Program-made: the position numbers and the translations under genes
The notes under the pieces: generated by a model
Seen by the model: the letters and a program-made list of their open reading frames with translations, nothing else
Told to the model about the DNA's origin: nothing
The model's database searches: none
Shown: positions 1 to 64,000 of the stretch, one piece after another
How positions within the stretch are numbered: the first letter of the stretch is position 1
How the letters are laid out: every line of letters starts with the position of its first letter
NCBI GenBank assembly: GCA_023667695.1
Contig: JAMOZY010000011.1
Coordinates: forward strand, 1-64,000
Length of the DNA stretch: 64,000 nucleotides
Reading direction: 5' to 3'
Source: Clostridium sp.
Lineage (GTDB): Bacteria > Bacillota > Clostridia > Lachnospirales > Lachnospiraceae

Positions 1-78
1 CTCTTGAATTTTCAGGGTTGTCTTATTGTTTTGTTGTCATGGTTCGGTTATTGTTGTCTATAATGCGACAACGATACT

Positions 79-107
79 AATTTATCACAACCAAATCGCC
101 TTGTCAA
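79..107 (-). promoter_or_regulatory. Putative sigma-70 promoter reading off the left edge
   Basis: On the minus strand TTGACA (102-107) is followed, after a 17-nt spacer, by TAAATT (79-84). It would drive a transcript leaving the window on the left, or one continuing from tRNA-Ser. No gene is visible in 1-78, so its target is outside the window. Confidence 0.5.
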
Positions 108-168
108 CACAATTTTCATTATTTTTCGAATATTTTTCCCGCTTTTGAAAAAGGGCGAAAAATAATAC

Positions 169-255
169 GGAGAAGGAGGGATTTGAACCCTCGCGCCGCG
201 TAAACGACCTACACCCTTAGCAGGGGCGCCTCTTCAGCCTCTTGAGTACTTCTCC
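169..255 (-). tRNA. tRNA-Ser(GCT)
   Basis: Minus-strand 87-nt tRNA with a long variable arm, as expected for class II tRNA-Ser. The acceptor stem GGAGAAG pairs with CTTCTCC, the anticodon loop reads CTGCTAA giving anticodon GCT, and the T-arm holds GGTTCAAATCC. CCA is not encoded. An 11-bp inverted repeat lies just downstream (118-166), without a clear T-run. Confidence 0.95.
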
Positions 256-351
256 ATGTCTGAATTACAATAACGATATTCACTTGTGACGCCTAATTAG
301 AATACCAAAATCACTATGATTTGTCAACCATTTTTTGATTCTTCCGATATT

Positions 352-876
352 TTACATTACAGTCACTTCTTCCCGCAAAATGGAATACATGCAATAAGAA
401 AAAACCTTTCCATTCTTATAAACTCCATTCCGCATGATTCCCTCACACAGAAAGCCCGATTTTTCCAAAACTTTTCTGGAACCGATATTATACTCAAAGG
501 GTTCCGCAAATATACGGACAATATCAAATGCAGCAAATGCCTCTTTGCAAATTATCTGCACGGACCGGGACATGATTCCCTGACCCCAGTATTCCTCTGA
601 AAGCCAATATCCCAGCTCTGCTGTTTTCTCGTATACATCCTCTTTCACAAATATTCCGATACTGCCAATTACCATTCCATCTGCCACAATAGCGCGGGTA
701 AGCTGATTCTTCCCTTCTTTTAAAATACAGTCATTTACATACCATTCTGCATCCTTTTGTAAATATGGATACGGAAATGTATTTCTCAAGTTCGCTGCAA
801 TTTTCGGATTGTCCGCAGCGGCTACAATTTCTGCTGCATCTTCCTTTTCCCATTTTCTTAAAATAAAATCCTTCAT
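352..876 (-). CDS. GNAT N-acetyltransferase, RimJ/RimL-like
   Basis: A 174-residue acetyltransferase that would transfer acetyl from acetyl-CoA to an amine. It has the whole single GNAT domain: beta strands around 60-75, the pyrophosphate-binding loop EYWGQGIMS near residues 94-102, and the late motif NIGSRKVLEKSGF near 130-142, typical of the RimJ/RimL subgroup. The start is the ATG at 874-876, preceded by AAGGAG; an in-frame start 14 codons upstream has no SD. It stands alone on the minus strand. The substrate (ribosomal protein, antibiotic or small amine) cannot be told from sequence. Confidence 0.85.
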   Translation of the reverse strand: MKDFILRKWEKEDAAEIVAAADNPKIAANLRNTFPYPYLQKDAEWYVNDCILKEGKNQLTRAIVADGMVIGSIGIFVKEDVYEKTAELGYWLSEEYWGQGIMSRSVQIICKEAFAAFDIVRIFAEPFEYNIGSRKVLEKSGFLCEGIMRNGVYKNGKVFSYCMYSILREEVTVM

Positions 877-1096
877 CGTTTTCTCCTTACTAAAAACAAC
901 ACGAATGTCACATCTCAATTATGTTACATCCGTGTTGTTTTGTAAAGAAAATGGTATATTTAACTTATTCTATCCACCGTTCAGACTGGTTTCTTCTGCA
1001 ATTTATCTGCAAAATAATCATATGCTTTTTGCATTTTAGCCCAGGACTACAACACCAGCCATATAGATTTAAGCATATAAAGCAATATTGCGAGGG

Positions 1097-1132
1097 GTCA
1101 ATAACCCTGCCACAGCCAACAGGGTTATTGAC
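1097..1132. repeat. Palindromic repeat, GTCAATAACCCTG arms
   Basis: GTCAATAACCCTG (1097-1109) and its exact reverse complement CAGGGTTATTGAC (1120-1132) are separated by 10 nt. The outer edge GGGTCAAyA...TTGAC is shared with the larger palindromic element at 4734-4871, which suggests a dispersed REP-like family. There is no T-run, so it is not a simple terminator. Confidence 0.7.
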
Positions 1133-1145
1133 TTAGTACAGCTAT

Positions 1146-1196
1146 AAAATAACGCTGATGCTACATGAAAATCATATAACACCAGCGTTTTATTTT
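1146..1196 (-). terminator. Rho-independent terminator of the fumarase/GGDEF-EAL operon
   Basis: Minus-strand transcript ends in a stem built from ACGCTG / CAGCGT extended by A/T pairs on both sides (AAAATAACGCTG against CAGCGTTTTATTTT), followed by a T-rich tail. It lies 40 nt past the stop of the gene ending at 1238. Confidence 0.7.
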
Positions 1197-1237
1197 AAAT
1201 CCTGTAAAACGAACGATACCGATATTAAAGTCCTTCG

Positions 1238-2899
1238 TTATACACTACCATTATTTAAGTATAACTGATAAAATTTCTCAGAATCCTCCGGCTTTCCATA
1301 GAGATATCCCTGGATAAAGTCCAAATCCATCTCGGAAACCACATTCATTTCCTCATCTTCCTCTACCCCTTCCAGGCAAACCTTAATCCCTGCCTTATGA
1401 CACAATTCCACAACAACGCGTATAAAGGAAGAGTCAAAGCTGTTTTCTTTAATGTTCCGGACAAAAATCTTGTCAATCTTTACGATATCTGCCGGTGCTT
1501 CCTTCAGCAATCCAAGGGAGGAATACCCGGTTCCAAAATCATCCATCGCAATCTTCATGCCCATGGAACGCACAGAATCAAACACTCTCTTTAACAGCTC
1601 TTTATCGGATATAAACTTACTTTCCGTAATCTCCACAATAATATTTTGATAACTGATTCCCGCATCTTCAATACAAGAGTGCATAAAGTCAACAAACTGG
1701 GCATCAAATAACTGTAGATACGATACATTGATGCTCATGCTGAACTGTGGATAAATGCAGACCCAGCGGCGGCACATCTCCACTGCCTGTTGAAATACCC
1801 ACTTTCCAACCGGCTGAATCATCTCCGTCTTTTCCAGCAGCGGAATAAATTCCACCGGCGATACCTTGCCGTATTTCTCACACTTCCAACGCAATAACGC
1901 CTCTGCACCCTTCAGAACCTTGGAATCGGCATAGACCTGTGGCTGGAAGTTCAATTCGAAGTTTTCAAAATCATTCTCAATAGAATTCCGCAAAAGCTCA
2001 ATTAACTCTAATTCCCGTTCCTTATACTGAAGGAATTCCGGCTCGAAGTTAATCAGATGATTTTTACCCTGACGCTTTACAACATTGATTCCGACCTTTA
2101 ATGCCTTTACCATATTTTCATAGGTCATTCCGGTTTCATATTCATGGTAAATACCGGAAAAGGTACAATAGTAACGCTTCCCCTGTAAGTCCTTCTGGGT
2201 CTTATAATGGTTGGAAATCCGTTCAAATAATCCTTCTGCTTCTCCTGCCTGGGGACTTGTAATCAAAACACCGAATTCATCTCCGTCCAGACGGTATACG
2301 GAAGCATTGCTGTCCAAACGGCTTTGAATGTAAGTTCCGATTGCCCGTAATACACTGTCTCCAAAGGACTGGTCATATAGCTCATTAATATGATGAAAAT
2401 TATCAATATTCACTAATAAAATACCAAAAGGCATATTATCCTTAATTTTCTGCTTTGTTGTCTCACGAAAAGCATATTTATTCAAAAGACCCGTAATATG
2501 GTCCAGTTGATTCTGTCTGCCCAGATTCCGGATAATGCCTGCCAGCATAACCGGAGTTCCTTCCTCGTCAAAGCTGAGATAGGCGCGGCTTTCCATCCAG
2601 ACCCACTTCAGATTCCGGTTCAGGGCGCGGTACTGTAGACAAAATACCTGGGTTTTATTTTCAAACATGCTTAACAGACCATTTTTATACTTTGCCCGGT
2701 CTTCAATATGAATCCGCTCCAGCCATGCGTCAAAATAATTCCTGGCATAGTCCTGTGGCAGACCAAATTCCTCAATAAAATCATCTGGCAGCATTACTTC
2801 GTAATTGCGGGTTGGATGATTACAGACAAATACATAACCATCTATACTGTTACACATCGCCTGATAAAAGCTTTCGGTTTCCCAATTTGTCATATTCAT
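1238..2899 (-). CDS. PAS-GGDEF-EAL cyclic-di-GMP signalling protein
   Basis: A 553-residue cytosolic protein with no membrane segment. Residues 1-125 look like a PAS/PAC fold. The GGDEF domain (about 130-285) has LDGDEF in place of GGDEF, so cyclase activity is uncertain. The EAL domain (about 300-545) keeps the catalytic signature: EALLRW, VEITES, MDDFGTGYSS, VKID and the terminal QGYLYGKP. The likely net activity is c-di-GMP hydrolysis, perhaps tuned by GTP or ligand binding at the N-terminal domains. The start ATG overlaps the fumB stop in an ATGA junction, so it is translationally coupled to fumarase, which is an unusual partner. Confidence 0.9.
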   Translation of the reverse strand: MNMTNWETESFYQAMCNSIDGYVFVCNHPTRNYEVMLPDDFIEEFGLPQDYARNYFDAWLERIHIEDRAKYKNGLLSMFENKTQVFCLQYRALNRNLKWVWMESRAYLSFDEEGTPVMLAGIIRNLGRQNQLDHITGLLNKYAFRETTKQKIKDNMPFGILLVNIDNFHHINELYDQSFGDSVLRAIGTYIQSRLDSNASVYRLDGDEFGVLITSPQAGEAEGLFERISNHYKTQKDLQGKRYYCTFSGIYHEYETGMTYENMVKALKVGINVVKRQGKNHLINFEPEFLQYKERELELIELLRNSIENDFENFELNFQPQVYADSKVLKGAEALLRWKCEKYGKVSPVEFIPLLEKTEMIQPVGKWVFQQAVEMCRRWVCIYPQFSMSINVSYLQLFDAQFVDFMHSCIEDAGISYQNIIVEITESKFISDKELLKRVFDSVRSMGMKIAMDDFGTGYSSLGLLKEAPADIVKIDKIFVRNIKENSFDSSFIRVVVELCHKAGIKVCLEGVEEDEEMNVVSEMDLDFIQGYLYGKPEDSEKFYQLYLNNGSV

Positions 2900-3489
2900 T
2901 TGCCATAACCCCCTTCCTGCCGGTTACTTATTTTAATATGCTCTCTTTTATAGTCATCGACTGCTGTCTCATACAGATTATTTCCTTCAGAATCTGCAAC
3001 TACAATAACTGGAAAATCAACAACCTCCAGCCTTCGTATCGCTTCCGTTCCCAGGTCCTCATAAGCGATTACCTCTGCGCTTGTAATACGCTTGGAAAGC
3101 AAGGCTCCTGCTCCGCCTACCGCGGCAAAATATACGCTGGTGCATTCCCGAATTGCCTTCAATACCTCCAGTGAACGCTTTCCTTTTCCAATCATTCCGG
3201 ATAAGCCATGCTCCATTAATAAAGGGGCATATTTATCCATCCGGGAACTGGTGGTGGGTCCGGCAGAACCAATTACCTGACCTTCTCTTGCCGGTGTAGG
3301 TCCCAGATAATATATGATATTGTTCCGCAAGTCAAAGGGCGGTTCCTTCCCCTCCAGCATAGACTCATACATTCTTTTATGAGCCGCATCTCTGGCGGTA
3401 TAAATGGTTCCTGTTATATAGACATAATCTCCAGCCTGAAGAGTTTCTGCTATTTCCTTTGTCATGGGTGTTTTTATATGCTTTTCCAT
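2896..3489 (-). CDS. fumB: Fumarate hydratase class I, beta (C-terminal) subunit
   Basis: The 197-residue small subunit of a two-subunit [4Fe-4S] fumarase, which interconverts fumarate and L-malate. It matches the Fe-S hydro-lyase beta-chain family: TPMTKE near the start, GPTTSSRMDKYAPL around 85-98, and GGAGALL around 131-137. The ATG at 3487-3489 follows GAGGTGGG; the ATG four codons upstream lies inside that SD. It follows the alpha subunit by 53 nt and its stop overlaps the next start. The symbol reflects the subunit role; the same fold also occurs in tartrate dehydratase, so substrate is inferred. Confidence 0.88.
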   Translation of the reverse strand: MEKHIKTPMTKEIAETLQAGDYVYITGTIYTARDAAHKRMYESMLEGKEPPFDLRNNIIYYLGPTPAREGQVIGSAGPTTSSRMDKYAPLLMEHGLSGMIGKGKRSLEVLKAIRECTSVYFAAVGGAGALLSKRITSAEVIAYEDLGTEAIRRLEVVDFPVIVVADSEGNNLYETAVDDYKREHIKISNRQEGGYGK

Positions 3490-3542
3490 TTCCCACCTCA
3501 TACCTGTCTAAATACTTTCATTTTTCCATGCAAATGCCGTTC

Positions 3543-4385
3543 CTATAGCAGACGCTTTACATGGCGGTTTACGTGACAACAAATGTTTACTGCCAGCGGC
3601 ATGCCGGCAATATGGGTAGGATAGGTTTCAATATTGACTGTTAATGCGGTAGTCCTGCCACCCAGACCTCCCGGTCCGATTCCAAGCTGGTTTATCTCTT
3701 CCAGTAATTCCTCTTCCAGTTTACGGATATGAGGCAGCTTAGAGCCTTCCTCTATAGTTCTGGTTAACGCTGTTTTCGCCAAAATAGCACATTTCTCAAA
3801 ATCTCCTCCCAGCCCTACGCCTACTACCATAGGCGGGCAGGCATTGGGACCTGCATCCTTTACTGCCTGAAGAACCGATTCCTTTACACCTTCTACTCCG
3901 TCTGCCGGCTTCAGCATAAACACCCGGCTCATATTCTCGCTTCCAAACCCCTTCGGTACTACAAGAAGCTCTATCTGGTCACCAGGAACAATATCATAAT
4001 GAATGATTGCCGGTGTATTATCCTTTGTATTTTCCCGTATCAAGGGGTCCTTCACGACGGATTTCCGAAGATACCCTTCCCGATAACCCTGACGAACACC
4101 TTCGTGGATGGCATCCGACAGATTCATTCCTTCTATATGAACATCCTGTCCCAGCCTTACAAATACAATCGCCATTCCTGTATCCTGGCAGATTGGAATC
4201 TGGTCCTCTGCGGCAATTTCCATATTCTCCTTTAATTGTCCAAGAATCTGCCGGCCCAGTTCACTATCCTCGCTCTGTCCGGATTGTAACACCGCCTGCT
4301 TCATATCTGCGGATAAATATAGATTTGCCTCGATACACATTTCCTTTATATTCTCAATAATGGTATCTGTCTGTATGGTTCTCAT
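3543..4385 (-). CDS. fumA: Fumarate hydratase class I, alpha (N-terminal) subunit
   Basis: The 280-residue large subunit that carries the [4Fe-4S] cluster. PICQDTG (near residue 60) and GPNACPP (near 187) supply cluster cysteines; GPGGLGGRTTAL near 247 is also conserved in the family. The ATG at 4383-4385 is chosen because the Fe-S hydro-lyase family begins at MRTIQ; AAAGGAG lies 12 nt upstream. A TTG eight codons earlier sits before that SD. The SD overlaps the end of the preceding small membrane protein gene. L-tartrate dehydratase alpha is the main alternative. Confidence 0.88.
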   Translation of the reverse strand: MRTIQTDTIIENIKEMCIEANLYLSADMKQAVLQSGQSEDSELGRQILGQLKENMEIAAEDQIPICQDTGMAIVFVRLGQDVHIEGMNLSDAIHEGVRQGYREGYLRKSVVKDPLIRENTKDNTPAIIHYDIVPGDQIELLVVPKGFGSENMSRVFMLKPADGVEGVKESVLQAVKDAGPNACPPMVVGVGLGGDFEKCAILAKTALTRTIEEGSKLPHIRKLEEELLEEINQLGIGPGGLGGRTTALTVNIETYPTHIAGMPLAVNICCHVNRHVKRLL

Positions 4386-4405
4386 ATATGTAAAAAGCTC
4401 CTTTA

Positions 4406-4615
4406 TCAATCACCAAATAATTGCTCTTCATCTGTCGGCTCGTCCTTTTGGATTGTATGATTCTTTTTCCGGCTTATGAGTGCAGATAGCTTAAACAACA
4501 GCCATACAATCAGCAATATCGCCAATAATGCACCGATTCCGGCAAGTACATACAGCATGATACCATTCAGTGTATCTGCTCCATCTGTTAAATGCATTAA
4601 TTCCTTAAAGTCCAT
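4406..4615 (-). CDS. Small single-pass membrane protein upstream of fumarase
   Basis: A 69-residue protein of unknown function. A short polar head is followed by one hydrophobic segment (about residues 18-40, rich in Leu/Ile/Ala), then a basic patch SRKKN and an acidic tail ending EEQLFGD. This gives an N-out/C-in prediction. AAGGGGG precedes the ATG at 4613-4615. It is first in the fumarase operon, its stop lying 20 nt before the fumA start. The size and shape recall small membrane anchor subunits, but I see no diagnostic motif. Confidence 0.65.
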   Translation of the reverse strand: MDFKELMHLTDGADTLNGIMLYVLAGIGALLAILLIVWLLFKLSALISRKKNHTIQKDEPTDEEQLFGD

Positions 4616-4733
4616 ACAATCCCCCTTTGCCAATTTTTCTACATTTTTTAGTATATCATGTCAATTCTGCTTCTACAATTGATTTTATTCACAATTATCC
4701 CCTGCATTTTTCACAATTATGACTATTTTCTCT

Positions 4734-4871
4734 TTATTTCTGCGAGCAACGGGCCAAGTGGCTGCTTGCAGACATTTGGCGACTGCCGCAAGGGTCAACA
4801 TACCCCGCCCTTTGGGGCGTTTCAAATTTGATGCCCCGCTGCTTGCGGCGGGGTTGTTGACTCAGAAATAA
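4734..4871. repeat. Nested palindromic element (REP/MITE-like), 138 bp
   Basis: Outer arms TTATTTCTGCGAG and CTCAGAAATAA are near-perfect inverted repeats. Inside them GTCAACATACCCCGCC (4794-4809) pairs with GGCGGGGTTGTTGAC (4847-4861), and a further CCCCGCC/GGGGCG hairpin is nested in the centre. No ORF is inside. It lies between the HAD phosphatase stop and the fumarase operon and could also end the phosphatase transcript. Confidence 0.7.
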
Positions 4872-4876
4872 TTGTG

Positions 4877-5731
4877 TCATTTTAAACACCGGAAAATGGT
4901 TTTTCCCACGCCATCCTCGTTATTGCTTTCAATTATGGTTCCTGCGATTTCCCTGATTTCCTTCATCGCATTTACCGGTGCAAAAGAATGGGGGAATTCC
5001 GTAAACAGGGAATAATCATTTAACCCATCCCCAAAAACCATGACCTCTTCTTTTTCGATTCCCTGTTCCTGCACATACTCCGTCAATGCAATTCCCTTTT
5101 GTGCATGTATGTCATTGATTTCAATATTATTGGGAAATGAAGAGCTGGCAGTCAGATTACCAAGCTGATGTATCCTTTCCTTTGTCTCTTCAATCAGCTT
5201 CCGGTCCTGGTGGAAAACAATCAGCTTTAATAATTCAACTCCCTGCTGCTCCAGGGCATTCAGCGAATCTGCATATTGAAGCTCTTGATAGAATATGGAA
5301 TCCAGCATCAATTCCTCCAGCTCCGCTTCGGAAGCATAGGGATGAAGGCAGCGCATCCGTCCAAGCATCCCCGGCTTTATCTGTTCCTTTGAGTAAATGC
5401 TGTAAAATCCGTCTCCGCTCATAATTTCCGGATAAAAGCCCTGAGACTCCAGTAATCGGATTAATTCTGCTCCCTTTTCATAGGAAATGGGAGTTTTCTT
5501 TACTACCCTGCCCTCTTTGTCCCGAAACTCTGCTCCGTTTAACAGCATACAGGAGCATCTGATATGATAACGCTCCAGCATTGGCTGGATTGTGATATAA
5601 TTCCTTCCGGTTGCAATCATGAATTCCACCCCTTTGGACTGGGCATATTCAATGGCAGACCGGTTATATTCTGTTATCTCCTGATTCTGGTTCAGAAAGG
5701 TTCCGTCCATATCCGTTACAATTAGTTTCAT
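4877..5731 (-). CDS. Cof-type HAD-superfamily sugar-phosphate phosphatase
   Basis: A 284-residue HAD hydrolase of the Cof/YidA type, expected to remove phosphate from sugar phosphates or flavin precursors. Motif I TDMDGTFL (residues 5-12) carries the nucleophilic Asp, motif II is MIATGRN near 40, and motif IV is FGDGLNDYSL near 233; the C2B cap lies between. The start at 5731 matches the family start MKLIVTDMDGT. An in-frame ATG at 5779 also has a good SD (AAGGGG) and would add 16 residues. It sits 65 nt after gyrA and may be co-transcribed with it. Confidence 0.85.
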   Translation of the reverse strand: MKLIVTDMDGTFLNQNQEITEYNRSAIEYAQSKGVEFMIATGRNYITIQPMLERYHIRCSCMLLNGAEFRDKEGRVVKKTPISYEKGAELIRLLESQGFYPEIMSGDGFYSIYSKEQIKPGMLGRMRCLHPYASEAELEELMLDSIFYQELQYADSLNALEQQGVELLKLIVFHQDRKLIEETKERIHQLGNLTASSSFPNNIEINDIHAQKGIALTEYVQEQGIEKEEVMVFGDGLNDYSLFTEFPHSFAPVNAMKEIREIAGTIIESNNEDGVGKTIFRCLK

Positions 5732-5796
5732 TCTATCCTGTCCTTCGTTTGGTCTAAAAAGGGGAGCGACCTGTTCCATCGTTCCCCTTCCGCTTC

Positions 5797-8370
5797 TTAT
5801 GATTCCGTTGTACTATCTTCTGAATCTTCCGATAGTCCGTCTTCCATAACCTCTTCTACCGCTCCGGTATCCTGTTCTTCCTGCAATTGCGATTCCAGAT
5901 TACGGATATCCTCCTCCGGGTCGCTATCGCGAACCTTTGCAACACTGGCAACTGTTATATTATGTTCGGTATCCATGTTGATTAGCTTCACACCAGAGGT
6001 AACCCGGCTAAGCTGGGAAATATCCTTACATTGCAGCCGAATCACAATACCCTCTGTAGAAATCAACATGATTTCATTATTCTCATTTACTGCCTTTACA
6101 CCAACAACATTACCGGTCTTTTCGTTAATCTTATAACATTTTACACCCTTACCGCCACGGTTCTGTGGTGTAAACTCATCCATGGAGGTACGTTTACCCA
6201 TGCCATTCTCGGAAACAATCAACAGGTCATCTCCCTGGGTATCTAACTGCATACCGATTACCTCATCTCCGGCGCCCAGATTCATACCCTTTACTCCCAT
6301 GGATGTACGTCCAGTACTTCTGGCATCTGTTTCCTGGAAACGAATACACATACCAAGCTTGCTGACCAGAAGTATTTCCTTCTTATTATTGGTTGATTTT
6401 ACTTCAATCAATTCATCCTCATCCCGAAGTGTGATAGCAGCCAGACCATTTTTACGAATATTCTGAAAATCCGTAATCGGGGTTTTCTTTACCATACCCT
6501 TCTTGGTCGCCATGAATAAATATCTGCCTGGCTTGAATTCCCGGATTGGTATGACTGCCGTAATCTTCTCTTCCGGAAGCATCTGCAAAAGATTCACGAT
6601 TGCCGTACCTCTTGCCGTCCGTCCGGACTCCGGAATCTCATATGCCTTTAACCGGTAAACCCGTCCCATATTTGTAAAGAACATAATGAAATGATGGGTG
6701 GTAGTCATAATCAGTTCTTCGATAAAATCATCCTCTATGGTCTGCATACCCTTGATGCCCTTACCGCCACGATTCTGAGAACGGAAATTATCCACTGTCA
6801 TACGTTTAATATAACCCAGCTTGGTCATTGCAATAACCGCATTTTCCCGTTTAATCAAATCTTCATCGGTAATTTCATCCTCATCTGGTCCGATTGCAGT
6901 TCTGCGGTCATCACCATACTTGGTAGAAATAATTAATAATTCTTCCCGGATGACTCCCAACAGCTTTTTTTCATCTGCTAAGATTGCTTTTAATTCTGCA
7001 ATCCGCTCAATCAATTCCCGATATTCATTCTCGATTTTATCCCGTTCCAGACCGGTTAACGCCCGCAGACGCATATCGACGATTGCCTGGGATTGTACAT
7101 CGGATAAACCGAATTCTTCCATTAATTTTTCTTTTGCTTCCGCTACATTTTTGGAACCACGGATAATCTGGATTACACGTTCAATATTATCTAAGGCGAT
7201 TAACAACCCCTGTAAAATATGAGCGCGTTCTTCTGCTTTATTTAACTCATACTTGGTTCTTCTGATAACCACGTCCTCCTGATGCTTCAGGTAGTAGGTC
7301 AGCATTTCCAGCAGATTCAGAATCTTTGGTTCGTTATTTACCAATGCCAGCATGATAACACCAAAGGTATCCTGGAGCTGGGTATGCTTATACAGCTTAT
7401 TTAAAATGATATTAGCATTTGCGTCCTTTCTCAGTTCGATAACAACCCGCATACCCTCTCTGGAGGATTCATCCCGAAGGTCTGTGATTCCTTCTACCTT
7501 CTTATCCTTTACCAGCTCTGCGATTTTCTGAATCAATCGTGCCTTGTTTACCATGTATGGCAGCTCGGTGACTACGATTCTCTGCTTACCATTGGACATC
7601 AGCTCGATATTCGAAACGGCACGAACCTTAATCTTTCCACGTCCGGTACGATATGCAGCATCGATTTCACCAGTACCCAGAATCTGGGCCCCCGTTGGAA
7701 AATCCGGTCCCTTTACTATAGTCAGGATTTCTTCCAAATCCGTTTCCCGGTCTTCCATGATACGATTATCAATAATCTTAACTACTGCATCTATGGTTTC
7801 CCGAAGATTATGAGGCGGTATATTGGTAGCCATACCAACAGCAATACCAGAGGTACCATTTACCAACAGATTCGGATAACGGCTTGGAAGAACGGTAGGT
7901 TCCTTTTCCGTTTCGTCAAAGTTCGGTGTAAAATCAACGGTATCTTTATTGATATCTGCCAGCATTTCCATGGAAATCTTGGAAAGCCTTGCCTCGGTAT
8001 AACGCATTGCCGCAGCGCCGTCACCATCGACCGAACCAAAGTTACCATGTCCATCTACCAGCATATAACGGGTGTTCCATTCCTGTGCCAGCTTTACCAA
8101 TGCCTCATAAATGGAGCTGTCTCCATGGGGATGATATTTACCCATGGTATCACCGACGATACGGGCGCATTTACGATGGGGCTTGTCCGGTCCGTTATTC
8201 AGCTCTATCATAGAGTACAGGATTCTTCTCTGTACCGGCTTCAATCCATCCCGCACATCCGGTAAGGCTCTGGCAGCAATAACACTCATGGCATAATCAA
8301 TATAATTACGTTCCATGGTTTTTTGCAAATCTATTTCATGTACTTTATCAAAGATTGTACTGTCATCCAT
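5797..8370 (-). CDS. gyrA: DNA gyrase subunit A
   Basis: The 857-residue breakage-reunion subunit of gyrase, which introduces negative supercoils as an A2B2 complex. The N-terminal domain contains [11 protein letters not shown] (near 41), the quinolone-resistance region with [10 protein letters not shown] (near 83) and the catalytic Tyr in [11 protein letters not shown] (near 122). The C-terminal beta-pinwheel carries the GyrA box QNRGGKG, which appears twice (about 554 and 736), so the second could be a box-like blade motif. The tail is acidic. It starts 11 nt after gyrB with AGGAGG and is part of the dnaA-side operon. Confidence 0.98.
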
Positions 8371-8381
8371 GTTATTTCCTC

Positions 8382-10292
8382 CTAAATATCCAGATTCTTA
8401 ACGAACTTTGCATTTGCTTCAATGAATTCCCGGCGTGGTTCTACCTTATCACCCATTAAGGTATTAAAGGTCAGGTCAATCTCGGATTCATTTTCTTCAT
8501 CAATGGCTACCCGAAGCAGGATTCTCTGCTCCGGGTCCATGGTAGTTTCCCAAAGCTGCTCCGGGTCCATTTCCCCAAGTCCCTTATAACGCTGAATCTT
8601 ATTGTTGGAATCTCTTCCAACCTCTTTTAGTATATTATCAAGCTCATCATCACTGTAGGCATACCATACCTTACGATTTTTCTCCAACTTAAATAATGGC
8701 GGCTGTGCCAGATATACATGTCCCTGTCGAATCAGCTCCGGCATAAAGCGATAGAAGAAGGTCAGCAGCAGAGTTGCAATATGCGCGCCGTCTACATCGG
8801 CATCGGTCATGATAATAATCTTTCCATACCGAAGCTTGGATATATCAAAATTATCATGAATACCGGTACCAAAGGCTGTAATCATTGCCTTGATTTCTTC
8901 ATTGACCAGAATCTTATCAATTCTTGCCTTTTCAACATTTAATATTTTACCACGAAGAGGAAGAATTGCCTGAGTCCCTCTGTCTCTTGCCGTCTTTGCA
9001 GAGCCGCCGGCGGAATCTCCCTCCACGATATAAATCTCACATTTCTCAGGGTCCTTATCGGAACAGTCTGCCAGTTTACCCGGAAGTGACATATTATCTG
9101 CCAGGTTACTCTTTCTCGCAACATCCCTTGCCTTTCTTGCAGCAATTCTCGCCCGCTGTGCCAGTACCGCTTTATTAATAATAATCTTTGCAATAGAAGG
9201 ATTCTGCTCTAAGAAATAAGTCAACTGCTCTGTTGCAATGCTTTCCACCGCACTTCTTGCTTCGGAATTTCCCAGCTTCTGCTTGGTCTGTCCTTCAAAC
9301 TGTGGGTCCTCAATCTTAATACTGATGATTGCGGTCAAACCTTCTCTTAAATCATCACCGGATAAATTATCTTCTTTTTCTTTTAATAGCTTATTATTTC
9401 TCGCATAATCATTGAATACCTTGGTAATCGCACTTCGGAATCCAGTCAAATGCATACCACCCTCCGGGGTATTGATATTATTAACAAAGCTATAGGTTGA
9501 CTCATTAAAGGAATCATTATGCTGCAGGGCAACCTCAACCAGGATATTATCCTTGGTTCCCTCACAGTAAATGACCTTATTATATAACGGGTCTTTGTGC
9601 CGGTTTATGTATTCTACAAATTCTTTAATACCGCCCTCATAGTGGAAGGTACGTTCCTTTACCGGGTCCTCTCTTTTATCATTCAAATTAATCTTCAATG
9701 CCTTTGTCAGAAATGCAGTTTCCCGCAAACGAACCTTTAATGTATCGAAATTATAGACGGTTGTATCAAAAATCTCTGCATCCGGCTTAAAGGTAACCTT
9801 GGTTCCCGTGTGGTTAGAGATTCCAACCTCTTTTAATTTGTAAATTACATGTCCACGCTCATACCGCTGCCGGTAAACTTTACCATCCCGGCTGATTTCT
9901 ACCTCCAGCCATTCGGATAATGCATTCACTACAGAAGCGCCTACGCCATGAAGTCCACCGGATACCTTATATCCTCCACCGCCGAACTTACCACCAGCAT
10001 GAAGGATGGTAAATACTACTTCTACTGCCGGAATTCCAGCTTTTGCATGCATTCCCACCGGAATACCACGTCCATTATCAACAACTGTTATAGAATTATC
10101 CTCATTAATTGTTACATCGATCACGGAACAGAATCCGGCAAGTGCTTCATCTACCGCATTATCTACGATTTCGTAGACCAGGTGATGCAATCCTCGTTCG
10201 GATGTACTTCCGATATACATTCCGGGTCTTTTTCGAACTGCTTCCAACCCTTCCAGAATCTGAATCTGTTCAGCTCCATAATCATTTGCCAT
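8382..10292 (-). CDS. gyrB: DNA gyrase subunit B
   Basis: The 636-residue ATPase subunit of gyrase. The GHKL ATP site is seen in [11 protein letters not shown] (near 42), DNGRGIPV (near 71) and [12 protein letters not shown] (near 112). The transducer follows, and the TOPRIM domain has [10 protein letters not shown] (near 422) and [11 protein letters not shown] (near 498) for metal binding. The tail [15 protein letters not shown] is the usual GyrB ending. AGGAGG precedes the ATG. Short spacing to recF (28 nt) and gyrA (11 nt) supports one operon. Confidence 0.98.
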
Positions 10293-10320
10293 TTTTTAAA
10301 CCTCCTACAGTCATGCCATG

Positions 10321-11424
10321 CTACCCCAGATTTTCTATTTTTCCTTCCGGATAAACATGTCCTTTTACAACCTTATATACTTTATTTATATTCATTCTCT
10401 CTTTGATGAAATCATCATATCCTGTGCAGGTAATGATTGTCTGTAATTTATCAATAGAGTGTAATAAATAATCTCTGCGATTTTCATCTAATTCCGACAT
10501 TACATCATCCAGTAGTAATACCGGAGTATCATGAATTCTCTTTTTTACGATTTCTATTTCCGCCAGCTTCAGGGATAATGCAGCAGTACGCTGTTGTCCC
10601 TGGGAACCAAACCGCCGGACTTCCATATCATTGATATAAAATACCATATCATCTCTATGAGGTCCATATTGCGTGGACTGATATTTTAAATCCAATTCCT
10701 GCTTTTGCTCTAACAATCCGGCATATTCCTCTTCTTTTACATTCTCTTCATACCGAATCTGCAGCTTCTCTTTTCCGCCGGTCAGATTCGAATGAATTTC
10801 TTTTAATATTTCATTTAACTGCTCAATAAATGTCCTTCTGGACTGAATGATTTCTGAGCCGTATTGAACTAATTGCTGATTCCAAACATCCAGGGTATCT
10901 GCCAATTGAGATTGAAAAGAAATCTGTTTTAACAAGTTATTTCGCTGATTTAAGACTTTATTATAGTTGGTATAATTATACAAATATAATTTGTCTAGCT
11001 GACAAAGCTCTAAATCAAGAAAACGTCTCCGTTCTGCCGGTCCGTTTTTTATGATGCTTAAATCCTCCGGTGAAAAAAATATAACATTTACTACTCCGAA
11101 CAACTCACCGCTTTTCCGAATGGGAATCCCATCAATCGCAATTCCTTTTGTTTTATTTTTTCGTAAATGCATGTCAATCCGATGAATAACATCCTGCTTC
11201 ATAATCTGGGTCCGGATATGAGACTCTTCCTGCTCAAATCGGATAACTTCCTTATCCTTGCTTCCTCTATGGGATTTTGTTGCCGCTGATATGTAAATTG
11301 CTTCCAGGATATTTGTTTTTCCCTGTGCATTATTTCCATAAAGAATTGTAGTACCGGAATCAAAATTCATATTCAAATATTCATAATTGCGATAGTTTTT
11401 TAATTCTAAAGAATGAATATGCAT
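10321..11424 (-). CDS. recF: DNA replication and repair protein RecF
   Basis: The 367-residue SMC-like ATPase that helps load RecA at gaps with RecO/RecR. Walker A is YGNNAQGKTNILEAIY (near 31), the signature region is FGSQGQQRTAALSLKLAE (near 272), and Walker B is VLLLDDVMSELD (near 301). HSLELKNYRNY is the standard RecF opening. It starts 12 nt after the S4-domain gene. Confidence 0.97.
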   Translation of the reverse strand: MHIHSLELKNYRNYEYLNMNFDSGTTILYGNNAQGKTNILEAIYISAATKSHRGSKDKEVIRFEQEESHIRTQIMKQDVIHRIDMHLRKNKTKGIAIDGIPIRKSGELFGVVNVIFFSPEDLSIIKNGPAERRRFLDLELCQLDKLYLYNYTNYNKVLNQRNNLLKQISFQSQLADTLDVWNQQLVQYGSEIIQSRRTFIEQLNEILKEIHSNLTGGKEKLQIRYEENVKEEEYAGLLEQKQELDLKYQSTQYGPHRDDMVFYINDMEVRRFGSQGQQRTAALSLKLAEIEIVKKRIHDTPVLLLDDVMSELDENRRDYLLHSIDKLQTIITCTGYDDFIKERMNINKVYKVVKGHVYPEGKIENLG

Positions 11425-11436
11425 ATTTCCATCCCA

Positions 11437-11646
11437 CTACTGCTCGATTTTAATTGTTTGATTCATAAATTCAACAACGTCGCCATCATATAATTTACGG
11501 CCTCTTCTGGTATCTGTTTCACCATTTACTTTTACTTCTCCATCTTGAATAACTTCCTTTGCCGTTACTCCGGAATCAACCAGACCTGCCGCTTTCAATG
11601 CCTGACCTAGCTTTATAAATTCATCCCTTAACTTAATTACTTCCAT
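11437..11646 (-). CDS. yaaA: S4-domain RNA-binding protein YaaA
   Basis: A 69-residue protein that is essentially a single S4 RNA-binding fold: IKLGQALKAAG, then the VNGETDTRRGRKLYDGD turn. It occupies the conserved slot between dnaN and recF seen in Bacillus yaaA. In Bacillus relatives the family has been linked to ribosome maturation, but the role here is inferred from synteny only. AAGGAG precedes the ATG. Confidence 0.9.
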   Translation of the reverse strand: MEVIKLRDEFIKLGQALKAAGLVDSGVTAKEVIQDGEVKVNGETDTRRGRKLYDGDVVEFMNQTIKIEQ

Positions 11647-11655
11647 TTTTTCTCC

Positions 11656-12765
11656 TTATACATTCGCAGTACTGATATTAACAGGAAGCACAACATAACG
11701 ATAGCTTTCCTTTTCATCCTTTATATAACAAGGAGCTTTTTGATTAATGAAATAAATGCTTACTTCTTCATCATCGATAACACGAAGTGCATCCATTAAG
11801 AGCTTTGGATTAAATCCGATAATCAAATCCTTTCCTTCTTTTTTAATATCCAGTTCTTCATTCATAGAACCGATGGAAGAATCGATTTTCAGATAAATGT
11901 TATTATTATCAATATTGATGATAATCGGCTTCTTATCCGATTCTTTAATCAAAAGGGAAGCCCGGTCAATACAGTCTAAAAACTCTTTTTTATTAATATT
12001 GATTTTTGTCTCATAATCATTGGTGAGCATCTGGCTTATTTTATAATATTCACCCTCTAATAAACGGGAAACAACCTTCGTTTCATCAAATTCAAATAAA
12101 ATATGCTTATCTGTAAAATAGATATCTACAAAGCTGTCTGTTCCTCCATCTAATATTTTACTTACATCATTCAAGGTTTTTCCCGGAACAACAACCTTTA
12201 TTAATTCATGATTTTCTTTTAATTCTACATTACGAATAGATATTCTGTGTCCATCCAAAGAGACTACCTTCAGGTTATTTCCTTCGATTTCAAATAATTC
12301 ACCGCTCATGAGCTTGGTACTTTCATTTTCTACTGTTGAAAATATAGTCTGGCGGATAATTTCTTTTACTGTAAATTGTGACAAACTAATTCCTTTGCTG
12401 CGTTCCACCTCTGGAAGCAATGAAAAATCATCTCCTGATTTACCGGATATTGTGAATTTAGATTTTTCACAACGAATGACTGCCTGATTATTTTCATTGG
12501 TTTCAATTGTAATTTCACTATCTGGCAGTTTACGGATGATTTCAAAAAATAGCTTGGCATCAATTGCTATTTTACCGCTTTGTAATATCGTTCCATCTAC
12601 ATAGGTTTCAATTCCCAATTCCATATCCGTAGCGGTTAATTTAATTCTATCATCTGATTCAATCAGGATACATTCCAGAATTGGAAGAGTTGTTTTATTT
12701 GATACTGCTTTCATAACTGTGTTCACAGAAGAAAGTAAAACAGATTTTGAACATGCGATTTTCAT
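11656..12765 (-). CDS. dnaN: DNA polymerase III beta subunit (sliding clamp)
   Basis: A 369-residue three-domain clamp that encircles DNA and tethers the polymerase. MKIACSK opens domain 1, which holds SNKTTLPILECI, and the protein ends with a conserved strand near YRYVVLPVN. The ATG at 12763-12765 is chosen over an in-frame GTG seven codons earlier that overlaps the AAAGGAG SD. Separated from dnaA by the 285-nt region that carries part of oriC. Confidence 0.97.
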   Translation of the reverse strand: MKIACSKSVLLSSVNTVMKAVSNKTTLPILECILIESDDRIKLTATDMELGIETYVDGTILQSGKIAIDAKLFFEIIRKLPDSEITIETNENNQAVIRCEKSKFTISGKSGDDFSLLPEVERSKGISLSQFTVKEIIRQTIFSTVENESTKLMSGELFEIEGNNLKVVSLDGHRISIRNVELKENHELIKVVVPGKTLNDVSKILDGGTDSFVDIYFTDKHILFEFDETKVVSRLLEGEYYKISQMLTNDYETKININKKEFLDCIDRASLLIKESDKKPIIINIDNNNIYLKIDSSIGSMNEELDIKKEGKDLIIGFNPKLLMDALRVIDDEEVSIYFINQKAPCYIKDEKESYRYVVLPVNISTANV

Positions 12766-13050
12766 AATGTGAAAAACTCCTTTCACCCCGGCTGGGGTAG
12801 CTTAATTAAATAATATTTAAATCTATTTCGTCGTATTATCCGTAGGGGCTGTGAATATGTTAATAACCGCTTTGAACCTTTGAAAACAGTGAAAAATAGA
12901 AAAGAATAACTCTGTTAATTCCTGTCTTACAAATTGTTAAAAATCAAAAGTTATGAACAATGATATTTTATATCAGCTGGCATAAAATATTATATAAATA
13001 GTTATCCACAATCCATTCACCAGAACCTCACAATAAAATGTGAAGAATTC
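12766..13050. other. oriC: oriC part 1: dnaA-dnaN intergenic region with DnaA box
   Basis: AT-rich, gene-free. A consensus DnaA box TTATCCACA lies at 13002-13010 (+). One-mismatch boxes are TTATGAACA at 12951-12959 (+) and ATATTCACA at 12850-12858 (-). The run ATTTTATATCAG...AAAATATTATATAAATA next to the perfect box is a candidate unwinding element. Placement downstream of dnaA matches the dnaN-side part of bipartite Firmicute origins. Confidence 0.75.
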
Positions 13051-14409
13051 TTAAGAAGGGATAATCTTCTTTTTTATGGTTTCTATTGTATTAAGAAAGC
13101 TTTCATTTGTCTGCATTTTTGCTTTTGTCTTTTCAATTGCGTGCATTACTGTTGTATGATCCTTTCCGCCAAAGAAAGAACCAATGGCTTCTAATGATTT
13201 TTCAGTCATGATTCGGCACAGGTACATGGAAATCTGCCTTGCCTGGGCGATATCAGCACTTCGCTTGGAAGAAAGGATATCTGCTTTTGAAATTCCAAGA
13301 TGCTCGCTTACAATGTCTATAATAAGAGAAGGCGTAACCTCACGGCTGATATTTTTTGAAATCAAATCCTTTAGGGTTTCTTCTGCAAATTCAACGGTAA
13401 TCGGTGTATTATCCAGCTTGGAAAATACGCTGATTTTATTCAAAGCGCCCTCTAATTCACGAATATTGGAAACAATATGTGTTGCAATATATTGTATAAC
13501 ATCATCCGGTATATTGATTTGGTCCTGTTCTGCACGCTTTCGCAGAATTGCCATTCTGGTTTCATAATCCGGAGATTGAATGTCTACAGGAAGTCCCCAT
13601 TCCAAACGGGATTTAATACGGTCCTCCAGGTTTTCAATTTCTTTTGGCGCTTTATCAGAAGAAATAACAATCTGTTTTCCTGCTTCATGCAGGACATTAA
13701 AGGTATGAAAAAATTCCTGTTGTGTAGATTCCTTTCCTATTATAAATTGGATATCATCCAGCAATAATAAATCAATATTGCGGTATTTATTGCGGAATTC
13801 CTCTGTTTTATTCTTTTTTAATGCTTCAATCAGCTCATTGGTAAAGGTTTCACTGGTAACGTACAGAACCCTTGCATTTTTATTATGCTGCAATACATAA
13901 TGACCGACCGAATGCATAAGGTGTGTTTTACCAAGTCCCACTCCTCCATAGAGAAACAGTGGATTGAATGCCTGAGCCGGTGCTTCTGCAACTGCTACAC
14001 AGGCAGCATGCGCATGACGATTGTTATCACCTACGACAAAGGTATCAAAGGTATATCTTGGATTCAGATTACTTTCTTCCATATTATATTCCATATAATT
14101 ATCGGAAGGAAGAGAAGGAACTGCTTTTGAAGTTATGTCCTCTGGAGAAGAAATAAAGCAGATATCGTAATCCTCATTCATTACAATCTGGATGGATGCT
14201 TTTATAAAAATGTCATACATCTTTGTTTTCAGAAATTCAATGCCTCTTTGCCCTAATGTGTCATCTGCTAACAGGTAAATCGTATGATCCTTCACATCAT
14301 ATACTTTTAAAGGACGAATCCACGTATTAATGGTAATGGGAGCAACACCATGTTCTAACTGAATGGAGTATAAAATTTTTTCCCAGTTCTCTTCTATTTT
14401 CTCTTTCAT
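13051..14409 (-). CDS. dnaA: Chromosomal replication initiator protein DnaA
   Basis: A 452-residue AAA+ initiator that binds DnaA boxes and opens oriC. Domain I is residues 1-80 (helicase-loading surface), followed by a short linker. Walker A is GGVGLGKTHLMH (near 158), Walker B LLLLDDIQF (near 217). The domain IV helix-turn-helix contains SKRSADIAQARQISMYL and the signature GGKDHTTVMHAI (near 427). Start chosen at MKEKIEENW; in-frame sequence upstream is not DnaA-like. A good promoter lies 61 nt upstream. Confidence 0.98.
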   Translation of the reverse strand: MKEKIEENWEKILYSIQLEHGVAPITINTWIRPLKVYDVKDHTIYLLADDTLGQRGIEFLKTKMYDIFIKASIQIVMNEDYDICFISSPEDITSKAVPSLPSDNYMEYNMEESNLNPRYTFDTFVVGDNNRHAHAACVAVAEAPAQAFNPLFLYGGVGLGKTHLMHSVGHYVLQHNKNARVLYVTSETFTNELIEALKKNKTEEFRNKYRNIDLLLLDDIQFIIGKESTQQEFFHTFNVLHEAGKQIVISSDKAPKEIENLEDRIKSRLEWGLPVDIQSPDYETRMAILRKRAEQDQINIPDDVIQYIATHIVSNIRELEGALNKISVFSKLDNTPITVEFAEETLKDLISKNISREVTPSLIIDIVSEHLGISKADILSSKRSADIAQARQISMYLCRIMTEKSLEAIGSFFGGKDHTTVMHAIEKTKAKMQTNESFLNTIETIKKKIIPS

Positions 14410-14469
14410 AATGGGAAACGACCTTTCCATATATTTAATAAAGTAAATGGGGCAAAAAGACCCATATAT

Positions 14470-14498
14470 AATATATAACAAATAATTCATTTTCGCAA
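14470..14498 (-). promoter_or_regulatory. Probable dnaA promoter
   Basis: Minus strand: TTGCGA (14493-14498), a 17-nt spacer, then TATATT (14470-14475), 61 nt upstream of the dnaA start. The DnaA-box cluster lies about 170 nt further upstream. Confidence 0.6.
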
Positions 14499-14755
14499 GA
14501 AAAATGATGTTCGGTTGAAGTATTAGGAATCCCAGAAAAACCGAAATTGTTTAACATAATATGTTGATAAAAATTATGTAAAATTATGTAATTCACATTT
14601 TTTATGATGGTTTTTCCTACAAAAAATGAAAAATCGAAGGGCAAATTCACAAGTTAAACATGAGTTTTCCACAGGTTATGCACAAATTGTGTATAACATT
14701 ATGTTAATTGAAAAATAAAATTTACGAAAAAATCCTTCTATATTCAAATTAATTC
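14499..14755. other. oriC: oriC part 2: DnaA box cluster upstream of dnaA
   Basis: Gene-free AT-rich region. It holds TTATGCACA (14676-14684, +) and TTATACACA (14688-14696, -) in an inverted pair separated by 3 nt, plus near-matches TTTTCCACA (14665-14673, +) and TAATTCACA (14589-14597, +). With the boxes between dnaA and dnaN this forms a bipartite origin flanking dnaA. Gene orientation switches from minus to plus here, consistent with bidirectional initiation. Confidence 0.75.
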
Positions 14756-14784
14756 TTGACTGTTGAATCGGTTTTCCATATAAT
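14756..14784 (+). promoter_or_regulatory. rpmH promoter
   Basis: TTGACT (14756-14761), 17-nt spacer, TATAAT (14779-14784), ahead of rpmH by 84 nt. The leader that follows contains an 8-bp inverted repeat, TAGTTAAA / TTTAACTA (14824-14845), just before the SD. Confidence 0.8.
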
Positions 14785-14867
14785 AAACTAGGTGTTTTTT
14801 CAAAAGCCATATAAAAAATCAAATAGTTAAATATAGATTTAACTAAATTCGAAGGAGGTGTGTAGAA

Positions 14868-15002
14868 ATGAAGATGACATTTCAGCCAAAGAAGAAATCT
14901 CATGCAAGAGTGCATGGATTCAGAAAAAGAATGAGTACTGCAAATGGCAGAAAAGTAATAGCTGCAAGAAGAGCAAAAGGTAGAAAACGTTTATCAGCAT
15001 AG
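14868..15002 (+). CDS. rpmH: 50S ribosomal protein L34
   Basis: A 44-residue, very basic protein of the large ribosomal subunit. It has the canonical L34 features: [18 protein letters not shown], then [10 protein letters not shown] and [20 protein letters not shown] is 9 nt upstream of the ATG. It begins the plus-strand rpmH-rnpA-yidD-yidC-jag block, as in most Firmicutes. Confidence 0.98.
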
Positions 15003-15025
15003 GTCGCAGTCATGTGACCTTTTTT
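15001..15025 (+). terminator. Terminator/attenuator after rpmH
   Basis: A 7-bp stem AGGTCGC / GTGACCT followed by a T6 run begins at the rpmH stop codon. It probably lowers read-through so that L34 is made in excess of RnpA. Confidence 0.7.
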
Positions 15026-15045
15026 CGTGTTAAAGTGAGCCAATT

Positions 15046-15205
15046 GAAAATACTTTGTATTTTCGATTAAGCAAGAAAGCGGACATTTGACAAGCTTGCT
15101 TGTCAAAATGGAAGAATTCTTGCGGAAATGAAAATGCACGCATTTTCATTTGGCGAACGCCGCGGAATCGAACAGCGAAGCTGTGAGATGCAGCAAGCAC
15201 GAAAA
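15046..15205. repeat. Cluster of hairpins between rpmH and rnpA
   Basis: Three perfect hairpins in a row: GAAAATAC/GTATTTTC (15046-15064), TTGACAAG/CTTGTCAA (15087-15106) and AAATGAAAATG/CATTTTCATTT (15126-15151). A GC-richer tail (GGCGAACGCCGCGGAATCG) follows. Base composition differs from the flanking genes and no ORF is present. It looks like an inserted repeat or structured RNA inside a normally tight operon. Confidence 0.55.
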
Positions 15206-15219
15206 TAACAGGTAATGAT

Positions 15220-15567
15220 ATGAAAAATTATATTTCATTGAAAAACAGCAAAGAATTTGGACATGTATATCAGTGCGGCAAATCATTTGCCAATAAGTAT
15301 TTGGTGATGTACATTTTGGAGAAAGAAGATAAAGAGAATCGGCTGGGTATTTCTGTTAGTAAAAAGGTTGGTAACAGTGTGGTCCGGCATCGTGTTACAC
15401 GATTGATTCGGGAAGCCTATCGTTTGCATCAGACAGAGCTAAAAAGCGGGTATGATATTGTTGTAATTGCCCGTGTCAATGTGAAAAATTGTAACTATTG
15501 GGAAGTGGAAAGTGCTTTTTTGCATTTGTCCAGACTTCACTTTATTTATCAAAAAGAAGATGATTGA
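15220..15567 (+). CDS. rnpA: Ribonuclease P protein component
   Basis: A 115-residue basic protein that assists the RNase P RNA in removing tRNA 5' leaders. [21 protein letters not shown] is split across the usual N-terminal strand, and the family motif appears as [14 protein letters not shown] (near 63), where RNxxKR is usual. YDIVVIARV is conserved. The SD is weak (ACAGGTAA). Its stop lies 2 nt before the yidD start. Confidence 0.95.
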
Positions 15568-15569
15568 TT

Positions 15570-15782
15570 ATGAAAAAAGTTTGTTTGAAGCTGATTCGTT
15601 TTTATCAGATTTATTTGTCACCCTTAAAGGGTCATGGAACTTGTAAATTTTATCCGACCTGTTCCCAGTATGCGATAGAAGCAATTCAAAAATATGGCGT
15701 TGGAAAAGGCATCCTGTTAGCAGCCTGGCGAATACTTCGGTGCAACCCGTTCTCCAAGGGTGGATATGATCCGGTTCCATAA
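15570..15782 (+). CDS. yidD: Membrane protein insertion efficiency factor YidD
   Basis: A 70-residue protein of the YidD family, thought to assist YidC in membrane insertion. [12 protein letters not shown], the Cys-containing [35 protein letters not shown] (in two parts) are diagnostic. The ATG at 15570 follows the rnpA stop; a TTG two codons earlier is less likely. Conserved position between rnpA and yidC. Confidence 0.95.
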
Positions 15783-15851
15783 TGCAGCAAGATTCATAGG
15801 ATTTTGCGAAGGACAGGGAATGTGCATAGCACATGACACAAGGAGGTTAAT

Positions 15852-17141
15852 ATGATTTTTTTAACTGCACAAGGAGGTTTTTTAGGCCCCTTTTGTTGGT
15901 TGTTAGGAAAGATTCTGGATTTGATTTATGAAGGCTTATCTGCGGTCGGAATCAATAATCTGGCATTATGCATCATTATATTTACGGTCGTGGTTAAACT
16001 GATTCTGCTGCCTTTTACCATCCGGCAGCAAAGAGGTTCTAAAATCAATCAGTTTATACAGCCGGAAATCCAGAAGGTTCAGAAAAAGTATAAAAACAGA
16101 ACCGATCAGGAATCCATGCTGAAGCAGCAACAGGAAATTCAGGAGGTATACCGGAAATATGGTACAAGTATGACAAACGGCTGCTTGTTATCTTTTATAC
16201 AGCTGCCGATTATCTACGCATTGTATCGGGTAATCTATAATATACCGGCATATGTGCCTGCAATTAAGGACTTATATACTCCAATTGCACAGCAGGTTCT
16301 GAAAATTAAGGATTATGCAGGAACGATTTCAACCTTTGTTACGGATAATAAGATATCTACAGCATCCAGGGCAGTTACAACATTAACAAAACAGTTGGAT
16401 GCAGGAAACAGTATAACAGATAACCATATCATTGATATTATTTCTCAATTTAGTATGACCCAGTGGGAATCCTTTGGAGAATTATTTTCTGAGAATAAGG
16501 ATTTGATTCAGGCAATTGCTGTTAATGTTCCAAAGATTAATGACTTGAATCAATTTATTTTAGGAATTAATATTTCCGAGGCTCCCGGCTGGAAATTAAG
16601 CTGGGCATTGATTATTCCGATTACCGCTGCATTATTTCAGTTTTTGAGTACCAAAACCATGCAGACGGCACAACCGGATATGGGTGGTGACCAGGCAGCG
16701 GCACAGTCGGCAGCAATGATGAAAACCATGACATTTACTATGCCGATTATGTCATTGTTTATCTGTATTTCTTTACCGGCCGGAATTGGTCTGTACTGGT
16801 CCATCAGTGCATTAATCAGCTTATTAATCCAATTGGCAATTAATGTTTATTATGATAAGCTTGCCGATATGGATAAGATTCTGGAAAAGCAGATGGAGAA
16901 GGCAAAGAAGAAGAAACGAAAGAATAAGAAATCATTTATGGAACGGATGATGGAGGCTGCCGGAGGCGCAGAGGCTGCGAATACATCTTCTAACAGTGTT
17001 GCAGGTACCAATTTAAAGAGCTATAACAATACTTCTTCAAACAATAACAGTAATGGTTCCGCCACCTATCGGAAGGGTAGTATTGCTTCGAAGGCCAATA
17101 TTATGCAGCAGTATAATAATCAAAAGAGCAAGGAGGAATAG
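15852..17141 (+). CDS. yidC: Membrane protein insertase YidC/OxaA/SpoIIIJ
   Basis: A 429-residue insertase of the Gram-positive type. The first membrane segment includes ALCIIIFTVVVKLILLPF with the conserved groove Arg in RQQRGSK shortly after. A cytosolic coiled hairpin spans 75-115, then four more membrane segments up to about 325. The C-tail is long, Lys-rich (KAKKKKRKNKK) and then Ser/Asn-rich, suited to ribosome binding. I see no lipobox Cys at the N-terminus. AAGGAGG precedes the ATG. Confidence 0.95.
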   Translation: MIFLTAQGGFLGPFCWLLGKILDLIYEGLSAVGINNLALCIIIFTVVVKLILLPFTIRQQRGSKINQFIQPEIQKVQKKYKNRTDQESMLKQQQEIQEVYRKYGTSMTNGCLLSFIQLPIIYALYRVIYNIPAYVPAIKDLYTPIAQQVLKIKDYAGTISTFVTDNKISTASRAVTTLTKQLDAGNSITDNHIIDIISQFSMTQWESFGELFSENKDLIQAIAVNVPKINDLNQFILGINISEAPGWKLSWALIIPITAALFQFLSTKTMQTAQPDMGGDQAAAQSAAMMKTMTFTMPIMSLFICISLPAGIGLYWSISALISLLIQLAINVYYDKLADMDKILEKQMEKAKKKKRKNKKSFMERMMEAAGGAEAANTSSNSVAGTNLKSYNNTSSNNNSNGSATYRKGSIASKANIMQQYNNQKSKEE

Positions 17142-17143
17142 AG

Positions 17144-17776
17144 ATGGAATTTATTGAATTTAAAGGAAAAACAGTGGATGATGCCATAACGGAAGCAACC
17201 ATTCAGTTTGGGATTACCAGTGATGAACTGATTTATGAAATTGTTGATAAAGGAAGTACCGGTATCCTGGGATTTATCAATACAAAGCCTGCAATTATCC
17301 GGGCAAAGAAAAAGGATACGCTGGAAGATATCGTACTGGAATTCCTGGAGAATCTATTCCGTGTAATGGGTGTTGAAACGGTAGTAGATATTTCTTATAA
17401 TGAAGAAGAACATGTCATGGATGTGAATCTGACCGGACCGGAAATGGGTGTATTAATTGGTAAGCGGGGACAGACTCTGGATGCATTGCAGAAGATTAGC
17501 CAATCAGTTGTAAATAAGCATAGTGAGGAATTCATCCGGGTGAAGCTGGATACGGAAAATTATCGTGCAAGAAGAAGAGATACCCTGGAAAACCTTGCTA
17601 AGAATATTGCATATAAGGTTAAGAGAACAAGAAAATCTGTTGTATTGGAGCCAATGAATCCATATGAAAGACGTATCATTCATTCTGCACTTCAGAATGA
17701 CAAGTATGTAAGCACCAGAAGCGAAGGGGAAGAACCTTTCAGAAGAGTGGTAGTATGCTATAATCGGTCAAAATAA
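17144..17776 (+). CDS. jag: RNA-binding protein KhpB/Jag (Jag-N, KH, R3H)
   Basis: A 210-residue RNA-binding protein. The Jag-N domain is residues 1-50 (KTVDDAITEA, GSTGILGF), the KH domain has the GxxG loop in IGKRGQTLDALQ (near 107), and the R3H domain ends with PYERRIIHSAL and SEGEEPFRRVVV. In Streptococcus and other Firmicutes it acts with KhpA on mRNAs for cell division and envelope growth. It starts 2 nt after yidC with GGAGG, so is translated from the same message. Confidence 0.95.
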   Translation: MEFIEFKGKTVDDAITEATIQFGITSDELIYEIVDKGSTGILGFINTKPAIIRAKKKDTLEDIVLEFLENLFRVMGVETVVDISYNEEEHVMDVNLTGPEMGVLIGKRGQTLDALQKISQSVVNKHSEEFIRVKLDTENYRARRRDTLENLAKNIAYKVKRTRKSVVLEPMNPYERRIIHSALQNDKYVSTRSEGEEPFRRVVVCYNRSK

Positions 17777-17793
17777 GCAGGAATATATCTGAG

Positions 17794-17846
17794 AAAGGGC
17801 GTATGCAGAATAAGAAAGCAGTGCTTATTTTGCAAAGCCCTTTTTT
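17794..17846 (+). terminator. Terminator between jag and mnmE
   Basis: AAAGGGC...GCAGAATAAG pairs with CTTATTTTGC...GCCCTTT, then a T-run. The stem is long with one internal loop. It separates the rpmH-jag block from mnmE, which has its own SD 11 nt before the ATG. Confidence 0.75.
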
Positions 17847-17870
17847 ACTTTTATTGGAGGATGAAATAGG

Positions 17871-19250
17871 ATGTTTCAAAAAGACACCATTGCCGCAATT
17901 GCAACAGGAATGACCAATGCAGGTATTGGAATTATCAGAATCAGCGGAACAGAGGCAATTGATATTGCGGACTCTGTTTTTTGTGCTAGAAATCCGGATA
18001 AGACTTTAAAAAATACACCGGGCTATTCCGCATTATTTGGTAATATCTGTGATGGTGACTGCGTGTTGGATGAGGTGATTTGTCTGGTAATGCGAAAACC
18101 GAATTCCTATACGACAGAGGATGTGGTAGAAATCCAGTGTCACGGAGGAGCGATTATCCTTCAGAGTATATTGGAGCTTTTGATTCGTTCCGGAGCCAGG
18201 GCTGCAGAGCCGGGAGAGTTTACCAAACGTGCCTTTTTAGGCGGGCGGATTGATATTACACAGGCAGAGTCTGTCATGGATATGATTCATGCGAAAAATA
18301 AGCTGGCGGCCCAATCCTCTGTGGTTCAGCTCCAGGGAAAGCTTTCTGCAAAAATACGAGAGCTTAGGGAAATGATATTGAATCATATTGCATATATTGA
18401 ATCTGCTCTGGATGACCCGGAGAATTACAGTCTGGAGGGATATAGTGAAAGCCTAAAGGTTCAGGTTCAGGAAACCATCCGTCAGGTTGGAGAATTATTA
18501 TCCACGGCAGAGGAAGGAAAGATGATTAAGGAGGGAATTCGTACCGTAATATTGGGAAAACCCAATGCTGGGAAATCTTCTTTATTGAATTGCCTGCTGG
18601 GGGAAGAGCGGGCAATCGTAACAGATGTTGCCGGTACGACCAGAGATACCCTGGAGGAAGATGCAGTTATACAGGGAATACCGTTGAAAATCATCGATAC
18701 CGCCGGAATTCGACAAACGGTGGATATTGTGGAAAAAATGGGTGTGGATAAAGCAAGAAAAAGTGTCGAAAATGCAGACCTTATTCTTTATGTCGTAGAC
18801 GGAACCAGAGAATTAGATGAGGATGATGCCCAGATTATGGGGCTTTTGGAAAATCAGAGGGTTATCATTACCGTGAATAAGACGGATGTGGAACAAATTG
18901 TGGATAAACAGTGGATAACCTCAAAAGTCGATGCACCCATTGTGGAAATCTCTGCAAAAACGGGTGATGGTATGAATCAGTTATATGATTGTTTAAAGAC
19001 CATGTTTTTTCATGGTAAATTGTCCATGAATGACGAGGTTTATATTACAAATGTCCGACACAAGCAGGCCTTAATGGAAACCAGGAACAGTCTGCAGCAG
19101 GTTCTGAACAGTATTGAACAGCAGATGCCGGAGGATTTTTTGTCCATTGATTTGATGGCTGCCTATGAGCAGCTTGGCTATATATTAGGGGAAGCATTAG
19201 AGGATGATCTTGCGGATGAGATATTTAGTAAATTCTGCATGGGAAAGTAG
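17871..19250 (+). CDS. mnmE: tRNA uridine-5-carboxymethylaminomethyl modification GTPase MnmE
   Basis: A 459-residue GTPase that with MnmG installs the cmnm5 group at U34 of certain tRNAs. The N-terminal tetrahydrofolate-binding domain has GGAIILQSILELL and AEPGEFTKRAFLGGRID. The inserted G domain has G1 GKPNAGKSSLLN (near 226), G2 AGTTRDT, G3 DTAGIR (near 272) and G4 NKTD. The C-terminal FCMGK provides the catalytic Cys, where CIGK is usual. mnmG follows by 17 nt. Confidence 0.97.
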   Translation: MFQKDTIAAIATGMTNAGIGIIRISGTEAIDIADSVFCARNPDKTLKNTPGYSALFGNICDGDCVLDEVICLVMRKPNSYTTEDVVEIQCHGGAIILQSILELLIRSGARAAEPGEFTKRAFLGGRIDITQAESVMDMIHAKNKLAAQSSVVQLQGKLSAKIRELREMILNHIAYIESALDDPENYSLEGYSESLKVQVQETIRQVGELLSTAEEGKMIKEGIRTVILGKPNAGKSSLLNCLLGEERAIVTDVAGTTRDTLEEDAVIQGIPLKIIDTAGIRQTVDIVEKMGVDKARKSVENADLILYVVDGTRELDEDDAQIMGLLENQRVIITVNKTDVEQIVDKQWITSKVDAPIVEISAKTGDGMNQLYDCLKTMFFHGKLSMNDEVYITNVRHKQALMETRNSLQQVLNSIEQQMPEDFLSIDLMAAYEQLGYILGEALEDDLADEIFSKFCMGK

Positions 19251-19267
19251 AAAGGATGAGAGAATAG

Positions 19268-21139
19268 ATGCCACAAATCGAGGAAACCTATGATGTGGTC
19301 GTTGTGGGAGCCGGGCATGCAGGCTGTGAGGCGGCTTTGGCAGCGGCAAGAATGGGAATGGAGACAATTATATTTACCGTTAGCATGGATAGTGTAGCAA
19401 TGATGCCATGCAATCCCAATGTAGGCGGAAGCTCGAAGGGCCATTTGGTCCGGGAGCTGGATGCATTGGGAGGAGAAATGGGAAAAAATATTGATAAGAC
19501 CTTTATTCAGTCTAAAATGCTGAATGAGTCGAAGGGGCCTGCCGTTCATTCTCTTCGCGCTCAGGCAGATAAGGCTGAGTATTCCAGGTCCATGCGAATG
19601 GTGTTGGAGCGGACCGAGCATTTAACCCTTCGTCAGGCGGAGGTTTCCGAGGTTCTGGCAGAGGAGAAGGCAGTAACAGGTGTAAAGACCTGTTCTGGTG
19701 GTATTTATCATGCAAAGACAGTTATTTTATGTACCGGTGTATATCTGAAGGCCCGGTGTATTTTTGGAGAGGTCAGTTATGCTACCGGACCCAATGGACT
19801 TCAGGCAGCCAATCATTTAACGGAATCTTTGGTGAAGCTGGGAATTCCGGTGCGGCGGTTTAAGACCGGTACGCCTGCCCGGATTGATAAAAGAAGTATT
19901 GATTTCAGTAAGATGACAGAACAAAAGGGTGATGAGCATATTGTTCCCTTTTCTTTTACAAACTCAGAAGAGGATATCAAGCGGGAGCAGGTATCCTGCT
20001 GGCTGACCTATACGAATGAAAATACCCATGATATTATTCGAAGGAATATCGACCGTTCTCCGTTATTTTCCGGTGCTATTGAGGGGACCGGTCCCCGTTA
20101 TTGTCCATCCATTGAGGATAAGGTCATGAAGTTTCCGGAGAAAGACCGGCATCAGGTATTTATTGAACCGGAGGGAGAGTATACCAATGAAATGTATGTA
20201 GGCGGCATGTCCAGTTCTTTGCCAGAGGATGTGCAGTATGCCATGTATCGTAGTGTACCGGGCTTAGAGAATGCAAAAATCGTTCGGAATGCATATGCAA
20301 TTGAGTATGATTGCATTGATGCTACACAATTAAAGCCTTCCCTGGAATTCAAGGAATTTCAGGGGCTTTATGCAGGCGGGCAGTTTAATGGAAGCTCCGG
20401 CTATGAGGAAGCGGCGGCACAGGGATTTATGGCAGGCGTGAATGCGGCAAGATTCATTCAGGGAAAGGAGCCTGTGATTCTGGACCGGTCTCAGGCATAT
20501 ATTGGCGTATTGATTGATGATTTGGTGACAAAGGTGACTCAGGAACCCTACCGGATGATGACTTCCCGGGCAGAATACCGGCTGTTGCTGCGTCAGGATA
20601 ATGCAGACCTGCGATTAACAGATATTGGTTATGAGATTGGATTGATTGATGAAGAACGGTATGCAGTATTCCGGCAGAAACGGGATGCCATTCAGGGGGA
20701 GCTTAAGCGGCTGGAGGCTGTAGTAGTAGGCGCAAATAAACAGATACAGGAATTTCTGGAACAGGCGGGAAGTACACCGTTGAAAACGGCAGCTACATTA
20801 GCGGAACTGATTCGACGGCCGGAATTAAGCTATGAAAAAATTGCTCCCATTGATAAAGAGAGAAAGCCTCTTCCGGCAGATGTAGTGGAGCAGATTAATA
20901 TCAACTTAAAATATGAAGGCTATATTAAAAGACAGCAGCAGCAGGTAGAGCATTTTAAGAAGCTGGAAAAGCGACGGATTCCGGATGATATTGATTATGA
21001 TGATATTGATAATCTGAGAAAGGAAGCAAGACAGAAGCTAAAGGATATCCGTCCTGCTTCTGTAGGACAGGCTTCCCGGATTTCCGGTGTTTCACCGGCA
21101 GATATTTCCGTGCTTCTGATTTATCTTTCCAGTCGATAG
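19268..21139 (+). CDS. mnmG: tRNA U34 modification enzyme MnmG (GidA)
   Basis: A 623-residue FAD enzyme, partner of MnmE. The Rossmann FAD site is [20 protein letters not shown] (residues 11-30). Other family signatures are [18 protein letters not shown] (near 47), [13 protein letters not shown] (near 202), CPSIEDKV (near 278) and the second GidA signature [17 protein letters not shown] (near 370). The helical C-terminus ends with [19 protein letters not shown]. Full family length. Confidence 0.98.
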
Positions 21140-21182
21140 ACCGGATGGGATTGAATGGGAAAGAAAGGAATAGAGGTACTAT

Positions 21183-21893
21183 ATGGAACGATTACGGCAG
21201 AAAGCAGAGCAATTGAATATCCGATTGGATGATAATCAATTGGAGCAGTTTCGGATGTATTATGAAATGCTGGTAGAGAAGAATAAGGTTATGAATCTGA
21301 CTGCCATTACGGAATTTGAAGAGGTTCTGGATAAGCATTTTATAGATAGTATATTATTGGGAACTGTCATGGAATTAAAATGGAATTCTTCTGTCATTGA
21401 TGTAGGGACTGGTGCTGGTTTTCCGGGGATTCCGTTGAAAATTGTCTATCCACATCTGAGGATTACGCTGTTGGATTCTTTGAATAAGCGGGTGAATTTC
21501 TTAAATGAGGTAATTCATGGGTTAGAGTTGACGGATATTAACGCAATTCATTCCAGAGCGGAGGATGGAGCAAGAAATCCACTTTATCGGGAAGCCTTTG
21601 ATTTGTGTGTGTCCCGGGCCGTTGCGAATCTTTCCACCTTAAGCGAATACTGTCTGCCATTTGTAAAGCAATCAGGGTATTTTGTATCCTACAAATCATC
21701 TCAGATTCAGGCGGAGCTGGAGCAGGCAGAGCGCGCAGTAAGTGTCCTTGGGGGAAAACTAGAGTCGGTACAGTCGGTAACCTTACCAGAATCCGACATT
21801 ATTCGACAATTTGTATGCATACGAAAAATAAAAAGCACGCCGAAGGCATATCCAAGAAAAGCAGGAACGGCAGCGAAGCAGCCGATTATATAA
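21183..21893 (+). CDS. rsmG: 16S rRNA (guanine-N7)-methyltransferase RsmG
   Basis: A 236-residue SAM-dependent enzyme that methylates G527 of 16S rRNA. MNLTAITEFEEVLDKHFIDS (near 37) and the SAM loop DVGTGAGFPGIPLKI (near 74) are typical; SRAEDGAR and CVSRAVANLSTL complete the core. It sits 43 nt after mnmG, the usual gidA-gidB pairing, and ends just before a bidirectional terminator. Confidence 0.96.
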   Translation: MERLRQKAEQLNIRLDDNQLEQFRMYYEMLVEKNKVMNLTAITEFEEVLDKHFIDSILLGTVMELKWNSSVIDVGTGAGFPGIPLKIVYPHLRITLLDSLNKRVNFLNEVIHGLELTDINAIHSRAEDGARNPLYREAFDLCVSRAVANLSTLSEYCLPFVKQSGYFVSYKSSQIQAELEQAERAVSVLGGKLESVQSVTLPESDIIRQFVCIRKIKSTPKAYPRKAGTAAKQPII

Positions 21894-21906
21894 TTTGTTG
21901 CAAACA

Positions 21907-21934
21907 AAAAAAACCACCGTTAGTGGTTTTTTCG
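21907..21934. terminator. Bidirectional terminator between rsmG and the exonuclease
   Basis: AAAAAACCAC CGTTA GTGGTTTTTT: a 10-bp stem with A-run and T-run on either side works for both converging genes. It overlaps the last codons of the minus-strand gene. Confidence 0.8.
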
Positions 21935-22864
21935 TTTCTCTTTTCTTTTTTCCCGCAATTCTGTTTGCCGGATACGAATTTCTTCAACTTCTGGTTTGGT
22001 AATCGGTATAATTTTTTTAATTGCGAATATTTTGCCTGTACTTGAATTTTTAATCTTTATGATTCCTTTTTGGTAACCATGATACCAACAGTGACCAACA
22101 CTGACAAAGGAATTCTGATTGTATGAAAACCATTTGACCTTCTTGGAAATCTTGCGTCTGCACTTATAGCAGCGGAAGGTGTTAATCTCTTTATCCTCCA
22201 TAATTTCCATACGCTGATCAAAGCCTCTGGTAATATGCTCGGAGTAAGTGCGATGAAAGGAATGAATCTCACTGTCTTTATCCTTTGGTTCATGATAACA
22301 GTCATAACAATACTGATCCTGAAGATTCTTTTTGGACAGATGCTGGAAAACCTGTGCCGTATAGCGCGCATCATTAATTGCAGTATGGAAAGCGTCTTCT
22401 GTCGGCAGGCTCATGGCAGTTACGGCTTTTTCCAGCTTACAGGTTCCCAAATCCTTGTAGTATTCCGCAAAAATGGATTGTATATCGTAATACTTAAAAG
22501 GTTCTACAAATTTGTTCATGTAATAGTAGTCCATGTTTTTCTGGAGCTGAACCAGGTCGCTGGTTCCCCAGGTGCCAAAAATGTAATCCGAACCACACCA
22601 TTTCATAAACTCACGGCATACCATATCAAAGGGCCGGCCTGTTTTTAACAGTGTTTCATCATAGTTTAACATTTGCCGGACATGATGATGGAGATGCTTG
22701 TAAATCCTGGGTTTTACAATGCTGCTGTATTCATCAACAATTTCAAACGCATTATTTAATTTGATTGCCCCAATCTCAATAATTTCAAAAGGGATTCTTG
22801 GATTTTCGAATTCCGGTCCTCGTGGACATTGATTCCATTCCAAGTCAAAGATGATATAATCCAT
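21920..22864 (-). CDS. DEDDh 3'-5' exonuclease with C-terminal zinc-ribbon-like domain
   Basis: A 314-residue protein. Residues 1-185 form a DnaQ/KapD-type exonuclease fold: ExoI FDLEWNQ (D7, E9), ExoII in FGTWGTSDLV, ExoIII HTAINDARYTAQ with the His and Asp. The remaining 130 residues are basic and contain CYDCYHE and RCYKCRRK, a likely four-Cys zinc site, and end in a Lys/Arg-rich tail. DNA or RNA as substrate cannot be told. The start at 22864 lacks a strong SD, but the ATG 13 nt upstream is out of frame. Confidence 0.8.
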   Translation of the reverse strand: MDYIIFDLEWNQCPRGPEFENPRIPFEIIEIGAIKLNNAFEIVDEYSSIVKPRIYKHLHHHVRQMLNYDETLLKTGRPFDMVCREFMKWCGSDYIFGTWGTSDLVQLQKNMDYYYMNKFVEPFKYYDIQSIFAEYYKDLGTCKLEKAVTAMSLPTEDAFHTAINDARYTAQVFQHLSKKNLQDQYCYDCYHEPKDKDSEIHSFHRTYSEHITRGFDQRMEIMEDKEINTFRCYKCRRKISKKVKWFSYNQNSFVSVGHCWYHGYQKGIIKIKNSSTGKIFAIKKIIPITKPEVEEIRIRQTELREKRKEKRKNH

Positions 22865-22887
22865 ACTGCGTATCCATGGCTATTCGG

Positions 22888-23454
22888 CTAGGAAGGCATC
22901 CGAGTAATTTTCGAATGACTGATTTCGCCTTCTAAGGACTGGTGAATGTTATGTAATGTCTCGTTGGCCTCTGCAACAGCGATTTTGTTATCACCGGATA
23001 ACTGAACCACCTGTTTTGTGATGCGGTCATTACTATTCACTACCCGTACCATGTTCTCCTGATTCTTTTTCATAATGAGCTTGGTGCAAAGCTTCTGCTG
23101 CTCAATTAATTCGTTGTTCAATCGGATATTATCTGTCTGCAATTCCGCAACGGCATTGATTAATTCTTCCAGCTTCTGATTCATAGAAAGCTCTTCGCGT
23201 TTTGCAACCGAGTAAATACCTTTCTCCACTTTCGTTAATTCATTTTGCTTGTCTAACGAGCGATTGGTGATTTCATCTATCTTCCGAATGATACTGTCCA
23301 CTAAAAAGTAGGTATCCGTAACGACAATTAAGCCAAAAGCGATGATTAATTCAATACGGTTTGGCATGGTTGCTACTAAATAAATCATGGTCATTAATGC
23401 TGCCATCATTGCAACAGAGCTGATTAATAAATTGGTTTTAATTTTCTGCTTCAT
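22888..23454 (-). CDS. Two-TM membrane protein with cytosolic coiled coil
   Basis: A 188-residue protein of unknown function. Two hydrophobic segments (about 8-28 and 34-52) form a hairpin; the rest is a predicted coiled coil (about 60-135, with hydrophobic residues in heptad spacing) and a polar tail. No enzymatic motif. GAGGTGAGG precedes the ATG. It lies 24 nt upstream of the exonuclease on the same strand and may be co-transcribed with it. Confidence 0.7.
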   Translation of the reverse strand: MKQKIKTNLLISSVAMMAALMTMIYLVATMPNRIELIIAFGLIVVTDTYFLVDSIIRKIDEITNRSLDKQNELTKVEKGIYSVAKREELSMNQKLEELINAVAELQTDNIRLNNELIEQQKLCTKLIMKKNQENMVRVVNSNDRITKQVVQLSGDNKIAVAEANETLHNIHQSLEGEISHSKITRMPS

Positions 23455-23598
23455 AATTCCTCACCTCAGTAAAATTTCAATTATAATAATCTACAAGTTG
23501 TTTGATGTATGTATCAACTATAATATAGAATATCACAGTTTGGGGATAAATACAAGGAATAGAAAAGCCGGAGCTGCCTCCGGCCAGATAATGATTCA

Positions 23599-23672
23599 TG
23601 TTCCTGGGCGGATTCGAACCGCCGGCCTTCCGCTTAGGAGGCGGACGCTCTATCCTGCTGAGCTACAGAAAC
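23599..23672 (-). tRNA. tRNA-Arg(CCT)
   Basis: Minus-strand 74-nt tRNA. The acceptor stem GTTTCTG pairs with CAGGAAC (one G-U), the anticodon loop CTCCTAA gives anticodon CCT, and the T-loop is GGTTCGAATCC. CCA is not encoded. Confidence 0.95.
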
Positions 23673-23799
23673 AAGCCTTCCTATATTTTATGAAAAAATA
23701 TTGCAATCGTCAAGGAATACTTGCAATAAATTGCGATTACCTTTCTGGCAATTCTACATGCCGGAGGATTACATTATTCTTGTATGCTCCGACGGTATA

Positions 23800-24678
23800 T
23801 TACGGAAGATATACATAGCCCTGGGCCCAGATACTTCCCTTGAACCGCCTGCCTATGACTGGTTCGCCCAGCAAATCAATGGCATTGATTAAAATATCCA
23901 TGGGTATTTCATTTGCCTCCACTAATAACTGATATAGCGTTTCACCAGTTATGGGATTCTGAAGAATATGAATATCAAGGATGGTTCCTATAATGGAATA
24001 CTGTTCACTACTAATTCCATAAGGAATAAAACAGGAATCCACAATGGTATATAAATCCTCGTTTCTAGCTCTTTTTGCAAGAGAGGAATAAAGGTCGATA
24101 TCTTCAAGTGTAAGGCTTTCAATGGCATCGGCATCTCCTTCTCTGGCAGCGGCAATGAGACGATTGCGGTTTTTCTGTCCCTTTTCCTCCTGCCGTAACT
24201 GTTCCTCATCTTTATCAATACCCAGGATAATTCTTCCATTGGAAGAAAGGGCGCTGTAGGTAACCTGATTTAACGGACGGTTATATTCATTGGACCATTT
24301 CGTTCGCACATAATCTGTTATATTTTGCAGAAAGAAGATAAGAGGAATTCCAATATTTGTATTTTCACTGACACCGGCATAGGCTTCCTTGTCTGTGTGG
24401 TGTTCAATGGTGATGCTGTCTTCCCATTTTGTAGTAGTACCATTTATATATGGAAAATAATGCTCAAGGATAAATTGATTATTTTCGTCGTACTCGCCAA
24501 TCATGCTGATGCCATAGGAATCCCCGTATTCCTTTGTCAACTGTACCAGATTAATTCCTGCACCAATGGTCGTAATGGAACGGCTGGTAGGATGTGCAAT
24601 AATATCATCCAGCAGTATATTAATTTCTTTCAAATTACGCAGCTTGCTAAAGCCGATTGCTCGTAAGTAGCGGTGCAT
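23800..24678 (-). CDS. Conserved protein resembling the DUF3881 family
   Basis: A 292-residue protein opening with MHRYLRAIGFSKL, which I recognise from Lachnospiraceae proteins annotated DUF3881. No membrane segment, signal peptide or catalytic motif is obvious. A charged helical stretch lies near 165-190 (KDEEQLRQEEKGQKNRNR). AGGAGGT precedes the ATG. It is 12 nt downstream of the DUF4446-like gene and continues the parA-parB transcript. Function is unknown; a link to chromosome segregation is only suggested by position. Confidence 0.75.
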   Translation of the reverse strand: MHRYLRAIGFSKLRNLKEINILLDDIIAHPTSRSITTIGAGINLVQLTKEYGDSYGISMIGEYDENNQFILEHYFPYINGTTTKWEDSITIEHHTDKEAYAGVSENTNIGIPLIFFLQNITDYVRTKWSNEYNRPLNQVTYSALSSNGRIILGIDKDEEQLRQEEKGQKNRNRLIAAAREGDADAIESLTLEDIDLYSSLAKRARNEDLYTIVDSCFIPYGISSEQYSIIGTILDIHILQNPITGETLYQLLVEANEIPMDILINAIDLLGEPVIGRRFKGSIWAQGYVYLP

Positions 24679-24689
24679 ATGATTACCTC

Positions 24690-25205
24690 CTAATCTGCCA
24701 GAGGGTCTTTCATGTTAATTGCATTTTTCAATGCTTCCTTTTCTTCTTCCGATAAGGCAATGTATGATTCACCATTAATGATTTCTTTAATATAGGTATA
24801 ACAGCCTTCTCTGCTGTGCATACAGTTAATGATGAATCCACGATTCCGATCGGTTAATAATGCGAGGGCAAAGCTTAAGGTACCGCCCATTTCCTTAAAA
24901 GCATCATATTTGACCATTCCGACCTTGCTGAAGGAAGAGCGAAATTGACGCTTCAGATTCTTGATTTCCGTTGCGTGCTGTGTTTCTATTTTCTGCATGA
25001 TGTCCAATTCACCAAAGCGTTCATATATGACCTGCTCCAGTTCGGCACCGTTTTTTCCTTTCATAAAATTCGTATAACGGGTATTCAGCTTTCGAACCTG
25101 TGCGATTAGAACGATAACTACAATCAGTAGTATAAGGACTAACACAGCAAGTCCGATAATTATATATCCGATATCAATTCCAAGATTGCTAAAAATTGAA
25201 TTCAT
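24690..25205 (-). CDS. Membrane protein of the DUF4446 type
   Basis: A 171-residue protein with one strongly hydrophobic segment (about 14-36) and a cytosolic domain containing VGMVKYDAFKEMGGTLSFAL and LLTDRNRGFIIN, the hallmark of DUF4446 proteins found next to parB in many Clostridia. It follows parB by 19 nt. Function unknown. Confidence 0.85.
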   Translation of the reverse strand: MNSIFSNLGIDIGYIIIGLAVLVLILLIVVIVLIAQVRKLNTRYTNFMKGKNGAELEQVIYERFGELDIMQKIETQHATEIKNLKRQFRSSFSKVGMVKYDAFKEMGGTLSFALALLTDRNRGFIINCMHSREGCYTYIKEIINGESYIALSEEEKEALKNAINMKDPLAD

Positions 25206-25224
25206 TTGTGGCCTCCTGCATAGG

Positions 25225-26172
25225 TTATTTCTGTACTTCTTTTAATTTGTCAACAAGTCCTTCCAGTTCTTCGCTGGAATAATATTCGATTTCAATTTTT
25301 CCTTTTTCATTACTTTTTGCTTTGATTGTGACTTTGCTTCCAAGGATTTCCTTTAATCGCTCTTCTGTATCGGTATATAAATATTTATAGTCAATTTCTG
25401 CTGCTTCCTTCTTGGGTTTCGGAGAGGCATTTAGCTTTTTGACTAATGCTTCCGTTTGACGTACACTGAGACTTTCGTCAAATACCTTACAAGCAGTTTC
25501 GTATTGCAGCTCAGAATCTTCAATGGCAATTAAGGCTCTGGCATGTCCGCTGCTTAATTTATCCTCTATGACCATCTGCTGTACCGGTTCGCAAAGCTTT
25601 AGCAGCCGCATGGAATTGGTAATGGCGGTCCGGCTTTTCGAAACCCTATCCGCTACCTCATCCTGCTTTAGTGAAAATTCCTGAATTAATCGTTGATAGG
25701 CAAGGGCCTCTTCAATCGGATTCAGGTTTTCCCGCTGAATATTTTCAATCAGTGAGATTTCTACAATTTCCTGTTCCGTATAATCCCGTATGATAACCGG
25801 TACTTCTTTTAGACCTGCCATACGGGCAGCCCGCCATCGGCGTTCTCCGGCAATGATTTCATAATAACCATCTTTCGGTGTGACGACAATTGGCTGAATG
25901 ACACCAAATTCTTTGATGGAATCCGAAAGCTCCTGAAGAGGGTCCTCCTCAAAAAACTTTCGCGGCTGATTTGAATTTGGTTCTAAATCTGTTATTTTTA
26001 ATGTTTTTTCAACTTCTTTTATTACTTCTTTTACCGATTCTGAAGCATTACCCTTACCAGATTGTTTTTTTGATTTGGATGTATTACTTCCCGGATAATC
26101 AGTACCGTTTTCCTGTACCTCTGTTGGAATCAGCGAGGCAAGCCCTCTTCCCAGTCCTCTTTTCTGTGCCAT
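25225..26172 (-). CDS. parB: Chromosome-partitioning protein ParB/Spo0J
   Basis: A 315-residue CTP-dependent DNA clamp that loads at parS. The N-terminal CTP-binding domain has the box II motif IIAGERRWRAARMAG (near 107) and ENIQREN; the helix-turn-helix is near KQDEVADRVSKSRTAITN (about 168-185). The first residues MAQKRGLGRGLASLIP carry the basic ParA-activating peptide. It starts 4 nt after parA. Two perfect parS sites lie upstream of parA. Confidence 0.97.
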   Translation of the reverse strand: MAQKRGLGRGLASLIPTEVQENGTDYPGSNTSKSKKQSGKGNASESVKEVIKEVEKTLKITDLEPNSNQPRKFFEEDPLQELSDSIKEFGVIQPIVVTPKDGYYEIIAGERRWRAARMAGLKEVPVIIRDYTEQEIVEISLIENIQRENLNPIEEALAYQRLIQEFSLKQDEVADRVSKSRTAITNSMRLLKLCEPVQQMVIEDKLSSGHARALIAIEDSELQYETACKVFDESLSVRQTEALVKKLNASPKPKKEAAEIDYKYLYTDTEERLKEILGSKVTIKAKSNEKGKIEIEYYSSEELEGLVDKLKEVQK

Positions 26173-26176
26173 TCCT

Positions 26177-26944
26177 TTAACCTCCTATATTGGTAATCAC
26201 TTCATCTGCCAATAAACGATAGCTGTCTGCTCCAGCGGAGCGGGGGTCATATAGATTAATTGGCAGTCCATGACTTGGTGCTTCTGCAAGACGAACATTT
26301 CTTGGAATGATGGTCTTATATATATTTTGTTTTAAGGTGTCTTTAACATTTTCCACAACCTGTAAAGAAAGATTGGTTCGCGAGTCATACATGGTAAAGA
26401 CTACGCCTTCAATTATAAGATGTGTATTCAACTTCTTTTGAATTAATTCAATCGTATATATCAATTGAGATAGACCATCTAATGCAAAAAATTCACATTG
26501 AATAGGAACTAATACGGTATCGGCGGCAGTCATAGAGTTGACGGTTAACAGGCCTAAGGCTGGCGGACAATCAATGATGATAAAATCAAATTTATCCCGA
26601 AGCTTATCCAGATTTTGCTTTAGGATATACTGCATATCCGGAACACCTACGAATTCCACCTCGGCACCGGCAAGCAGCCGATTGGATGGTATCAAATTCA
26701 AATCGGGGATTACATTAATCAACATACATTCCCCAATATTACATTCATCACACATAACATCATAGATGGTGTATTGTAATTCATTTTTGTCTACACCAAG
26801 ACCAGTAGTCATATTCCCCTGTGGGTCCATATCAACAGCCAGAACCTTTAACCCCTTTTCAGCAATACAAGATGCCAGGTTAATAGCGGTTGTTGTCTTG
26901 CCCACACCGCCTTTTTGGTTGGCAATTGCTATAATTCTTCCCAT
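26177..26944 (-). CDS. parA: Chromosome-partitioning ATPase ParA/Soj
   Basis: A 255-residue deviant Walker ATPase. Walker A is [14 protein letters not shown] (near 11), with the signature Lys; the A' region is [14 protein letters not shown] (near 38) and Walker [16 protein letters not shown] (near 120). In Firmicutes Soj also regulates DnaA. GCAGGAGG lies 6 nt before the ATG. It is first in the parA-parB-DUF4446-DUF3881 run. Confidence 0.97.
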
Positions 26945-27034
26945 GTTGACGCCTCCTGCGTTTTGTTCTCTTTTTTATTCTTTGTTTGTCATAGGATAGT
27001 ATAACATTATTACGCTCAGCAATCTACTAGAAAA

Positions 27035-27050
27035 TGTTTCACGTGAAACA
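27035..27050. promoter_or_regulatory. parS: parS site 1
   Basis: Perfect 16-bp palindrome TGTTTCACGTGAAACA, identical to the Firmicute Spo0J/ParB binding consensus, 91 bp upstream of parA. Confidence 0.97.
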
Positions 27051-27156
27051 TTTTTTTGAAAAAAGTGAATTACAAAAACTTTTTAACGGTATCGATAGAA
27101 TTACTTGCACGAATAGAATATAAATTAAGTACGAAATTTTATAACGGAAGCAAAAA

Positions 27157-27172
27157 TGTTTCACGTGAAACA
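27157..27172. promoter_or_regulatory. parS: parS site 2
   Basis: Second perfect TGTTTCACGTGAAACA, 122 bp from the first. The two sites make a compact ParB loading centre about 13 kb from oriC. The rest of the 518-nt gap (26945-27462) is AT-rich with no gene I can support. Confidence 0.97.
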
Positions 27173-27462
27173 TTTTAAGAACAATAAAAGAAACTTGAAT
27201 TTATAAAAAGAAGTGATATACTTACTTAATATAAAAGAAGAAAAGTTTTACGGGTTAGCATCATATAAATGATTGCAAATATTAAAGTATAAATGAGAGG
27301 GTTGCCGGATTTGGGCGGCCTTTTTCTGTAAAAGCCATTGGGAAATAATTGGTTAAAAGAAATAGAGAGATATAGTAAGAAAATCTATGATGTGATAAAA
27401 TGAAAAGGGTGCGATTAAACGTAAAGAGACGAACTATCTAGGATGAGAAAGAGGAATGATAA

Positions 27463-27885
27463 ATGATAAGGATAGAAATAACGGATTATTTATCGGAAGC
27501 AGCAAGGCTTATTCGGGAAGAAGTATTTGTGAAAGAACAAGGTTTCAAGGTCGAATTTGATAATATAGACGAAACAGCAAGCTGTGTGGTCTTATATGAA
27601 ACTCAGATTCCTATAGCATGTTGTAGATATTTCGAAGGGAATGAAGCGGGAGAATATGTGGTTGGCAGACTGGCAGTACGAAAAGAATATCGGGGCAGAC
27701 ATTTGGGAGAGCAGATGTTGGAGCTTGTGGAGAAAGCAGTAAAAGATGCCGGTGGGAGGAGAGTATCGCTTTCGGCTCAGGTTCAAGCAGAAGGTTTTTA
27801 TGAAAAACAGGGATATCTGAAAATAGGGGATATCTATTATGACGAACATTGTGAACATATTCATATGGAGAAAAATTTGCAGTAA
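27463..27885 (+). CDS. GNAT acetyltransferase, YjcF/ElaA-like
   Basis: A 140-residue single GNAT domain. FVKEQGF near 21 is the opening typical of the YjcF/ElaA subgroup; the CoA loop is VRKEYRGRHLGEQML (near 70), followed by LSAQVQAEGFYEKQGY and a terminal HIHMEK. AGAGGA precedes the ATG. It is followed 61 nt later by another GNAT gene. Substrate unknown. Confidence 0.85.
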   Translation: MIRIEITDYLSEAARLIREEVFVKEQGFKVEFDNIDETASCVVLYETQIPIACCRYFEGNEAGEYVVGRLAVRKEYRGRHLGEQMLELVEKAVKDAGGRRVSLSAQVQAEGFYEKQGYLKIGDIYYDEHCEHIHMEKNLQ

Positions 27886-27946
27886 TGTTTATGATAGATA
27901 AGAACAACAGGAAGAATAAAATGAATCATGGAGAGAAACCAAGGAT

Positions 27947-28420
27947 ATGAAAATAATAACGTATCAAGAAAAATATAAACAACAGATTATTGATTTAATC
28001 CTGCATATCCAAAACGACGAAGCAAAAATCAATTTGTCTTTAGAGGAACAACCGGATTTACTGGATATACCGAATTGTTATGAAAAAGACGGCGGAGAAT
28101 TCTGGCTTGCATTAGAGGGCGACAGAGTAATAGGGACACTTGCTTTAATGAATAAGGGAAATGGAAACGGGGTTTTGAAAAAAGGATTTGTAAATAAAGC
28201 ATACAGAAAACAAGGAGTTTTAACAGAGTTATATGGAGTATTGCTTGATTATGCGAAGAAAAATAATATAAAACAGTTGATGTTTGATACTCCATCTGTG
28301 GCCGTGAATTGTCACAGATTTTTTGAAAGGGAAGGTTATGTCCGAATCCAAAAAAGGGAACAGCCATTTGAATATGATTACCCCGACCGGGATTCCTATT
28401 TATATCTGTTAAAATTATAG
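27947..28420 (+). CDS. GNAT acetyltransferase
   Basis: A 157-residue acetyltransferase. The CoA site is near VNKAYRKQGVLTELYGVLL (about 83-101) and the later FFEREGYVRI is standard. AAGGAT lies before the ATG. Neighbour of another GNAT gene but the two are not close copies. Substrate unknown. Confidence 0.82.
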   Translation: MKIITYQEKYKQQIIDLILHIQNDEAKINLSLEEQPDLLDIPNCYEKDGGEFWLALEGDRVIGTLALMNKGNGNGVLKKGFVNKAYRKQGVLTELYGVLLDYAKKNNIKQLMFDTPSVAVNCHRFFEREGYVRIQKREQPFEYDYPDRDSYLYLLKL

Positions 28421-28513
28421 GTCCTACTTTGGAAAATATCAGATAGAAAGAGAAATCGGAAAAAAGAAAATAAAAGGCATGAAAAATACGGAAGAAAGAA
28501 AAGGAGAAGCATC

Positions 28514-29068
28514 ATGGAATTGCAAAAAGGAAGGCCGGTAGATGTATCCGGAAGGCAGGAACGGGAAATTAAGGTATATGATTTGTTAGATGAATTAGGC
28601 ATTGACTATGAAAGAACCGATCATGAAGCAGCGAATACCATGGAAGCATGTAATGAGATTGACCAGATATTAGGGACCATCATATGTAAAAACCTGTTCC
28701 TATGCAATCGGCAGGAAACCAGCTTTTATCTGCTTATGATGCCGGGAGAAAAGCCATTTAAAACGAAGGACCTGTCTGCACAGATTAATAGTGCCAGACT
28801 GTCATTTGGAAAACCGGAATTTATGGAGGAGTTTTTGCACATTAAGCCGGGAGCAGTTTCTATTATGGGACTGATGAATGACAGGGAAAACAGGGTACAG
28901 CTGTTAATGGACCGGGACATTGTGGAAAGCGAAGAGCTGGGCTGTCATCCTTGTGTCAGTACCTCCAGCCTGAAGATGAAAACCAAGGATGTACTGGAAA
29001 AATTCCTGCCGGCAGTCCACCATGAGCCAATCATTGTTGATTTGCCGATGGGAGCATCTTCGGTATAA
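28514..29068 (+). CDS. YbaK/ProX-type aminoacyl-tRNA deacylase
   Basis: A 184-residue protein with a single YbaK/EbsC fold, related to free-standing editing enzymes (ProXp/PrdX) that hydrolyse mis-charged Ala-tRNA(Pro). RTDHEAANTMEAC near 35, ICKNLFLCNR near 57 and KPGAVSIMGLMND near 118 fit the family; the Lys in ICKNLF is the usual catalytic-site residue. AAGGAG precedes the ATG. No proS is nearby. Substrate assignment is from family only. Confidence 0.85.
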   Translation: MELQKGRPVDVSGRQEREIKVYDLLDELGIDYERTDHEAANTMEACNEIDQILGTIICKNLFLCNRQETSFYLLMMPGEKPFKTKDLSAQINSARLSFGKPEFMEEFLHIKPGAVSIMGLMNDRENRVQLLMDRDIVESEELGCHPCVSTSSLKMKTKDVLEKFLPAVHHEPIIVDLPMGASSV

Positions 29069-29124
29069 AAGGATATTTCGGTATATTGTAACCTGGAATT
29101 CATTCGATTGGAAGGAGTGGGAAA

Positions 29125-29193
29125 ATGAAATTACTGATTAAACAGAAAGTGTTTTCCCGGACCGTTTCTTATGATGTCGTTCGGGGATGCTAA
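29125..29193 (+). pseudogene. Truncated LURP-one/YxjI-like gene
   Basis: A good SD (AAGGAGT) and ATG are followed by only 22 codons. They read MKLLIKQKVFSRTVSYDV and then diverge to a stop. This is the characteristic opening of LURP-one-related (tubby-like, YxjI) proteins, normally about 160-180 residues. Nothing resembling the remainder follows before the next gene at 29256. I interpret it as an internally deleted remnant. Confidence 0.6.
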
Positions 29194-29255
29194 CGAGTAT
29201 ATAATTGAAAGATAAATAAGAAGATAATCATACAGGAAAGAAAGGATAAATGTAC

Positions 29256-29573
29256 ATGAAAGGAAAAGTAAATTCTCTGGTTTGGGGAATTCTATTTGCC
29301 GGTATTATTATATTTCTAATCGGCTGTTATTATGCTGTATTGGAGGCAGGACTGCCCTATCAGGACCCTACCGTGGAAATGCAAATCGAATACGCAATTA
29401 ACCTGGGAGTCGGAAAGGTTCTGATACGATGTGGCGGCTTGACCTTTTTATTGGGTTTATTATTTCGGATTATATTAACGATTATCAATAAGAATAATGC
29501 GAATAAGAATGATGCCGATATGGAAACGCAGGATAATAATGGAGCGGATGCGGATGAAACAGGAAAGAATTAA
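29256..29573 (+). CDS. Small two-TM membrane protein
   Basis: A 105-residue protein with hydrophobic segments at about 8-28 and 52-74 and an Asn/Asp-rich C-tail. No recognised motif. The second ATG (29256) is better spaced from AAGGA than the ATG two codons earlier. Its last 20 nt overlap the following hydrolase gene, so the two are translationally linked. Confidence 0.65.
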   Translation: MKGKVNSLVWGILFAGIIIFLIGCYYAVLEAGLPYQDPTVEMQIEYAINLGVGKVLIRCGGLTFLLGLLFRIILTIINKNNANKNDADMETQDNNGADADETGKN

Positions 29574-30375
29574 TTTGAAATATCCTGTTTTGATGGTTCA
29601 CGGCATGGGATTTCGGGATCGAAAACATATTAACTACTGGGGACGGATTCCCAAGGTGTTGGAGAAGCTGGGATGCAGGATATACTATGGCGGTCAGGAC
29701 AGTAATGCATCGATTAAAACCAATGGGGAAGTGTTGAAGAACCGGATAGAAGAAATTATTCGGGAGAACGGAGTGGAAAAGCTGAATGTTATTGCTCACT
29801 CAAAGGGAGGACTGGATATTCGGTATGCGATTTCTACCCTGGGAATCGGAGAGCGGATTGCGTCGTTAACTACAATAAATACGCCCCATCACGGCTCCCT
29901 GACGGTAGATGCTCTTTTGAAGGTGCCGGATGTTTTGATTCGTTTTGGTTCCTGGTGTACGGATATCTGGATGCGGATTTTGGGAGATAAACAGCCGGAT
30001 ACCTATTCGGCGATTCAGTCCTTTCGAACCACAGAGGCAGAACGGTTTAATGAAGAAAATCCAGATGTGGAGGGTATATATTATCAAAGCTATGGGTTTG
30101 TGATGAAGCATGCATTCAGTGATATTTTTTTGTGCTGGACGTATCCGGTCGTTTATTATTTTGAAGGAGAGAATGATGGATTGCTGGCACCCAGGGCGAC
30201 CAGATGGACGAATTTCAAAGGGATTTATCGGGGGAATTCCGGACGCGGGATATCACATTGTGATGAAATTGATATGCGACGGCGTCCTCTGACCCGAAAA
30301 ACCGGACCGGATGTCTCTGATATAACGGAATTATATATTGATGTGGTAAAAGGTTTGGAACGACTGGGATTATAG
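29554..30375 (+). CDS. Alpha/beta hydrolase, lipase-like
   Basis: A 273-residue hydrolase. YPVLMVHGMGFRDR near the start gives the HG oxyanion motif, and VIAHSKGGLDIRYA (near 79) holds the nucleophile elbow AHSKG, a form of GxSxG seen in lipases of the EstA/LipA type. NTPHHGS follows. No signal peptide, so cytosolic. GGAG lies 9 nt before the chosen ATG. Substrate (acylglycerol or another ester) is unknown. Confidence 0.8.
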   Translation: MKQERINLKYPVLMVHGMGFRDRKHINYWGRIPKVLEKLGCRIYYGGQDSNASIKTNGEVLKNRIEEIIRENGVEKLNVIAHSKGGLDIRYAISTLGIGERIASLTTINTPHHGSLTVDALLKVPDVLIRFGSWCTDIWMRILGDKQPDTYSAIQSFRTTEAERFNEENPDVEGIYYQSYGFVMKHAFSDIFLCWTYPVVYYFEGENDGLLAPRATRWTNFKGIYRGNSGRGISHCDEIDMRRRPLTRKTGPDVSDITELYIDVVKGLERLGL

Positions 30376-30421
30376 ACATTTGGGGTAGAAAGAACCAAAA
30401 GACGGAGGGAACGTACAAGCC

Positions 30422-31405
30422 ATGAAATTAAAAAATGTATTACTGGTAGTTGACGATATTGAGAAATCGATAGCATTTTATAAGGATTTATTTGGGCTGG
30501 AGGTTATTCGGGATTTTGGCGGTAATGTGATTTTGACGGAAGGACTGGTCCTTCAGGAGCGTGCAATATGGGAATCCTCTATAAAAAGGAAGGCAGCTTC
30601 GGGCGGAAATGATGCGGAGTTATATTTTGAAGAGAATGATATGGACGGTTTTTTAAGGAAGCTGAAATCCAGCCACTGGGAAATGGATTATGTAAACCAA
30701 CTAATAGAGTATGACTGGGGACAGCGGGTAATACGGATTTATGATCCAGACAAGCATATGATTGAAATCGGTGAAGCTATGGAATATGTAGCCCGTAGAT
30801 TCTGGAATATGGGGATGTCACCAGAGGAGATTGCAGCAAAGACGCAGCTCCCGATTTCCCAGATATGGGAAATCGGTGAGAGAGAGGATTTGATTTTTGC
30901 GTTGGCGACAGAAGCGAATCAGGAAGAAATTCTCAGTCTGTATCGTTCTGTCATTGGGATAGAGGGCTGTACCTGGTCTATGGAGTATCCCAATGAAGAT
31001 ACACTGGCGGCTGATTTGGAGCGGGGGGATATTTTCTGTATGAAGAATCAAAAGGGTGAAATACTTGGAACAATATCCATTGATGTGGACGAAGCGGTAG
31101 GAAGGCTGGAGTGCTGGACGAAAACGTTATCCCCGGCAGCAGAGCTGGCGCGGCTTGGGGTGAAAAAGCAGTATCAGAACAGGGGGATTGCAGGCTTGTT
31201 GTTAAAGGGGGCAATGGGGGAGCTGGTCCGTCGGGGATACAAAGGCGTTCATTTCCTGGTCAGCAAAACCAATGAAAGAGCCATCCGCGCTTATGGAGGA
31301 ATGGGATTTCAGATTTTGGGAGAGTGTGATTTATATGGTGAGGATTGGTGGTGCTATGAGAAGGCATTAGGAGAAGAATCCGGAATTGAATCGCTTATGG
31401 TATGA
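30422..31405 (+). CDS. Fusion of glyoxalase/VOC domain and GNAT acetyltransferase
   Basis: A 327-residue two-domain protein. Residues 1-122 form a VOC fold (VDDIEKSIAFYKDLFGLEV, then YDPDKHMIEIGE). A helical linker (about 125-155) resembles a helix-turn-helix fragment: MSPEEIAAKTQLPISQIWEI. Residues 158-320 are GNAT: LGVKKQYQNRGIAGLLL for CoA binding and NERAIRAYGGMGF. One could bind a small molecule and the other acetylate it; this is inference. The stop overlaps the SD of the next gene. Confidence 0.82.
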   Translation: MKLKNVLLVVDDIEKSIAFYKDLFGLEVIRDFGGNVILTEGLVLQERAIWESSIKRKAASGGNDAELYFEENDMDGFLRKLKSSHWEMDYVNQLIEYDWGQRVIRIYDPDKHMIEIGEAMEYVARRFWNMGMSPEEIAAKTQLPISQIWEIGEREDLIFALATEANQEEILSLYRSVIGIEGCTWSMEYPNEDTLAADLERGDIFCMKNQKGEILGTISIDVDEAVGRLECWTKTLSPAAELARLGVKKQYQNRGIAGLLLKGAMGELVRRGYKGVHFLVSKTNERAIRAYGGMGFQILGECDLYGEDWWCYEKALGEESGIESLMV

Positions 31406-31417
31406 GGAGTGAGGCAT

Positions 31418-32002
31418 ATGCTGTATGATAAGGATATCCGGGAATATTTGTTTGATTTTCTGGAAAATTCCTATGGGAAAAACAGAATTATAGAAGAAAA
31501 ACAAATGGGACGTTCCAGGGCAGATGTTGTTATGGTAACCCCCTCCGCCTTGTATGGAATTGAAATAAAGAGTGATGCCGATACCTATACCCGACTAAAG
31601 CGACAGGTTCGGGACTATGACCAATTCTTTGATTATAACTATGTAGTGGCTGGTACCAGTCATGCCATGCATATTGAAGAGCATGTACCGGAATGGTGGG
31701 GAATCATTACAGTGGAATTAGAAGCGGGGATACCGGATTTTTATGTCTTACGAAAGCCAAGGCCCAATCCTAAGGTGAAGTGGAAGAAAAAGCTTAGCCT
31801 GCTTTGGCGGCCGGAGCTGGCGCATATCCAGGAGCTGAACGGTATGGCACGGTACCGGAAGAAGAGCAAGGATTTCGTAGCAGATAAGATATTAGAAAAA
31901 GTCCCGCTGGAACAACTACAGCTTCAGCTATGTGAAGAATTGTTCCAACGGGACTATAATACGATTTCGGATGTTATAGCAGAGTATAAGAAAAAGTCAT
32001 AA
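31418..32002 (+). CDS. sce7726-family protein (PD-(D/E)XK nuclease-like)
   Basis: A 194-residue protein. An N-terminal restriction-endonuclease-like core is visible: RIIEEKQMGRSRADVVMV (Glu then Asp) and YGIEIKSDADTYTRLKRQ with the E-x-K triad, then YVVAG. This matches proteins annotated sce7726. The ATG at 31418 is well spaced from GAGGAG; the GTG three codons earlier overlaps it. Family members occur near mobile or defence genes, but here it is alone, and nuclease activity is not proven. Confidence 0.75.
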   Translation: MLYDKDIREYLFDFLENSYGKNRIIEEKQMGRSRADVVMVTPSALYGIEIKSDADTYTRLKRQVRDYDQFFDYNYVVAGTSHAMHIEEHVPEWWGIITVELEAGIPDFYVLRKPRPNPKVKWKKKLSLLWRPELAHIQELNGMARYRKKSKDFVADKILEKVPLEQLQLQLCEELFQRDYNTISDVIAEYKKKS

Positions 32003-32004
32003 TA

Positions 32005-32820
32005 CTATTCACCCAGCTTTAAGCTAAAGCCTGACTTTGGCTTATCTCCGGTATCTTCCTGAGAATCAACAGAAGCAGATGTTGATGGCTGGGTGTAAGA
32101 ATCTTCCGGTGTCTCAAGGTCATCTGAACTGGTGGAGGTTCCATTGTAAGGAGTAAAGTTTGTATAGGAAGAATTTTGCGACATCTGAGGAACCGGTCCG
32201 GCGGTAACAGATGTCTTTTTCAGCTTTAGCGTACGGAGAAGCAATCCAATACTAAGTGCAATAAATGCAAGGCCAATTATTAGACCAATCCACCAACGGT
32301 CATAGCTTTCGCAATTAATATAATAGGCACAGGAGTAAGCGGAAGCCTGAGACTGGGAATAACCCATGGAAACCAGATAGTCGCGCATATATCCTAAGGA
32401 TTCATTATTCAGTGCCTTAATCTGTCCCTTGATATGAACGGAATTTGGCTGTGCAGAAGACCCATTTAACAGATAAGTAAGGGTGGCTTCTGCCTGTTGC
32501 TCAAGACTGGTTCCTAATTCATCCCCGTGAGGCTTGACTGCCATAAACTGGGAATCTCCAATCGGAATCAAATATGTGTATGTAGAACTGCCTGTTTTAA
32601 TTCCGTAGTTTGTGGTGTATTCTTCCATAAAAGCACCATAATTACAAGGAAGCTCGCCTTCTACAATTAGACCGCTTTCCAGACTTTCTGGCGTCAGGGT
32701 ATTGAAATCCACAGGGGTTTTATTACTGCGGATACCATCGCCCAGACTCATGTAAACAAATACGGCGCCAAATATAAATGAAAAAATCATAAGACTAAAC
32801 GAAACATTTTTTCCTCTCAT
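32005..32820 (-). CDS. Membrane protein with external domain and Ser/Thr-rich tail
   Basis: About 271 residues, function unknown. A hydrophobic segment near the N-terminus (FSLMIFSFIFGAVFVYMSL) precedes an external domain of about 130 residues, then a second membrane segment (IGLIIGLAFIALSIGLLL) and a cytosolic tail rich in Ser, Thr and Pro. The start is uncertain: ATGs at 32829 and 32820 are both close to GAGAGG; the second has the better spacing. Convergent with the sce7726-like gene, 2 nt apart. Confidence 0.65.
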   Translation of the reverse strand: MRGKNVSFSLMIFSFIFGAVFVYMSLGDGIRSNKTPVDFNTLTPESLESGLIVEGELPCNYGAFMEEYTTNYGIKTGSSTYTYLIPIGDSQFMAVKPHGDELGTSLEQQAEATLTYLLNGSSAQPNSVHIKGQIKALNNESLGYMRDYLVSMGYSQSQASAYSCAYYINCESYDRWWIGLIIGLAFIALSIGLLLRTLKLKKTSVTAGPVPQMSQNSSYTNFTPYNGTSTSSDDLETPEDSYTQPSTSASVDSQEDTGDKPKSGFSLKLGE

Positions 32821-32973
32821 TCTCTTCATTTCCTCTCTTATATATAAGTATAACGCTGGTAGTATAACAGCTCTTGGACAAAAAAGCAAATTGGTCTTTC
32901 ACGAAAAAGCAAGATATAAGTTGTATTTTGGAATATGGTCCGCTAAAATATGAAAGATAGGAGGTGGTCATAG

Positions 32974-33717
32974 TTGGAAGGGGAACGCAGTTTACGGCCG
33001 GAGACAGAACAGAAAGAGCATTATCTGGAATGTGAGAAGTGGTGGATTTTTGCATTGCTTATGATGGTAGGCGGATTTTATGGAGCGTATACCTATTCTA
33101 TCCGGGGTGGCGTATTCTGTAACGCACAGACGGCGAATTTTGTACTGTTTGCAATGGCAGCAGGGCAAGGAAGATGGCAGCAGGCGTTGTATTATCTGAT
33201 TCCCATGGGTGCCTATCTGCTTGGTGCGATTGTGTCAGAGGCAGTACCAAAGCCGATTAAGAAAAAGCGCTTGATTCGCTGGGACACACTTTTGATTCTG
33301 ATTGAAATCCTGGTAGTCCTTGCGTTAGGATTTTTGCCTGAAAGTGTACCCTTTCAGGTGTCTCAGGTAACCATTAATTTCATCTGTTCCATGCAGTATA
33401 ATACCTTTCGTCAGGCGCAGGGGATTCCTATGGCAACTACCTTTTGTACCAATCATCTCCGTCAGACTGGGGTTTTTATTGTAAAAGCGTTGCAGACACG
33501 AGGAGAACCGGCACATATAAAGCGGATTGCTGAGCATGTGGGGATGATTGGGGTATTTGTGGCGGGTGCAATTTTGTCAACCGTATTATGCGGTCTGTTA
33601 GCGGGAAAGGCTATTTGGGCAGCGTTGGTTCCTTTAGGCATTGTATTTATTGACCTGCTGTATGCAGACTTGAAAAAGGAACATAATGATATTGAAAAGA
33701 CGCCCCATGGTCATTGA
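32974..33717 (+). CDS. YoaK family (DUF1275) membrane protein
   Basis: A 247-residue protein with six predicted membrane segments. GFYGAYTYSIRGGVFCNAQTAN (in two parts) near 33-54 is the DUF1275 signature, and NTFRQAQGIPMATTFCTNHLRQTG follows in the second half. The start is TTG at 32974: AGGAGGT is 7-8 nt upstream, and the first ATG lies inside the first membrane segment. Transport function is suspected for the family but not established. Overlaps the next gene by 32 nt. Confidence 0.85.
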   Translation: MEGERSLRPETEQKEHYLECEKWWIFALLMMVGGFYGAYTYSIRGGVFCNAQTANFVLFAMAAGQGRWQQALYYLIPMGAYLLGAIVSEAVPKPIKKKRLIRWDTLLILIEILVVLALGFLPESVPFQVSQVTINFICSMQYNTFRQAQGIPMATTFCTNHLRQTGVFIVKALQTRGEPAHIKRIAEHVGMIGVFVAGAILSTVLCGLLAGKAIWAALVPLGIVFIDLLYADLKKEHNDIEKTPHGH

Positions 33718-34420
33718 AAACGATTATGAAGCAGCGAAAGAGGAGATTATGTTAGGCGAGAAACAAGGAAAGAAATTGAATCAGTATGTATCGGATTATG
33801 TAGTATTTGATTTGGAAACCACAGGAACCAATCCAAACCGGGATGTAATAATAGAAATTTCTGCAGTGAAGGTGTTAAACCGGCAGGTTACGGACACCTT
33901 CAGCCGGCTGGTGAACCCGAAGCGGCCGATTCCTTATTATGCTACTGCAGTTAATGGCATTACAGATGAGATGGTAGCTGGAGAACCGGAGTTGAAAGAG
34001 GTTTTGCCGGAGTTTTTTGCATTTGTTGAAGATGCGGTTCTGGTGGGTCATAATATACATACCTTTGATATGAAGTTTATCCGAAATGCGTCAGAAGCAT
34101 TATTTGGCAAAATGGTGACCAATGATTACATTGATACCCTTCCCATGGCGAAGCAATGTCTCCCACAGCTTTCCCATCATAAGCTGGTGGATATTGCAGC
34201 CTATTACAAAATCAGTACTGCCGGAGCCCATCGGGCATTGAATGACTGTATGATGAATCAGCAATGCTTTGAACGGATGCGGGAAGCATTTGAGAAGCAG
34301 TCGGGAAAGCTATGTCCGGTGTGTGGTGAATTGTTACAAAAAAGAAATGGCCGCTATGGTCTGTTCTGGGGATGTAGCGGATTTCCGCAATGCAGATATA
34401 CCGAGAATTGCAACTCATAA
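33686..34420 (+). CDS. DnaQ-like DEDDh exonuclease with C-terminal zinc ribbon
   Basis: A 244-residue protein. The exonuclease core has VFDLETTG (D42, E44), VGHNIHTFDMKFI and GAHRALNDCMMNQ, the DEDDh pattern of PolIII epsilon and PolC. Residues 208-240 contain CPVCGELL and CSGFPQC, a zinc ribbon like those at the end of topoisomerase I, suggesting ssDNA binding. AAGGA precedes the ATG, inside the yoaK-like gene. A repair or processing role is inferred. Confidence 0.82.
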   Translation: MILKRRPMVIENDYEAAKEEIMLGEKQGKKLNQYVSDYVVFDLETTGTNPNRDVIIEISAVKVLNRQVTDTFSRLVNPKRPIPYYATAVNGITDEMVAGEPELKEVLPEFFAFVEDAVLVGHNIHTFDMKFIRNASEALFGKMVTNDYIDTLPMAKQCLPQLSHHKLVDIAAYYKISTAGAHRALNDCMMNQQCFERMREAFEKQSGKLCPVCGELLQKRNGRYGLFWGCSGFPQCRYTENCNS

Positions 34421-34430
34421 GAGATGAATG

Positions 34431-34473
34431 AAAACTGCCGGCATACGGTTGGATTGCGTATGCCGGCAGTTTT
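34431..34473. terminator. Bidirectional terminator between exonuclease and argS
   Basis: Perfect 17-bp stem: AAAACTGCCGGCATACG (34431-34447) and CGTATGCCGGCAGTTTT (34457-34473), with A/T runs at both ends. It serves the convergent genes on each side. Confidence 0.9.
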
Positions 34474-34480
34474 CAGTAAT

Positions 34481-36175
34481 TTACATCTGCTCCGGACAGT
34501 TAATTCCCAACAGGGCAAGAGCATCCCGCAGGGTCTTTCGGGTTACCGCCGTCAGCTTTAGACGGGCATTTCGTATATCGGTTTCCGGAACGTTGATACG
34601 GCTGCTGTTATAGAAGCGGTTAAATGCCTGTGCTACTTCTATGGCAAACCGGGAAATTAAAAATGGCTCGTATTTTTCGGCGGCATCGGCAACTGCCTTT
34701 GGAAATTTATTGATTGCCTTTAATAATTCCATAGCCTCTAAATCCGTAATGCGGGAGTAGTCAATATCAGCAGCTTCATCAAAGTCCGGAACCGCACGAA
34801 GAAGGCTGGAGCATCGTGCATAGGTATACTGTACATAGGGTCCGGTTTCTCCTTCAAAGTTCAGGATTTTTTCCCATTTAAAGGAAACATCTTTGATTCG
34901 CTGGTTATAAAGGTCATTAAAAATGATGGCGCCAACACCTACCATTTTTGCTATTTCATCTTTGTTTTCCAGCTCCGGATTCTTTTCTTCAATAACTTCC
35001 TTCACCTTGGAAATCGCTTCTAAAAGAATATCTTCTGCGTAAATGATATTGCCGCTCCGGGTGGAAAGCTTGGCGCCTTCTAAGCTGACCAGTCCATAAG
35101 GAATGTGTATGAGCTGGCTGGCAGCCCAGTCGTTACCCAGCAGTTCGATTACCTTGAATACCTGGGCAAAATGCAGCTTTTGCTCTTGTCCGGTTACATA
35201 CAGACATTTAACAAAATCATAGGTTTCTTTCCGATAGAAGATGGCAGCCAGGTCGCGGGTCGCATAGATGGAACCGCCGTCTGCTTTTTTTATAATACAT
35301 GGCGCCATATCATATTCTTCCAGGTCTACGATATAAGCACCTTCGCTTTCCTTTAACAAATGAGCGTCCTCTAACCGTTGGATAACGGCAGGGGTCTTGT
35401 CCCGATAAAAGCTTTCTCCGTTGTAGGAGTCAAATTCCACGCCTAGAAGCTGATAGGCACGATGATATTCTATCATGCTGATATCTTTAAACCACTGCCA
35501 GATGGATAAGGCTTCTTCATCCCCTTGCTCCATTTTAACAAACCACGCTCTTGCCTGTTCAATCAGGGTTTCATCCTGTTCCGCTTCTGTATGGAATCTT
35601 ACATACAGCTCCATTAGCTCTGCGATTCCACGCTCCTCTACAGCTTCCCTTGAACCCCAGTTCTTATAGGCAACAATCAGCTTTCCAAACTGAGTTCCCC
35701 AGTCGCCTAAGTGATTAATCCGATGAACGGTATAGCCTAATTTACTGTAAATCTTATATAAGGAATTCCCGATGATAGTAGTCCGAAGATGTCCTACGTG
35801 AAAGTTCTTTGCTACATTTGGAGAGGAATAATCAATGCAGATGGCCTGTCCGGCTCCAATATCAGAGCCGCCAAAGTTTTCTCCACAGGCTGCTGTCAGC
35901 ATCGTCCTGACAAATAGCTCTTTTTTAATATAGAAGTTACAGTAAGCCCCCTGTACTTTGATTTCCTCTATAAAATCAAGGGAACCGGTAATGGCGGTCT
36001 TTAGGTCTTCTGCAATAAGATTGGGTGCTTTATGCATGGTTTTCGCCAGACGGAAGCAGGGAAATGCATAATCTCCAAGCTCCGGCTTCGGCGGAACCTC
36101 CAATAAAGAAAGGATATCATCCGATGATAATCCTTCCACATGTTTTGCAATGATTTCTGCTAATTGTTCTTTCAT
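34481..36175 (-). CDS. argS: Arginyl-tRNA synthetase
   Basis: A 564-residue class I synthetase that charges tRNA-Arg. The N-terminal additional domain (1-105) has YAFPCFRLAK; the HIGH motif is SSPNVAKNFHVGHLRTT (near 117-133). The KMSKS loop is not canonical and reads KLSTRSGN, as in other ArgS. The DALR anticodon-binding tail ends with LTAVTRKTLRDALALLGI and PEQM. AAAGGA is 10 nt before the ATG. Full length. Confidence 0.97.
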   Translation of the reverse strand: MKEQLAEIIAKHVEGLSSDDILSLLEVPPKPELGDYAFPCFRLAKTMHKAPNLIAEDLKTAITGSLDFIEEIKVQGAYCNFYIKKELFVRTMLTAACGENFGGSDIGAGQAICIDYSSPNVAKNFHVGHLRTTIIGNSLYKIYSKLGYTVHRINHLGDWGTQFGKLIVAYKNWGSREAVEERGIAELMELYVRFHTEAEQDETLIEQARAWFVKMEQGDEEALSIWQWFKDISMIEYHRAYQLLGVEFDSYNGESFYRDKTPAVIQRLEDAHLLKESEGAYIVDLEEYDMAPCIIKKADGGSIYATRDLAAIFYRKETYDFVKCLYVTGQEQKLHFAQVFKVIELLGNDWAASQLIHIPYGLVSLEGAKLSTRSGNIIYAEDILLEAISKVKEVIEEKNPELENKDEIAKMVGVGAIIFNDLYNQRIKDVSFKWEKILNFEGETGPYVQYTYARCSSLLRAVPDFDEAADIDYSRITDLEAMELLKAINKFPKAVADAAEKYEPFLISRFAIEVAQAFNRFYNSSRINVPETDIRNARLKLTAVTRKTLRDALALLGINCPEQM

Positions 36176-36250
36176 AGGTCAAAAATCCTTTCCTGTACTA
36201 AAATAAATGTATTGCTTTGCTTCCAAATGCGGAAGGAATACCGGAAGCAA

Positions 36251-37480
36251 TCAGGTTTCCGGCTCCAGGCACATCGGAAAAGAAAAGCGGACGTTGGTGC
36301 CGCTTATAATGTCACCGTCAATCTGCACCTTGCCGCCGAATAAATAAACAATCTCGTGAAGCCGGTGGAGGCCGCTGTGCCATGGGCTTTCCTTCAGATA
36401 ATCCGAGCTGATGCCTACCCCGTTATCATTGATGTAAACATCAATCATCCGGCTGTTAATATAGACCTTCGCCAGTACTTTATTGGCATTGGAATAGTAG
36501 AAGATATTATTCAATATTTCCTGCAGCAGTTGAATCAGGGTTATGGTAATAATAGGCAGTACCTTCAAATCATAATCCGTACAGTCGATGGAAGCATCAA
36601 TGGTACATTCCGGATGCAGGGTCCGGTAATGCTGGATACAATCATCAATTGCCATCCAAAGCGGACACTGGGTATTTAAGCTGTTATCCAGCTCCTGTAT
36701 GATGGAATCTGCAGAGCCAAGGAGACGGACATTTGCATCCTGCAGCTCCTGCAGGGTCAATCGGGCCCGGGTAGGGTCAGATTGAATCAGCCATTTTAAT
36801 ACTTCAAGCTTATTCTGGTTATTCTCAATGCTTTGGCGAATGGAGGTACGGATTCGCTCTGCAGTCTGGGACTTATCGTACTGAGTCAGCATTAAAAGCT
36901 GGCAGGCATGAGCCGTAGTATCCTCCTCCACATCTTCCGGAGCCGGTGGGAGAACCGCGGTTTCTTCTTCCGGTGTTGGTTCTTCCGGCTGGGGAAGATT
37001 CTGATAGAGTGCAGTAAGGCATTGGTTGGAATTCTCCAGAGCATGTATATGATTGCGGATAGAGGTCAAATCAATATCCAATGTTTTAATCCGCTCGGTC
37101 AGAGAGGTCCGCACCTCTTGCAGCTCATCCAGCTGTGTCTGAATCAACTGACTTTTTCCCCGGGTGGCCGGAGCGGCAGGCAGAGGTGAAAAGATATTTT
37201 TTCTGGTATCAGACTGAAAAGCATAGATGTCTCTGGTTTTTTGCAATTCTTCAATCTTTACGTCCAATTCGAATAGTTCGGATTTCAAACTCTGAACCTG
37301 CTCAGAATGTGTGATATATGCAGAACGAAAATAATTCAGAATATCCCAGTTCGTGGAGCGGAGGGTATTCAAATTATCATCGATGGAAGGTGCGGCTGTT
37401 TCTGCCTGGGCATCGGATGCATGCTCGGCCTCAGCAATGGCATCTAATTCTTCTATGATGTTGAACTGCGGATGTTCCAT
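36251..37480 (-). CDS. Histidine-kinase-like ATPase without phosphoacceptor His
   Basis: A 409-residue cytosolic protein. Residues 40-160 are coiled coil, a Pro/Glu-rich linker follows (about 165-195), then a DegS-like helical pair where ERIRTSIRQSIENNQNKL aligns with the HisKA_3 motif but carries Ser where the His would be. The C-terminal HATPase_c has an N-box (QEILNNIFYY), DNGVGI and SGTNVRFSFP. It could be a phosphatase, a pseudokinase or a scaffold. AAAGGAGG precedes the ATG at 37478-37480. It follows the carboxypeptidase gene by 57 nt; no response regulator is adjacent. Confidence 0.75.
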   Translation of the reverse strand: MEHPQFNIIEELDAIAEAEHASDAQAETAAPSIDDNLNTLRSTNWDILNYFRSAYITHSEQVQSLKSELFELDVKIEELQKTRDIYAFQSDTRKNIFSPLPAAPATRGKSQLIQTQLDELQEVRTSLTERIKTLDIDLTSIRNHIHALENSNQCLTALYQNLPQPEEPTPEEETAVLPPAPEDVEEDTTAHACQLLMLTQYDKSQTAERIRTSIRQSIENNQNKLEVLKWLIQSDPTRARLTLQELQDANVRLLGSADSIIQELDNSLNTQCPLWMAIDDCIQHYRTLHPECTIDASIDCTDYDLKVLPIITITLIQLLQEILNNIFYYSNANKVLAKVYINSRMIDVYINDNGVGISSDYLKESPWHSGLHRLHEIVYLFGGKVQIDGDIISGTNVRFSFPMCLEPET

Positions 37481-37537
37481 GGGTCTCCCTCCTTTATATT
37501 CTGTGGGCATTCAGCCGGTTGTTTCTTTCGCAATCAG

Positions 37538-38995
37538 TTAAAAATGCAGCTTACTTACCTGGCTCCTGCGCTTTAAGTAGCGGTAACGCCGGTTCTTTAT
37601 CCGGGATGTAATAAGCAGCGCCATTGTCACCAGGGTAATGCTGGATATGGCGATGATTAAGGTCGTATTTACCCGCTTTTTATGCTCTTCCGGTGAAATA
37701 CCCCAGCGCAGAACCTCACCATCGATTATCATATCCTTGTAGATAATATCGGATTCTCCGATTACTTCTCCGTTATATAATACAGCAACCTTCCCAACGA
37801 TATTATTTTCAAAGGTATCGTAATAGGTGGTTTCTGTGGTAAGAGCGGCAGCGTCCATATTACGTGGAACAATAATAGTATAGTCATTGTCAACCGACAG
37901 GTTCAGGGTATCATGGTCCAAGCCGCGGTAATAATTGTTCAATATGTAGTCGGAATGATTGGCAGTATTCGGATTAAAGGTCTGCAGTGGATAGGCATAC
38001 GTATAATTATTAAAGTAATAATCATACAAGGCAGCGGAATCCGTAAAGGTATTGGCACCACCTTCACAATTCATAAGAACGCAAATCAGTTCCATGTCAT
38101 TTTTCTTAGCATAGGTAACGATGGTATTTCTAGCCTCGTCGGTAAAGCCGGTTTTTCCGCCTTCGGTAGGTTCATAATAATAAGGACTAGTTGGTAAAAT
38201 CATTCTCAGTTGATGCCATAAATCCCGAGGCTCCTCGCAGAGATTCGTAGGCGGTATCTGATAATAAATGGTTTCATCAATGGTACGGAACATCGGATTC
38301 TGCATGGCTGCCCGCATAATCAGCGCCATATCATATGCAGTTGTATAGTGATTGTCATCATGAAGGCCGTGGGAATTTACGAAATGGGAATCCAGGCAGC
38401 CCAGCTCCGCCGCTTTGGCATTCATCATGTCTGCAAAGCCTTCCAGAGAACCGGCTACATGCTCTGCCATACCCCAGGAGGCCTCGTTGGCAGATTGCAA
38501 CAATATGGCATGAAAGCATTGCTCTGCTGTAATTTGTTCTCCCACATCCAAAGCAATATGATTGCTGTCGCGTTCAATGCCCCAGATAGCCTCGTTGGAA
38601 AAGGTAATGGTATCGTTCATATTTACATGCTCCAATGCAACCAGACAAGTCAGCACTTTGGTAATGCTGGCAGGGTAGCAGCGGTCATGTTCATTTTTTG
38701 CATATAGGATTTCTCCGGTCTTTGCATCCATAACGATTGCAGAATTCGCTACAATTGCAGGTGCATTGGGATCGCTGATGGAAGCAGGGGCTTCAGAGGG
38801 AGTATCTGTGGCAGATGCTCCGTCCTCTGTAGAGGATAAGTCCGATGCAGTGTCAGTGAAATAAACCGGAGTGGAAGTACGGTTCGGTATCTCGGCAGAA
38901 ACCGTTGTAAACGATGTACCTGCAGCTGTTATGTAAGAAAGGGTCATCATAATACTTATGATGACGGCGAGTATTTTATAAGTAAATTTATCCAA
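37538..38995 (-). CDS. D-alanyl-D-alanine carboxypeptidase (S11, DacF-like)
   Basis: About 485 residues. The start is a TTG (38993-38995) six nt after GGGAGG, giving MDKFTYKILAVIISIMMTL, a signal anchor. The S11 catalytic motifs are SITK (near residue 110), SAN in QSANEASW, and KTG in GGKTGFT. A long Ser/Thr-rich spacer lies before the catalytic domain, and a C-terminal membrane segment (TTLIIAISSITLVTMALLI) anchors it. It would trim the fifth D-Ala from peptidoglycan outside the cell. Confidence 0.9.
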   Translation of the reverse strand: MDKFTYKILAVIISIMMTLSYITAAGTSFTTVSAEIPNRTSTPVYFTDTASDLSSTEDGASATDTPSEAPASISDPNAPAIVANSAIVMDAKTGEILYAKNEHDRCYPASITKVLTCLVALEHVNMNDTITFSNEAIWGIERDSNHIALDVGEQITAEQCFHAILLQSANEASWGMAEHVAGSLEGFADMMNAKAAELGCLDSHFVNSHGLHDDNHYTTAYDMALIMRAAMQNPMFRTIDETIYYQIPPTNLCEEPRDLWHQLRMILPTSPYYYEPTEGGKTGFTDEARNTIVTYAKKNDMELICVLMNCEGGANTFTDSAALYDYYFNNYTYAYPLQTFNPNTANHSDYILNNYYRGLDHDTLNLSVDNDYTIIVPRNMDAAALTTETTYYDTFENNIVGKVAVLYNGEVIGESDIIYKDMIIDGEVLRWGISPEEHKKRVNTTLIIAISSITLVTMALLITSRIKNRRYRYLKRRSQVSKLHF

Positions 38996-39304
38996 AATCT
39001 GCCTCCCAAATGTAAAGTCATACCTATAAAACATTCTATTATAGATGGGTAAATTAGTCAATGAAAACCCTTTGCACAGGGCAGGTGTGGGGAAGAACTA
39101 TTCAGTGAAGGGCGAATAAGTAAGGAAATATTAAGAAAGTTGCATAGATGTTTTAAAAATTCTATGATAGTATTACTATGAAATAAGCTATGGATATTCT
39201 GTCTGGTAAAAGCTATTCTACAATATTGATGAAACCGTTTGTTTTATATGGCTTCCTTTTGGAATCGTCATGAAAATTATATTATAAATAACAGGAGGAG
39301 AACG
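38996..39304. other. Divergent 309-nt promoter region
   Basis: Gene-free region between the carboxypeptidase and the MacAB-like operon. A plus-strand promoter is seen at 39140-39168 (listed). I see no clear minus-strand promoter. Confidence 0.5.
39140..39168 (+). promoter_or_regulatory. Promoter of the MacAB-like operon
   Basis: TTGCAT (39140-39145), 17-nt spacer, TATGAT (39163-39168), 136 nt ahead of the first start codon. Confidence 0.6.
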
Positions 39305-40645
39305 ATGAATAAAAAGAAAGTAGGAATTATAATTGCAATCATTGCCGCAGCGGCAACTGCGCTGGGCGGCTGTAGCGGTGAAAGTAGTGCAGACAAGGTA
39401 TATGTAGAATCAGTTGCTTCTCTGAATTCGGCGAATTCCGGAGTCCAGAATCGTTATTCCGGAGTAGTAGAGCCACAGGAAATCTGGGAAGTGAACCGGA
39501 ATGTAGAAAAGACCGTCAAGGAGGTCTTTGTAGCAGAAGGGGATGAAGTCGAGGAAGGCACCCCATTATTTGAATATGATACAGATGCCATGAAGGGAGA
39601 ATTGGCGCAGGCAGAGCTGGAATTGGAAGGGATGCGGAATGAAATTGCAAATTACCAGGAACAGATTCGGCAGTTAAATGAAGAAAAAAATGCAGCGCCG
39701 GAGGAAGAGAAGTTTAATTATACGGTTCAGATTCAGAGCATTCAAAACAGTATCAAGCAGACAGAGTATAATATAGAAAGCAAAAAGATTGAAATGCAAA
39801 AAAAACAAGAGGCCATCGATAACGCTACCGTTACAAGTGAAATGGCAGGTGTCGTAAAGACCATTAATGAGTCCGGTATGGATGAAATGGGAAACAGTGC
39901 GGCATACATAACGATTCTGGCTACCGGCGATTACCGGGTGAAGGGGCTGGTAAGCGAACAGAGTGTATGGTCCATTATGGAGGGGCAGACGGTAATTATC
40001 CGTTCCCGGGTTGATGAGGAACAGACCTGGAATGGAACGATTACTAAGATAGATACGGAAAACCAGGAGAGCAGTAATAATCAAAACTATGCAAGCTCAG
40101 ATTCCAGCCAATCAGCCAGTAAGTATCCGTTTTATATTGATTTGGATTCTACTAACGGACTGATTCTGGGCCAGCATGTCTATATAGAAATGGATGAGGG
40201 CCAGATGGAGAAAAAAGAAGGAATCTGGCTATTTGAAGGATATATTGGAATGGATGAAGAAGCACCTTATGTATGGGTGGCGGATAAGAGAAATAAATTA
40301 GAAAAGCGCAAGATAGAGCTGGGCGGATATGATGAGAATCTGGGTGAATATGAGATTGTATCCGGGCTTTCCGAAGAGGACTATATAGCATACCCGATGC
40401 CGGGCTTATATGAAGGTGTCACTACCGTGACGAATGCAGAGGAAGTGGATTATTCGTCTCCATTGTATAATCAGGAAGGGGATATGATGGAAGAGGATGA
40501 AATAATGCTGGAGGATGGTACACTGGAAGGGAATGAAATGATACTGGAGGACGGTGGCGATATACCGGAACAGGAAGGAGAGCCGGAGGATATGGATAAT
40601 AGTGGGGCTGATGCCCAGGAACCAACAGAAGAACCGGAGGAATGA
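39305..40645 (+). CDS. Efflux adaptor lipoprotein (MacA/HlyD family) 1
   Basis: A 446-residue lipoprotein. The signal peptide ends at a lipobox ALGGC near residue 23. It has the biotinyl-lipoyl-like half motif VEEGTPLFEYD (near 80), a coiled-coil hairpin (about 95-165) and beta-barrel sequence up to 360. A long acidic C-tail (Glu/Asp-rich, from about 385) is unusual. AGGAGG precedes the ATG. In Gram-positives such adaptors work with MacB-type ABC exporters. Its stop overlaps the ATPase start in ATGA. Confidence 0.85.
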   Translation: MNKKKVGIIIAIIAAAATALGGCSGESSADKVYVESVASLNSANSGVQNRYSGVVEPQEIWEVNRNVEKTVKEVFVAEGDEVEEGTPLFEYDTDAMKGELAQAELELEGMRNEIANYQEQIRQLNEEKNAAPEEEKFNYTVQIQSIQNSIKQTEYNIESKKIEMQKKQEAIDNATVTSEMAGVVKTINESGMDEMGNSAAYITILATGDYRVKGLVSEQSVWSIMEGQTVIIRSRVDEEQTWNGTITKIDTENQESSNNQNYASSDSSQSASKYPFYIDLDSTNGLILGQHVYIEMDEGQMEKKEGIWLFEGYIGMDEEAPYVWVADKRNKLEKRKIELGGYDENLGEYEIVSGLSEEDYIAYPMPGLYEGVTTVTNAEEVDYSSPLYNQEGDMMEEDEIMLEDGTLEGNEMILEDGGDIPEQEGEPEDMDNSGADAQEPTEEPEE

Positions 40646-41343
40646 GTACAATGATATTGAACCTACAAAATATTTTTAAGGATTACCAACAGGATAAGCT
40701 TGTAGTTCCGGTACTAAAGGACGTGTCTCTTCAGGTAGAGGAAGGAGAATATGTGGCAATTATGGGGCCATCCGGTTCCGGTAAAACAACGCTGATGAAT
40801 ATTATCGGATGCCTGGATAAGCCTACATCCGGAACCTATGAGCTGGCAGGAGAGGATGTATTGAAGTATAAGGATAAAGAGATGTCGGATTTGCGTCTCA
40901 GAAGGATTGGATTCGTATTTCAGAGCTTTCATCTGCTGCCAAGGCAGTCTGCACTGGAAAACGTAGCACTGCCTTTAAGCTATGCCGGAATCAAGAAAAA
41001 GGAACGGAAAGAGCGGGCAGCAGCAGCATTGGAACGGGTAGGACTGGGAGAACGTGTAAATTTTAGACCGACACAGCTTTCCGGTGGTCAGAAGCAGCGG
41101 GTCGCTATTGCGAGGGCTATGGTGAACAGTCCGAAGATTCTTCTTGCAGATGAGCCAACCGGTGCGTTGGATTCTAAGTCCGGGCAGCAGATTATGGAGC
41201 TTTTTGACAGCCTGAACGAAGAAGGGGTTACAATCGTAATGATTACCCATGACAGGAAAATAGCCTCGAATGCAAAGCGCGTGATACATATTATTGATGG
41301 TGTGATTACGGAAGAAGGCAGTAAGGAGGAAACGGATGAGTAG
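40642..41343 (+). CDS. ABC transporter ATP-binding protein (MacB/LolD type)
   Basis: A 233-residue ATPase. Walker A GPSGSGKTTLMN (near 42), Q-loop VFQSFHLLPR, signature LSGGQKQRVAIARA (near 143), Walker B ILLADEPTGALD, and the H-loop MITHD. It would power the permease encoded two genes downstream. Overlaps the preceding gene by 4 nt and the following one by 8 nt. Confidence 0.95.
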   Translation: MSTMILNLQNIFKDYQQDKLVVPVLKDVSLQVEEGEYVAIMGPSGSGKTTLMNIIGCLDKPTSGTYELAGEDVLKYKDKEMSDLRLRRIGFVFQSFHLLPRQSALENVALPLSYAGIKKKERKERAAAALERVGLGERVNFRPTQLSGGQKQRVAIARAMVNSPKILLADEPTGALDSKSGQQIMELFDSLNEEGVTIVMITHDRKIASNAKRVIHIIDGVITEEGSKEETDE

Positions 41344-42889
41344 GAAAAAAATAATAATAATCGTTATATCCCTTGTTGTAGTCGCCGCTTTAGTGACTGG
41401 CGGAATCTTTACATATCGCTGGTACCGTTCCGAAAATACCATGGTAGAGGTTGTGCCGGTTTCCAATCTGAACTGGGGCTACAGCGGAGATGAGATGAGC
41501 AGCTATGGAATGGTAACAAATGATATGTCTCAGGATGTATATTATCTGGAAAGCCAGACCATAGAAGAAATATTTGTATCAGAAGGTGATACAGTAGCGG
41601 TAGGGGATCCGTTGATTTCCTATGACATGACCATGTCAAATCTTCAGTTGGAGATGAAAGAGCTGGATATTGATACTTATAGTAATAAGCTTGTGGCAGC
41701 ACAAAAGGAGCTGGAGCGGTTAAGAAATACAACTCCGATTCCGGATGCGCCGGTTGACCCAATAGTTCCAACAGAGCCGGAGCAGCCAGTATTGGCAGAG
41801 AAAACGGGGGAAGCATATAATTACATTTCTTCCACTGCCGTACCGAATAAGGGAACCGGAACCATAGATGACCCTTATGTATTTTTATGTACACCGGAAT
41901 GCTATATTTTTGGGGAATATTTGAATCGTCTGTCCGCAGATGCTTCGAATCCTGTATTTGTAATATTTGAGATTCATAAGGATAATACATTTGAGGGAGA
42001 ACTGCTGACGGCATGGAATGTGAGTGGAAACAGTGGATTGCCGCAGATGGAGGAAACATCTAAATGGGCAGTAAGTACGCGGTCAGAGGTTTTGGAATCC
42101 GCAGGGAATGAGATTCCGGATACAACGGAGGAGGAGCCGCCGGTACCGACAGGCTATACGGCAAGAGAACTGGAACGGTTGATTTCGGAAAAGGAGAGAG
42201 AAATACGGGAACTTAATCTGGACAAACGGAAAGCGGAATTGGAATTAGAGCAAATGAAAAAGGTTGCGGAAAATGGTGTGGTGACTGCTACAGTAAATGG
42301 AATCGTTAAAAAGGTAGGAGATATGGAAAATCCGCCTACGGATGGAAGTCCATTTCTCACTGTCAGTGGTTCAGAAGGACTTTACGTGAGCGGTTCTTTA
42401 AGTGAATTGATGCTTGGAAAGGTAGAAGTCGGGCAGACAGTATATGCGAATTCCTGGGAAAGCGGTATGTACTTTGAAGCTACAATTACTGAGATTTCTA
42501 CTTATCCCCAGGAGAATAATTCCTTTTGGGGAGAAGGAAATCCCAATGTATCCTATTATCCCTACACGGCATATATTGAGGACACGGCGGGCTTGCGAAA
42601 TGGGGAATATGTAGACCTTACCATGACAAGTAATGAAGACCATTCCAATAGTATTTATCTGCAAAAAGCATATATCCGGGAAGAAAACGGAAGATATTAT
42701 GTATTAAAGGCAGATGAAAATAACCGGCTTGTAAAACAGTATATCGTGACAGGAAAAACGCTTTGGGGTCAGGCCTTAGAAGTGGTATCCGGACTTACCC
42801 TGGAGGACCGAATTGCATTTCCGTATGGTAAGGACGCCAGGGAAGGTGCAAAGGTACAGGAAGCATCTGGAGATGACATTTATTATTGA
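41336..42889 (+). CDS. Efflux adaptor protein (HlyD family) 2, with inserted domain
   Basis: A 517-residue membrane-anchored adaptor. One N-terminal membrane segment (IIIIVISLVVVAALVTGGIF) precedes the lipoyl-like domain (VSEGDTVAVGDPLISYDM). The coiled-coil hairpin is interrupted by about 150 residues including a Pro-rich stretch and a beta-rich insert; the second helix ends near KAELELEQMKK, and the barrel and C-terminal domains follow. It is a distinct second adaptor in the same operon, not a copy of the first. AAGGAGG precedes the ATG. Confidence 0.83.
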   Translation: MSRKKIIIIVISLVVVAALVTGGIFTYRWYRSENTMVEVVPVSNLNWGYSGDEMSSYGMVTNDMSQDVYYLESQTIEEIFVSEGDTVAVGDPLISYDMTMSNLQLEMKELDIDTYSNKLVAAQKELERLRNTTPIPDAPVDPIVPTEPEQPVLAEKTGEAYNYISSTAVPNKGTGTIDDPYVFLCTPECYIFGEYLNRLSADASNPVFVIFEIHKDNTFEGELLTAWNVSGNSGLPQMEETSKWAVSTRSEVLESAGNEIPDTTEEEPPVPTGYTARELERLISEKEREIRELNLDKRKAELELEQMKKVAENGVVTATVNGIVKKVGDMENPPTDGSPFLTVSGSEGLYVSGSLSELMLGKVEVGQTVYANSWESGMYFEATITEISTYPQENNSFWGEGNPNVSYYPYTAYIEDTAGLRNGEYVDLTMTSNEDHSNSIYLQKAYIREENGRYYVLKADENNRLVKQYIVTGKTLWGQALEVVSGLTLEDRIAFPYGKDAREGAKVQEASGDDIYY

Positions 42890-42904
42890 TAAGGAGGAAA
42901 CATT

Positions 42905-44158
42905 ATGTTAGAGAATATACGACTGTCCTTTCAGGGAATCTGGTCACATAAGATGCGTTCCTTTCTTACCATGCTGGGAATCATCATCGGTATTGCTGCA
43001 ATTATTGCAATTGTGTCTACGATTCAGGGAACCAATGAACAGATTAAGGAAAATCTGGTTGGCTCCGGTGAAAATACAGTAACGATACAATTGAATCAGG
43101 GTGACTATTCATATGAAATGGAATGGAATGGGATTCCCGATGGGGTTCCGGTCATTTCAGAGGAAGTGAGACAGGAGATTCTGAATCTGGCTCATGTGGA
43201 AAACGCTTCGTTATATACCAGCCGGGACGGCTATGACGCGGTATATCATCAAAATACCGGATTATCCGGAGGAAAAATCTATGGTGTAGATGCCAACTAT
43301 CTTTCTACCTGTAACTATGTAATAAAAAGCGGAAGAAATTTTGCAGAGTCAGATTTTAACAATTTCCGTAAGGTAGTGATTTTGGATGATGATTCAGCGG
43401 AAACCCTGTTTTCCGGAGAGGACCCGGTGGGAAAGACCATTGAGATTCGCCAGGAGCCTTATGTAGTAATTGGCGTGGTGGAGAAATCCTCTCAGTTCGA
43501 GCCGGTTATTAATACAATAGAGGATTATTATATGTATGCAGATGACAGCAGTGGTTCCGTTTATGTACCAGATGTTACATGGCCGGTTATTTATTCCTAT
43601 GATGAGCCGCAAAATCTGGTATTGAAGCTGGATAATGCAGATAATATGACGGCGGCCGGGAAGGAGGCAGCGGATATTTTAAATGCCGGACTTTTTGTAG
43701 AGGATGATACGATAAAGTATAAAGCGGTAAACCTGCTGGAACAGGCAAAAGAGATACAGGAGCTGAGTAAGTCAACGAATACTATGCTGATTTGGATTGC
43801 CGGAATTTCTCTTTTGGTAGGCGGTATTGGTGTTATGAATATCATGTTGGTATCAGTAACAGAGCGTACCCAGGAGATTGGTTTGAAGAAGGCAATCGGA
43901 GCAAGAAAGGGGAAAATTCTGGGACAATTTCTTACTGAGGCAGCAGTATTGACCAGTATGGGCGGATTGTTTGGGGTCATAGTCGGAATCATTCTGGCAG
44001 AGATAATATCCAAGCTGATGGTGACGAAGGTGGCAATCAGTATTCCGGCAGCAGTGATTGCAGTGATTTTCTCTATGGTAATCGGAATCGTCTTTGGTCT
44101 GATTCCGTCCTATAAAGCGGCAAACCTGAATCCAATTGATGCATTGCGACGCGAATAA
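42905..44158 (+). CDS. MacB-like ABC transporter permease
   Basis: A 417-residue permease. One N-terminal segment (MLGIIIGIAAIIAIVST) is followed by the extracytoplasmic MacB domain (about 45-285) and three C-terminal segments of the FtsX fold. WIAGISLLVGGIGVMNIMLV, VTERTQEIGLKKAIGA and the end LNPIDALRRE are typical. AAGGAGG precedes the ATG. It completes the four-gene exporter. The cargo (peptide, lipid or antibiotic) is unknown. Confidence 0.92.
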   Translation: MLENIRLSFQGIWSHKMRSFLTMLGIIIGIAAIIAIVSTIQGTNEQIKENLVGSGENTVTIQLNQGDYSYEMEWNGIPDGVPVISEEVRQEILNLAHVENASLYTSRDGYDAVYHQNTGLSGGKIYGVDANYLSTCNYVIKSGRNFAESDFNNFRKVVILDDDSAETLFSGEDPVGKTIEIRQEPYVVIGVVEKSSQFEPVINTIEDYYMYADDSSGSVYVPDVTWPVIYSYDEPQNLVLKLDNADNMTAAGKEAADILNAGLFVEDDTIKYKAVNLLEQAKEIQELSKSTNTMLIWIAGISLLVGGIGVMNIMLVSVTERTQEIGLKKAIGARKGKILGQFLTEAAVLTSMGGLFGVIVGIILAEIISKLMVTKVAISIPAAVIAVIFSMVIGIVFGLIPSYKAANLNPIDALRRE

Positions 44159-44179
44159 ATATAGATTATGATAAAAATA

Positions 44180-44226
44180 ACCTCAAAGTATGGGAATCTG
44201 TAATATTCTCATGCCTTGAGGTTATC
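44180..44226. terminator. Hairpin terminator after the MacAB-like operon
   Basis: AACCTCAA...ATG pairs with CAT...TTGAGGTT around an A/T-rich loop, with mismatches in the stem. It lies 25 nt past the permease stop. T-runs are weak. Confidence 0.5.
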
Positions 44227-44283
44227 TCTCGCTTATGAACAATACTCCGCTTGATGCCGATGCTTCAGCAAGGCGTAATATTA

Positions 44284-45108
44284 TTAACCAGCAATCTGCT
44301 TTTTCAATTCTTCTGTTCTGCGCAGCATAATTTCATGTACTCGCTCGATTTCATCTAAAATTGAGCTGTCTGTATGCTCCAATACGATTACTTTTTCTTT
44401 TAAACTGCTAATATCCGTCTTGGTTTCTGTCATATCTACCTTCAATAGGCAAACATCTACTTTTAATATATTGATATCTTGCTTTAACTCGGCAACGTCC
44501 TCTTTTAGCGTGTCGACGTCTTGTCGTAACTCGGCGACATCGACTTTTAGCGTGTTAACGTCTTGTCGTAACTCAGCGACATTGACTTTTAGCGTATTGA
44601 CGTCTTGCTTTAACTCGGCGACATCTTCTTTTAGAATGTCGACATCTTGTCGTAACTCGGCGACATCGACTTTTAGCGTATTGATGTCTTGCTTTAACTC
44701 GGCAATGTCCTCTTTTAGCGTGTCGACGTCTTGTCGTAACTCGGCGACATCGACTTTTAGCGTATTGACGTCTTGCTTTAACTCGGCGACATCTTCTTTT
44801 AGAATATCGACGTCTTGCTTTAACTCGGCGACATCTTCTTTTAGAATATCGACGTCTTGCTTTAACTCGGCAACGTCCTCTTTTAGCGTGTCGACGTCTT
44901 GTCGTAACTCGGCGACATCGACTTTTAGTGTATTGACGTCTTGCTTTAACTCGGTGACATCTTCTTTTAGCGTGCCAACATCTTCCTTCAATTCATCAAT
45001 GCTCTGTTGAATCGGTTTTAACTTCTCATCTAACTTCTGGTCTAGCTTTTGATCCAGTTTGCGGTCCAGAAGTTCTTCCATTGCTTTTAATAATTCATAA
45101 TTTTCCAT
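44284..45108 (-). CDS. Coiled-coil protein of 14-residue tandem repeats
   Basis: A 274-residue hydrophilic protein. From about residue 47 to 215 it is built of 12 units of 14 residues with consensus DVAELKQDVDTLKE; Val and Leu fall at alternating 3/4 spacing, so it is a continuous coiled coil. The N-terminus is LDQKLDQKLDEKLKP and the C-terminus loses the repeat. The DNA underneath repeats in 42-bp units (see repeat). No signal peptide or membrane segment. Function unknown; a long rod or scaffold is likely. Confidence 0.8.
   Translation of the reverse strand: MENYELLKAMEELLDRKLDQKLDQKLDEKLKPIQQSIDELKEDVGTLKEDVTELKQDVNTLKVDVAELRQDVDTLKEDVAELKQDVDILKEDVAELKQDVDILKEDVAELKQDVNTLKVDVAELRQDVDTLKEDIAELKQDINTLKVDVAELRQDVDILKEDVAELKQDVNTLKVNVAELRQDVNTLKVDVAELRQDVDTLKEDVAELKQDINILKVDVCLLKVDMTETKTDISSLKEKVIVLEHTDSSILDEIERVHEIMLRRTEELKKQIAG
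44456..44968 (-). repeat. 42-bp tandem repeat array within the coiled-coil gene
   Basis: About 12 units of 42 bp, each two 21-bp halves with the shared core AACTCGGCGACATC. Units are nearly identical and mixed in order, as from recent recombination, so copy number probably varies between strains. Confidence 0.85.
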
Positions 45109-45462
45109 ATTTCTCCTTCTCTGCCGCTCAACGAATCTCCAAGTTATCTTACGTCATTGCCCCCCAATGGTAAGATGATAGATAAATCTATTTGTAACAT
45201 GATAATACTATTAATTATATGAAATGTCAATATTTTATTTGATTTTATAATAAATTCATATTTATTAATAAAATATATTTACAATACTTATTTAACAGTA
45301 TCCGTGAATGAATGCATTTCACTTGCAGTGATGGGAAATTTTAAAAATGCTTCTCCTTGTTTTATCACTTGTCAGATGCGATAATAACAAGAGGGAAAGG
45401 TTATCCCGATTACAAAGAAAAGTTGGTATTCAGGCCACAAAAAGAACACATGGAGGAACCAT
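45109..45462. other. 354-nt AT-rich gap
   Basis: Strongly AT-rich upstream region of both the coiled-coil gene and the S66 peptidase. No ORF or clear promoter pair found. Confidence 0.4.
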
Positions 45463-46314
45463 ATGGAAAAAGGAAATAAAGCAGCCATTGTGTGCTGTTC
45501 TAACGGGCAGCCCCTTTCCAATAAGGGGAGTATTGATAAATTGGAATATACCTTGCGGGCGTTAGGGCTGGCTCCGGTATTGAGCAGACATATCTATGAA
45601 ACCGATTCCGTGTTCAGTGGTTCCGGCAGAGACCGGGCGCAAGCTTTGATGAAGGCATATCAGGATGAGGAAATTAAAGTGATTTTTGATATTTCCGGAG
45701 GAGATATCGCCAATGAAATTCTTCCATTTCTGGATTATGAGCAGATTGCGCAGACGGATAAGAAATTCTGGGGGTATAGTGATTTGACGACGGTCATTAA
45801 TGCCATTTATACAAAAACTGGAAAAGCGTCTGTATTATATCAGGTTAAGAACTTGATTTATGAAGATGAGGAACGGCAGAGAAGGAATTTTTTAAATACT
45901 GTATTTCAAAATAAAAATGACTTGTATTCCTTTGGATATCATTTTGTACAGCAGGAACAGATGCAGGGAATTGTAGTCGGTGGTAATATAAGGTGCCTGC
46001 TGAAGCTTGCCGGTACGGAATATTGGCCGGATATGAATGAGAAAATATTACTTTTGGAAAGCCGGAGTGGTGAGGTGCCGCAGATGGTGACTTATTTGAA
46101 CCAGCTAAAACAAATGAGAGTATTTGATAAAATAAGCGGTATTTTATTGGGAACATTTTCAAGGATGCAGGAGAAAAAATGTACGCCGGACATCATGGAA
46201 CTGGTAAAGCAGTACGCCGGAAGGGAAGTGCCGATTGCAGTAACGGATGAAATTGGTCATGGAGTGGATTCGAAAGGAATTATAATCGGGAAAGAAATGT
46301 TATTTGATAAATAG
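45463..46314 (+). CDS. S66-family LD-carboxypeptidase / MccF-like peptidase
   Basis: A 283-residue serine peptidase. The family cleaves L,D-bonds in muropeptides or amide bonds such as microcin C. The Ser is in WGYSDLTTV (near 107), the Glu in LLLESRSG (near 197) and the His in DEIGHGVDSKGI (near 265), in the expected order. ISGGDIANEILP is the glycine-rich loop. GGAGG precedes the ATG. No signal peptide, so cytosolic recycling or immunity are both possible. Confidence 0.88.
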   Translation: MEKGNKAAIVCCSNGQPLSNKGSIDKLEYTLRALGLAPVLSRHIYETDSVFSGSGRDRAQALMKAYQDEEIKVIFDISGGDIANEILPFLDYEQIAQTDKKFWGYSDLTTVINAIYTKTGKASVLYQVKNLIYEDEERQRRNFLNTVFQNKNDLYSFGYHFVQQEQMQGIVVGGNIRCLLKLAGTEYWPDMNEKILLLESRSGEVPQMVTYLNQLKQMRVFDKISGILLGTFSRMQEKKCTPDIMELVKQYAGREVPIAVTDEIGHGVDSKGIIIGKEMLFDK

Positions 46315-46719
46315 ATTTATTCCAATCCATTGGGTTATCATAATGAAACTCATAAATAACTGATAGTTAGTATAATGAAATAGAGTTTCATGTGCAGTTA
46401 TTGACCAGTTACTTATATATAAAGTCTGTATTAGGAAAACGACAGCAAGTATGCTTCCCAGAATGAAATATATGACACCGATTATCTTTTTTATTATTTG
46501 AGCCTGTTCTTTTAGAAAGCGATATGCAATACAGAATCGGATTGCCAGACAAAAAATACTTCCACCAAAAGCAATAAGAAATCCAACCAGAATGCCTCCG
46601 GCTAAGTTTGTATCCGTGTCTTGGGATAAGGTTACAATAACTGCAACGGCAAATGTCATTATGAAAATATAAATGGCACTGAAGTCATTCAGGTAATGAA
46701 AGAAACGGGTATTTTTCAT
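46300..46719 (-). CDS. Four-TM membrane protein
   Basis: A 139-residue protein with four hydrophobic segments (about 16-34, 41-67, 80-103 and 119-137). No motif recognised. GGAG lies 6 nt before the chosen ATG (46717-46719); upstream in-frame starts lack an SD. Its 3' end overlaps the 3' end of the S66 gene by 15 nt on the opposite strand. Confidence 0.6.
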   Translation of the reverse strand: MKNTRFFHYLNDFSAIYIFIMTFAVAVIVTLSQDTDTNLAGGILVGFLIAFGGSIFCLAIRFCIAYRFLKEQAQIIKKIIGVIYFILGSILAVVFLIQTLYISNWSITAHETLFHYTNYQLFMSFIMITQWIGINLFIK

Positions 46720-46939
46720 ATCAATCTCCATTCTGCCGTGTTCATCTGGCAAAATAAATAGTAATATATATTATAACTGATTTTAACAAACTGCCTGAGG
46801 AATTACAAGATATGAGTAAGGACAAGCCGTGATTATTGCTTTACATTCTATGATGCCAAGTTTATAATAAATCCAGCTGTAATGGGGCATCTGGAGAAGA
46901 GCTGCCCTGACCTGAAAAAGAATCATAAGGAACGGAAAT

Positions 46940-47575
46940 ATGAGATTAAGAAATGTAAAAGGCTCAAGAGAGACAATAGCAGCCAATGATTTTGTCATTA
47001 AGAATGAAACGGAGTATAAGGGGAAGTGGAAGGATGTCTTTGGAAATGACAATCCTATCCATATAGAAATCGGCATGGGAAAGGGGCAGTTTATTACTAT
47101 CCTGGCACAGCAGAATCCTCATATTAATTATGTAGGGATTGAGAAGTATTCCAGTGTGCTGATTCGGGCAATTGCAAAGCAGGAGGAGCTGCAGCTGCCG
47201 AACCTTTATTTTATCCGTATGGAGGCGGAGTATATTGCAGATGTATTTGGGGAAAAGGAGGTGGCACAGATTTATCTGAATTTCTCAGACCCGTGGCCCA
47301 AGGACCGGCACGCAAAGCGGCGGCTGACCTCCAAAGAGTTCTTCGCCCGGTATCATCAGATTCTGGCATCGGAAGGCTTGGTAATCTTCAAAACAGACAA
47401 CCGGGAATTATTTGATTTCTCTGTGGAGCAAATTCCGGAAGCCGGGTGGAAGCTGGTGGACTGTACTTATGACCTGCATCACAGCGAATACCTGGAAGGA
47501 AATATTATGACGGAATATGAGATGAAGTTTGTAGCAGAGGGAAAACCCATCTGCCGTCTGACAGCAAACCGATAA
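46940..47575 (+). CDS. trmB: tRNA (guanine-N7-)-methyltransferase
   Basis: A 211-residue SAM enzyme forming m7G46 in tRNA. The start MRLRNVKGSRE, the SAM loop EIGMGKGQFI (near 43), YLNFSDPWPKDRHAKRRL (near 114) and KTDNRELF are signatures of TrmB. AAGGAACGG precedes the ATG. Full length. Confidence 0.97.
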   Translation: MRLRNVKGSRETIAANDFVIKNETEYKGKWKDVFGNDNPIHIEIGMGKGQFITILAQQNPHINYVGIEKYSSVLIRAIAKQEELQLPNLYFIRMEAEYIADVFGEKEVAQIYLNFSDPWPKDRHAKRRLTSKEFFARYHQILASEGLVIFKTDNRELFDFSVEQIPEAGWKLVDCTYDLHHSEYLEGNIMTEYEMKFVAEGKPICRLTANR

Positions 47576-47727
47576 TAGATAAGAAGTATAATATTTTAGA
47601 ATTCGGAAATACTCTTAGATAGTGGTTGTCTTTTCCTTAAAATAGGGAAGAAATTTGTCCCAATATTGGGAGGCCACAGGAGGAAGGGCTGAATTTGGCA
47701 AAATTGAAAGAAAATTGAAAAAAGGGC

Positions 47728-47756
47728 TTGCATTTTCAAAACGCGTGGGTTATAAT
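47728..47756 (+). promoter_or_regulatory. tRNA-Lys promoter
   Basis: TTGCAT (47728-47733), 17-nt spacer, perfect TATAAT (47751-47756), 43 nt before the tRNA. A GCGT motif between the elements is not recognised. Confidence 0.75.
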
Positions 47757-47798
47757 CAATTTTGCGTTGTAACGGACGTGTATAAAAAGTTAAGATAA

Positions 47799-47871
47799 GC
47801 GCTTCTAGCTCATTTGGTAGAGCACCTGACTCTTAATCAGGGTGTGCGGGGTTCGAGCCCCCGGAGGCGCA
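47799..47871 (+). tRNA. tRNA-Lys(CTT)
   Basis: 73-nt tRNA. Acceptor stem GCGCTTC pairs with GAGGCGC (one G-U), anticodon loop CTCTTAA gives anticodon CTT, T-loop GGTTCGAGCCC. CCA not encoded. A weak hairpin and T7 run follows at about 47904-47927. Confidence 0.95.
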
Positions 47872-48043
47872 CTTTAAAGTGTGTTTGGCTGCAAAAGGTT
47901 GCGGTCGAACGCATTTTTTTGTTGTACGAAAATAAAAGAATACATAAAACAGCAAAAACAGATTAACACAAAATTCTAAGTTTACATAATTTACATTTTC
48001 TATATATAATTCCTATTACTAAGCGAATAGGAGGAAACTAGAT

Positions 48044-48352
48044 ATGCCATTTCATTTTTTAATCATGAAAGAAACACCGCTGTCCTTGTTCTTATCGATA
48101 CTTGGTGCAATCTGCGGAGGCATGGCACTTATACTGGGAGGTACGGCATTTCATATCGTGTTTGAAGAAATGCATGCGAAGGATTCTGTGGGATGGTGGC
48201 TGGCCTGTCTGGGCTTTGGTGTTGCAGCGTTTTTATTGTACTTTATTGCCTTTCAAAGCTCTAAAAAAGCACGGGAGCGCAGACTGGAAACAGAGCAGGA
48301 GTATGCCCAGAAGAGGTTTACGCTTTTGGAAGAGAATAAGGACCAGGAGTAA
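48044..48352 (+). CDS. Small two-TM membrane protein
   Basis: A 102-residue protein of unknown function. Two hydrophobic segments (about 16-40 and 51-69) are followed by a charged helical tail (KKARERRLETEQEYAQKRF). AGGAGG precedes the ATG. Stand-alone between tRNA-Lys and the GH1 gene. Confidence 0.7.
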   Translation: MPFHFLIMKETPLSLFLSILGAICGGMALILGGTAFHIVFEEMHAKDSVGWWLACLGFGVAAFLLYFIAFQSSKKARERRLETEQEYAQKRFTLLEENKDQE

Positions 48353-48606
48353 AACCGGGTATTTGACTTGTGCTTAGAAAGGAAATTGGATAAAAGAGGT
48401 CAAAATTGACCTATCATCTTGTCATTAGAATCCCTATATTTATGAAAACGGATTTGTTATAATCAGAAAAATGAAAGAACAGTAAGACGGATTGCAAGGC
48501 ATGGGGTGAGTAGAATGCATAGAAGGAACGCCATGGAATAAACGCTTGAACGTATGGAACAGGAAACCAAAGGGAAGAAATATAACAAATTGAAAGGAGA
48601 ATGGAT

Positions 48607-49953
48607 ATGGGATTCAATCAGGATTTTATGTGGGGAACCGCTACAGCCGCCTATCAGATTGAAGGGGCATGGAATGAGGACGGCAGAGGCTTGAGCGTAT
48701 GGGATGTCTGCGGCAGAGGCAGGAATGTAGTGGAATATAATGAAACCGGTGATGTGACCTGCGACCATTATCATCGCTACAAGGAAGATGTTGCGTTAAT
48801 GAAGGAGCTGGGATTAAAATGCTATCGGTTTTCCATTAGCTGGAGCCGGGTCATGCCGGAAGGAATCGGCAGGATTAATGAAAAGGGGCTGCAGTTTTAT
48901 TCTGATTTGGTCGATGAATTGAAAGCAAATGGAATTGAACCGCTGGTATCCTTGTTCCATTGGGATTATCCATATGCTTTATATCAGAAGGGTGGCTGGA
49001 TGAATCCGGAATCATCGGAATGGTTTCTGGAATATACAAAGGTTGTGGTAGATGCTTTGTCTGACCGGGTATCCTGCTGGCTTACGATAAATGAGCCACA
49101 GTGCTTTATCGGATGTGGACATGCCTTTGGCACTCACGCGCCATTTTTGAAGCTGGGGATAAAGGACCTGATAACCATGAGTCATAATGTGCTGTTAGCG
49201 CATGGCAAAGCAGTTCAGTATATTCGAGCAAATGCGAAAACAAAGCCGGAAATATCCTTTGCACCGATTGCTCCGGTATATATTCCGGAAAATGATTCGG
49301 AGGAAGCCATTGAGGCGGCAAGAAAAAAGACGTTCCAGATGGACCGGGAGGGTTTTGCCTTTAGTCTGAGCTGGTGGAGCGACCCGATTATTTTGGGAAA
49401 ATATCCGGAAGAGGCTTATGAGTTATTTGGAGAAGATATGCCGGTGTATAGTGAAGCGGATATGAAGCTGATTAGCCAGCCTTTGGATTTCTATGGAATG
49501 AATGTGTATTATTCTGCAGCAGACCGCATAACGGAGGGCTACCCGGAGAATATGTGGCAGGGACGTGCCAGAACAGAAATGGGATGGGTGGTATCCCCGG
49601 AGGTAATGTACTGGTCTCCGAAGTTCATCTATGAGCGGTACGGACTGCCGATTATGATTACGGAAAATGGCATGGCAGGGATGGACTGGGTTCATATGGA
49701 TGGCAAGGTTCATGACCCACAGCGGATTGATTTCCTTCATCGCTACCTGCTGGAATTCCGCCGGGCGGCAGAGGAAGGGATTCCGTTAAAGGGATATATG
49801 TACTGGTCATTGCTGGATAACTTTGAATGGGCTTGTGGTTATGATAAGCGGTTTGGCTTCATCTATGTGGATTATCAGACCCAGAAACGGATGATTAAGG
49901 ATTCCGGCTACTGGTTCAAGGAGGTTATTGAGAGTAACGGGGAGAAGCTGTAA
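48607..49953 (+). CDS. Glycoside hydrolase family 1 beta-glucosidase
   Basis: A 448-residue retaining glycosidase. FMWGTATAAYQIEGAWNEDG is the GH1 N-terminal signature. The acid/base Glu is E163 in TINEPQ, the nucleophile E353 in ITENG. WSLLDNFEWACGYDKRFG closes the barrel. GGAG is 7 nt before the ATG at 48607; the ATG two codons earlier is too close. No PTS genes nearby and SFSLS at the +1 loop does not suggest a phospho-glycosidase strongly, so a beta-glucosidase or related activity is most likely. Confidence 0.93.
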   Translation: MGFNQDFMWGTATAAYQIEGAWNEDGRGLSVWDVCGRGRNVVEYNETGDVTCDHYHRYKEDVALMKELGLKCYRFSISWSRVMPEGIGRINEKGLQFYSDLVDELKANGIEPLVSLFHWDYPYALYQKGGWMNPESSEWFLEYTKVVVDALSDRVSCWLTINEPQCFIGCGHAFGTHAPFLKLGIKDLITMSHNVLLAHGKAVQYIRANAKTKPEISFAPIAPVYIPENDSEEAIEAARKKTFQMDREGFAFSLSWWSDPIILGKYPEEAYELFGEDMPVYSEADMKLISQPLDFYGMNVYYSAADRITEGYPENMWQGRARTEMGWVVSPEVMYWSPKFIYERYGLPIMITENGMAGMDWVHMDGKVHDPQRIDFLHRYLLEFRRAAEEGIPLKGYMYWSLLDNFEWACGYDKRFGFIYVDYQTQKRMIKDSGYWFKEVIESNGEKL

Positions 49954-49974
49954 AGAGAATAAATGGCATTAAAA

Positions 49975-50022
49975 AGAAGCTGTTGCATCCGGTTCAACCG
50001 GAGGCAGCGGTTCTTTTTTTAA
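49975..50022 (+). terminator. Terminator after GH1
   Basis: AAGAAGCTGTTGC pairs with GCAGCGGTTCTT over an inner CCGGTT/AACCGG hairpin, then a T7 run. Confidence 0.85.
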
Positions 50023-50141
50023 GGTGCTGATGGGTATGGGTACGCAGGCTACTTGCTTTTGGCTAGTGACAAAGTTCATGGGATAATTTGACAACCGCAA
50101 TAAAAAACATAAAAAAACAACGAAAATAGACGAAAAGTTAT

Positions 50142-50172
50142 TATTTTTGCAATATGGGTGCTATTTTTGCAA
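50142..50172 (+). promoter_or_regulatory. Direct repeat upstream of the LXG operon
   Basis: TATTTTTGCAA occurs at 50142-50152 and 50162-50172, 20 bp apart, about two helical turns. The second copy contains TTGCAA, a possible -35 with an A/T-rich -10 region downstream. A regulator binding pair is plausible. The rest of the 324-nt gap (49954-50277) holds only the GH1 terminator. Confidence 0.4.
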
Positions 50173-50277
50173 AAGTATTGAAAAAAATATAAATATGAGA
50201 AATTATAAAGATAAAGAAAAGGCAGTAACACAGGAAAACTATAAGATAAAAATAAAACATTAGGAGTGGAACGGAAT

Positions 50278-50712
50278 ATGGAAACCATTGATGAACTGAG
50301 GCAGCAAAAAAAGCAGGCAGAAACCCGTCTGATATCCGAACGAAGTCGGTTGAGTCAGCTAAATGAAGTATATGAACGGCTACAGACAGCCCGGGATAAG
50401 ATAAAGAATGCAGAAACAGAGTACTTCTCTATCTATGAGTCCGCAGAAATTTATACCCGGAATCTTGTACCTGGTGATTGGGCGGGAGATACAAGGCAGC
50501 AATATGAAGATAGAATACATGACCGCCACCGTCAGGCAGTGGGTGCTATTATATATGATGTCTGCATGGACATTGAAGCCATTGAGTATAAAATGAGGCA
50601 AATGCAGGATGAGGCGGATGTATTAAATGACAGCATATACTATTGGACTGGACAGGCTGCCAGGTATCAGAACCAGATTGAATGGAGGATAAGAACGAAT
50701 GGGAACCTTTAG
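50278..50712 (+). CDS. Type VII secretion accessory protein, YwqH/DUF5082-like
   Basis: A 144-residue helical protein. Its N-terminal half is a coiled coil (about 5-45), followed by GDWAGDTRQQYEDR, a WxG-like turn, and a second long helix. This shape and its place before a WXG-size gene and an LXG protein match the Bacillus ywqH-ywqI-ywqJ order. Likely a partner or targeting factor of the effector. ATG at 50278; an in-frame GTG earlier is inside the SD. Overlaps the next gene by 14 nt. Confidence 0.72.
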   Translation: METIDELRQQKKQAETRLISERSRLSQLNEVYERLQTARDKIKNAETEYFSIYESAEIYTRNLVPGDWAGDTRQQYEDRIHDRHRQAVGAIIYDVCMDIEAIEYKMRQMQDEADVLNDSIYYWTGQAARYQNQIEWRIRTNGNL

Positions 50713-50980
50713 CTTTTATATACATGATTATCAGACAAAGCTGAATATATTAAGTACTGATATAGAAGCCATTGATGCTGCGTCTCTGCAAGTCAGCATA
50801 GAACCCAATGAATCGGATACGGTGCAGGCATATTATGACATGTACGGCCAGATATCCATGATTATAAAGAACTACAAGTGGGCATTACAGCATATGGTAA
50901 AGGATATGAAAAAAGTGGGAGAAACCATCATTGAAACGGAGCAGGATATATCTGAATTGTTCTGGACGGGAGGGGAGTAA
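50699..50980 (+). CDS. WXG100-size partner protein, YwqI/DUF5344-like
   Basis: A 93-residue helical hairpin protein. Two amphipathic helices are joined near 50; the tail ISELFWTGGE carries a Trp-x-Gly-like end. Size, fold and position suggest a small helical partner of the LXG effector. Sequence similarity to named families is weak, so the assignment rests on context. Confidence 0.65.
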   Translation: MGTFSFYIHDYQTKLNILSTDIEAIDAASLQVSIEPNESDTVQAYYDMYGQISMIIKNYKWALQHMVKDMKKVGETIIETEQDISELFWTGGE

Positions 50981-52834
50981 ATGGGTTACAATCTGAATTA
51001 CAGTTCTATACGCACGCTTCAGACTACCGTTATGGCATCTATTACCCATTGGGAAGAAGAATATAACAGTGTATATCAGGATTTGATGTCCTTTGCGGAG
51101 GAGCCTGCCTTCACCGGAGCGGGGGCAGAAGCCATGAAGCAGTACATAACGGGCATTCACCTGCCCCTCTGTCAGTCTCTTCTGACGTTTCTGGCAGAAT
51201 ATAAAGCAAGATTCGCTTTGTTTGTCAGCGGGCTTTATGAATATGATGGCAGCAAATATGCGAATCTTAACGAGGATGCCCTGCGGGAGGTGGAAGAACA
51301 GCTTCAGAGAACCGGATATGAGTTGATTGATTTTCGGACGCAGATGCTGGAAGAAATGAATGGCATTTGCGACCTTGGGGTTGAAAGTACACTGAAAAGT
51401 TCCGATACCTACCTTCAGTCACTTCAGGAAGAAATTCAGAGAAGCCAGAGTCTCCGGGACGGCGTAGGAGAATATGAGCATGCCGCCTTCCGGGAAACAG
51501 AAGGACTACAGGAACACATAGAAGAACTACTCCGGTCCGTACAGTTTCTGCGGGAACAGGGAGAAGTGGAAATCAGCAGCTATGAGCCAGGCAGTCTGTC
51601 CGGCATGACGGACCTGAGCCGGCTGCAAACATACACCGGAAACAGTTTTGCCTACCTGAGTGAAAATCAGGAGGCCATCGAGGCTGCCTATGCTCATTAT
51701 ACAGAGGTCTGGGAGGAGATTGCAGATGAAATCCGGGAGCAGAGAATCAAGCAAGGCCTCAATCTTATTAACTGGTCAACAGTGGGGATTGCAGCAACAG
51801 TACTGACCTTTGGAACATTAGGACCGGAAGCAATCTCCATGGAAACCGCCATACTTGGCTCCTTTGCCCTTGCCTTTGATATGAGCAATATGGAAGAGGG
51901 GGCATTGGAGCTGTATTATGGCTGTGTGGGAGATATCCATACAACAGCGGTCAATCCAATCCGGGATACCGTTTTCTTCGGATGGCAGGAGGGGTATGAT
52001 GTGAGCTGTATGGGAGTGAATATGGGTTTTAGTTACTATTCCACCATCGATACTATGGTGGCAGCCAGTGCGCTGAAAAAGGAACAGACAGCACAGCAGA
52101 TTGCGGAGATAAAATTTGATCTGATAAGAGAAGACTGGTTAGATGATGCGGTAGCAGCGGATTTCAAGAACACACTGGAGCTGTATGCACAGCAGAGCGT
52201 TGAGCTTGGCGCCTGTGAATCCCGGACTGAGTTCTACCGGATGTATACGGAGCGGAGCTATCTGTATAGTGATTCCTTTATTGAAGCGACAAAGCAGCCC
52301 TATCTGACGGGAGGGGCTTCCTCTGTCGTGAATCAGGACGATTTAGAAAATGCTTTTACAAGTTTTCATACAATTGGTCGTCAGGAGGGGAATTTTACCA
52401 CAAGCCTGCTGGAGGATAACCGTCTGCTTTATGACGCGGGAGGGAATCTGGTAGCACCGGACATGATAGAAACTATAAAAGGAGTAACGCCTGGAAAATA
52501 TGAAATGGGAGCGGTACAGTACTGTTATGATGCAGAGCTTGTTGCATCAGCAGAGGAGCTGGGACTGGTCCGTACGGTGGACGGCACTACCCCCGGAGCC
52601 TCCTCCCTGAATATCCCCGGGACAAGAACCTGGGCAGGGGAGAATCTGACATTCTCCGAAAGCGAGCTGCTCATGCCCGCTATCGATGTCAGTCAATATC
52701 AGGCATCGGATGTATTACTGGCATTGGAGCAGCAGGGGTATTTTGAAATCCGGAATCCCATTGTCCTGTATCCGGACGGAAGGAAAGCGGAAGCAGCGGG
52801 AACCTTTATCATAACGAGACTAGGAGGAGAATGA
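50981..52834 (+). CDS. LXG-domain polymorphic effector (type VII secretion)
   Basis: A 617-residue protein. Residues 1-200 are an all-helical LXG-type domain: FTGAGAEAMKQYITGIHLPL near 44 and YDGSKYANLNEDAL near 84 are typical. A hydrophobic Gly/Ala-rich stretch follows (about 263-300). The C-terminal 200 residues should be the toxin domain, but I recognise no known nuclease, deaminase or glycohydrolase motif. It ends YPDGRKAEAAGTFIITRLGGE. GGGAGGGG precedes the ATG, right after the preceding stop. No secretion-machine genes are in the window. Confidence 0.8.
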   Translation: MGYNLNYSSIRTLQTTVMASITHWEEEYNSVYQDLMSFAEEPAFTGAGAEAMKQYITGIHLPLCQSLLTFLAEYKARFALFVSGLYEYDGSKYANLNEDALREVEEQLQRTGYELIDFRTQMLEEMNGICDLGVESTLKSSDTYLQSLQEEIQRSQSLRDGVGEYEHAAFRETEGLQEHIEELLRSVQFLREQGEVEISSYEPGSLSGMTDLSRLQTYTGNSFAYLSENQEAIEAAYAHYTEVWEEIADEIREQRIKQGLNLINWSTVGIAATVLTFGTLGPEAISMETAILGSFALAFDMSNMEEGALELYYGCVGDIHTTAVNPIRDTVFFGWQEGYDVSCMGVNMGFSYYSTIDTMVAASALKKEQTAQQIAEIKFDLIREDWLDDAVAADFKNTLELYAQQSVELGACESRTEFYRMYTERSYLYSDSFIEATKQPYLTGGASSVVNQDDLENAFTSFHTIGRQEGNFTTSLLEDNRLLYDAGGNLVAPDMIETIKGVTPGKYEMGAVQYCYDAELVASAEELGLVRTVDGTTPGASSLNIPGTRTWAGENLTFSESELLMPAIDVSQYQASDVLLALEQQGYFEIRNPIVLYPDGRKAEAAGTFIITRLGGE

Positions 52835-53346
52835 TGAGAAAGAAGAGAGAATATGTATACAGAGAAATCTGGCTTACTACAAAATGCCAGGAGAAATATC
52901 TGGAAGCAAGGAAGAATGGACAGGCAAAGCAGTGCTTTATCGGAAGGGAACGTCAGTACCGGATGACAGAGCGGGACTCTTATTATACTGACATTTCAGA
53001 TATGAATGTAGTGCTTCTGTACTGCATTTATCCATTACATGTCAACGGACATACGGAAATCCGGGAAGAGGTTCAGGAAATCATAAAGGAGATGGCGGAG
53101 AGCAGGGATGTACTGCAGATTTATCAGGTATTCTCCCTGATTGTAAGCCAGGAAATAAAAAAGGATATTTATTCAAATCTACCAGTGGAGATTGATTTTT
53201 CAGAGGTACTGGATACCCTGTTCGCCAAGCGGGTAGAGCTGGAGGAGGAGATGAAGGCATATAAGCTGGACGGGGTAAATTCCGTTTGGAAGAGAATAAA
53301 TGATATATGCAAAGGCTCAAAGACAATCCAGGAATATATGTCGTGA
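52834..53346 (+). CDS. Candidate immunity protein to the LXG effector
   Basis: A 170-residue cytosolic, charged, mostly helical protein without known motifs. AGGAGG is 6 nt before the ATG at 52834; the stop of the effector overlaps the start. Tight coupling to a polymorphic toxin is the usual mark of its immunity gene. Fold unknown. Confidence 0.65.
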   Translation: MRKKREYVYREIWLTTKCQEKYLEARKNGQAKQCFIGRERQYRMTERDSYYTDISDMNVVLLYCIYPLHVNGHTEIREEVQEIIKEMAESRDVLQIYQVFSLIVSQEIKKDIYSNLPVEIDFSEVLDTLFAKRVELEEEMKAYKLDGVNSVWKRINDICKGSKTIQEYMS

Positions 53347-53700
53347 TTGTTATTCCGGTGCAGCAGTGAATATCGGGAGGAGAATATAACAGAAGAAGAA
53401 TTAAAAAGAATAAAAGAAATTTTAATCCAAATAGGAAATTTGGTACAAAAATTTGAAAAAGAATATTATAAAATTCAACTTGAAATTATTTCTAAAATTA
53501 TAAGTTGTATAAATTCCAATTTAGAAATGGAAGAAAAAACAGAATTTATTCTTAGAAACTACAATATATTATACCAACCCAAAGTGGGATTGGGTGAATT
53601 TTATATCCACGCTGATGATTTTCAGACCCGTTTAAAGCTAAATGAACCATTGGATAAATTGCGTGATGAGTTATGGAGTATAATAAAGAAGTATAAATAA
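53347..53700 (+). pseudogene. AT-rich fragment, possible truncated second immunity gene
   Basis: An open frame of 117 codons directly after the preceding stop. There is no ATG until codon 61 and no SD at the only upstream TTG. From about 53380 the sequence is much richer in A/T than the genes before it (ELKRIKEILIQIG, EKEYYKIQLEIISKII). It reads like the C-terminal part of another immunity protein attached by recombination, as happens in toxin immunity arrays. Expression is doubtful. Confidence 0.5.
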
Positions 53701-53843
53701 CGGATGCAGTAAATAGTATCATTTTTAATTATAGAAAGATATATGCGAGATATATTACGGAAAACAATTAAAAAAGTAGTGCAATTTAAAAATAAGTGTG
53801 ATATAATGCAAGAGTTGTAAGGGAATAATGAAAATTCCTATGG

Positions 53844-53917
<74 letters not shown>

Positions 53918-53953
53918 TTGCTGAAAAGCTTTGAAAATACTGACAAAATGAAA

Positions 53954-53986
53954 GACAGCACCTTGATGTTAGGGTGCTGTCTTTTT
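53954..53986 (+). terminator. Terminator after tRNA-Pro
   Basis: GACAGCACC TTGATGTTA GGGTGCTGTC followed by TTTTT; 9-10-bp stem. Confidence 0.9.
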
Positions 53987-53990
53987 ATGA

Positions 53991-54011
53991 TTTGACTAAC
54001 ATTTGACTAAC
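53991..54011. repeat. 10-bp direct repeat beside the integrase stump
   Basis: TTTGACTAAC at 53991-54000 and again at 54002-54011, period 11 bp, about one helical turn. Its position between the tRNA and an integrase end fits arm-type integrase binding sites, but this is inferred. Confidence 0.5.
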
Positions 54012-54019
54012 AAAATATT

Positions 54020-54196
54020 TTAGGCCTGCTGCCGGAACAGGTTACTTAAGGCATTCGCTGCAACCTGATCCTGTTTCTCCAGAGCATGGGCATATATATC
54101 CAAAGTAGTAGAAGTTTCTGAATGTCCAAGTCGGTGAGATACGGTTTTTACATCTATATTTTGTGAGATTAAAAGTGTTGCGGATATTTTAATATT
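54020..54196 (-). pseudogene. Tyrosine recombinase (phage integrase) C-terminal stump
   Basis: Minus-strand frame ends with HRLGHSETSTTLDIYAHAL and NLFRQQA, the last catalytic part of a tyrosine integrase: LGH box and the nucleophilic Tyr in DIYAH. About 56 residues remain out of the usual 350-400; the break is near 54188-54198 where an antitoxin-like gene ends. It is the scar of an integrative element at tRNA-Pro. Confidence 0.85.
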
Positions 54197-54197
54197 T

Positions 54198-54458
54198 TTA
54201 TTCTTCCAGAAGTGTATTTATAAAAGCCTTTGCGGAGTATTCAAAATGTTGGTCTGTTTTGGCTGCTATCATTTCATCAGCTTCTTTCATTGCATCTATT
54301 GTCTCATTATTTGGGATATCTACACCGTCATGCATTAACTCTTGAATGTAACCAATAATATAGGTTATTTTGGTATCTGGTATGGTGTCTAATAATTGAT
54401 ATAATCGTTCTCTATCACTTATGATAACATTTCCTTTCCCTGTTATTGTATGTGACAT
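54198..54458 (-). CDS. Orphan RelB/DinJ-like antitoxin
   Basis: An 86-residue protein. The C-terminal part PNNETIDAMKEADEMIAAK matches a pattern common to small clostridial antitoxins of the RelB/DinJ sort (toxin-binding helix), and the N-terminus is a strand-helix likely for DNA binding. No toxin gene sits beside it: the downstream neighbour is the integrase stump, upstream is non-coding. The SD is weak. Either a leftover antitoxin or a stand-alone regulator. Confidence 0.55.
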   Translation of the reverse strand: MSHTITGKGNVIISDRERLYQLLDTIPDTKITYIIGYIQELMHDGVDIPNNETIDAMKEADEMIAAKTDQHFEYSAKAFINTLLEE

Positions 54459-54760
54459 ATAGAGGTCTATTCTGCCGGCTGGTTATTGTTCGGAACATAC
54501 TTAATATATCACATAGAGACAGTTAAGAATATCACACAATCATACATTAGCATAGATATACATACCAAGCAATGGACATTTTCCGTAATGATAAGCTGAT
54601 ATCACGGAAAAGAATAATCGGTACAACTCAAAGAATTCCATTGAATAGAATGTTACAATTTTAACAATTTGCAAACATTTCTGAATCATTTCAAAAATAT
54701 ATCGGCGGTAAAATGCAGATAGCAAGTGAGAAAATCAAAAAAGATTTGGAGGAATTGAAC
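54459..54760. other. 302-nt gap, no gene recognised
   Basis: AT-rich non-coding sequence between the antitoxin and the GMCM membrane protein. It contains a short inverted repeat TTCCGTAATGATA / TATCACGGAA around 54578-54608 and no clear promoter. Confidence 0.4.
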
Positions 54761-55141
54761 ATGGAAAAGAAGAATTTTGTAACCCTTATTCTCAGTACGG
54801 TTGGCGGTCTGTTGTTTGCCCTCGGAATGTGCATGGCGATGCTGCCAGAGTGGAATGCATTCATGCCTGGTATAGTGACAGGTGTTATTGGCGTAATTGT
54901 ATTGCTGATTATGATTATGGTAAGACGTAAGATGAGCGGCAAGTCTGTTTTTGTCAAGTTCAGTGGCAAAACCATCGGTACGGTTATCCTTGGCATTGTT
55001 GGTGCATTGGCACTTGGCGTTGGAATGTGTATGACTATGGTATGGGAAGGATTATTGATTCCTGGAATTGTTGTTGGAATTGTTGGAATTGTATTGCTGC
55101 TTTGCCTGATTCCGCTTTGTAAGGGCTTAAAGGACGAATAA
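54761..55141 (+). CDS. Four-TM membrane protein with duplicated GMCM-PGI unit
   Basis: A 126-residue protein made of two copies of a two-helix unit. Copy 1 has ALGMCMAMLPEWNAFMPGI, copy 2 has GVGMCMTMVWEGLLIPGI; each is followed by a Gly/Ile/Val-rich second helix. A third copy of the unit is the core of the protein at 58388. GGAGG is 8 nt before the ATG at 54761. First gene of a compact plus-strand locus with a two-component system. Function unknown. Confidence 0.75.
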   Translation: MEKKNFVTLILSTVGGLLFALGMCMAMLPEWNAFMPGIVTGVIGVIVLLIMIMVRRKMSGKSVFVKFSGKTIGTVILGIVGALALGVGMCMTMVWEGLLIPGIVVGIVGIVLLLCLIPLCKGLKDE

Positions 55142-55171
55142 GAATAAAATGCGAAAGAAGGGGTGATTACA

Positions 55172-55261
55172 ATGAAGAAAATGCTGATTCCTATTATTGG
55201 AGTAACTGTGCTTGCCCTAATTGCAGGCAGGCTGATTCATAACAGATGGACAAGACCTTGA
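55172..55261 (+). CDS. 29-residue single-TM microprotein
   Basis: AAGGGGTG lies 7 nt before an ATG starting MKKMLIPIIGVTVLALIAG and ending with the basic HNRWTRP. A short Lys start, one hydrophobic helix and a basic tail. Lies 30 nt after the GMCM gene and 10 nt before the next gene. Too short to recognise; may be a regulatory peptide of the adjacent sensor or a stabilising subunit. Confidence 0.6.
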   Translation: MKKMLIPIIGVTVLALIAGRLIHNRWTRP

Positions 55262-55271
55262 GAGATATAGA

Positions 55272-55493
55272 ATGGAAAAATCAAAATTAGTAGAAGCAAA
55301 TAAAAAGATTGCAGAAGGCGTTGTCAGCGACTATAAGAAGATTGAAAATAGCGTCGTTGGCGGTTTTACAAAGATGAGTGATAAATTTATGAATCAGTTT
55401 CTGACGCATGAAGGTGAATCTGTGGAGGATGCAAAAGCACGACTGGAACAGGAACAGACGGAGTGGGAATCTTATGCACGTTTTACCAAATGA
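55272..55493 (+). CDS. Small helical protein of the VVSxYKKIE type
   Basis: A 73-residue polar protein, no membrane segment. VVSDYKKIENSVVGGFTKM contains an internal near-repeat, and it ends with SVEDAKARLEQEQ. I have seen similar short proteins near two-component/ABC loci of Clostridia, but no function is known to me. The SD is weak (GAGATATAGA). Part of the 54.7-58.8 kb locus. Confidence 0.65.
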   Translation: MEKSKLVEANKKIAEGVVSDYKKIENSVVGGFTKMSDKFMNQFLTHEGESVEDAKARLEQEQTEWESYARFTK

Positions 55494-55723
55494 AAGGATA
55501 AAATAAAGCAACAGAAAACATAAAAAAATTGCAAGCACAAACAAAATCTTAACATTTGTGTAGTATATTATAATTAAAAAGAAAGTCGGAGAAGCATAAT
55601 CTGAAGAATGGCTGGTAAAGTGGAACTCTGCCGGAGTGAAATTCAGTGAAGAAGGGAGAAATCCTGAGGTTAGAATGCAGCTAAGTATAGATTTAACTAA
55701 TAATTATGATGTAAGGAGACAAT

Positions 55724-56398
55724 ATGTTCAAGATATTAGTGGTAGAAGATGATCGTGAACTGAATCATACCGTTTGTGCGTACTTAAGTCAAAACGGATA
55801 TGAAGCTGAGGGCTGCCTTAATGCCAACGAGGCTTACGATGCTATGTATGGCGGAACGCTTTTTGATATGATTATTTCGGACATTATGATGCCGGATGTG
55901 GATGGTTTTGAGTTTACAAAAACAGTACGGGAGCTGAATCAGGATATTCCCATTCTTTTTATGACGGCAAGGGATGATTTTGCTGCCAAGCAACGGGGAT
56001 TTAAGGTAGGCATTGATGACTATATGGTAAAGCCGATTGATTTAGATGAACTGTTGTTACGGATTGGCGCACTTTTCCGACGGGCAAAGATTATCAGCAG
56101 CCGTAAGCTGGAAATCGGTGATTTGCTGCTGGATGCAGAGGAGCATACCGCTTATTTGAAGGGGGAAGAAATCCCGCTTACCGTAAGGGAATTTAATCTA
56201 ATCTATAAGCTGTTGTCCTACCCCAAAAAAACCTTTACTCGCTCTCAGTTAATGGATGAATTCTGGGATGAAGACACATCATCAGGGCTGCGTACGGTAG
56301 ATGTATATATGACTAAGCTGCGGAATAAATTTTCAGATTGTGAAGTCTTTGAAATTGTCACCGTCCATGGTCTGGGTTATAAGGCGGTGATAAAATGA
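55724..56398 (+). CDS. OmpR/PhoB-family response regulator
   Basis: A 224-residue regulator. Receiver domain residues 1-118 with VVEDD, phosphoacceptor D53 in IISDIMMPD, Thr in LFMTARDD and Lys in YMVKPID. Winged-helix DNA-binding domain 125-224 (LTVREFNLIYKLL, RTVDVYMTKLRNK, VHGLGYKAV). Short TAAGGAG 5' of ATG. The stop overlaps the sensor kinase start (ATGA). A 15-nt motif shared with the rpmH leader lies 24 nt upstream. Confidence 0.95.
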   Translation: MFKILVVEDDRELNHTVCAYLSQNGYEAEGCLNANEAYDAMYGGTLFDMIISDIMMPDVDGFEFTKTVRELNQDIPILFMTARDDFAAKQRGFKVGIDDYMVKPIDLDELLLRIGALFRRAKIISSRKLEIGDLLLDAEEHTAYLKGEEIPLTVREFNLIYKLLSYPKKTFTRSQLMDEFWDEDTSSGLRTVDVYMTKLRNKFSDCEVFEIVTVHGLGYKAVIK

Positions 56399-57504
56399 GA
56401 GATAAGGATAAAAGAAAAACTATAACGCATTGGCTGTTTGTCATCCAGCGAGGCATTACCTTTTTTTTATTGATATCCTTTGTTGTCACCTGCTGTATGC
56501 TTTTATTTTTGAATGTCATGACTCCACATATGGGTATTGCTTTAACGGAAGAGAATATTAGTAGTGCAGCCAAGATTACTTTTGTTAATGTAGTATTAAT
56601 TAGTCTGATTTGCACGCTGATAGACGGTATCCGAAGAAAATTTATGATTGATCGTCCGGTCCGGCACATCATAAATGCTGCGGAAAAAGTAATGGAGGGA
56701 GATTTTTCAGTGCGTATTCAGCCATTTCGAAGCATGGATAGTCAGGATGGCTTCAATATCATTATTAAATATTTTAATCAAATGATAGAAGAATTGGACG
56801 GAATAGAAACCCTACGTACAGATTTTATTGCCAATGTGTCTCATGAATTGAAAACACCACTTGCTATTATACAAAATTATGGGACAATGCTGCAGCAAAA
56901 AGAGCTGCCGGAGGAAAAAAGGCTGGAATATGCAAAAGCCATTACCGATACTTCCCGAAATCTTGCGGATTTGATTACGAATATTTTGAAACTGAACAAG
57001 CTGGAAAATCAGGAGATTTATCCAACTGCGTCGGAGTATAATTTAGGGGAACAGCTTTGTGAATGTTTGCTCCTATTTGAAGATGCATGGGAACAGAAGG
57101 GTCTGGAGATTGAAACGGATATTGAGGAAGATGTGACCATTCATGCTGACGGGGAGATGCTTTCACTGGTTTGGAACAATCTGTTTTCTAATGCTGTCAA
57201 GTTTACGGAATCCGGTGGGAGGATTTCCGTATCCTTAAAAAAAGAGAAGGACTTTGCTATTATTAAAGTGGCGGATACTGGCTGCGGAATCAGTAAGGAG
57301 ACTGGGGTGCATATGTTTGAAAAATTCTATCAGGGGGATACCTCTCATGCGACGAAGGGAAATGGCTTGGGACTTGCCCTGGTAAAACGGGTTATGGATA
57401 TTACTGGAGGGAATATTTCGGTGGAAAGTGAATTAGGCAGGGGCAGCGTATTTATTGTAAAAATCAGGAGAAAAGACCGATGGAACGATTCAAGCATATC
57501 CTAA
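56395..57504 (+). CDS. Sensor histidine kinase
   Basis: A 369-residue membrane kinase. Two membrane segments (about 18-42 and 60-80) frame a short external loop of under 20 residues, so it probably senses membrane state or a partner protein. HAMP follows (about 83-135), then HisKA with H150 in NVSHELKTPLAI, N-box NNLFSNAVKFT, G1 ADTGCGI, F-box FEKFYQGD, G2 GNGLGLALVK. Its end overlaps the next membrane protein by 25 nt. Confidence 0.93.
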   Translation: MRDKDKRKTITHWLFVIQRGITFFLLISFVVTCCMLLFLNVMTPHMGIALTEENISSAAKITFVNVVLISLICTLIDGIRRKFMIDRPVRHIINAAEKVMEGDFSVRIQPFRSMDSQDGFNIIIKYFNQMIEELDGIETLRTDFIANVSHELKTPLAIIQNYGTMLQQKELPEEKRLEYAKAITDTSRNLADLITNILKLNKLENQEIYPTASEYNLGEQLCECLLLFEDAWEQKGLEIETDIEEDVTIHADGEMLSLVWNNLFSNAVKFTESGGRISVSLKKEKDFAIIKVADTGCGISKETGVHMFEKFYQGDTSHATKGNGLGLALVKRVMDITGGNISVESELGRGSVFIVKIRRKDRWNDSSIS

Positions 57505-58385
57505 AAAAAGCATTCTTTCTGCCGCCGCTTCCTACGGTACTGATTGCTTTTCCATCCTTTACCATGGTATTTTGTGTTCTTGGTATGAAAATAGATGGTG
57601 TGATTGCCTATGTCTCTTATACTCTGTCTGCTTATGCGATGATTATTACCATAACCGGATTTACTCGTATTGTACAAGCTGTCCGCAGAGGGATTAATCG
57701 GCATCCTCTTATGAAGAAAGTGCTGGCGCATCCCTTGGGCGGACGGTATTTAACGGATGTGATTTTTCGGGCGGAGGTATCCCTTTATCCAAGTCTGGTT
57801 ATTAATATGCTGTATGCTATTATGAAAATGGTTTCTGGGATTTTATATGAATCGATATGGTTTATTACCCTAGCCGTTTATTATATGTTACTTGCCATCA
57901 TGCGGTTTCTGTTGCTTTATTTTGCCCGAAAGAAAAGCATCAAGGCTGATATTACGGCGGAGTTTAAGCAATATCGTATTTGCGGTGTGTTGCTTGCATT
58001 TATGACCCTGGCATTGTCCGGCATGATTCTTTTTATCGTTCGTCAGGACGGCGGATATGATTATCCTGGTATATTGATATATGTCATGGCTATGTATGCT
58101 TTTTATACAATGATTACAGCGGTAGTTAATGTTATCAAGTTCCGCAGACATGGCAGTCCGGTTCTCTCTGCTGCAAAGGCAGTTAATTTGACATCTGCAT
58201 TTGTTTCCATGCTTGCACTTGAAACTGCCATGCTCAATCAGTTTGGTTCAAAGGACGATTCGTTATTCCGGCAAGTTATGACAGCATCTACGGGTGCAGT
58301 AATCTGTGGATTTGTTTTTGCAATGGCCGTTTATATGATTATTCATGCGACAAGACGATTGAGAAAATTGGAAAGGAGTCGGTAA
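57480..58385 (+). CDS. Polytopic membrane protein of the two-component locus
   Basis: A 301-residue protein with about seven or eight hydrophobic segments. MERFKHILKKAFFLPPLPT begins cytosolic and basic; no transporter or protease motif is visible. It overlaps the kinase gene by 25 nt, so it is translated in a fixed ratio with it. I do not recognise a named family. Role as accessory sensor, channel or target of the regulator is inference. Confidence 0.75.
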   Translation: MERFKHILKKAFFLPPLPTVLIAFPSFTMVFCVLGMKIDGVIAYVSYTLSAYAMIITITGFTRIVQAVRRGINRHPLMKKVLAHPLGGRYLTDVIFRAEVSLYPSLVINMLYAIMKMVSGILYESIWFITLAVYYMLLAIMRFLLLYFARKKSIKADITAEFKQYRICGVLLAFMTLALSGMILFIVRQDGGYDYPGILIYVMAMYAFYTMITAVVNVIKFRRHGSPVLSAAKAVNLTSAFVSMLALETAMLNQFGSKDDSLFRQVMTASTGAVICGFVFAMAVYMIIHATRRLRKLERSR

Positions 58386-58387
58386 AA

Positions 58388-58762
58388 ATGGAAGAAAAGG
58401 AGGAAACCTTTACCTATAATTACTCTGCCGATGATCAAGCGGAGATTAAAAAAATCCGGGAGAAGTATATTCCCCAAGAAGAAAATAAAATGGAGCAGCT
58501 ACGCAGGCTGGATGAAAGTGCAACAAAACCTGGTATGATTACTGCGCTGTTGATTGGAATTATCAGTACGCTTGTCATGGGTTTGGGTATGTGCTGTACC
58601 ATAGTTTGGGCAGAAAGCATGTTTATTCCCGGTATCATCATTGGCATGGTTGGCATAGCTGGTATAGTAGCTGCATATCCTATTTATTCTCATATGACGA
58701 AAAAGCGTCGTGAAAAGCTGGCGCCGGAGATTATTCGACTGACAGATGAATTGATGAAGTGA
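58388..58762 (+). CDS. Membrane protein with one GMCC-PGI unit
   Basis: A 124-residue protein. A cytosolic acidic/basic helix (1-50) containing DDQAEIKKIREKYIP precedes two membrane helices with MGLGMCCTIVWAES and FIPGIIIGMVG, homologous to each half of the protein at 54761. A basic TKKRREKLAPEI tail follows. It starts 2 nt after the polytopic gene. The locus is thus bracketed by two paralogous small membrane proteins. Confidence 0.75.
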   Translation: MEEKEETFTYNYSADDQAEIKKIREKYIPQEENKMEQLRRLDESATKPGMITALLIGIISTLVMGLGMCCTIVWAESMFIPGIIIGMVGIAGIVAAYPIYSHMTKKRREKLAPEIIRLTDELMK

Positions 58763-58797
58763 TAGAAAAATAGCGGGACATGCATGAGCAGAAAATG

Positions 58798-58835
58798 GAA
58801 GAAAGCGAAATCAGCAGAATGATTTCGCCTTCTTC
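58798..58835. terminator. Terminator after the two-component locus
   Basis: GAAGAAAGCGAAATCA and TGATTTCGCCTTCTTC form a 16-bp stem with one mismatch and a 6-nt loop. It closes the plus-strand locus and faces the minus-strand small gene beyond. Confidence 0.75.
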
Positions 58836-58897
58836 TATCTGTTATCATACGATAAATGACTAATTCATGACATCCAAACGTTAGCTCTCCCGTGCAT

Positions 58898-59065
58898 TTA
58901 AGCTCCGCCCGGACCATCCTTCCGGGGACGGGTAGATTCCGGTAAAGGTTCTACGCTGTTTGAGGACTTATCCGTTTGATCGCCCTGGGAGGTTTTCTGC
59001 TTTGGCAAATCGATATCCGGAATATTTCCATCGTCATAGAGGTTGTTTGCATTTTTATCTGACAT
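58898..59065 (-). CDS. Small disordered protein, 55 residues
   Basis: Below usual gene-calling size but with AAGGAAGG 8 nt before the ATG and a hydrophilic sequence: MSDKNANNLYDDGNIPDID, then Gln/Ser/Pro-rich text ending RPRKDGPGGA. No fold expected. It lies about 130 nt downstream of dinB on the same strand and could be co-transcribed with it. Function unknown. Confidence 0.55.
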   Translation of the reverse strand: MSDKNANNLYDDGNIPDIDLPKQKTSQGDQTDKSSNSVEPLPESTRPRKDGPGGA

Positions 59066-59198
59066 ACTATCATACCTTCCTTTCTGCTTCTAGTATGCAG
59101 ATATTTCTGGAATCTATACATTTAACTACTCTATAAACCATCCGTCCGTCCAATTATAGTCTGTTTCCGGCAGATGCATAATTCAAAAAAGAGATGCT

Positions 59199-60464
59199 TT
59201 AAGCTTCCGGCGGCAGTTCTCCAATAACGCCGGTTCTTTTTTCTTTGGAAAGTCCGCCCGTCATATGAGACTGTCCGGTGTTAACGAATCTGGCCCGGAT
59301 AATGGAGTCCTCTCCATAGCGGGTGCGTATGCTGTCAATGGCGGAATTCAGCTTGGACAGCTTTTCGTTTTTCTCAGAGGAGAACAGGTTGTACTGCTGA
59401 CATTCCTCATTGGTAACGTGAGCGGTAGATACGCCAAGCTGGCGGATGGGTTCCTGATTCCAGATTTGGTCAAAAAGCTGACAGGCGGTTTCATAAATAA
59501 CTTCTGTTACATTGGTAGCCGTTAATAGCGTGGTCTGGTGGGACTGATGCTGGAAGTTATAATCCAGGATGGAAATGGATACTACGCTGACAAAGGCCTT
59601 GTCGGCCCGAATTCTGGCACCTACTGTTTCACAGAGAGAAAGCAGGAAGGTCTTTGCAGTTTCCGCATCCGTTACATCATAGGAAATGGTGAGAGAATTT
59701 CCATAGCTTTTGCTGGCGGCCTTGTGGTCCGTTACAATCTCCACATCCCGGCCGTTAGCGTAATTCCAGATGATTTCCCCATGCTTCTTAAAGTGATACC
59801 GCAGGGTATTTACATCACACCGGGCAAGCTCGCCAATGGTATGAATGCCCAGGCCATGCAGCTTCCGGCTGGTAGAGCGGCCTACGAAAAACAAGTCCTC
59901 GACTGGCAGAGGCCACATTTTATCCGATATCTCATCCGGGAACAAGGTGTGGACCAGATTCGGCTTTTTAAAGTCTGATGCCATCTTTGCCAGCAGGCGG
60001 TTGGAGGATACACCAATATTGACGGTAAATCCAAGCTCGGAGTTGATTTTATCCTTTAGGTATTCTGCAAATGCAACTGGCGAGCCATAAAGCCGGGTGG
60101 TGCCGGTCATATCACAGAAGGCTTCGTCGATACTGTATTGCTCTACCACAGGTGCGTATTCCCGAAGAAGCTCCATCAGTTTTCGGGAGTAGTGGACATA
60201 CAGGCCATAGCTGGGGGGAACGACCAGTAAATCCGGACATTTTTTTCTGGCACTGACCAAAGGCTCACCGGTGTGAATGTGATAAGTCTTGGCAGGAGTA
60301 GACTTGGCAAGAACAATGCCATGCCGGTTCTCTTCGCTGCCCCCGACAACAGAAGGAATGGTACGCAGGTCCAGGGCAGCAGGCTCCTCCTGTAAACGGT
60401 GGGCGGCTTCCCAGGAAAGAAAGGCACTATTTACATCTACGTGATAAATAATCGGTTCCGGCAT
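59199..60464 (-). CDS. dinB: DNA polymerase IV (Y-family, DinB)
   Basis: A 421-residue translesion polymerase. HVDVNSAFLSWEA (metal Asp), YSIDEAFCDMT with the catalytic Asp-Glu (near 111), then a little-finger domain (about 240-360). Thumb HhH near LHGLGIHTIGELA. The C-terminus TGGLSKEKRTGVIGELPPEA is extended. TAGGAG precedes the ATG. Upstream lies a palindrome resembling a LexA operator, so SOS control is plausible. Confidence 0.93.
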   Translation of the reverse strand: MPEPIIYHVDVNSAFLSWEAAHRLQEEPAALDLRTIPSVVGGSEENRHGIVLAKSTPAKTYHIHTGEPLVSARKKCPDLLVVPPSYGLYVHYSRKLMELLREYAPVVEQYSIDEAFCDMTGTTRLYGSPVAFAEYLKDKINSELGFTVNIGVSSNRLLAKMASDFKKPNLVHTLFPDEISDKMWPLPVEDLFFVGRSTSRKLHGLGIHTIGELARCDVNTLRYHFKKHGEIIWNYANGRDVEIVTDHKAASKSYGNSLTISYDVTDAETAKTFLLSLCETVGARIRADKAFVSVVSISILDYNFQHQSHQTTLLTATNVTEVIYETACQLFDQIWNQEPIRQLGVSTAHVTNEECQQYNLFSSEKNEKLSKLNSAIDSIRTRYGEDSIIRARFVNTGQSHMTGGLSKEKRTGVIGELPPEA

Positions 60465-60516
60465 GATTATTTTCTCCTATATTGCATGACTATATGTGTA
60501 TGGGCTTCCACGAATA

Positions 60517-60545
60517 ATCTTATAATATCAAAACATATGTTTCAA
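60517..60545 (-). promoter_or_regulatory. Possible dinB promoter with LexA-like operator
   Basis: Minus strand TTGAAA (60540-60545), with a -10 candidate TAAGAT (60517-60522, 17-nt spacer). The palindrome AAACATATGTTT (60531-60542) overlaps the -35 and spacer. It differs from the Firmicute LexA consensus core GAACATATGTTC at the outer bases, so this is tentative. Confidence 0.45.
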
Positions 60546-60659
60546 GCTATTTTATCTTAGAATGCACGAGAAGTCAAAGAAGGTATCCGTGATAAAAAGA
60601 CAGTAAAAATGCGGAACAAAAGTTCCTGTTTATATGAATTCCCGCACCTTGTAGCTCTC

Positions 60660-60687
60660 TTGGTTTTTGGTAAGGTTAGGGTATAAT
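60660..60687 (+). promoter_or_regulatory. RiPP precursor promoter
   Basis: TTGGTT (60660-60665), 16-nt spacer, TATAAT (60682-60687), 44 nt ahead of the precursor start codon. Confidence 0.55.
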
Positions 60688-60730
60688 CTTTGACAAAAAA
60701 GATTAAATTTCTACAAAGGAGGTGACACGT

Positions 60731-60904
60731 ATGAAGGTTGTTAATCCGGCAGGAAGAAATATGGAAACCGAGCAGCAGGCAGATTACTCTTTAAGAATGA
60801 GATGTAAGTGTTCTGGCGGTGCAGTTGCCAGCAGCAATACGAACAGCTGTGCCTGTGGCAGCTCCCCTGCTATCGTACAGACCAACGTATATTCAACTCC
60901 GTAA
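60731..60904 (+). CDS. Cys-rich RiPP precursor peptide
   Basis: A 57-residue peptide. A polar leader (about 1-22, with METEQQADYS) precedes a core with two CxC motifs: RCKCSGG and CACGSS, separated by an Ala/Ser/Asn-rich stretch, then a Thr/Tyr/Pro tail. AAAGGAGGT is 7 nt before the ATG. It is followed by a radical SAM/SPASM enzyme and an ABC exporter. Likely thioether or similar crosslinks on Cys. The closest named class I can suggest is the clostridial Cys-rich bacteriocins with CcpM-type maturases; not proven. Confidence 0.8.
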   Translation: MKVVNPAGRNMETEQQADYSLRMRCKCSGGAVASSNTNSCACGSSPAIVQTNVYSTP

Positions 60905-60980
60905 TAAATGGAGATTGCTTCTTAGATAGAAGCATTGTACCAACAAGGATATACGAAACCTGACATTGTACATGCAGGAG

Positions 60981-61009
60981 CCGGGCTGCAGCCATTTGTT
61001 GCAGCCCGG
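60981..61009 (+). terminator. Hairpin between RiPP precursor and maturase
   Basis: CCGGGCTGCA GCCATTTGT TGCAGCCCGG: a strong 10-bp GC stem followed by only TTTAT. A partial terminator that could keep precursor in excess over maturase. Confidence 0.65.
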
Positions 61010-61126
61010 TTTATACAGGCGGTGAATCCAGGTATCGTCGGATTGGCAGATGGTAAGAATAAAAGGTTTGCAAAAGCTGTTATAGCTCGTTTCTATGGGT
61101 GATTAGGTAAAAATGGAGGTATACAA

Positions 61127-62659
61127 TTGGATAAGCAGATAGAACAATTTAATGCATATTTTAAGGATATCGTAACAGATTCTATTGACCGATACGGGAT
61201 TCCCTTTGCTACAGAAAACTATAAGTATTTTTATGATACCGGTACAGGAAAGGTCTTACAGTGCGCAGAACCAACCTATCATCTGATATGTAATTTATTT
61301 GAAAATCAGGGAGCAGTAAATCCGGAGCAGCTGAATCTAAAGGAAGAAGAGTTCCTGTGTGCGGTTGATGAGCTGAAGGATGCCATTGAAACAGAACACA
61401 TTTTTAAAGCACAAAAATTTGACCGGTTTATTTGTACCCAGACTACGGATTTGGAAAACAAGGTTGGAAAGGCATGTCAGCAATTAATTCTGGAAGTAAC
61501 AGAAAAATGTAATTTGAGATGCCGGTATTGCATCTATGGTGATGAAACAAAGAATTTCAGAACCTTTGATACAAGAGATATGACCTTTGAAACAGCAAAA
61601 AAAGCAATGGATTATGCTTTAAGTATTGCTGACGACGAGATGGCTTTAGCCTTTTATGGCGGAGAACCGTTAATACAGTATTCATTAATGAAAGAATGTA
61701 CGGATTATTTTAAAGAGAGGTACAAAGGAAAAAAACTGTCACTGGTATTTACCAGTAATTTAACCTTGCTGACAAAAGAAATGGCGGATTATTTTAGTGA
61801 AAATAAATTTATGGTGACCTGCAGCCTGGATGGTGATTCGGAGAGCCATAATGAAAACCGGGTGTATTGTGGCGGAACCGGTTCCTTTGATGATACGATA
61901 CGGGGCTTAAAGCTGCTGGTAGAGGCTTATGGAGAGGATGCCAAAGAACATATTGCGGTCAATACGGTAATTGATAATCCTTTTTCTATAGAAAAATTCG
62001 AGAGGATAAATGACTTTTTTCATAGTCTGTCATGGCTTCCTAAGGATATGATTATCCGGGTTTCTTACGCAGCAAAGGATAAATGGAGTGAGGATACAGG
62101 GTTATCTGCGAATATAGAGTTAATGAAAAATAAAATGGTATTAAATGATTCATTTGTTGAATGGCTTTTTGATAAGGTAAGAAAACAGGATTCGAGGGTG
62201 TTTTCTGACAATCTTTTGAAAGAATCATTGATGGATATACATAAACGGGCGATAACGGATGAACCGTTGGAGGATTGTATTTTAAATGGCTGCTGTGTAC
62301 CCGGAACCAGGCGGTTGTATGTCAGAGTTGACGGAAAATTTTCTGTATGTGAAAGAATTGGCTGTTCTCCGGATATTGGAAATGTAGAGGAAGGAATCAG
62401 CCTGGAAAAAATAAAAAAGTATTATGTGGATGATTACGCAGAAAAATCTATAAATAATTGCAGCAATTGCTGGGCCGTTCAATTATGCGGCGTATGTTAT
62501 TCCAGATGCTTTGATGAAAACGGATTAGATAGGAAGCGGAAAAAGGTCTTATGTGAGAATAACCGGTTTGTTTTATATAATGCATTACGGCGATATCACA
62601 TGCTGTTAGAAGAACATCCGGAAATGTTAGAGGAATATAATGAAATCGAATTTAGCTAA
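61127..62659 (+). CDS. Radical SAM/SPASM peptide maturase
   Basis: A 510-residue enzyme. An N-terminal region (1-100) resembles the peptide-recognition part of RiPP maturases. The radical SAM cluster is CNLRCRYC (C128, C132, C135). The C-terminal SPASM region has paired cysteines: CCVPG, VCERIGC, CSNCWAVQLCGVC and VLCEN, enough for auxiliary Fe-S clusters. Start is TTG, with TGGAGGT 6-7 nt upstream. Expected to install thioether or C-C crosslinks in the Cys-rich peptide. Overlaps the transporter start by 20 nt. Confidence 0.88.
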   Translation: MDKQIEQFNAYFKDIVTDSIDRYGIPFATENYKYFYDTGTGKVLQCAEPTYHLICNLFENQGAVNPEQLNLKEEEFLCAVDELKDAIETEHIFKAQKFDRFICTQTTDLENKVGKACQQLILEVTEKCNLRCRYCIYGDETKNFRTFDTRDMTFETAKKAMDYALSIADDEMALAFYGGEPLIQYSLMKECTDYFKERYKGKKLSLVFTSNLTLLTKEMADYFSENKFMVTCSLDGDSESHNENRVYCGGTGSFDDTIRGLKLLVEAYGEDAKEHIAVNTVIDNPFSIEKFERINDFFHSLSWLPKDMIIRVSYAAKDKWSEDTGLSANIELMKNKMVLNDSFVEWLFDKVRKQDSRVFSDNLLKESLMDIHKRAITDEPLEDCILNGCCVPGTRRLYVRVDGKFSVCERIGCSPDIGNVEEGISLEKIKKYYVDDYAEKSINNCSNCWAVQLCGVCYSRCFDENGLDRKRKKVLCENNRFVLYNALRRYHMLLEEHPEMLEEYNEIEFS

Positions 62660-64000
62660 GCTTCAGCATATTTTTTCTCTGCTCTTCAGCTGTGCCAGGG
62701 GGGAAGCCATCCTTCTGGTTCTGCTTAGTGTGTTCAGCGGAGTTTACGCCTCATTGGGAGTGGTATTATGGAAGCTTATTATTGATGTGATTATGGAGGC
62801 ATTACAGACAAAGGAGCTGCGGAAGGTGATTCTTCTGTTGGTCTGCTATTTCATTTATACAGCCATGGAAACGGTTCTTACCCGAAGTATTGCTCATGTA
62901 CAGTGGAACTATACCGCTAAGCTGAATATCCGTCTGGGCGAGAAAATCATGGACAAAAGCTATTACATTGCTTATGAGGAATTTGACAAATCGGATACCT
63001 ACGATACCATTCGGAAGGTGAATAATGAGAGTATCGCCAGTATATCCACCCTGCTTCAGCAGGGAGAGACCGTCATTCAAAATGTAGTTTCCCTGATTAG
63101 TGTTATTGTGATTTTATCTCAGTTCAGCATCTTATTTGTAGTGATTGCCATTGCCGCTATCATCCCTATGATAATCATAGATGTAAAGATGGCGGAGAAG
63201 CTCTACGAGTTGAATAATGCATTAACAGAGCCAAGGCGGTATGCAGACAAGTTTAAGGGAATGCTGACGGATTACCTGAGCATAAGGGAAATCAAGGTCT
63301 ACAAAGCCTTTCATTATATTAAGGATAAGGTAGTTGCCTTACAGATGAACAGCTATGAGAAAGAGCGGAAGGTCAAGGGTGTTCAGCTGAAGGTGGATAT
63401 TATTATGAACACGGTATTTATACTCGTTTGCTATGGACTGAAGCTGGTAACGATATGTGTATCCGTCATGAGAACCTACACCATCGGAACCATTACCATG
63501 TACATAAATGCGCTGGATATGCTGGCGGATACGCTGCAGATGATTGTATATAATATAGCCGGGTTAAATGAAAATATGCTATACATCAACCTCTTGTTGA
63601 ACTTCCTGGAGAAGGAGGAAATAAAACCGGGGACGCTCTCCCTGGGACAGGAGATTGGTAGTATCCGGTTCGAGCAGGTTTCCTTCCGGTACCATGGACA
63701 GAGCCGGGATACCTTACAGCAGGTATCCTTTACTTTAAAAAAGAATAAATCCTATCTTCTTTACGGGGTCAACGGAGCAGGAAAATCGACAATATTAAAG
63801 CTGCTGCTTGGGCTTTATGTGCCGACGGAAGGCAGGATTCTGGTTGACGGTATTGACTTGCAGGATATCGATAAGGACAGTTACTATGACCGGGTAGGCG
63901 TAGTGTTTCAGGAGTTTAATAAATACCCGATGAATGTGCGGGAAAATATTGGCCTTTATGACAATGGGGATATGCAGAAGCTGGAGCAGGCAGCGGGGAA
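62640..64000 (+). CDS. ABC exporter, permease-ATPase fusion (cut by window end)
   Basis: At least 453 residues, continuing past the window. Six membrane segments span about 18-300; no N-terminal C39 peptidase domain is present, so leader removal needs another protease. The ATPase begins near 340 with IRFEQVSFRY, Walker A GVNGAGKSTILK near 376, and Q-loop VVFQEFNKYP. The signature motif lies beyond the edge. AGAGGA precedes the ATG inside the maturase gene. Likely exports the mature RiPP. Confidence 0.88.
   Translation, partial: MKSNLAKLQHIFSLLFSCARGEAILLVLLSVFSGVYASLGVVLWKLIIDVIMEALQTKELRKVILLLVCYFIYTAMETVLTRSIAHVQWNYTAKLNIRLGEKIMDKSYYIAYEEFDKSDTYDTIRKVNNESIASISTLLQQGETVIQNVVSLISVIVILSQFSILFVVIAIAAIIPMIIIDVKMAEKLYELNNALTEPRRYADKFKGMLTDYLSIREIKVYKAFHYIKDKVVALQMNSYEKERKVKGVQLKVDIIMNTVFILVCYGLKLVTICVSVMRTYTIGTITMYINALDMLADTLQMIVYNIAGLNENMLYINLLLNFLEKEEIKPGTLSLGQEIGSIRFEQVSFRYHGQSRDTLQQVSFTLKKNKSYLLYGVNGAGKSTILKLLLGLYVPTEGRILVDGIDLQDIDKDSYYDRVGVVFQEFNKYPMNVRENIGLYDNGDMQKLEQAAG

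Follow-up and report, generated by a model that had tools for sequence, protein, structure and literature searches.

Within the 64,000-nucleotide stretch of Clostridium sp. DNA analysed here (the window), GMCM1, p73, an OmpR-type response regulator (RR), a sensor kinase (HK), POLY and GMCM2 probably form a locus dedicated to a membrane response and divided into sensing and output halves, for which protection or restructuring of the membrane under envelope stress is the likeliest role. Computation supports the gene set, its co-conservation, a common operator, a swap of regulator, the kinship of POLY with cation diffusion facilitator (CDF) transporters, and the loss of their ligands. The wiring from regulator to operators is well supported by sequence; the stress function is what we infer, and the analogy with the Lia system is one of composition and wiring only. 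Many gut Clostridia carry this regulatory unit, which has no name so far and for which both an operator and an output operon can be predicted. It also provides a first structural assignment for the unannotated membrane family POLY, as a putative CDF relative that lacks the metal site, and allows a probable sensor partner (GMCM2) to be told apart from a probable output (GMCM1, p73, and POLY). Should the stress role hold, it would add a further Lia/Psp-like response in commensals, the envelope biology of which is largely unstudied.

Organisation of the locus

The genes all lie on the + strand, and their positions in the sequence-only reading agree with the gene calls (Table 1). That reading described one gene run with three overlaps, of which the ATGA shared by RR and HK and the 25 nt shared by HK and POLY stand, whereas POLY and GMCM2 are separated by a 2-nt gap. 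The single run itself gives way to what are probably two transcription units, because p73 ends ~230 nt 5' of RR and RR has a predicted operator of its own, with TATAAT downstream of it at 55569-55574. The three repeats of the predicted GMCM1/p73 operator start at 54663, 54674, and 54685. Terminator-like stem-loops, identified by consensus match only, numbered 5 against 3.4 in shuffles. A structured RNA in the RR leader was considered and ruled out, given no Rfam match and an unremarkable folding energy (z=-1.1).

Table 1. Features of the locus, with positions in the window.
Feature	Position	Strand	Description or basis
Predicted GMCM1/p73 operator	54663..54691	+	three 11-bp direct repeats, AACAATTTGCA AACATTTCTGA ATCATTTC; weight matrix, period statistics
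GMCM1	54761..55141	+	4-TM, tandem duplication of 2-TM unit with GxGMC motif
29-aa single-TM peptide MKKMLIPIIGVTVLALIAGRLIHNRWTRP	55172..55261	+	putative coding ORF
p73	55272..55493	+	small soluble protein, 11-residue amphipathic repeats, consensus KKIEEGVVGGY
Predicted RR-operon operator, two 11-bp repeats, AACAAAATCTT AACATTT	55540..55557	+	
RR, OmpR type (receiver and winged helix)	55724..56398	+	Response_reg 2e-24, Trans_reg_C 9e-19
Sensor HK, two TM helices, HAMP-like linker	56395..57504	+	HisKA 2e-14, HATPase_c 1e-25
POLY, 8-TM, residues 101-294 remotely CDF-related	57480..58385	+	profile and predicted-fold comparison
GMCM2, cytosolic N-terminal part and one GMC hairpin	58388..58762	+	
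Terminator-like stem-loop 3' of operon	58805..58828	+	consensus match only

The profile HMM searches suggested by the sequence-only reading assigned none of GMCM1, p73, POLY, and GMCM2 to a Pfam or NCBIfam model at cut-off. GMCM1 comprises a two-helix unit duplicated in tandem, and the postulated paralogy of the two end genes is borne out by matches of GMCM2 to both GMCM1 halves (E=1.1e-7 and 5.7e-5). A Foldseek search with the GMCM1 fold returned no meaningful match (best E 6.4), and the candidate assignments of GMCM2 to claudin or DUF2207_C were rejected, the Pfam matches being weak, below cut-off, and inconsistent. Synuclein and apolipoprotein contain amphipathic repeats of 11 residues. p73 is alike in its 11-residue period and in an amphipathic 33-residue stretch (hydrophobic moment 0.486 at 98 degrees; mean of shuffles 0.265, fraction at or above the observed value 0.0015), but no homology was detected and the analogy is of repeat geometry only.

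Co-conservation, a common predicted operator, and exchange of regulators

POLY relatives were found in 476 pattern-matched stretches of GTDB genomes. Among the best 80 POLY loci, a two-component system lies within 4.5 kb in 75, GMCM1 is present in 61 and p73 in 51, and the gene order is RR-HK-POLY-GMCM2 in 37 and POLY-RR-HK-GMCM2L in 35; these two fixed orders recur across many genera. A genome scan was seeded with a narrower POLY alignment, the broad alignment being too diverse. POLY and GMCM1 occur together in 27/299 family genomes vs 5.8 expected (p=8e-18), and GMCM1 and p73 in 31/299 vs 5.1 expected (p=1.5e-27), both values uncorrected for shared ancestry. Conserved synteny, seen on the recommended inspection of neighbourhoods in other genomes, and co-occurrence beyond chance uphold the proposal that these genes form one system. 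The assertion that no such system has been described is upheld as well: none with this gene set was found in Pfam, NCBIfam, or the searchable literature. That the genes are chance neighbours lacking a common function has a negligible probability; their patchy distribution (47/299 family genomes, 3/8 genus genomes) would suit this explanation, but co-occurrence p values of 1e-14 to 1e-27, the two fixed orders across many genera and the common operator refute it in practice, while the true neighbours in the window (a Y-family polymerase, an rSAM gene, and an LXG toxin set) are not kept at related loci. Plasmid or phage carriage was ruled out, as POLY and GMCM1 were unmatched in plasmids and the locus unmatched in phages.

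Direct AACAWW repeats with an exact 11-bp period occur in RR promoters and also 5' of GMCM1/p73, both in the window and in genomes with a stand-alone GMCM1/p73 operon. After dereplication, pairs at this period were present in 33/79 GMCM1/p73 and 38/105 RR promoters, compared with 0-4 at unrelated spacings, and spacings of 22 and 33 were likewise raised in GMCM1/p73 promoters. A matrix trained on RR promoters alone, with its threshold at 1% null, recognises 47/68 linked and 6/10 stand-alone GMCM1/p73 promoters, and 0/5 of those in a TetR context. Its three best matches in the 64-kb window are the RR and GMCM1 promoters, the latter, which lies outside the training set, contributing the second and third (15.8 and 12.9 bits). 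A clear repeat is missing in 13/64 linked promoters without TetR at the locus, in some of them because the gene start was misassigned. Across the genome that holds the locus, the exact two-repeat pattern gave 12 matches vs 13 in the reversed control, and we therefore claim no regulon other than the two sites described here.

The same genes also occur under a different class of regulator. A TetR gene is divergent from GMCM1-POLY(-p73) at loci L259-L262, with further TetR cases at L038, L053, L059, L075, L198, and L203; the regulators of these swapped versions are TetR_C_8, and a palindrome, CAACTGTTG or CAACAGTTG, is present in 5/8 TetR-context GMCM1 promoters. Lineages with these arrangements appear to drive the same cassette through TetR and a palindrome distinct from the 11-bp repeats, and its purpose there may be another. 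The contention that no known output is present requires revision, given the RR-type 11-bp-repeat operator of the GMCM1/p73 operon and the kinase-free TetR versions. The best reading of GMCM1, p73, and POLY is as output, because of the operator that GMCM1/p73 shares with RR and the kinase-free occurrence of all three under TetR.

POLY and the CDF family

Profile and predicted-fold comparisons indicate that POLY is a remote CDF relative, with a six-helix core in which the usual metal ligands are replaced. Residues 101-294 align across the 6-TM core of the CDF family (YiiP, ZnT1, ZnT7, ZnT8; PF01545). With hhalign, 186 columns were aligned at P=5.9e-7 and a score of 54.8, vs 10-22 in column-shuffled controls; the 43 CDF rows were decisive here, as an earlier trial with three rows gave a probability of 2.6%. 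In Foldseek, the top 20 PDB matches of POLY are CDF transporters without exception (TM about 0.4-0.5; probability 0.99-1.00), from a moderate model (pLDDT 72, pTM 0.68) and with weak E-values (best 2.8e-3). Cation_efflux is the sole Pfam family matched by more than one POLY-family member, POLY itself scoring 17.2 bits, under the 26.6 Pfam cut-off, and the POLY sequence profile had no match in the PDB.

POLY differs from the CDF family in several respects. The HxxxD/DxxxD metal ligands of TM2 and TM5 are absent, all four positions being replaced: among 37 members, Y134 is Tyr in 37/37, L138 is Leu in 34/37, V235 is Ile/Val/Leu, and S239 is mostly Ala, with Asp in 7/37, which are distant members. 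The TM2 aspartate position was set by ungapped continuation beside an alignment gap. POLY has two additional N-terminal TM helices, lacks the cytosolic C-terminal metal-binding domain, ending directly after its last TM helix at residue 301, and mostly adjoins two-component, TetR, or GMCM genes, not metal genes. The sequence-only reading would count as refuted if the polytopic protein were a member of a family already well described; this is half the case, since the kinship is there but the metal-site residues and cytosolic domain are not. Metal or thiol homeostasis appears improbable. Under this explanation POLY, though divergent, would still be an active exporter of the CDF type with different ligands (conserved Cys, for example), and the locus would respond to a metal or a thiol-reactive compound. 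It could draw on the CDF kinship and on the conserved Cys of POLY (C168 in 27/37, C276 in 24/37), of the GMC motifs, and of a CC pair in the first TM helix of HK, but it is opposed by the replaced ligands and missing domain, by the absence of a conserved metal gene nearby, and by the use of TetR_C_8 regulators, not metal sensors, in the swapped versions.

Probable sensing and output, and comparison with Lia and Sae

The kinase, with HisKA and HATPase_c both intact, has TM helices at about 21-41 and 60-79 joined by a loop of ~20 residues. Its earlier description as having almost no external loop was fair, and its architecture is that of intramembrane-sensing kinases (two TM helices, loop of at most about 25 aa). 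A receiver, a winged helix, and tandem direct repeats of ~11-bp period place RR with OmpR/PhoB-type regulators. The locus has no ABC transporter gene, as had been observed, and so is no BceRS-type module, which would have an adjacent BceAB-type transporter; the recurrent partners are GMCM, POLY, and p73. The suggestion that the kinase senses through neighbouring membrane proteins stays plausible for GMCM2, whereas GMCM1, p73, and POLY look like output. In all 96 testable cases, the kinase is followed by GMCM2 or GMCM2L (POLY being absent in 4), a figure partly ascertained because POLY led to most of the kinase loci. By this evidence GMCM2 is a better candidate for kinase partner than GMCM1, p73, or POLY, and a co-sensor role is plausible for it. 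The fuller form of the suggestion, that POLY and the GMCM proteins together gate the kinase, like SaePQ-SaeS or LiaF-LiaS, with the output elsewhere in the genome, we consider unlikely. The short loop, the overlapping HK and POLY frames, the constancy of GMCM2/2L, and the fact that most genomes have POLY inside the kinase operon, as would suit sensing too, are in its favour, as is the precedent of SaeQ, which is small, has four TM helices, and serves as accessory protein to an intramembrane-sensing kinase (PMC5083920). The model nevertheless fits GMCM2 better than POLY, as GMCM1, p73, and POLY are found under TetR without a kinase, GMCM1/p73 stands alone behind an RR operator, and the kinase and GMCM2/2L occur without POLY in 4 cases.

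In the two-halved membrane-response locus that we favour, the short-loop kinase would have GMCM2 as a constant partner in the membrane, would detect changes in or at the membrane, and would phosphorylate the OmpR-type regulator, which would bind the AACAWW 11-bp repeats 5' of its own operon, in autoregulation, and those 5' of the GMCM1/p73 operon. The output would act at the membrane, with GMCM1 as a 4-TM anchor, p73 as a peripheral amphipathic-helix protein, and POLY as a 6-TM, CDF-related protein whose metal site is lost, their likeliest role in envelope stress being Lia-like without homology. We presume that RR activates rather than represses, that GMCM2 contacts the kinase, and that GMCM1 recruits p73, and infer that the signal is stress and the effect protective. 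A bolder reading, for which we claim somewhat less than an even chance, would see a membrane-stress system of Clostridia in a portable, membrane-protecting cassette of a metal-site-less CDF-fold protein, a small amphipathic synuclein-like 11-mer protein, and a duplicated GMC-hairpin anchor, plugged into a two-component system or a TetR repressor according to lineage.

In Bacillus subtilis LiaFSR-LiaIH, a two-component system induces a small operon, which encodes an anchor in the membrane and a protein peripherally associated with it (PMC9239133). The present locus likewise combines a two-component system with a small anchor/peripheral-protein operon, and has an accessory membrane protein beside the kinase, but no homology was detected. 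LiaR is a NarL/LuxR-type regulator, whereas that found here is OmpR-type; p73 has 73 aa with 11-mer repeats and does not resemble PspA, GMCM1 arose by duplication of a GMC hairpin, and the CDF-related protein is extra. Pfam and NCBIfam gave no match to a PspA/LiaH or PspC/LiaF domain in p73, GMCM1, GMCM2, or POLY. SaePQRS of Staphylococcus aureus is alike in its short-loop kinase, direct-repeat-binding regulator, co-encoded accessory membrane proteins, and autoregulation (PMC5083920). It differs in its output and in that SaeP is a lipoprotein, and the Sae accessory proteins had no Pfam/NCBIfam match at the locus, a comparison made with family models. We know of no SaePQ under other regulators, whereas the present cassette does occur under them. 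Tiny TM ORFs like the 29-aa peptide also lie 5' of p73 in L046, L149, and L200.

Gene layout and a shared predicted operator

All genes of the locus were found where the sequence-only reading had placed them. Of the junctions it described, the ATGA overlap between the response regulator (RR) and the sensor histidine kinase (HK), and the 25-nt overlap of HK with the polytopic protein POLY, were confirmed, but the 2-nt overlap between POLY and GMCM2 proved to be a 2-nt gap. As ~230 nt separate the end of p73 from RR, and RR has its own predicted promoter-proximal operator within this gap, the locus probably comprises two transcription units. Pfam and NCBIfam recognized only two of the locus proteins. 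Tiny transmembrane (TM) ORFs comparable to that upstream of p73 occur in three related loci (L046, L149, L200).

Features of the locus and its surroundings
Feature	Position	Strand	Recognized by
LXG-type gene set, type VII secretion	50266-53346		
Third two-repeat match	53998-54015		
GMCM1	54761-55141	+	
29-aa TM peptide	55172-55261	+	
p73	55272-55493	+	
RR, OmpR-type regulator	55724-56398	+	Pfam/NCBIfam
HK, histidine kinase	56395-57504	+	Pfam/NCBIfam
POLY	57480-58385	+	
GMCM2	58388-58762	+	
55-aa ORF	58898-59065	-	
Small Cys-rich ORF	60722-60904		
Radical SAM/SPASM maturase region	60722-62659		

Upstream regions were compared without a prior motif, and the strongest words were AACTTTAACA for RR and TTAACATTTC for GMCM1/p73. 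The underlying element is AACAWW, directly repeated with an exact 11-bp period; such tandem 11-bp repeats are characteristic of OmpR/PhoB-type regulators. After dereplication, 33/79 GMCM1/p73 promoters and 38/105 RR promoters carried the repeat at this period; unrelated spacings gave 0-4, and the GMCM1/p73 set peaked again at spacings of 22 and 33. A matrix trained on RR promoters alone (1% null threshold) recognized 47/68 GMCM1/p73 promoters in loci with POLY and the two-component pair, 6/10 stand-alone promoters, and 0/5 in TetR contexts. Its three best matches in the 64-kb window are 55538 in the RR promoter, which was used in training, and two in the GMCM1 promoter, 54661 and 54672, which were not. 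Because the two promoter classes share this operator, we predict from sequence that GMCM1/p73 are the output of RR, and that the RR operon is autoregulated; the earlier view that no known output is present gives way to this candidate. We regard the regulatory wiring as highly probable. In the host genome the bare two-repeat pattern showed no excess (12 matches vs 13 in a reversed control), and we therefore claim no wider regulon. A third exact match in the window (AACATTTGACTAACAAAA), flanked by a tRNA gene and a small reverse-strand ORF, is not among the top matrix hits and is possibly due to chance.

Conservation and exchange of the regulator

POLY relatives occur in 47/299 genomes drawn from the host's family, 3/8 genomes of the genus and 10/399 in a phylum-wide draw; the gene set is accessory. 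Of the 517 stretches that matched the search patterns in GTDB genomes, 476 encode such a relative, a lower bound given the scan's dependence on conserved peptide patterns. Among the 80 best POLY loci, 37 have the window's order, RR-HK-POLY-GMCM2 (type A), and 35 the order POLY-RR-HK-GMCM2L (type B), GMCM2L being ~187 aa with a soluble N-terminal part additional to GMCM2; GMCM1 is found in 61 and p73 in 51. Across the 299 family genomes, with shared ancestry ignored, POLY and GMCM1 coincide in 27 (5.8 expected), and GMCM1 and p73 in 31 (5.1 expected). The proposed search for the same set elsewhere thus yielded two recurrent orders, and co-occurrence far above expectation.

In four loci outside the family (L259-L262) a divergent TetR gene adjoins GMCM1-POLY, followed by p73 in L260 and L262; inside it, TetR stands beside GMCM1 in L059, L075, L198 and L203, and a second copy in the host's own genome, L038, has TetR and GMCM2-like genes together with a shortened POLY. 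The TetR proteins examined contain TetR_C_8. The RR operator was detected in 0/10 TetR-context promoters, and a CAACTGTTG or CAACAGTTG palindrome in 5/8 of those upstream of GMCM1. As the cassette is found under TetR without the kinase, its membrane proteins do not require HK, which argues that GMCM1, POLY and p73 are payload and not merely sensor parts. GMCM2 or GMCM2L lies downstream of HK in 96/96 pairs with enough contig, four of them lacking POLY, a count whose strength is limited by the gathering of loci mainly via POLY and GMCM1; this constancy, even without POLY, makes GMCM2 the likeliest kinase partner. The suggestion that HK senses through neighboring membrane proteins therefore survives for GMCM2, but the TetR versions speak against the cassette serving only as sensor. 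In L038 (G000:C51, 134-5870), POLY is a 213-aa core, and the copy adjoins an apparent small biosynthetic gene set that encodes an MBL-fold hydrolase, an F390-synthetase-related adenylating enzyme and a FabH-like ketosynthase.

Membrane proteins and proposed mechanism

Cation_efflux was the sole Pfam family matched by more than one POLY member (6 of 37, best 5e-6), and the first 20 PDB matches of the AlphaFold2 model (pLDDT 72, pTM 0.68) were all cation diffusion facilitator (CDF) zinc transporters (probability 0.99-1.00, TM ~0.4-0.5, best E 2.8e-3). Aligned to a 43-row CDF profile from related genomes, the POLY profile gave P=5.9e-7 over 186 columns, scoring 54.8 vs 10-22 in 20 column-shuffled controls. 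The CDF metal ligands (HxxxD) of TM2 and TM5 correspond to Y134, L138, V235 and S239, the second TM2 position being placed by continuation beside an alignment gap; Tyr134 is invariant in 37 diverse and 60 closer members, and the cytosolic domain is absent. Together, the CDF matches, altered ligand positions and missing domain indicate that POLY is very likely a remote CDF relative, and unlikely to be a conventional metal transporter. Membership of a well-described family, which had been named as counting against the proposed system, is thus borne out as distant kinship, but not in ligands or cytosolic domain.

The predicted GMCM1 structure has four helices (pLDDT 76) and no meaningful match in the PDB. 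p73 consists of 11-residue repeats (KKIEEGVVGGY), which resemble synuclein-type repeats by analogy only, and its amphipathic 33-residue stretch is rarely equalled by shuffles (0.0015). The soluble N-terminal part of GMCM2L (YEYKEI...DGYENFGW...LKRxRK), present in type B loci such as L081 and L082, has no Pfam match, and may resemble DUF4177-like folds. Conserved cysteines lie in or near membrane segments of all membrane proteins of the system: a CC pair in HK TM1 (residues ~33-34), GMC(C/M) in the GMCM1/GMCM2 hairpins, and C168 and C276 in POLY.

Composition, order, common operator, regulator swap, and CDF kinship with lost ligands are supported by these comparisons. We propose that HK, helped by GMCM2, may detect a membrane condition; phosphorylated RR would then raise its own operon and GMCM1/p73, GMCM1 would anchor p73 at the membrane, and POLY could add a channel-like or scaffold function. 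A role in envelope stress is possible, and is offered tentatively. The nearest functional analogue is LiaRS, in which LiaI anchors LiaH (PMC9239133), and SaeQ (PMC5083920) is the analogue of GMCM2 as a kinase-side accessory protein; by the features tested, the locus is no member of the Lia system, and probably none of the Sae system, Pfam and NCBIfam having given no match to Sae accessory proteins. Two-component pairs that drive membrane proteins in an envelope response are already a known kind of system; the parts of this one are unnamed, and no description of it was found in the open-licence full texts searched.

Neighboring gene sets

The LXG-type set comprises two small helper-like ORFs (weak WXG100 and DUF5344), an LXG protein of 617 aa that carries an NAD glycohydrolase domain at its C-terminus (PF07461, 5e-54), and an adjoining IFS-family immunity gene (PF16718, 5e-37). 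The 55-aa ORF ends in RPRKDGPGGA and matched nothing in Pfam or NCBIfam. The radical SAM/SPASM maturase is a relative of the RumMC sactipeptide maturases (E 1e-157, short of the equivalog cut-off), and the small Cys-rich ORF preceding it (CKCSGG...CACGSSPA) looks like its precursor peptide.

Follow-up and report, generated by a model that had tools for sequence, protein, structure and literature searches.

A probable ruminococcin C-like sactipeptide cluster with an unusually short precursor in a Clostridium genome

Judged by sequence comparison, the genes at the right end of the window analysed here (the first 64,000 of the 87,836 bases of contig C2, in a genome of 2.99 Mb) very probably constitute a bacteriocin cluster of the RumC/CA_C0660 sactipeptide type, and not one of the SCIFF or CcpM type. 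All lie on the plus strand and encode a precursor peptide, a maturase, an ABC exporter, an M16 peptidase, an ECF sigma factor and a DUF4179 anti-sigma protein. The first-pass annotation of this DNA had recognised a RiPP cluster with a SPASM maturase, a reading borne out by the CX3CX2C motif and SPASM cysteine set of the maturase and by the match of the precursor to an HMM of its relatives. Its proposed comparison families, CLI_3235/CcpM and SCIFF, are not the nearest ones; that place is taken by RumC/RumMC, a characterised sactipeptide system with a solved structure (PDB 6T33). The cluster, from a bacterium of Lachnospiraceae type, is thus of a known, ruminococcin C-like kind, within which the peptide stands out as an unusually short form with a closer second cysteine pair and a shorter tail than ruminococcin C; it is not a new class. 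No published description of this cluster was found in the open-licence literature that we searched.

The precursor gene (60731..60904, plus strand) runs from an ATG at 60731 to a stop codon at 60902-60904, is preceded by a strong ribosome-binding site, AAAGGAGGTGA (60715..60725, plus strand), and encodes 57 amino acids. As the first-pass annotation had described, it contains exactly four cysteines in two CxC pairs, C25, C27, C40 and C42, arranged as CxC-x12-CxC. With an approximate boundary, the peptide divides into the leader MKVVNPAGRNMETEQQADYSLRMR and the core CKCSGGAVASSNTNSCACGSSPAIVQTNVYSTP, and the leader sequence MKVVNPAGRN conforms to a motif, MKxxNPxGR, that is common to the precursors of relatives. 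An HMM built from these relatives' precursors, with the present one left out, singled it out (E=1.5e-11) from 858 small open reading frames of the region, the next best reaching 0.086, and it is therefore not a chance reading frame. The curated CA_C0660 model NF035954 matches it at E=4e-6 (26.8 bits, below the cut-off of 60, which the tested sister precursors also miss at 17-41 bits), and a search of the whole genome with this model finds a single copy, this precursor. The RumC-family model NF035950 (cut-off 40 bits) gave no match to it at E<=1, whereas RumC-type control precursors scored 100-103 bits. The best PDB match of the precursor, an antibody chain at E=0.13, was dismissed as chance.

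RumC is antimicrobial against Clostridium perfringens and is among the few sactipeptides with two hairpins. Both it (RumC1-5 with RumMC1-2 of Ruminococcus gnavus E1, PDB 6T33) and the present precursor have four cysteines, and the first CxC pair stands in the same register with the acceptor Asn retained: an ungapped alignment of core residues 25-38 (CKCSGGAVASSNTN) to a RumC paralogue (CKCSGGAVVENSHN) has 9 of 14 positions identical, CKCSGGAV being the same in both. The pattern as a whole is not identical to that of the solved RiPP, and such identity is what the first-pass annotation had said would refute its reading. The second pair is CxC here and Cx3C in RumC, the spacer has 12 residues instead of 16, and the tail has 15 residues after the last cysteine instead of 18, with almost no identity (1 of 15 in an ungapped comparison). 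The leader of the MKxxNPxGR type is also unlike that of RumC, and there is one precursor gene and one maturase gene where RumC has five and two. The leader and first CxC are those of the CA_C0660 family (NF035954), but most relatives have five or six cysteines with CxCxC second clusters, in contrast to the four cysteines and CxC found here. The common N-x-A-N stretch is missing from the tail, and a bare CxC second pair with a 15-residue tail occurs in only two of the 23 precursors compared, this one and a divergent one (L062) from an Aminicenantes assembly. Elsewhere, in a single genome, two loci about 3 kb apart (L136 and L138) carry separate reading frames, one similar to a leader with the first cysteine pair (MKLINPVERDVSTFKTQANLPCSCTC...) and one similar to a second half (CACQCSYGSTNYNSNDNLAKAARS); by their sequences, these appear to be a broken or split precursor.

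The maturase gene (61127..62659, plus strand, TTG start) encodes a radical SAM/SPASM protein of 510 amino acids that resembles sactisynthases. Among its 68 NCBIfam matches the best curated model is NF035951 (RumMC) at 525.6 bits, which misses the equivalog cut-off of 720; other models score lower, with CcpM (TIGR04068) at 279.3, PapB at 143.8 and SCIFF (TIGR03974) at 103.5. SCIFF/CteB and CcpM/CLI_3235 systems have an RRE-rSAM-SPASM architecture that the maturase, with its putative RRE, would share, but membership in either was rejected. The SCIFF score falls far below its cut-off of 425, and the precursor has four cysteines, not six in 45 residues, which upholds the distinction from SCIFF peptides drawn in the first-pass annotation; the CcpM cut-off is 500. 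The published RumMC cysteine motifs are CX3CX2C and CX13GX4CX36CX2CX5CX2CX18C (PMC6779426), and the maturase matches this spacing exactly. Its C-terminal half is 43.5% identical to the counterpart from the RumC locus, with pieces at about 42-44%. In a tree of 52 rows it falls within a clade (98/95) with L023, L029, L025, L027, L042, L021 and L020, apart from a large group associated with six-cysteine precursors. Of these partners, L023 and L029 have RumC-like precursors, that of L023 scoring 100.3 bits and so exceeding the cut-off of the RumC family, and L025, L027 and L042 have precursors with a CxCSG first hairpin. The AlphaFold model (mean pLDDT 86.4) finds as its best PDB match CteB (5WHY/5WGG), over about 490 columns and nearly the whole length. 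A helix-strand region at the N terminus, modelled at a pLDDT of about 95, is putatively RRE-like; the match to CteB, which has an RRE, takes in nearly the whole protein. A single-protein search of genome contigs with the maturase returned no match, but an alignment-based search did find matches.

The exporter gene (62640..64406, plus strand) is cut by the window end at 64000, and its full reading frame on the contig encodes 588 amino acids comprising a permease and an ATPase. Pfam finds ABC_membrane and ABC_tran in the complete protein and no C39 peptidase, as the first-pass annotation had proposed from the truncated gene. It had also placed the protease in a separate gene or past the window, and extension of the contig indeed reveals an M16 zinc peptidase whose gene begins some 390 bases after the window stops (contig positions 64375 or 64390-65379, plus strand, 329 amino acids; PF00675 at 30.7 bits, cut-off 22.3). 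The same combination of a maturase, an exporter of about 600 amino acids and an M16 peptidase is found in the RumC locus, and about twenty further loci have it as well. We identify the RumC locus as L101 (M16 of 364 amino acids, ABC protein of 615) because its precursor matches solved RumC1 (PDB 6T33) at 2.6e-19. Since exporters of this size recur with M16 across relatives, the absence of C39 appears normal for the family, as judged in the relatives by exporter length only. The HxxEH motif and distal Glu of the M16 protein (H34, E37, H38 and E110) are invariant in all 13 aligned sequences. The protein is shorter than most homologues, the C-terminal half of its AlphaFold model is poor (mean pLDDT 56.6), and a frameshift was rejected as the cause of its length on inspection by eye, which revealed no homologous continuation in other frames. 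Foldseek matches the model to M16 proteins, including the AlbEF homologue 7y8u. In one near relative (L020, 4550-5938), a duplicated piece of the maturase N terminus, 50.6% identical across the first 87 residues, is fused in front of M16, and a lipoprotein-like protein of about 760 amino acids adjoins the maturase both there (2259-4520) and in L100 (7151-9451).

The maturase and exporter genes overlap by 20 nucleotides, as do the exporter and M16 genes (about 20), an arrangement like that of a translationally coupled operon. Directly after the M16 gene lie genes for a TIGR02954-like ECF sigma factor (65562-66179) and a DUF4179/RsiV-like anti-sigma protein (66085-67290), both on the plus strand beyond the window, and this pair is possibly the regulator of the cluster. 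No obvious candidate for an immunity gene was recognised at the cluster. In the gap between the precursor and maturase genes, an open reading frame at 60935-61102 has no family match and no cysteine and was treated as non-coding. RNA from 60905-61030 folds at -50 kcal/mol (z = -6.0), with a 15-bp hairpin at 60978..61012 (plus strand) that might serve as an attenuator or an mRNA stabiliser; no riboswitch or other RNA family in the cluster was matched in Rfam. To the left of the precursor is a dinB-type polymerase gene (59199-60464, minus strand), and the interval between them contains a palindrome, GGAACAAAAGTTCC at 60613-60626, that resembles a LexA box (GAAC-N4-GTTC). Three relatives from the genus have an AGAAC-N4-GTTC box farther upstream of dinB. 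LexA-type control through the palindrome was set aside as a weak lead: the genome shows no enrichment of the pattern (11 occurrences versus 18 in a reversed control), and the 3.8-kb recA locus holds no exact LexA-like box, so SOS control is only a lead.

In the RumC-type cluster that we envisage, the maturase would bind the conserved MKxxNPxGR leader, presumably via its N-terminal recognition domain, and would install four S-to-C-alpha thioether bridges to give two small hairpins. The first-pass annotation called the thioether position unknown, which is literally correct, but homology to RumC makes S-to-C-alpha bonds a strong default. The first-hairpin bridges of RumC2 are Cys24-Glu31 and Cys22-Asn35 (PMC6779426), and mapping by position predicts C27-S34 and C25-N38 here. 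For the second hairpin, in which RumC1 has Cys26-Arg34 and Cys22-Lys42 (PMC8172795), the predicted inner bridge is C42-Q50, the positional equivalent of Cys26-Arg34. The outer acceptor in RumC lies at +16 and only 15 residues follow the last cysteine here, so the acceptor for C40 must differ: either it would be shifted, in which case we predict a residue around 52-55 with Y54 as best guess, or the second hairpin would have fewer bridges. It is a plausible, if tentative, proposal that the product is a minimal two-hairpin sactipeptide, with a core of about 33 residues versus 44 in RumC1, and that, given the CxC pair and the short tail, its second hairpin is re-registered and the outer acceptor has to be a new one. 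The C39-less exporter would carry the peptide out of the cell, and the M16 peptidase would cut off the leader, by analogy with the role that AlbF/AlbE are thought to play for subtilosin. RumC activity requires both the thioethers and leader removal (PMC6779426). The mature product of about 33 residues would probably be antibacterial against related Gram-positive bacteria. AlbE and AlbF are the peptidases of subtilosin, a circular peptide unrelated to this precursor; the subtilosin A cluster pairs its sactisynthase AlbA with AlbE/AlbF in the same logic as here, where a single M16 gene is present.

Against a RumC-type identity, precursor and maturase both fall below every curated family cut-off, and the second hairpin lacks the Cx3C and tail of RumC. 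The shortness and partly poor model of the M16 protein, the lack of a recognisable immunity gene and the occurrence of the locus in a single genome of the genus also count against it. The same genes could form a ranthipeptide-type cluster, its maturase making S-to-C-beta/gamma thioethers as do PapB or the SCIFF maturase CteB, but we consider this very unlikely. SPASM thioether enzymes of both chemistries have a common fold, SCIFF peptides are listed as having beta/gamma thioethers (PMC8326336), and CteB is the best structural match; this match does not discriminate, however, because no solved RumMC was among the structure matches, whereas the PapB and SCIFF scores are far below that of RumMC and the maturase nests among RumC-type enzymes in the tree.

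A further alternative keeps the RumC-type chemistry and has only the first hairpin bridged, the second CxC being a disulfide, a metal ligand or free. The divergence from RumC does sit in the second cysteine pair and tail (CxC not Cx3C, 15 residues, no NxAN), and RumMC handles the two halves of RumC independently (PMC6779426). Yet both cysteines of the second pair are retained, second clusters containing CxC (as CxCxC) are common among sister precursors, and RumMC2 is able to introduce non-natural thioether bonds into engineered substrates (PMC8188230), so we regard single-hairpin bridging as unlikely. That the strain recently acquired a cluster that is now decaying and non-functional would fit its absence from seven other genomes of the genus and the short M16 protein, but every reading frame is open, the genes overlap as in a tight operon, and the cluster cysteines of the maturase and the zinc-site residues of M16 are intact; decay thus seems highly improbable.

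The RumMC-type maturase and the anti-sigma gene were absent from all seven other genomes of the genus that were searched, six of which retain dinB, and matches to the RumMC model at E<=1e-60 occur in 10 of 397 sampled genomes of the family, this one included. The RumC-type cluster is sporadic and has probably moved horizontally. The same genome carries a second peptide-maturation locus outside the window (L004 7508-12130; contig C9:19508-24130), with a CcpM-like rSAM protein (212 bits, below the cut-off), a grasp-with-SPASM-like second protein, an ABC ATPase and a permease; at 11963-12130 in this locus, a cysteine-rich frame of 55 amino acids, MACSNSWACAIICAGSLAGGCLVGCIATAGAG..., matches no NCBIfam family.

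The activation of RumC has been described as the work of trypsin in the gut (PMC6779426). The conserved trio of maturase, exporter and M16 peptidase suggests that RumC-type peptides have a leader peptidase of bacterial origin. A natural relative of RumC that keeps the first hairpin but has a shorter second hairpin offers a direct test of what fixes the bridge register in this enzyme family. If the product is indeed a minimal two-hairpin sactipeptide, then ring size within this one family of RumMC-type enzymes would be dictated by the peptide, and not by a fixed ruler.
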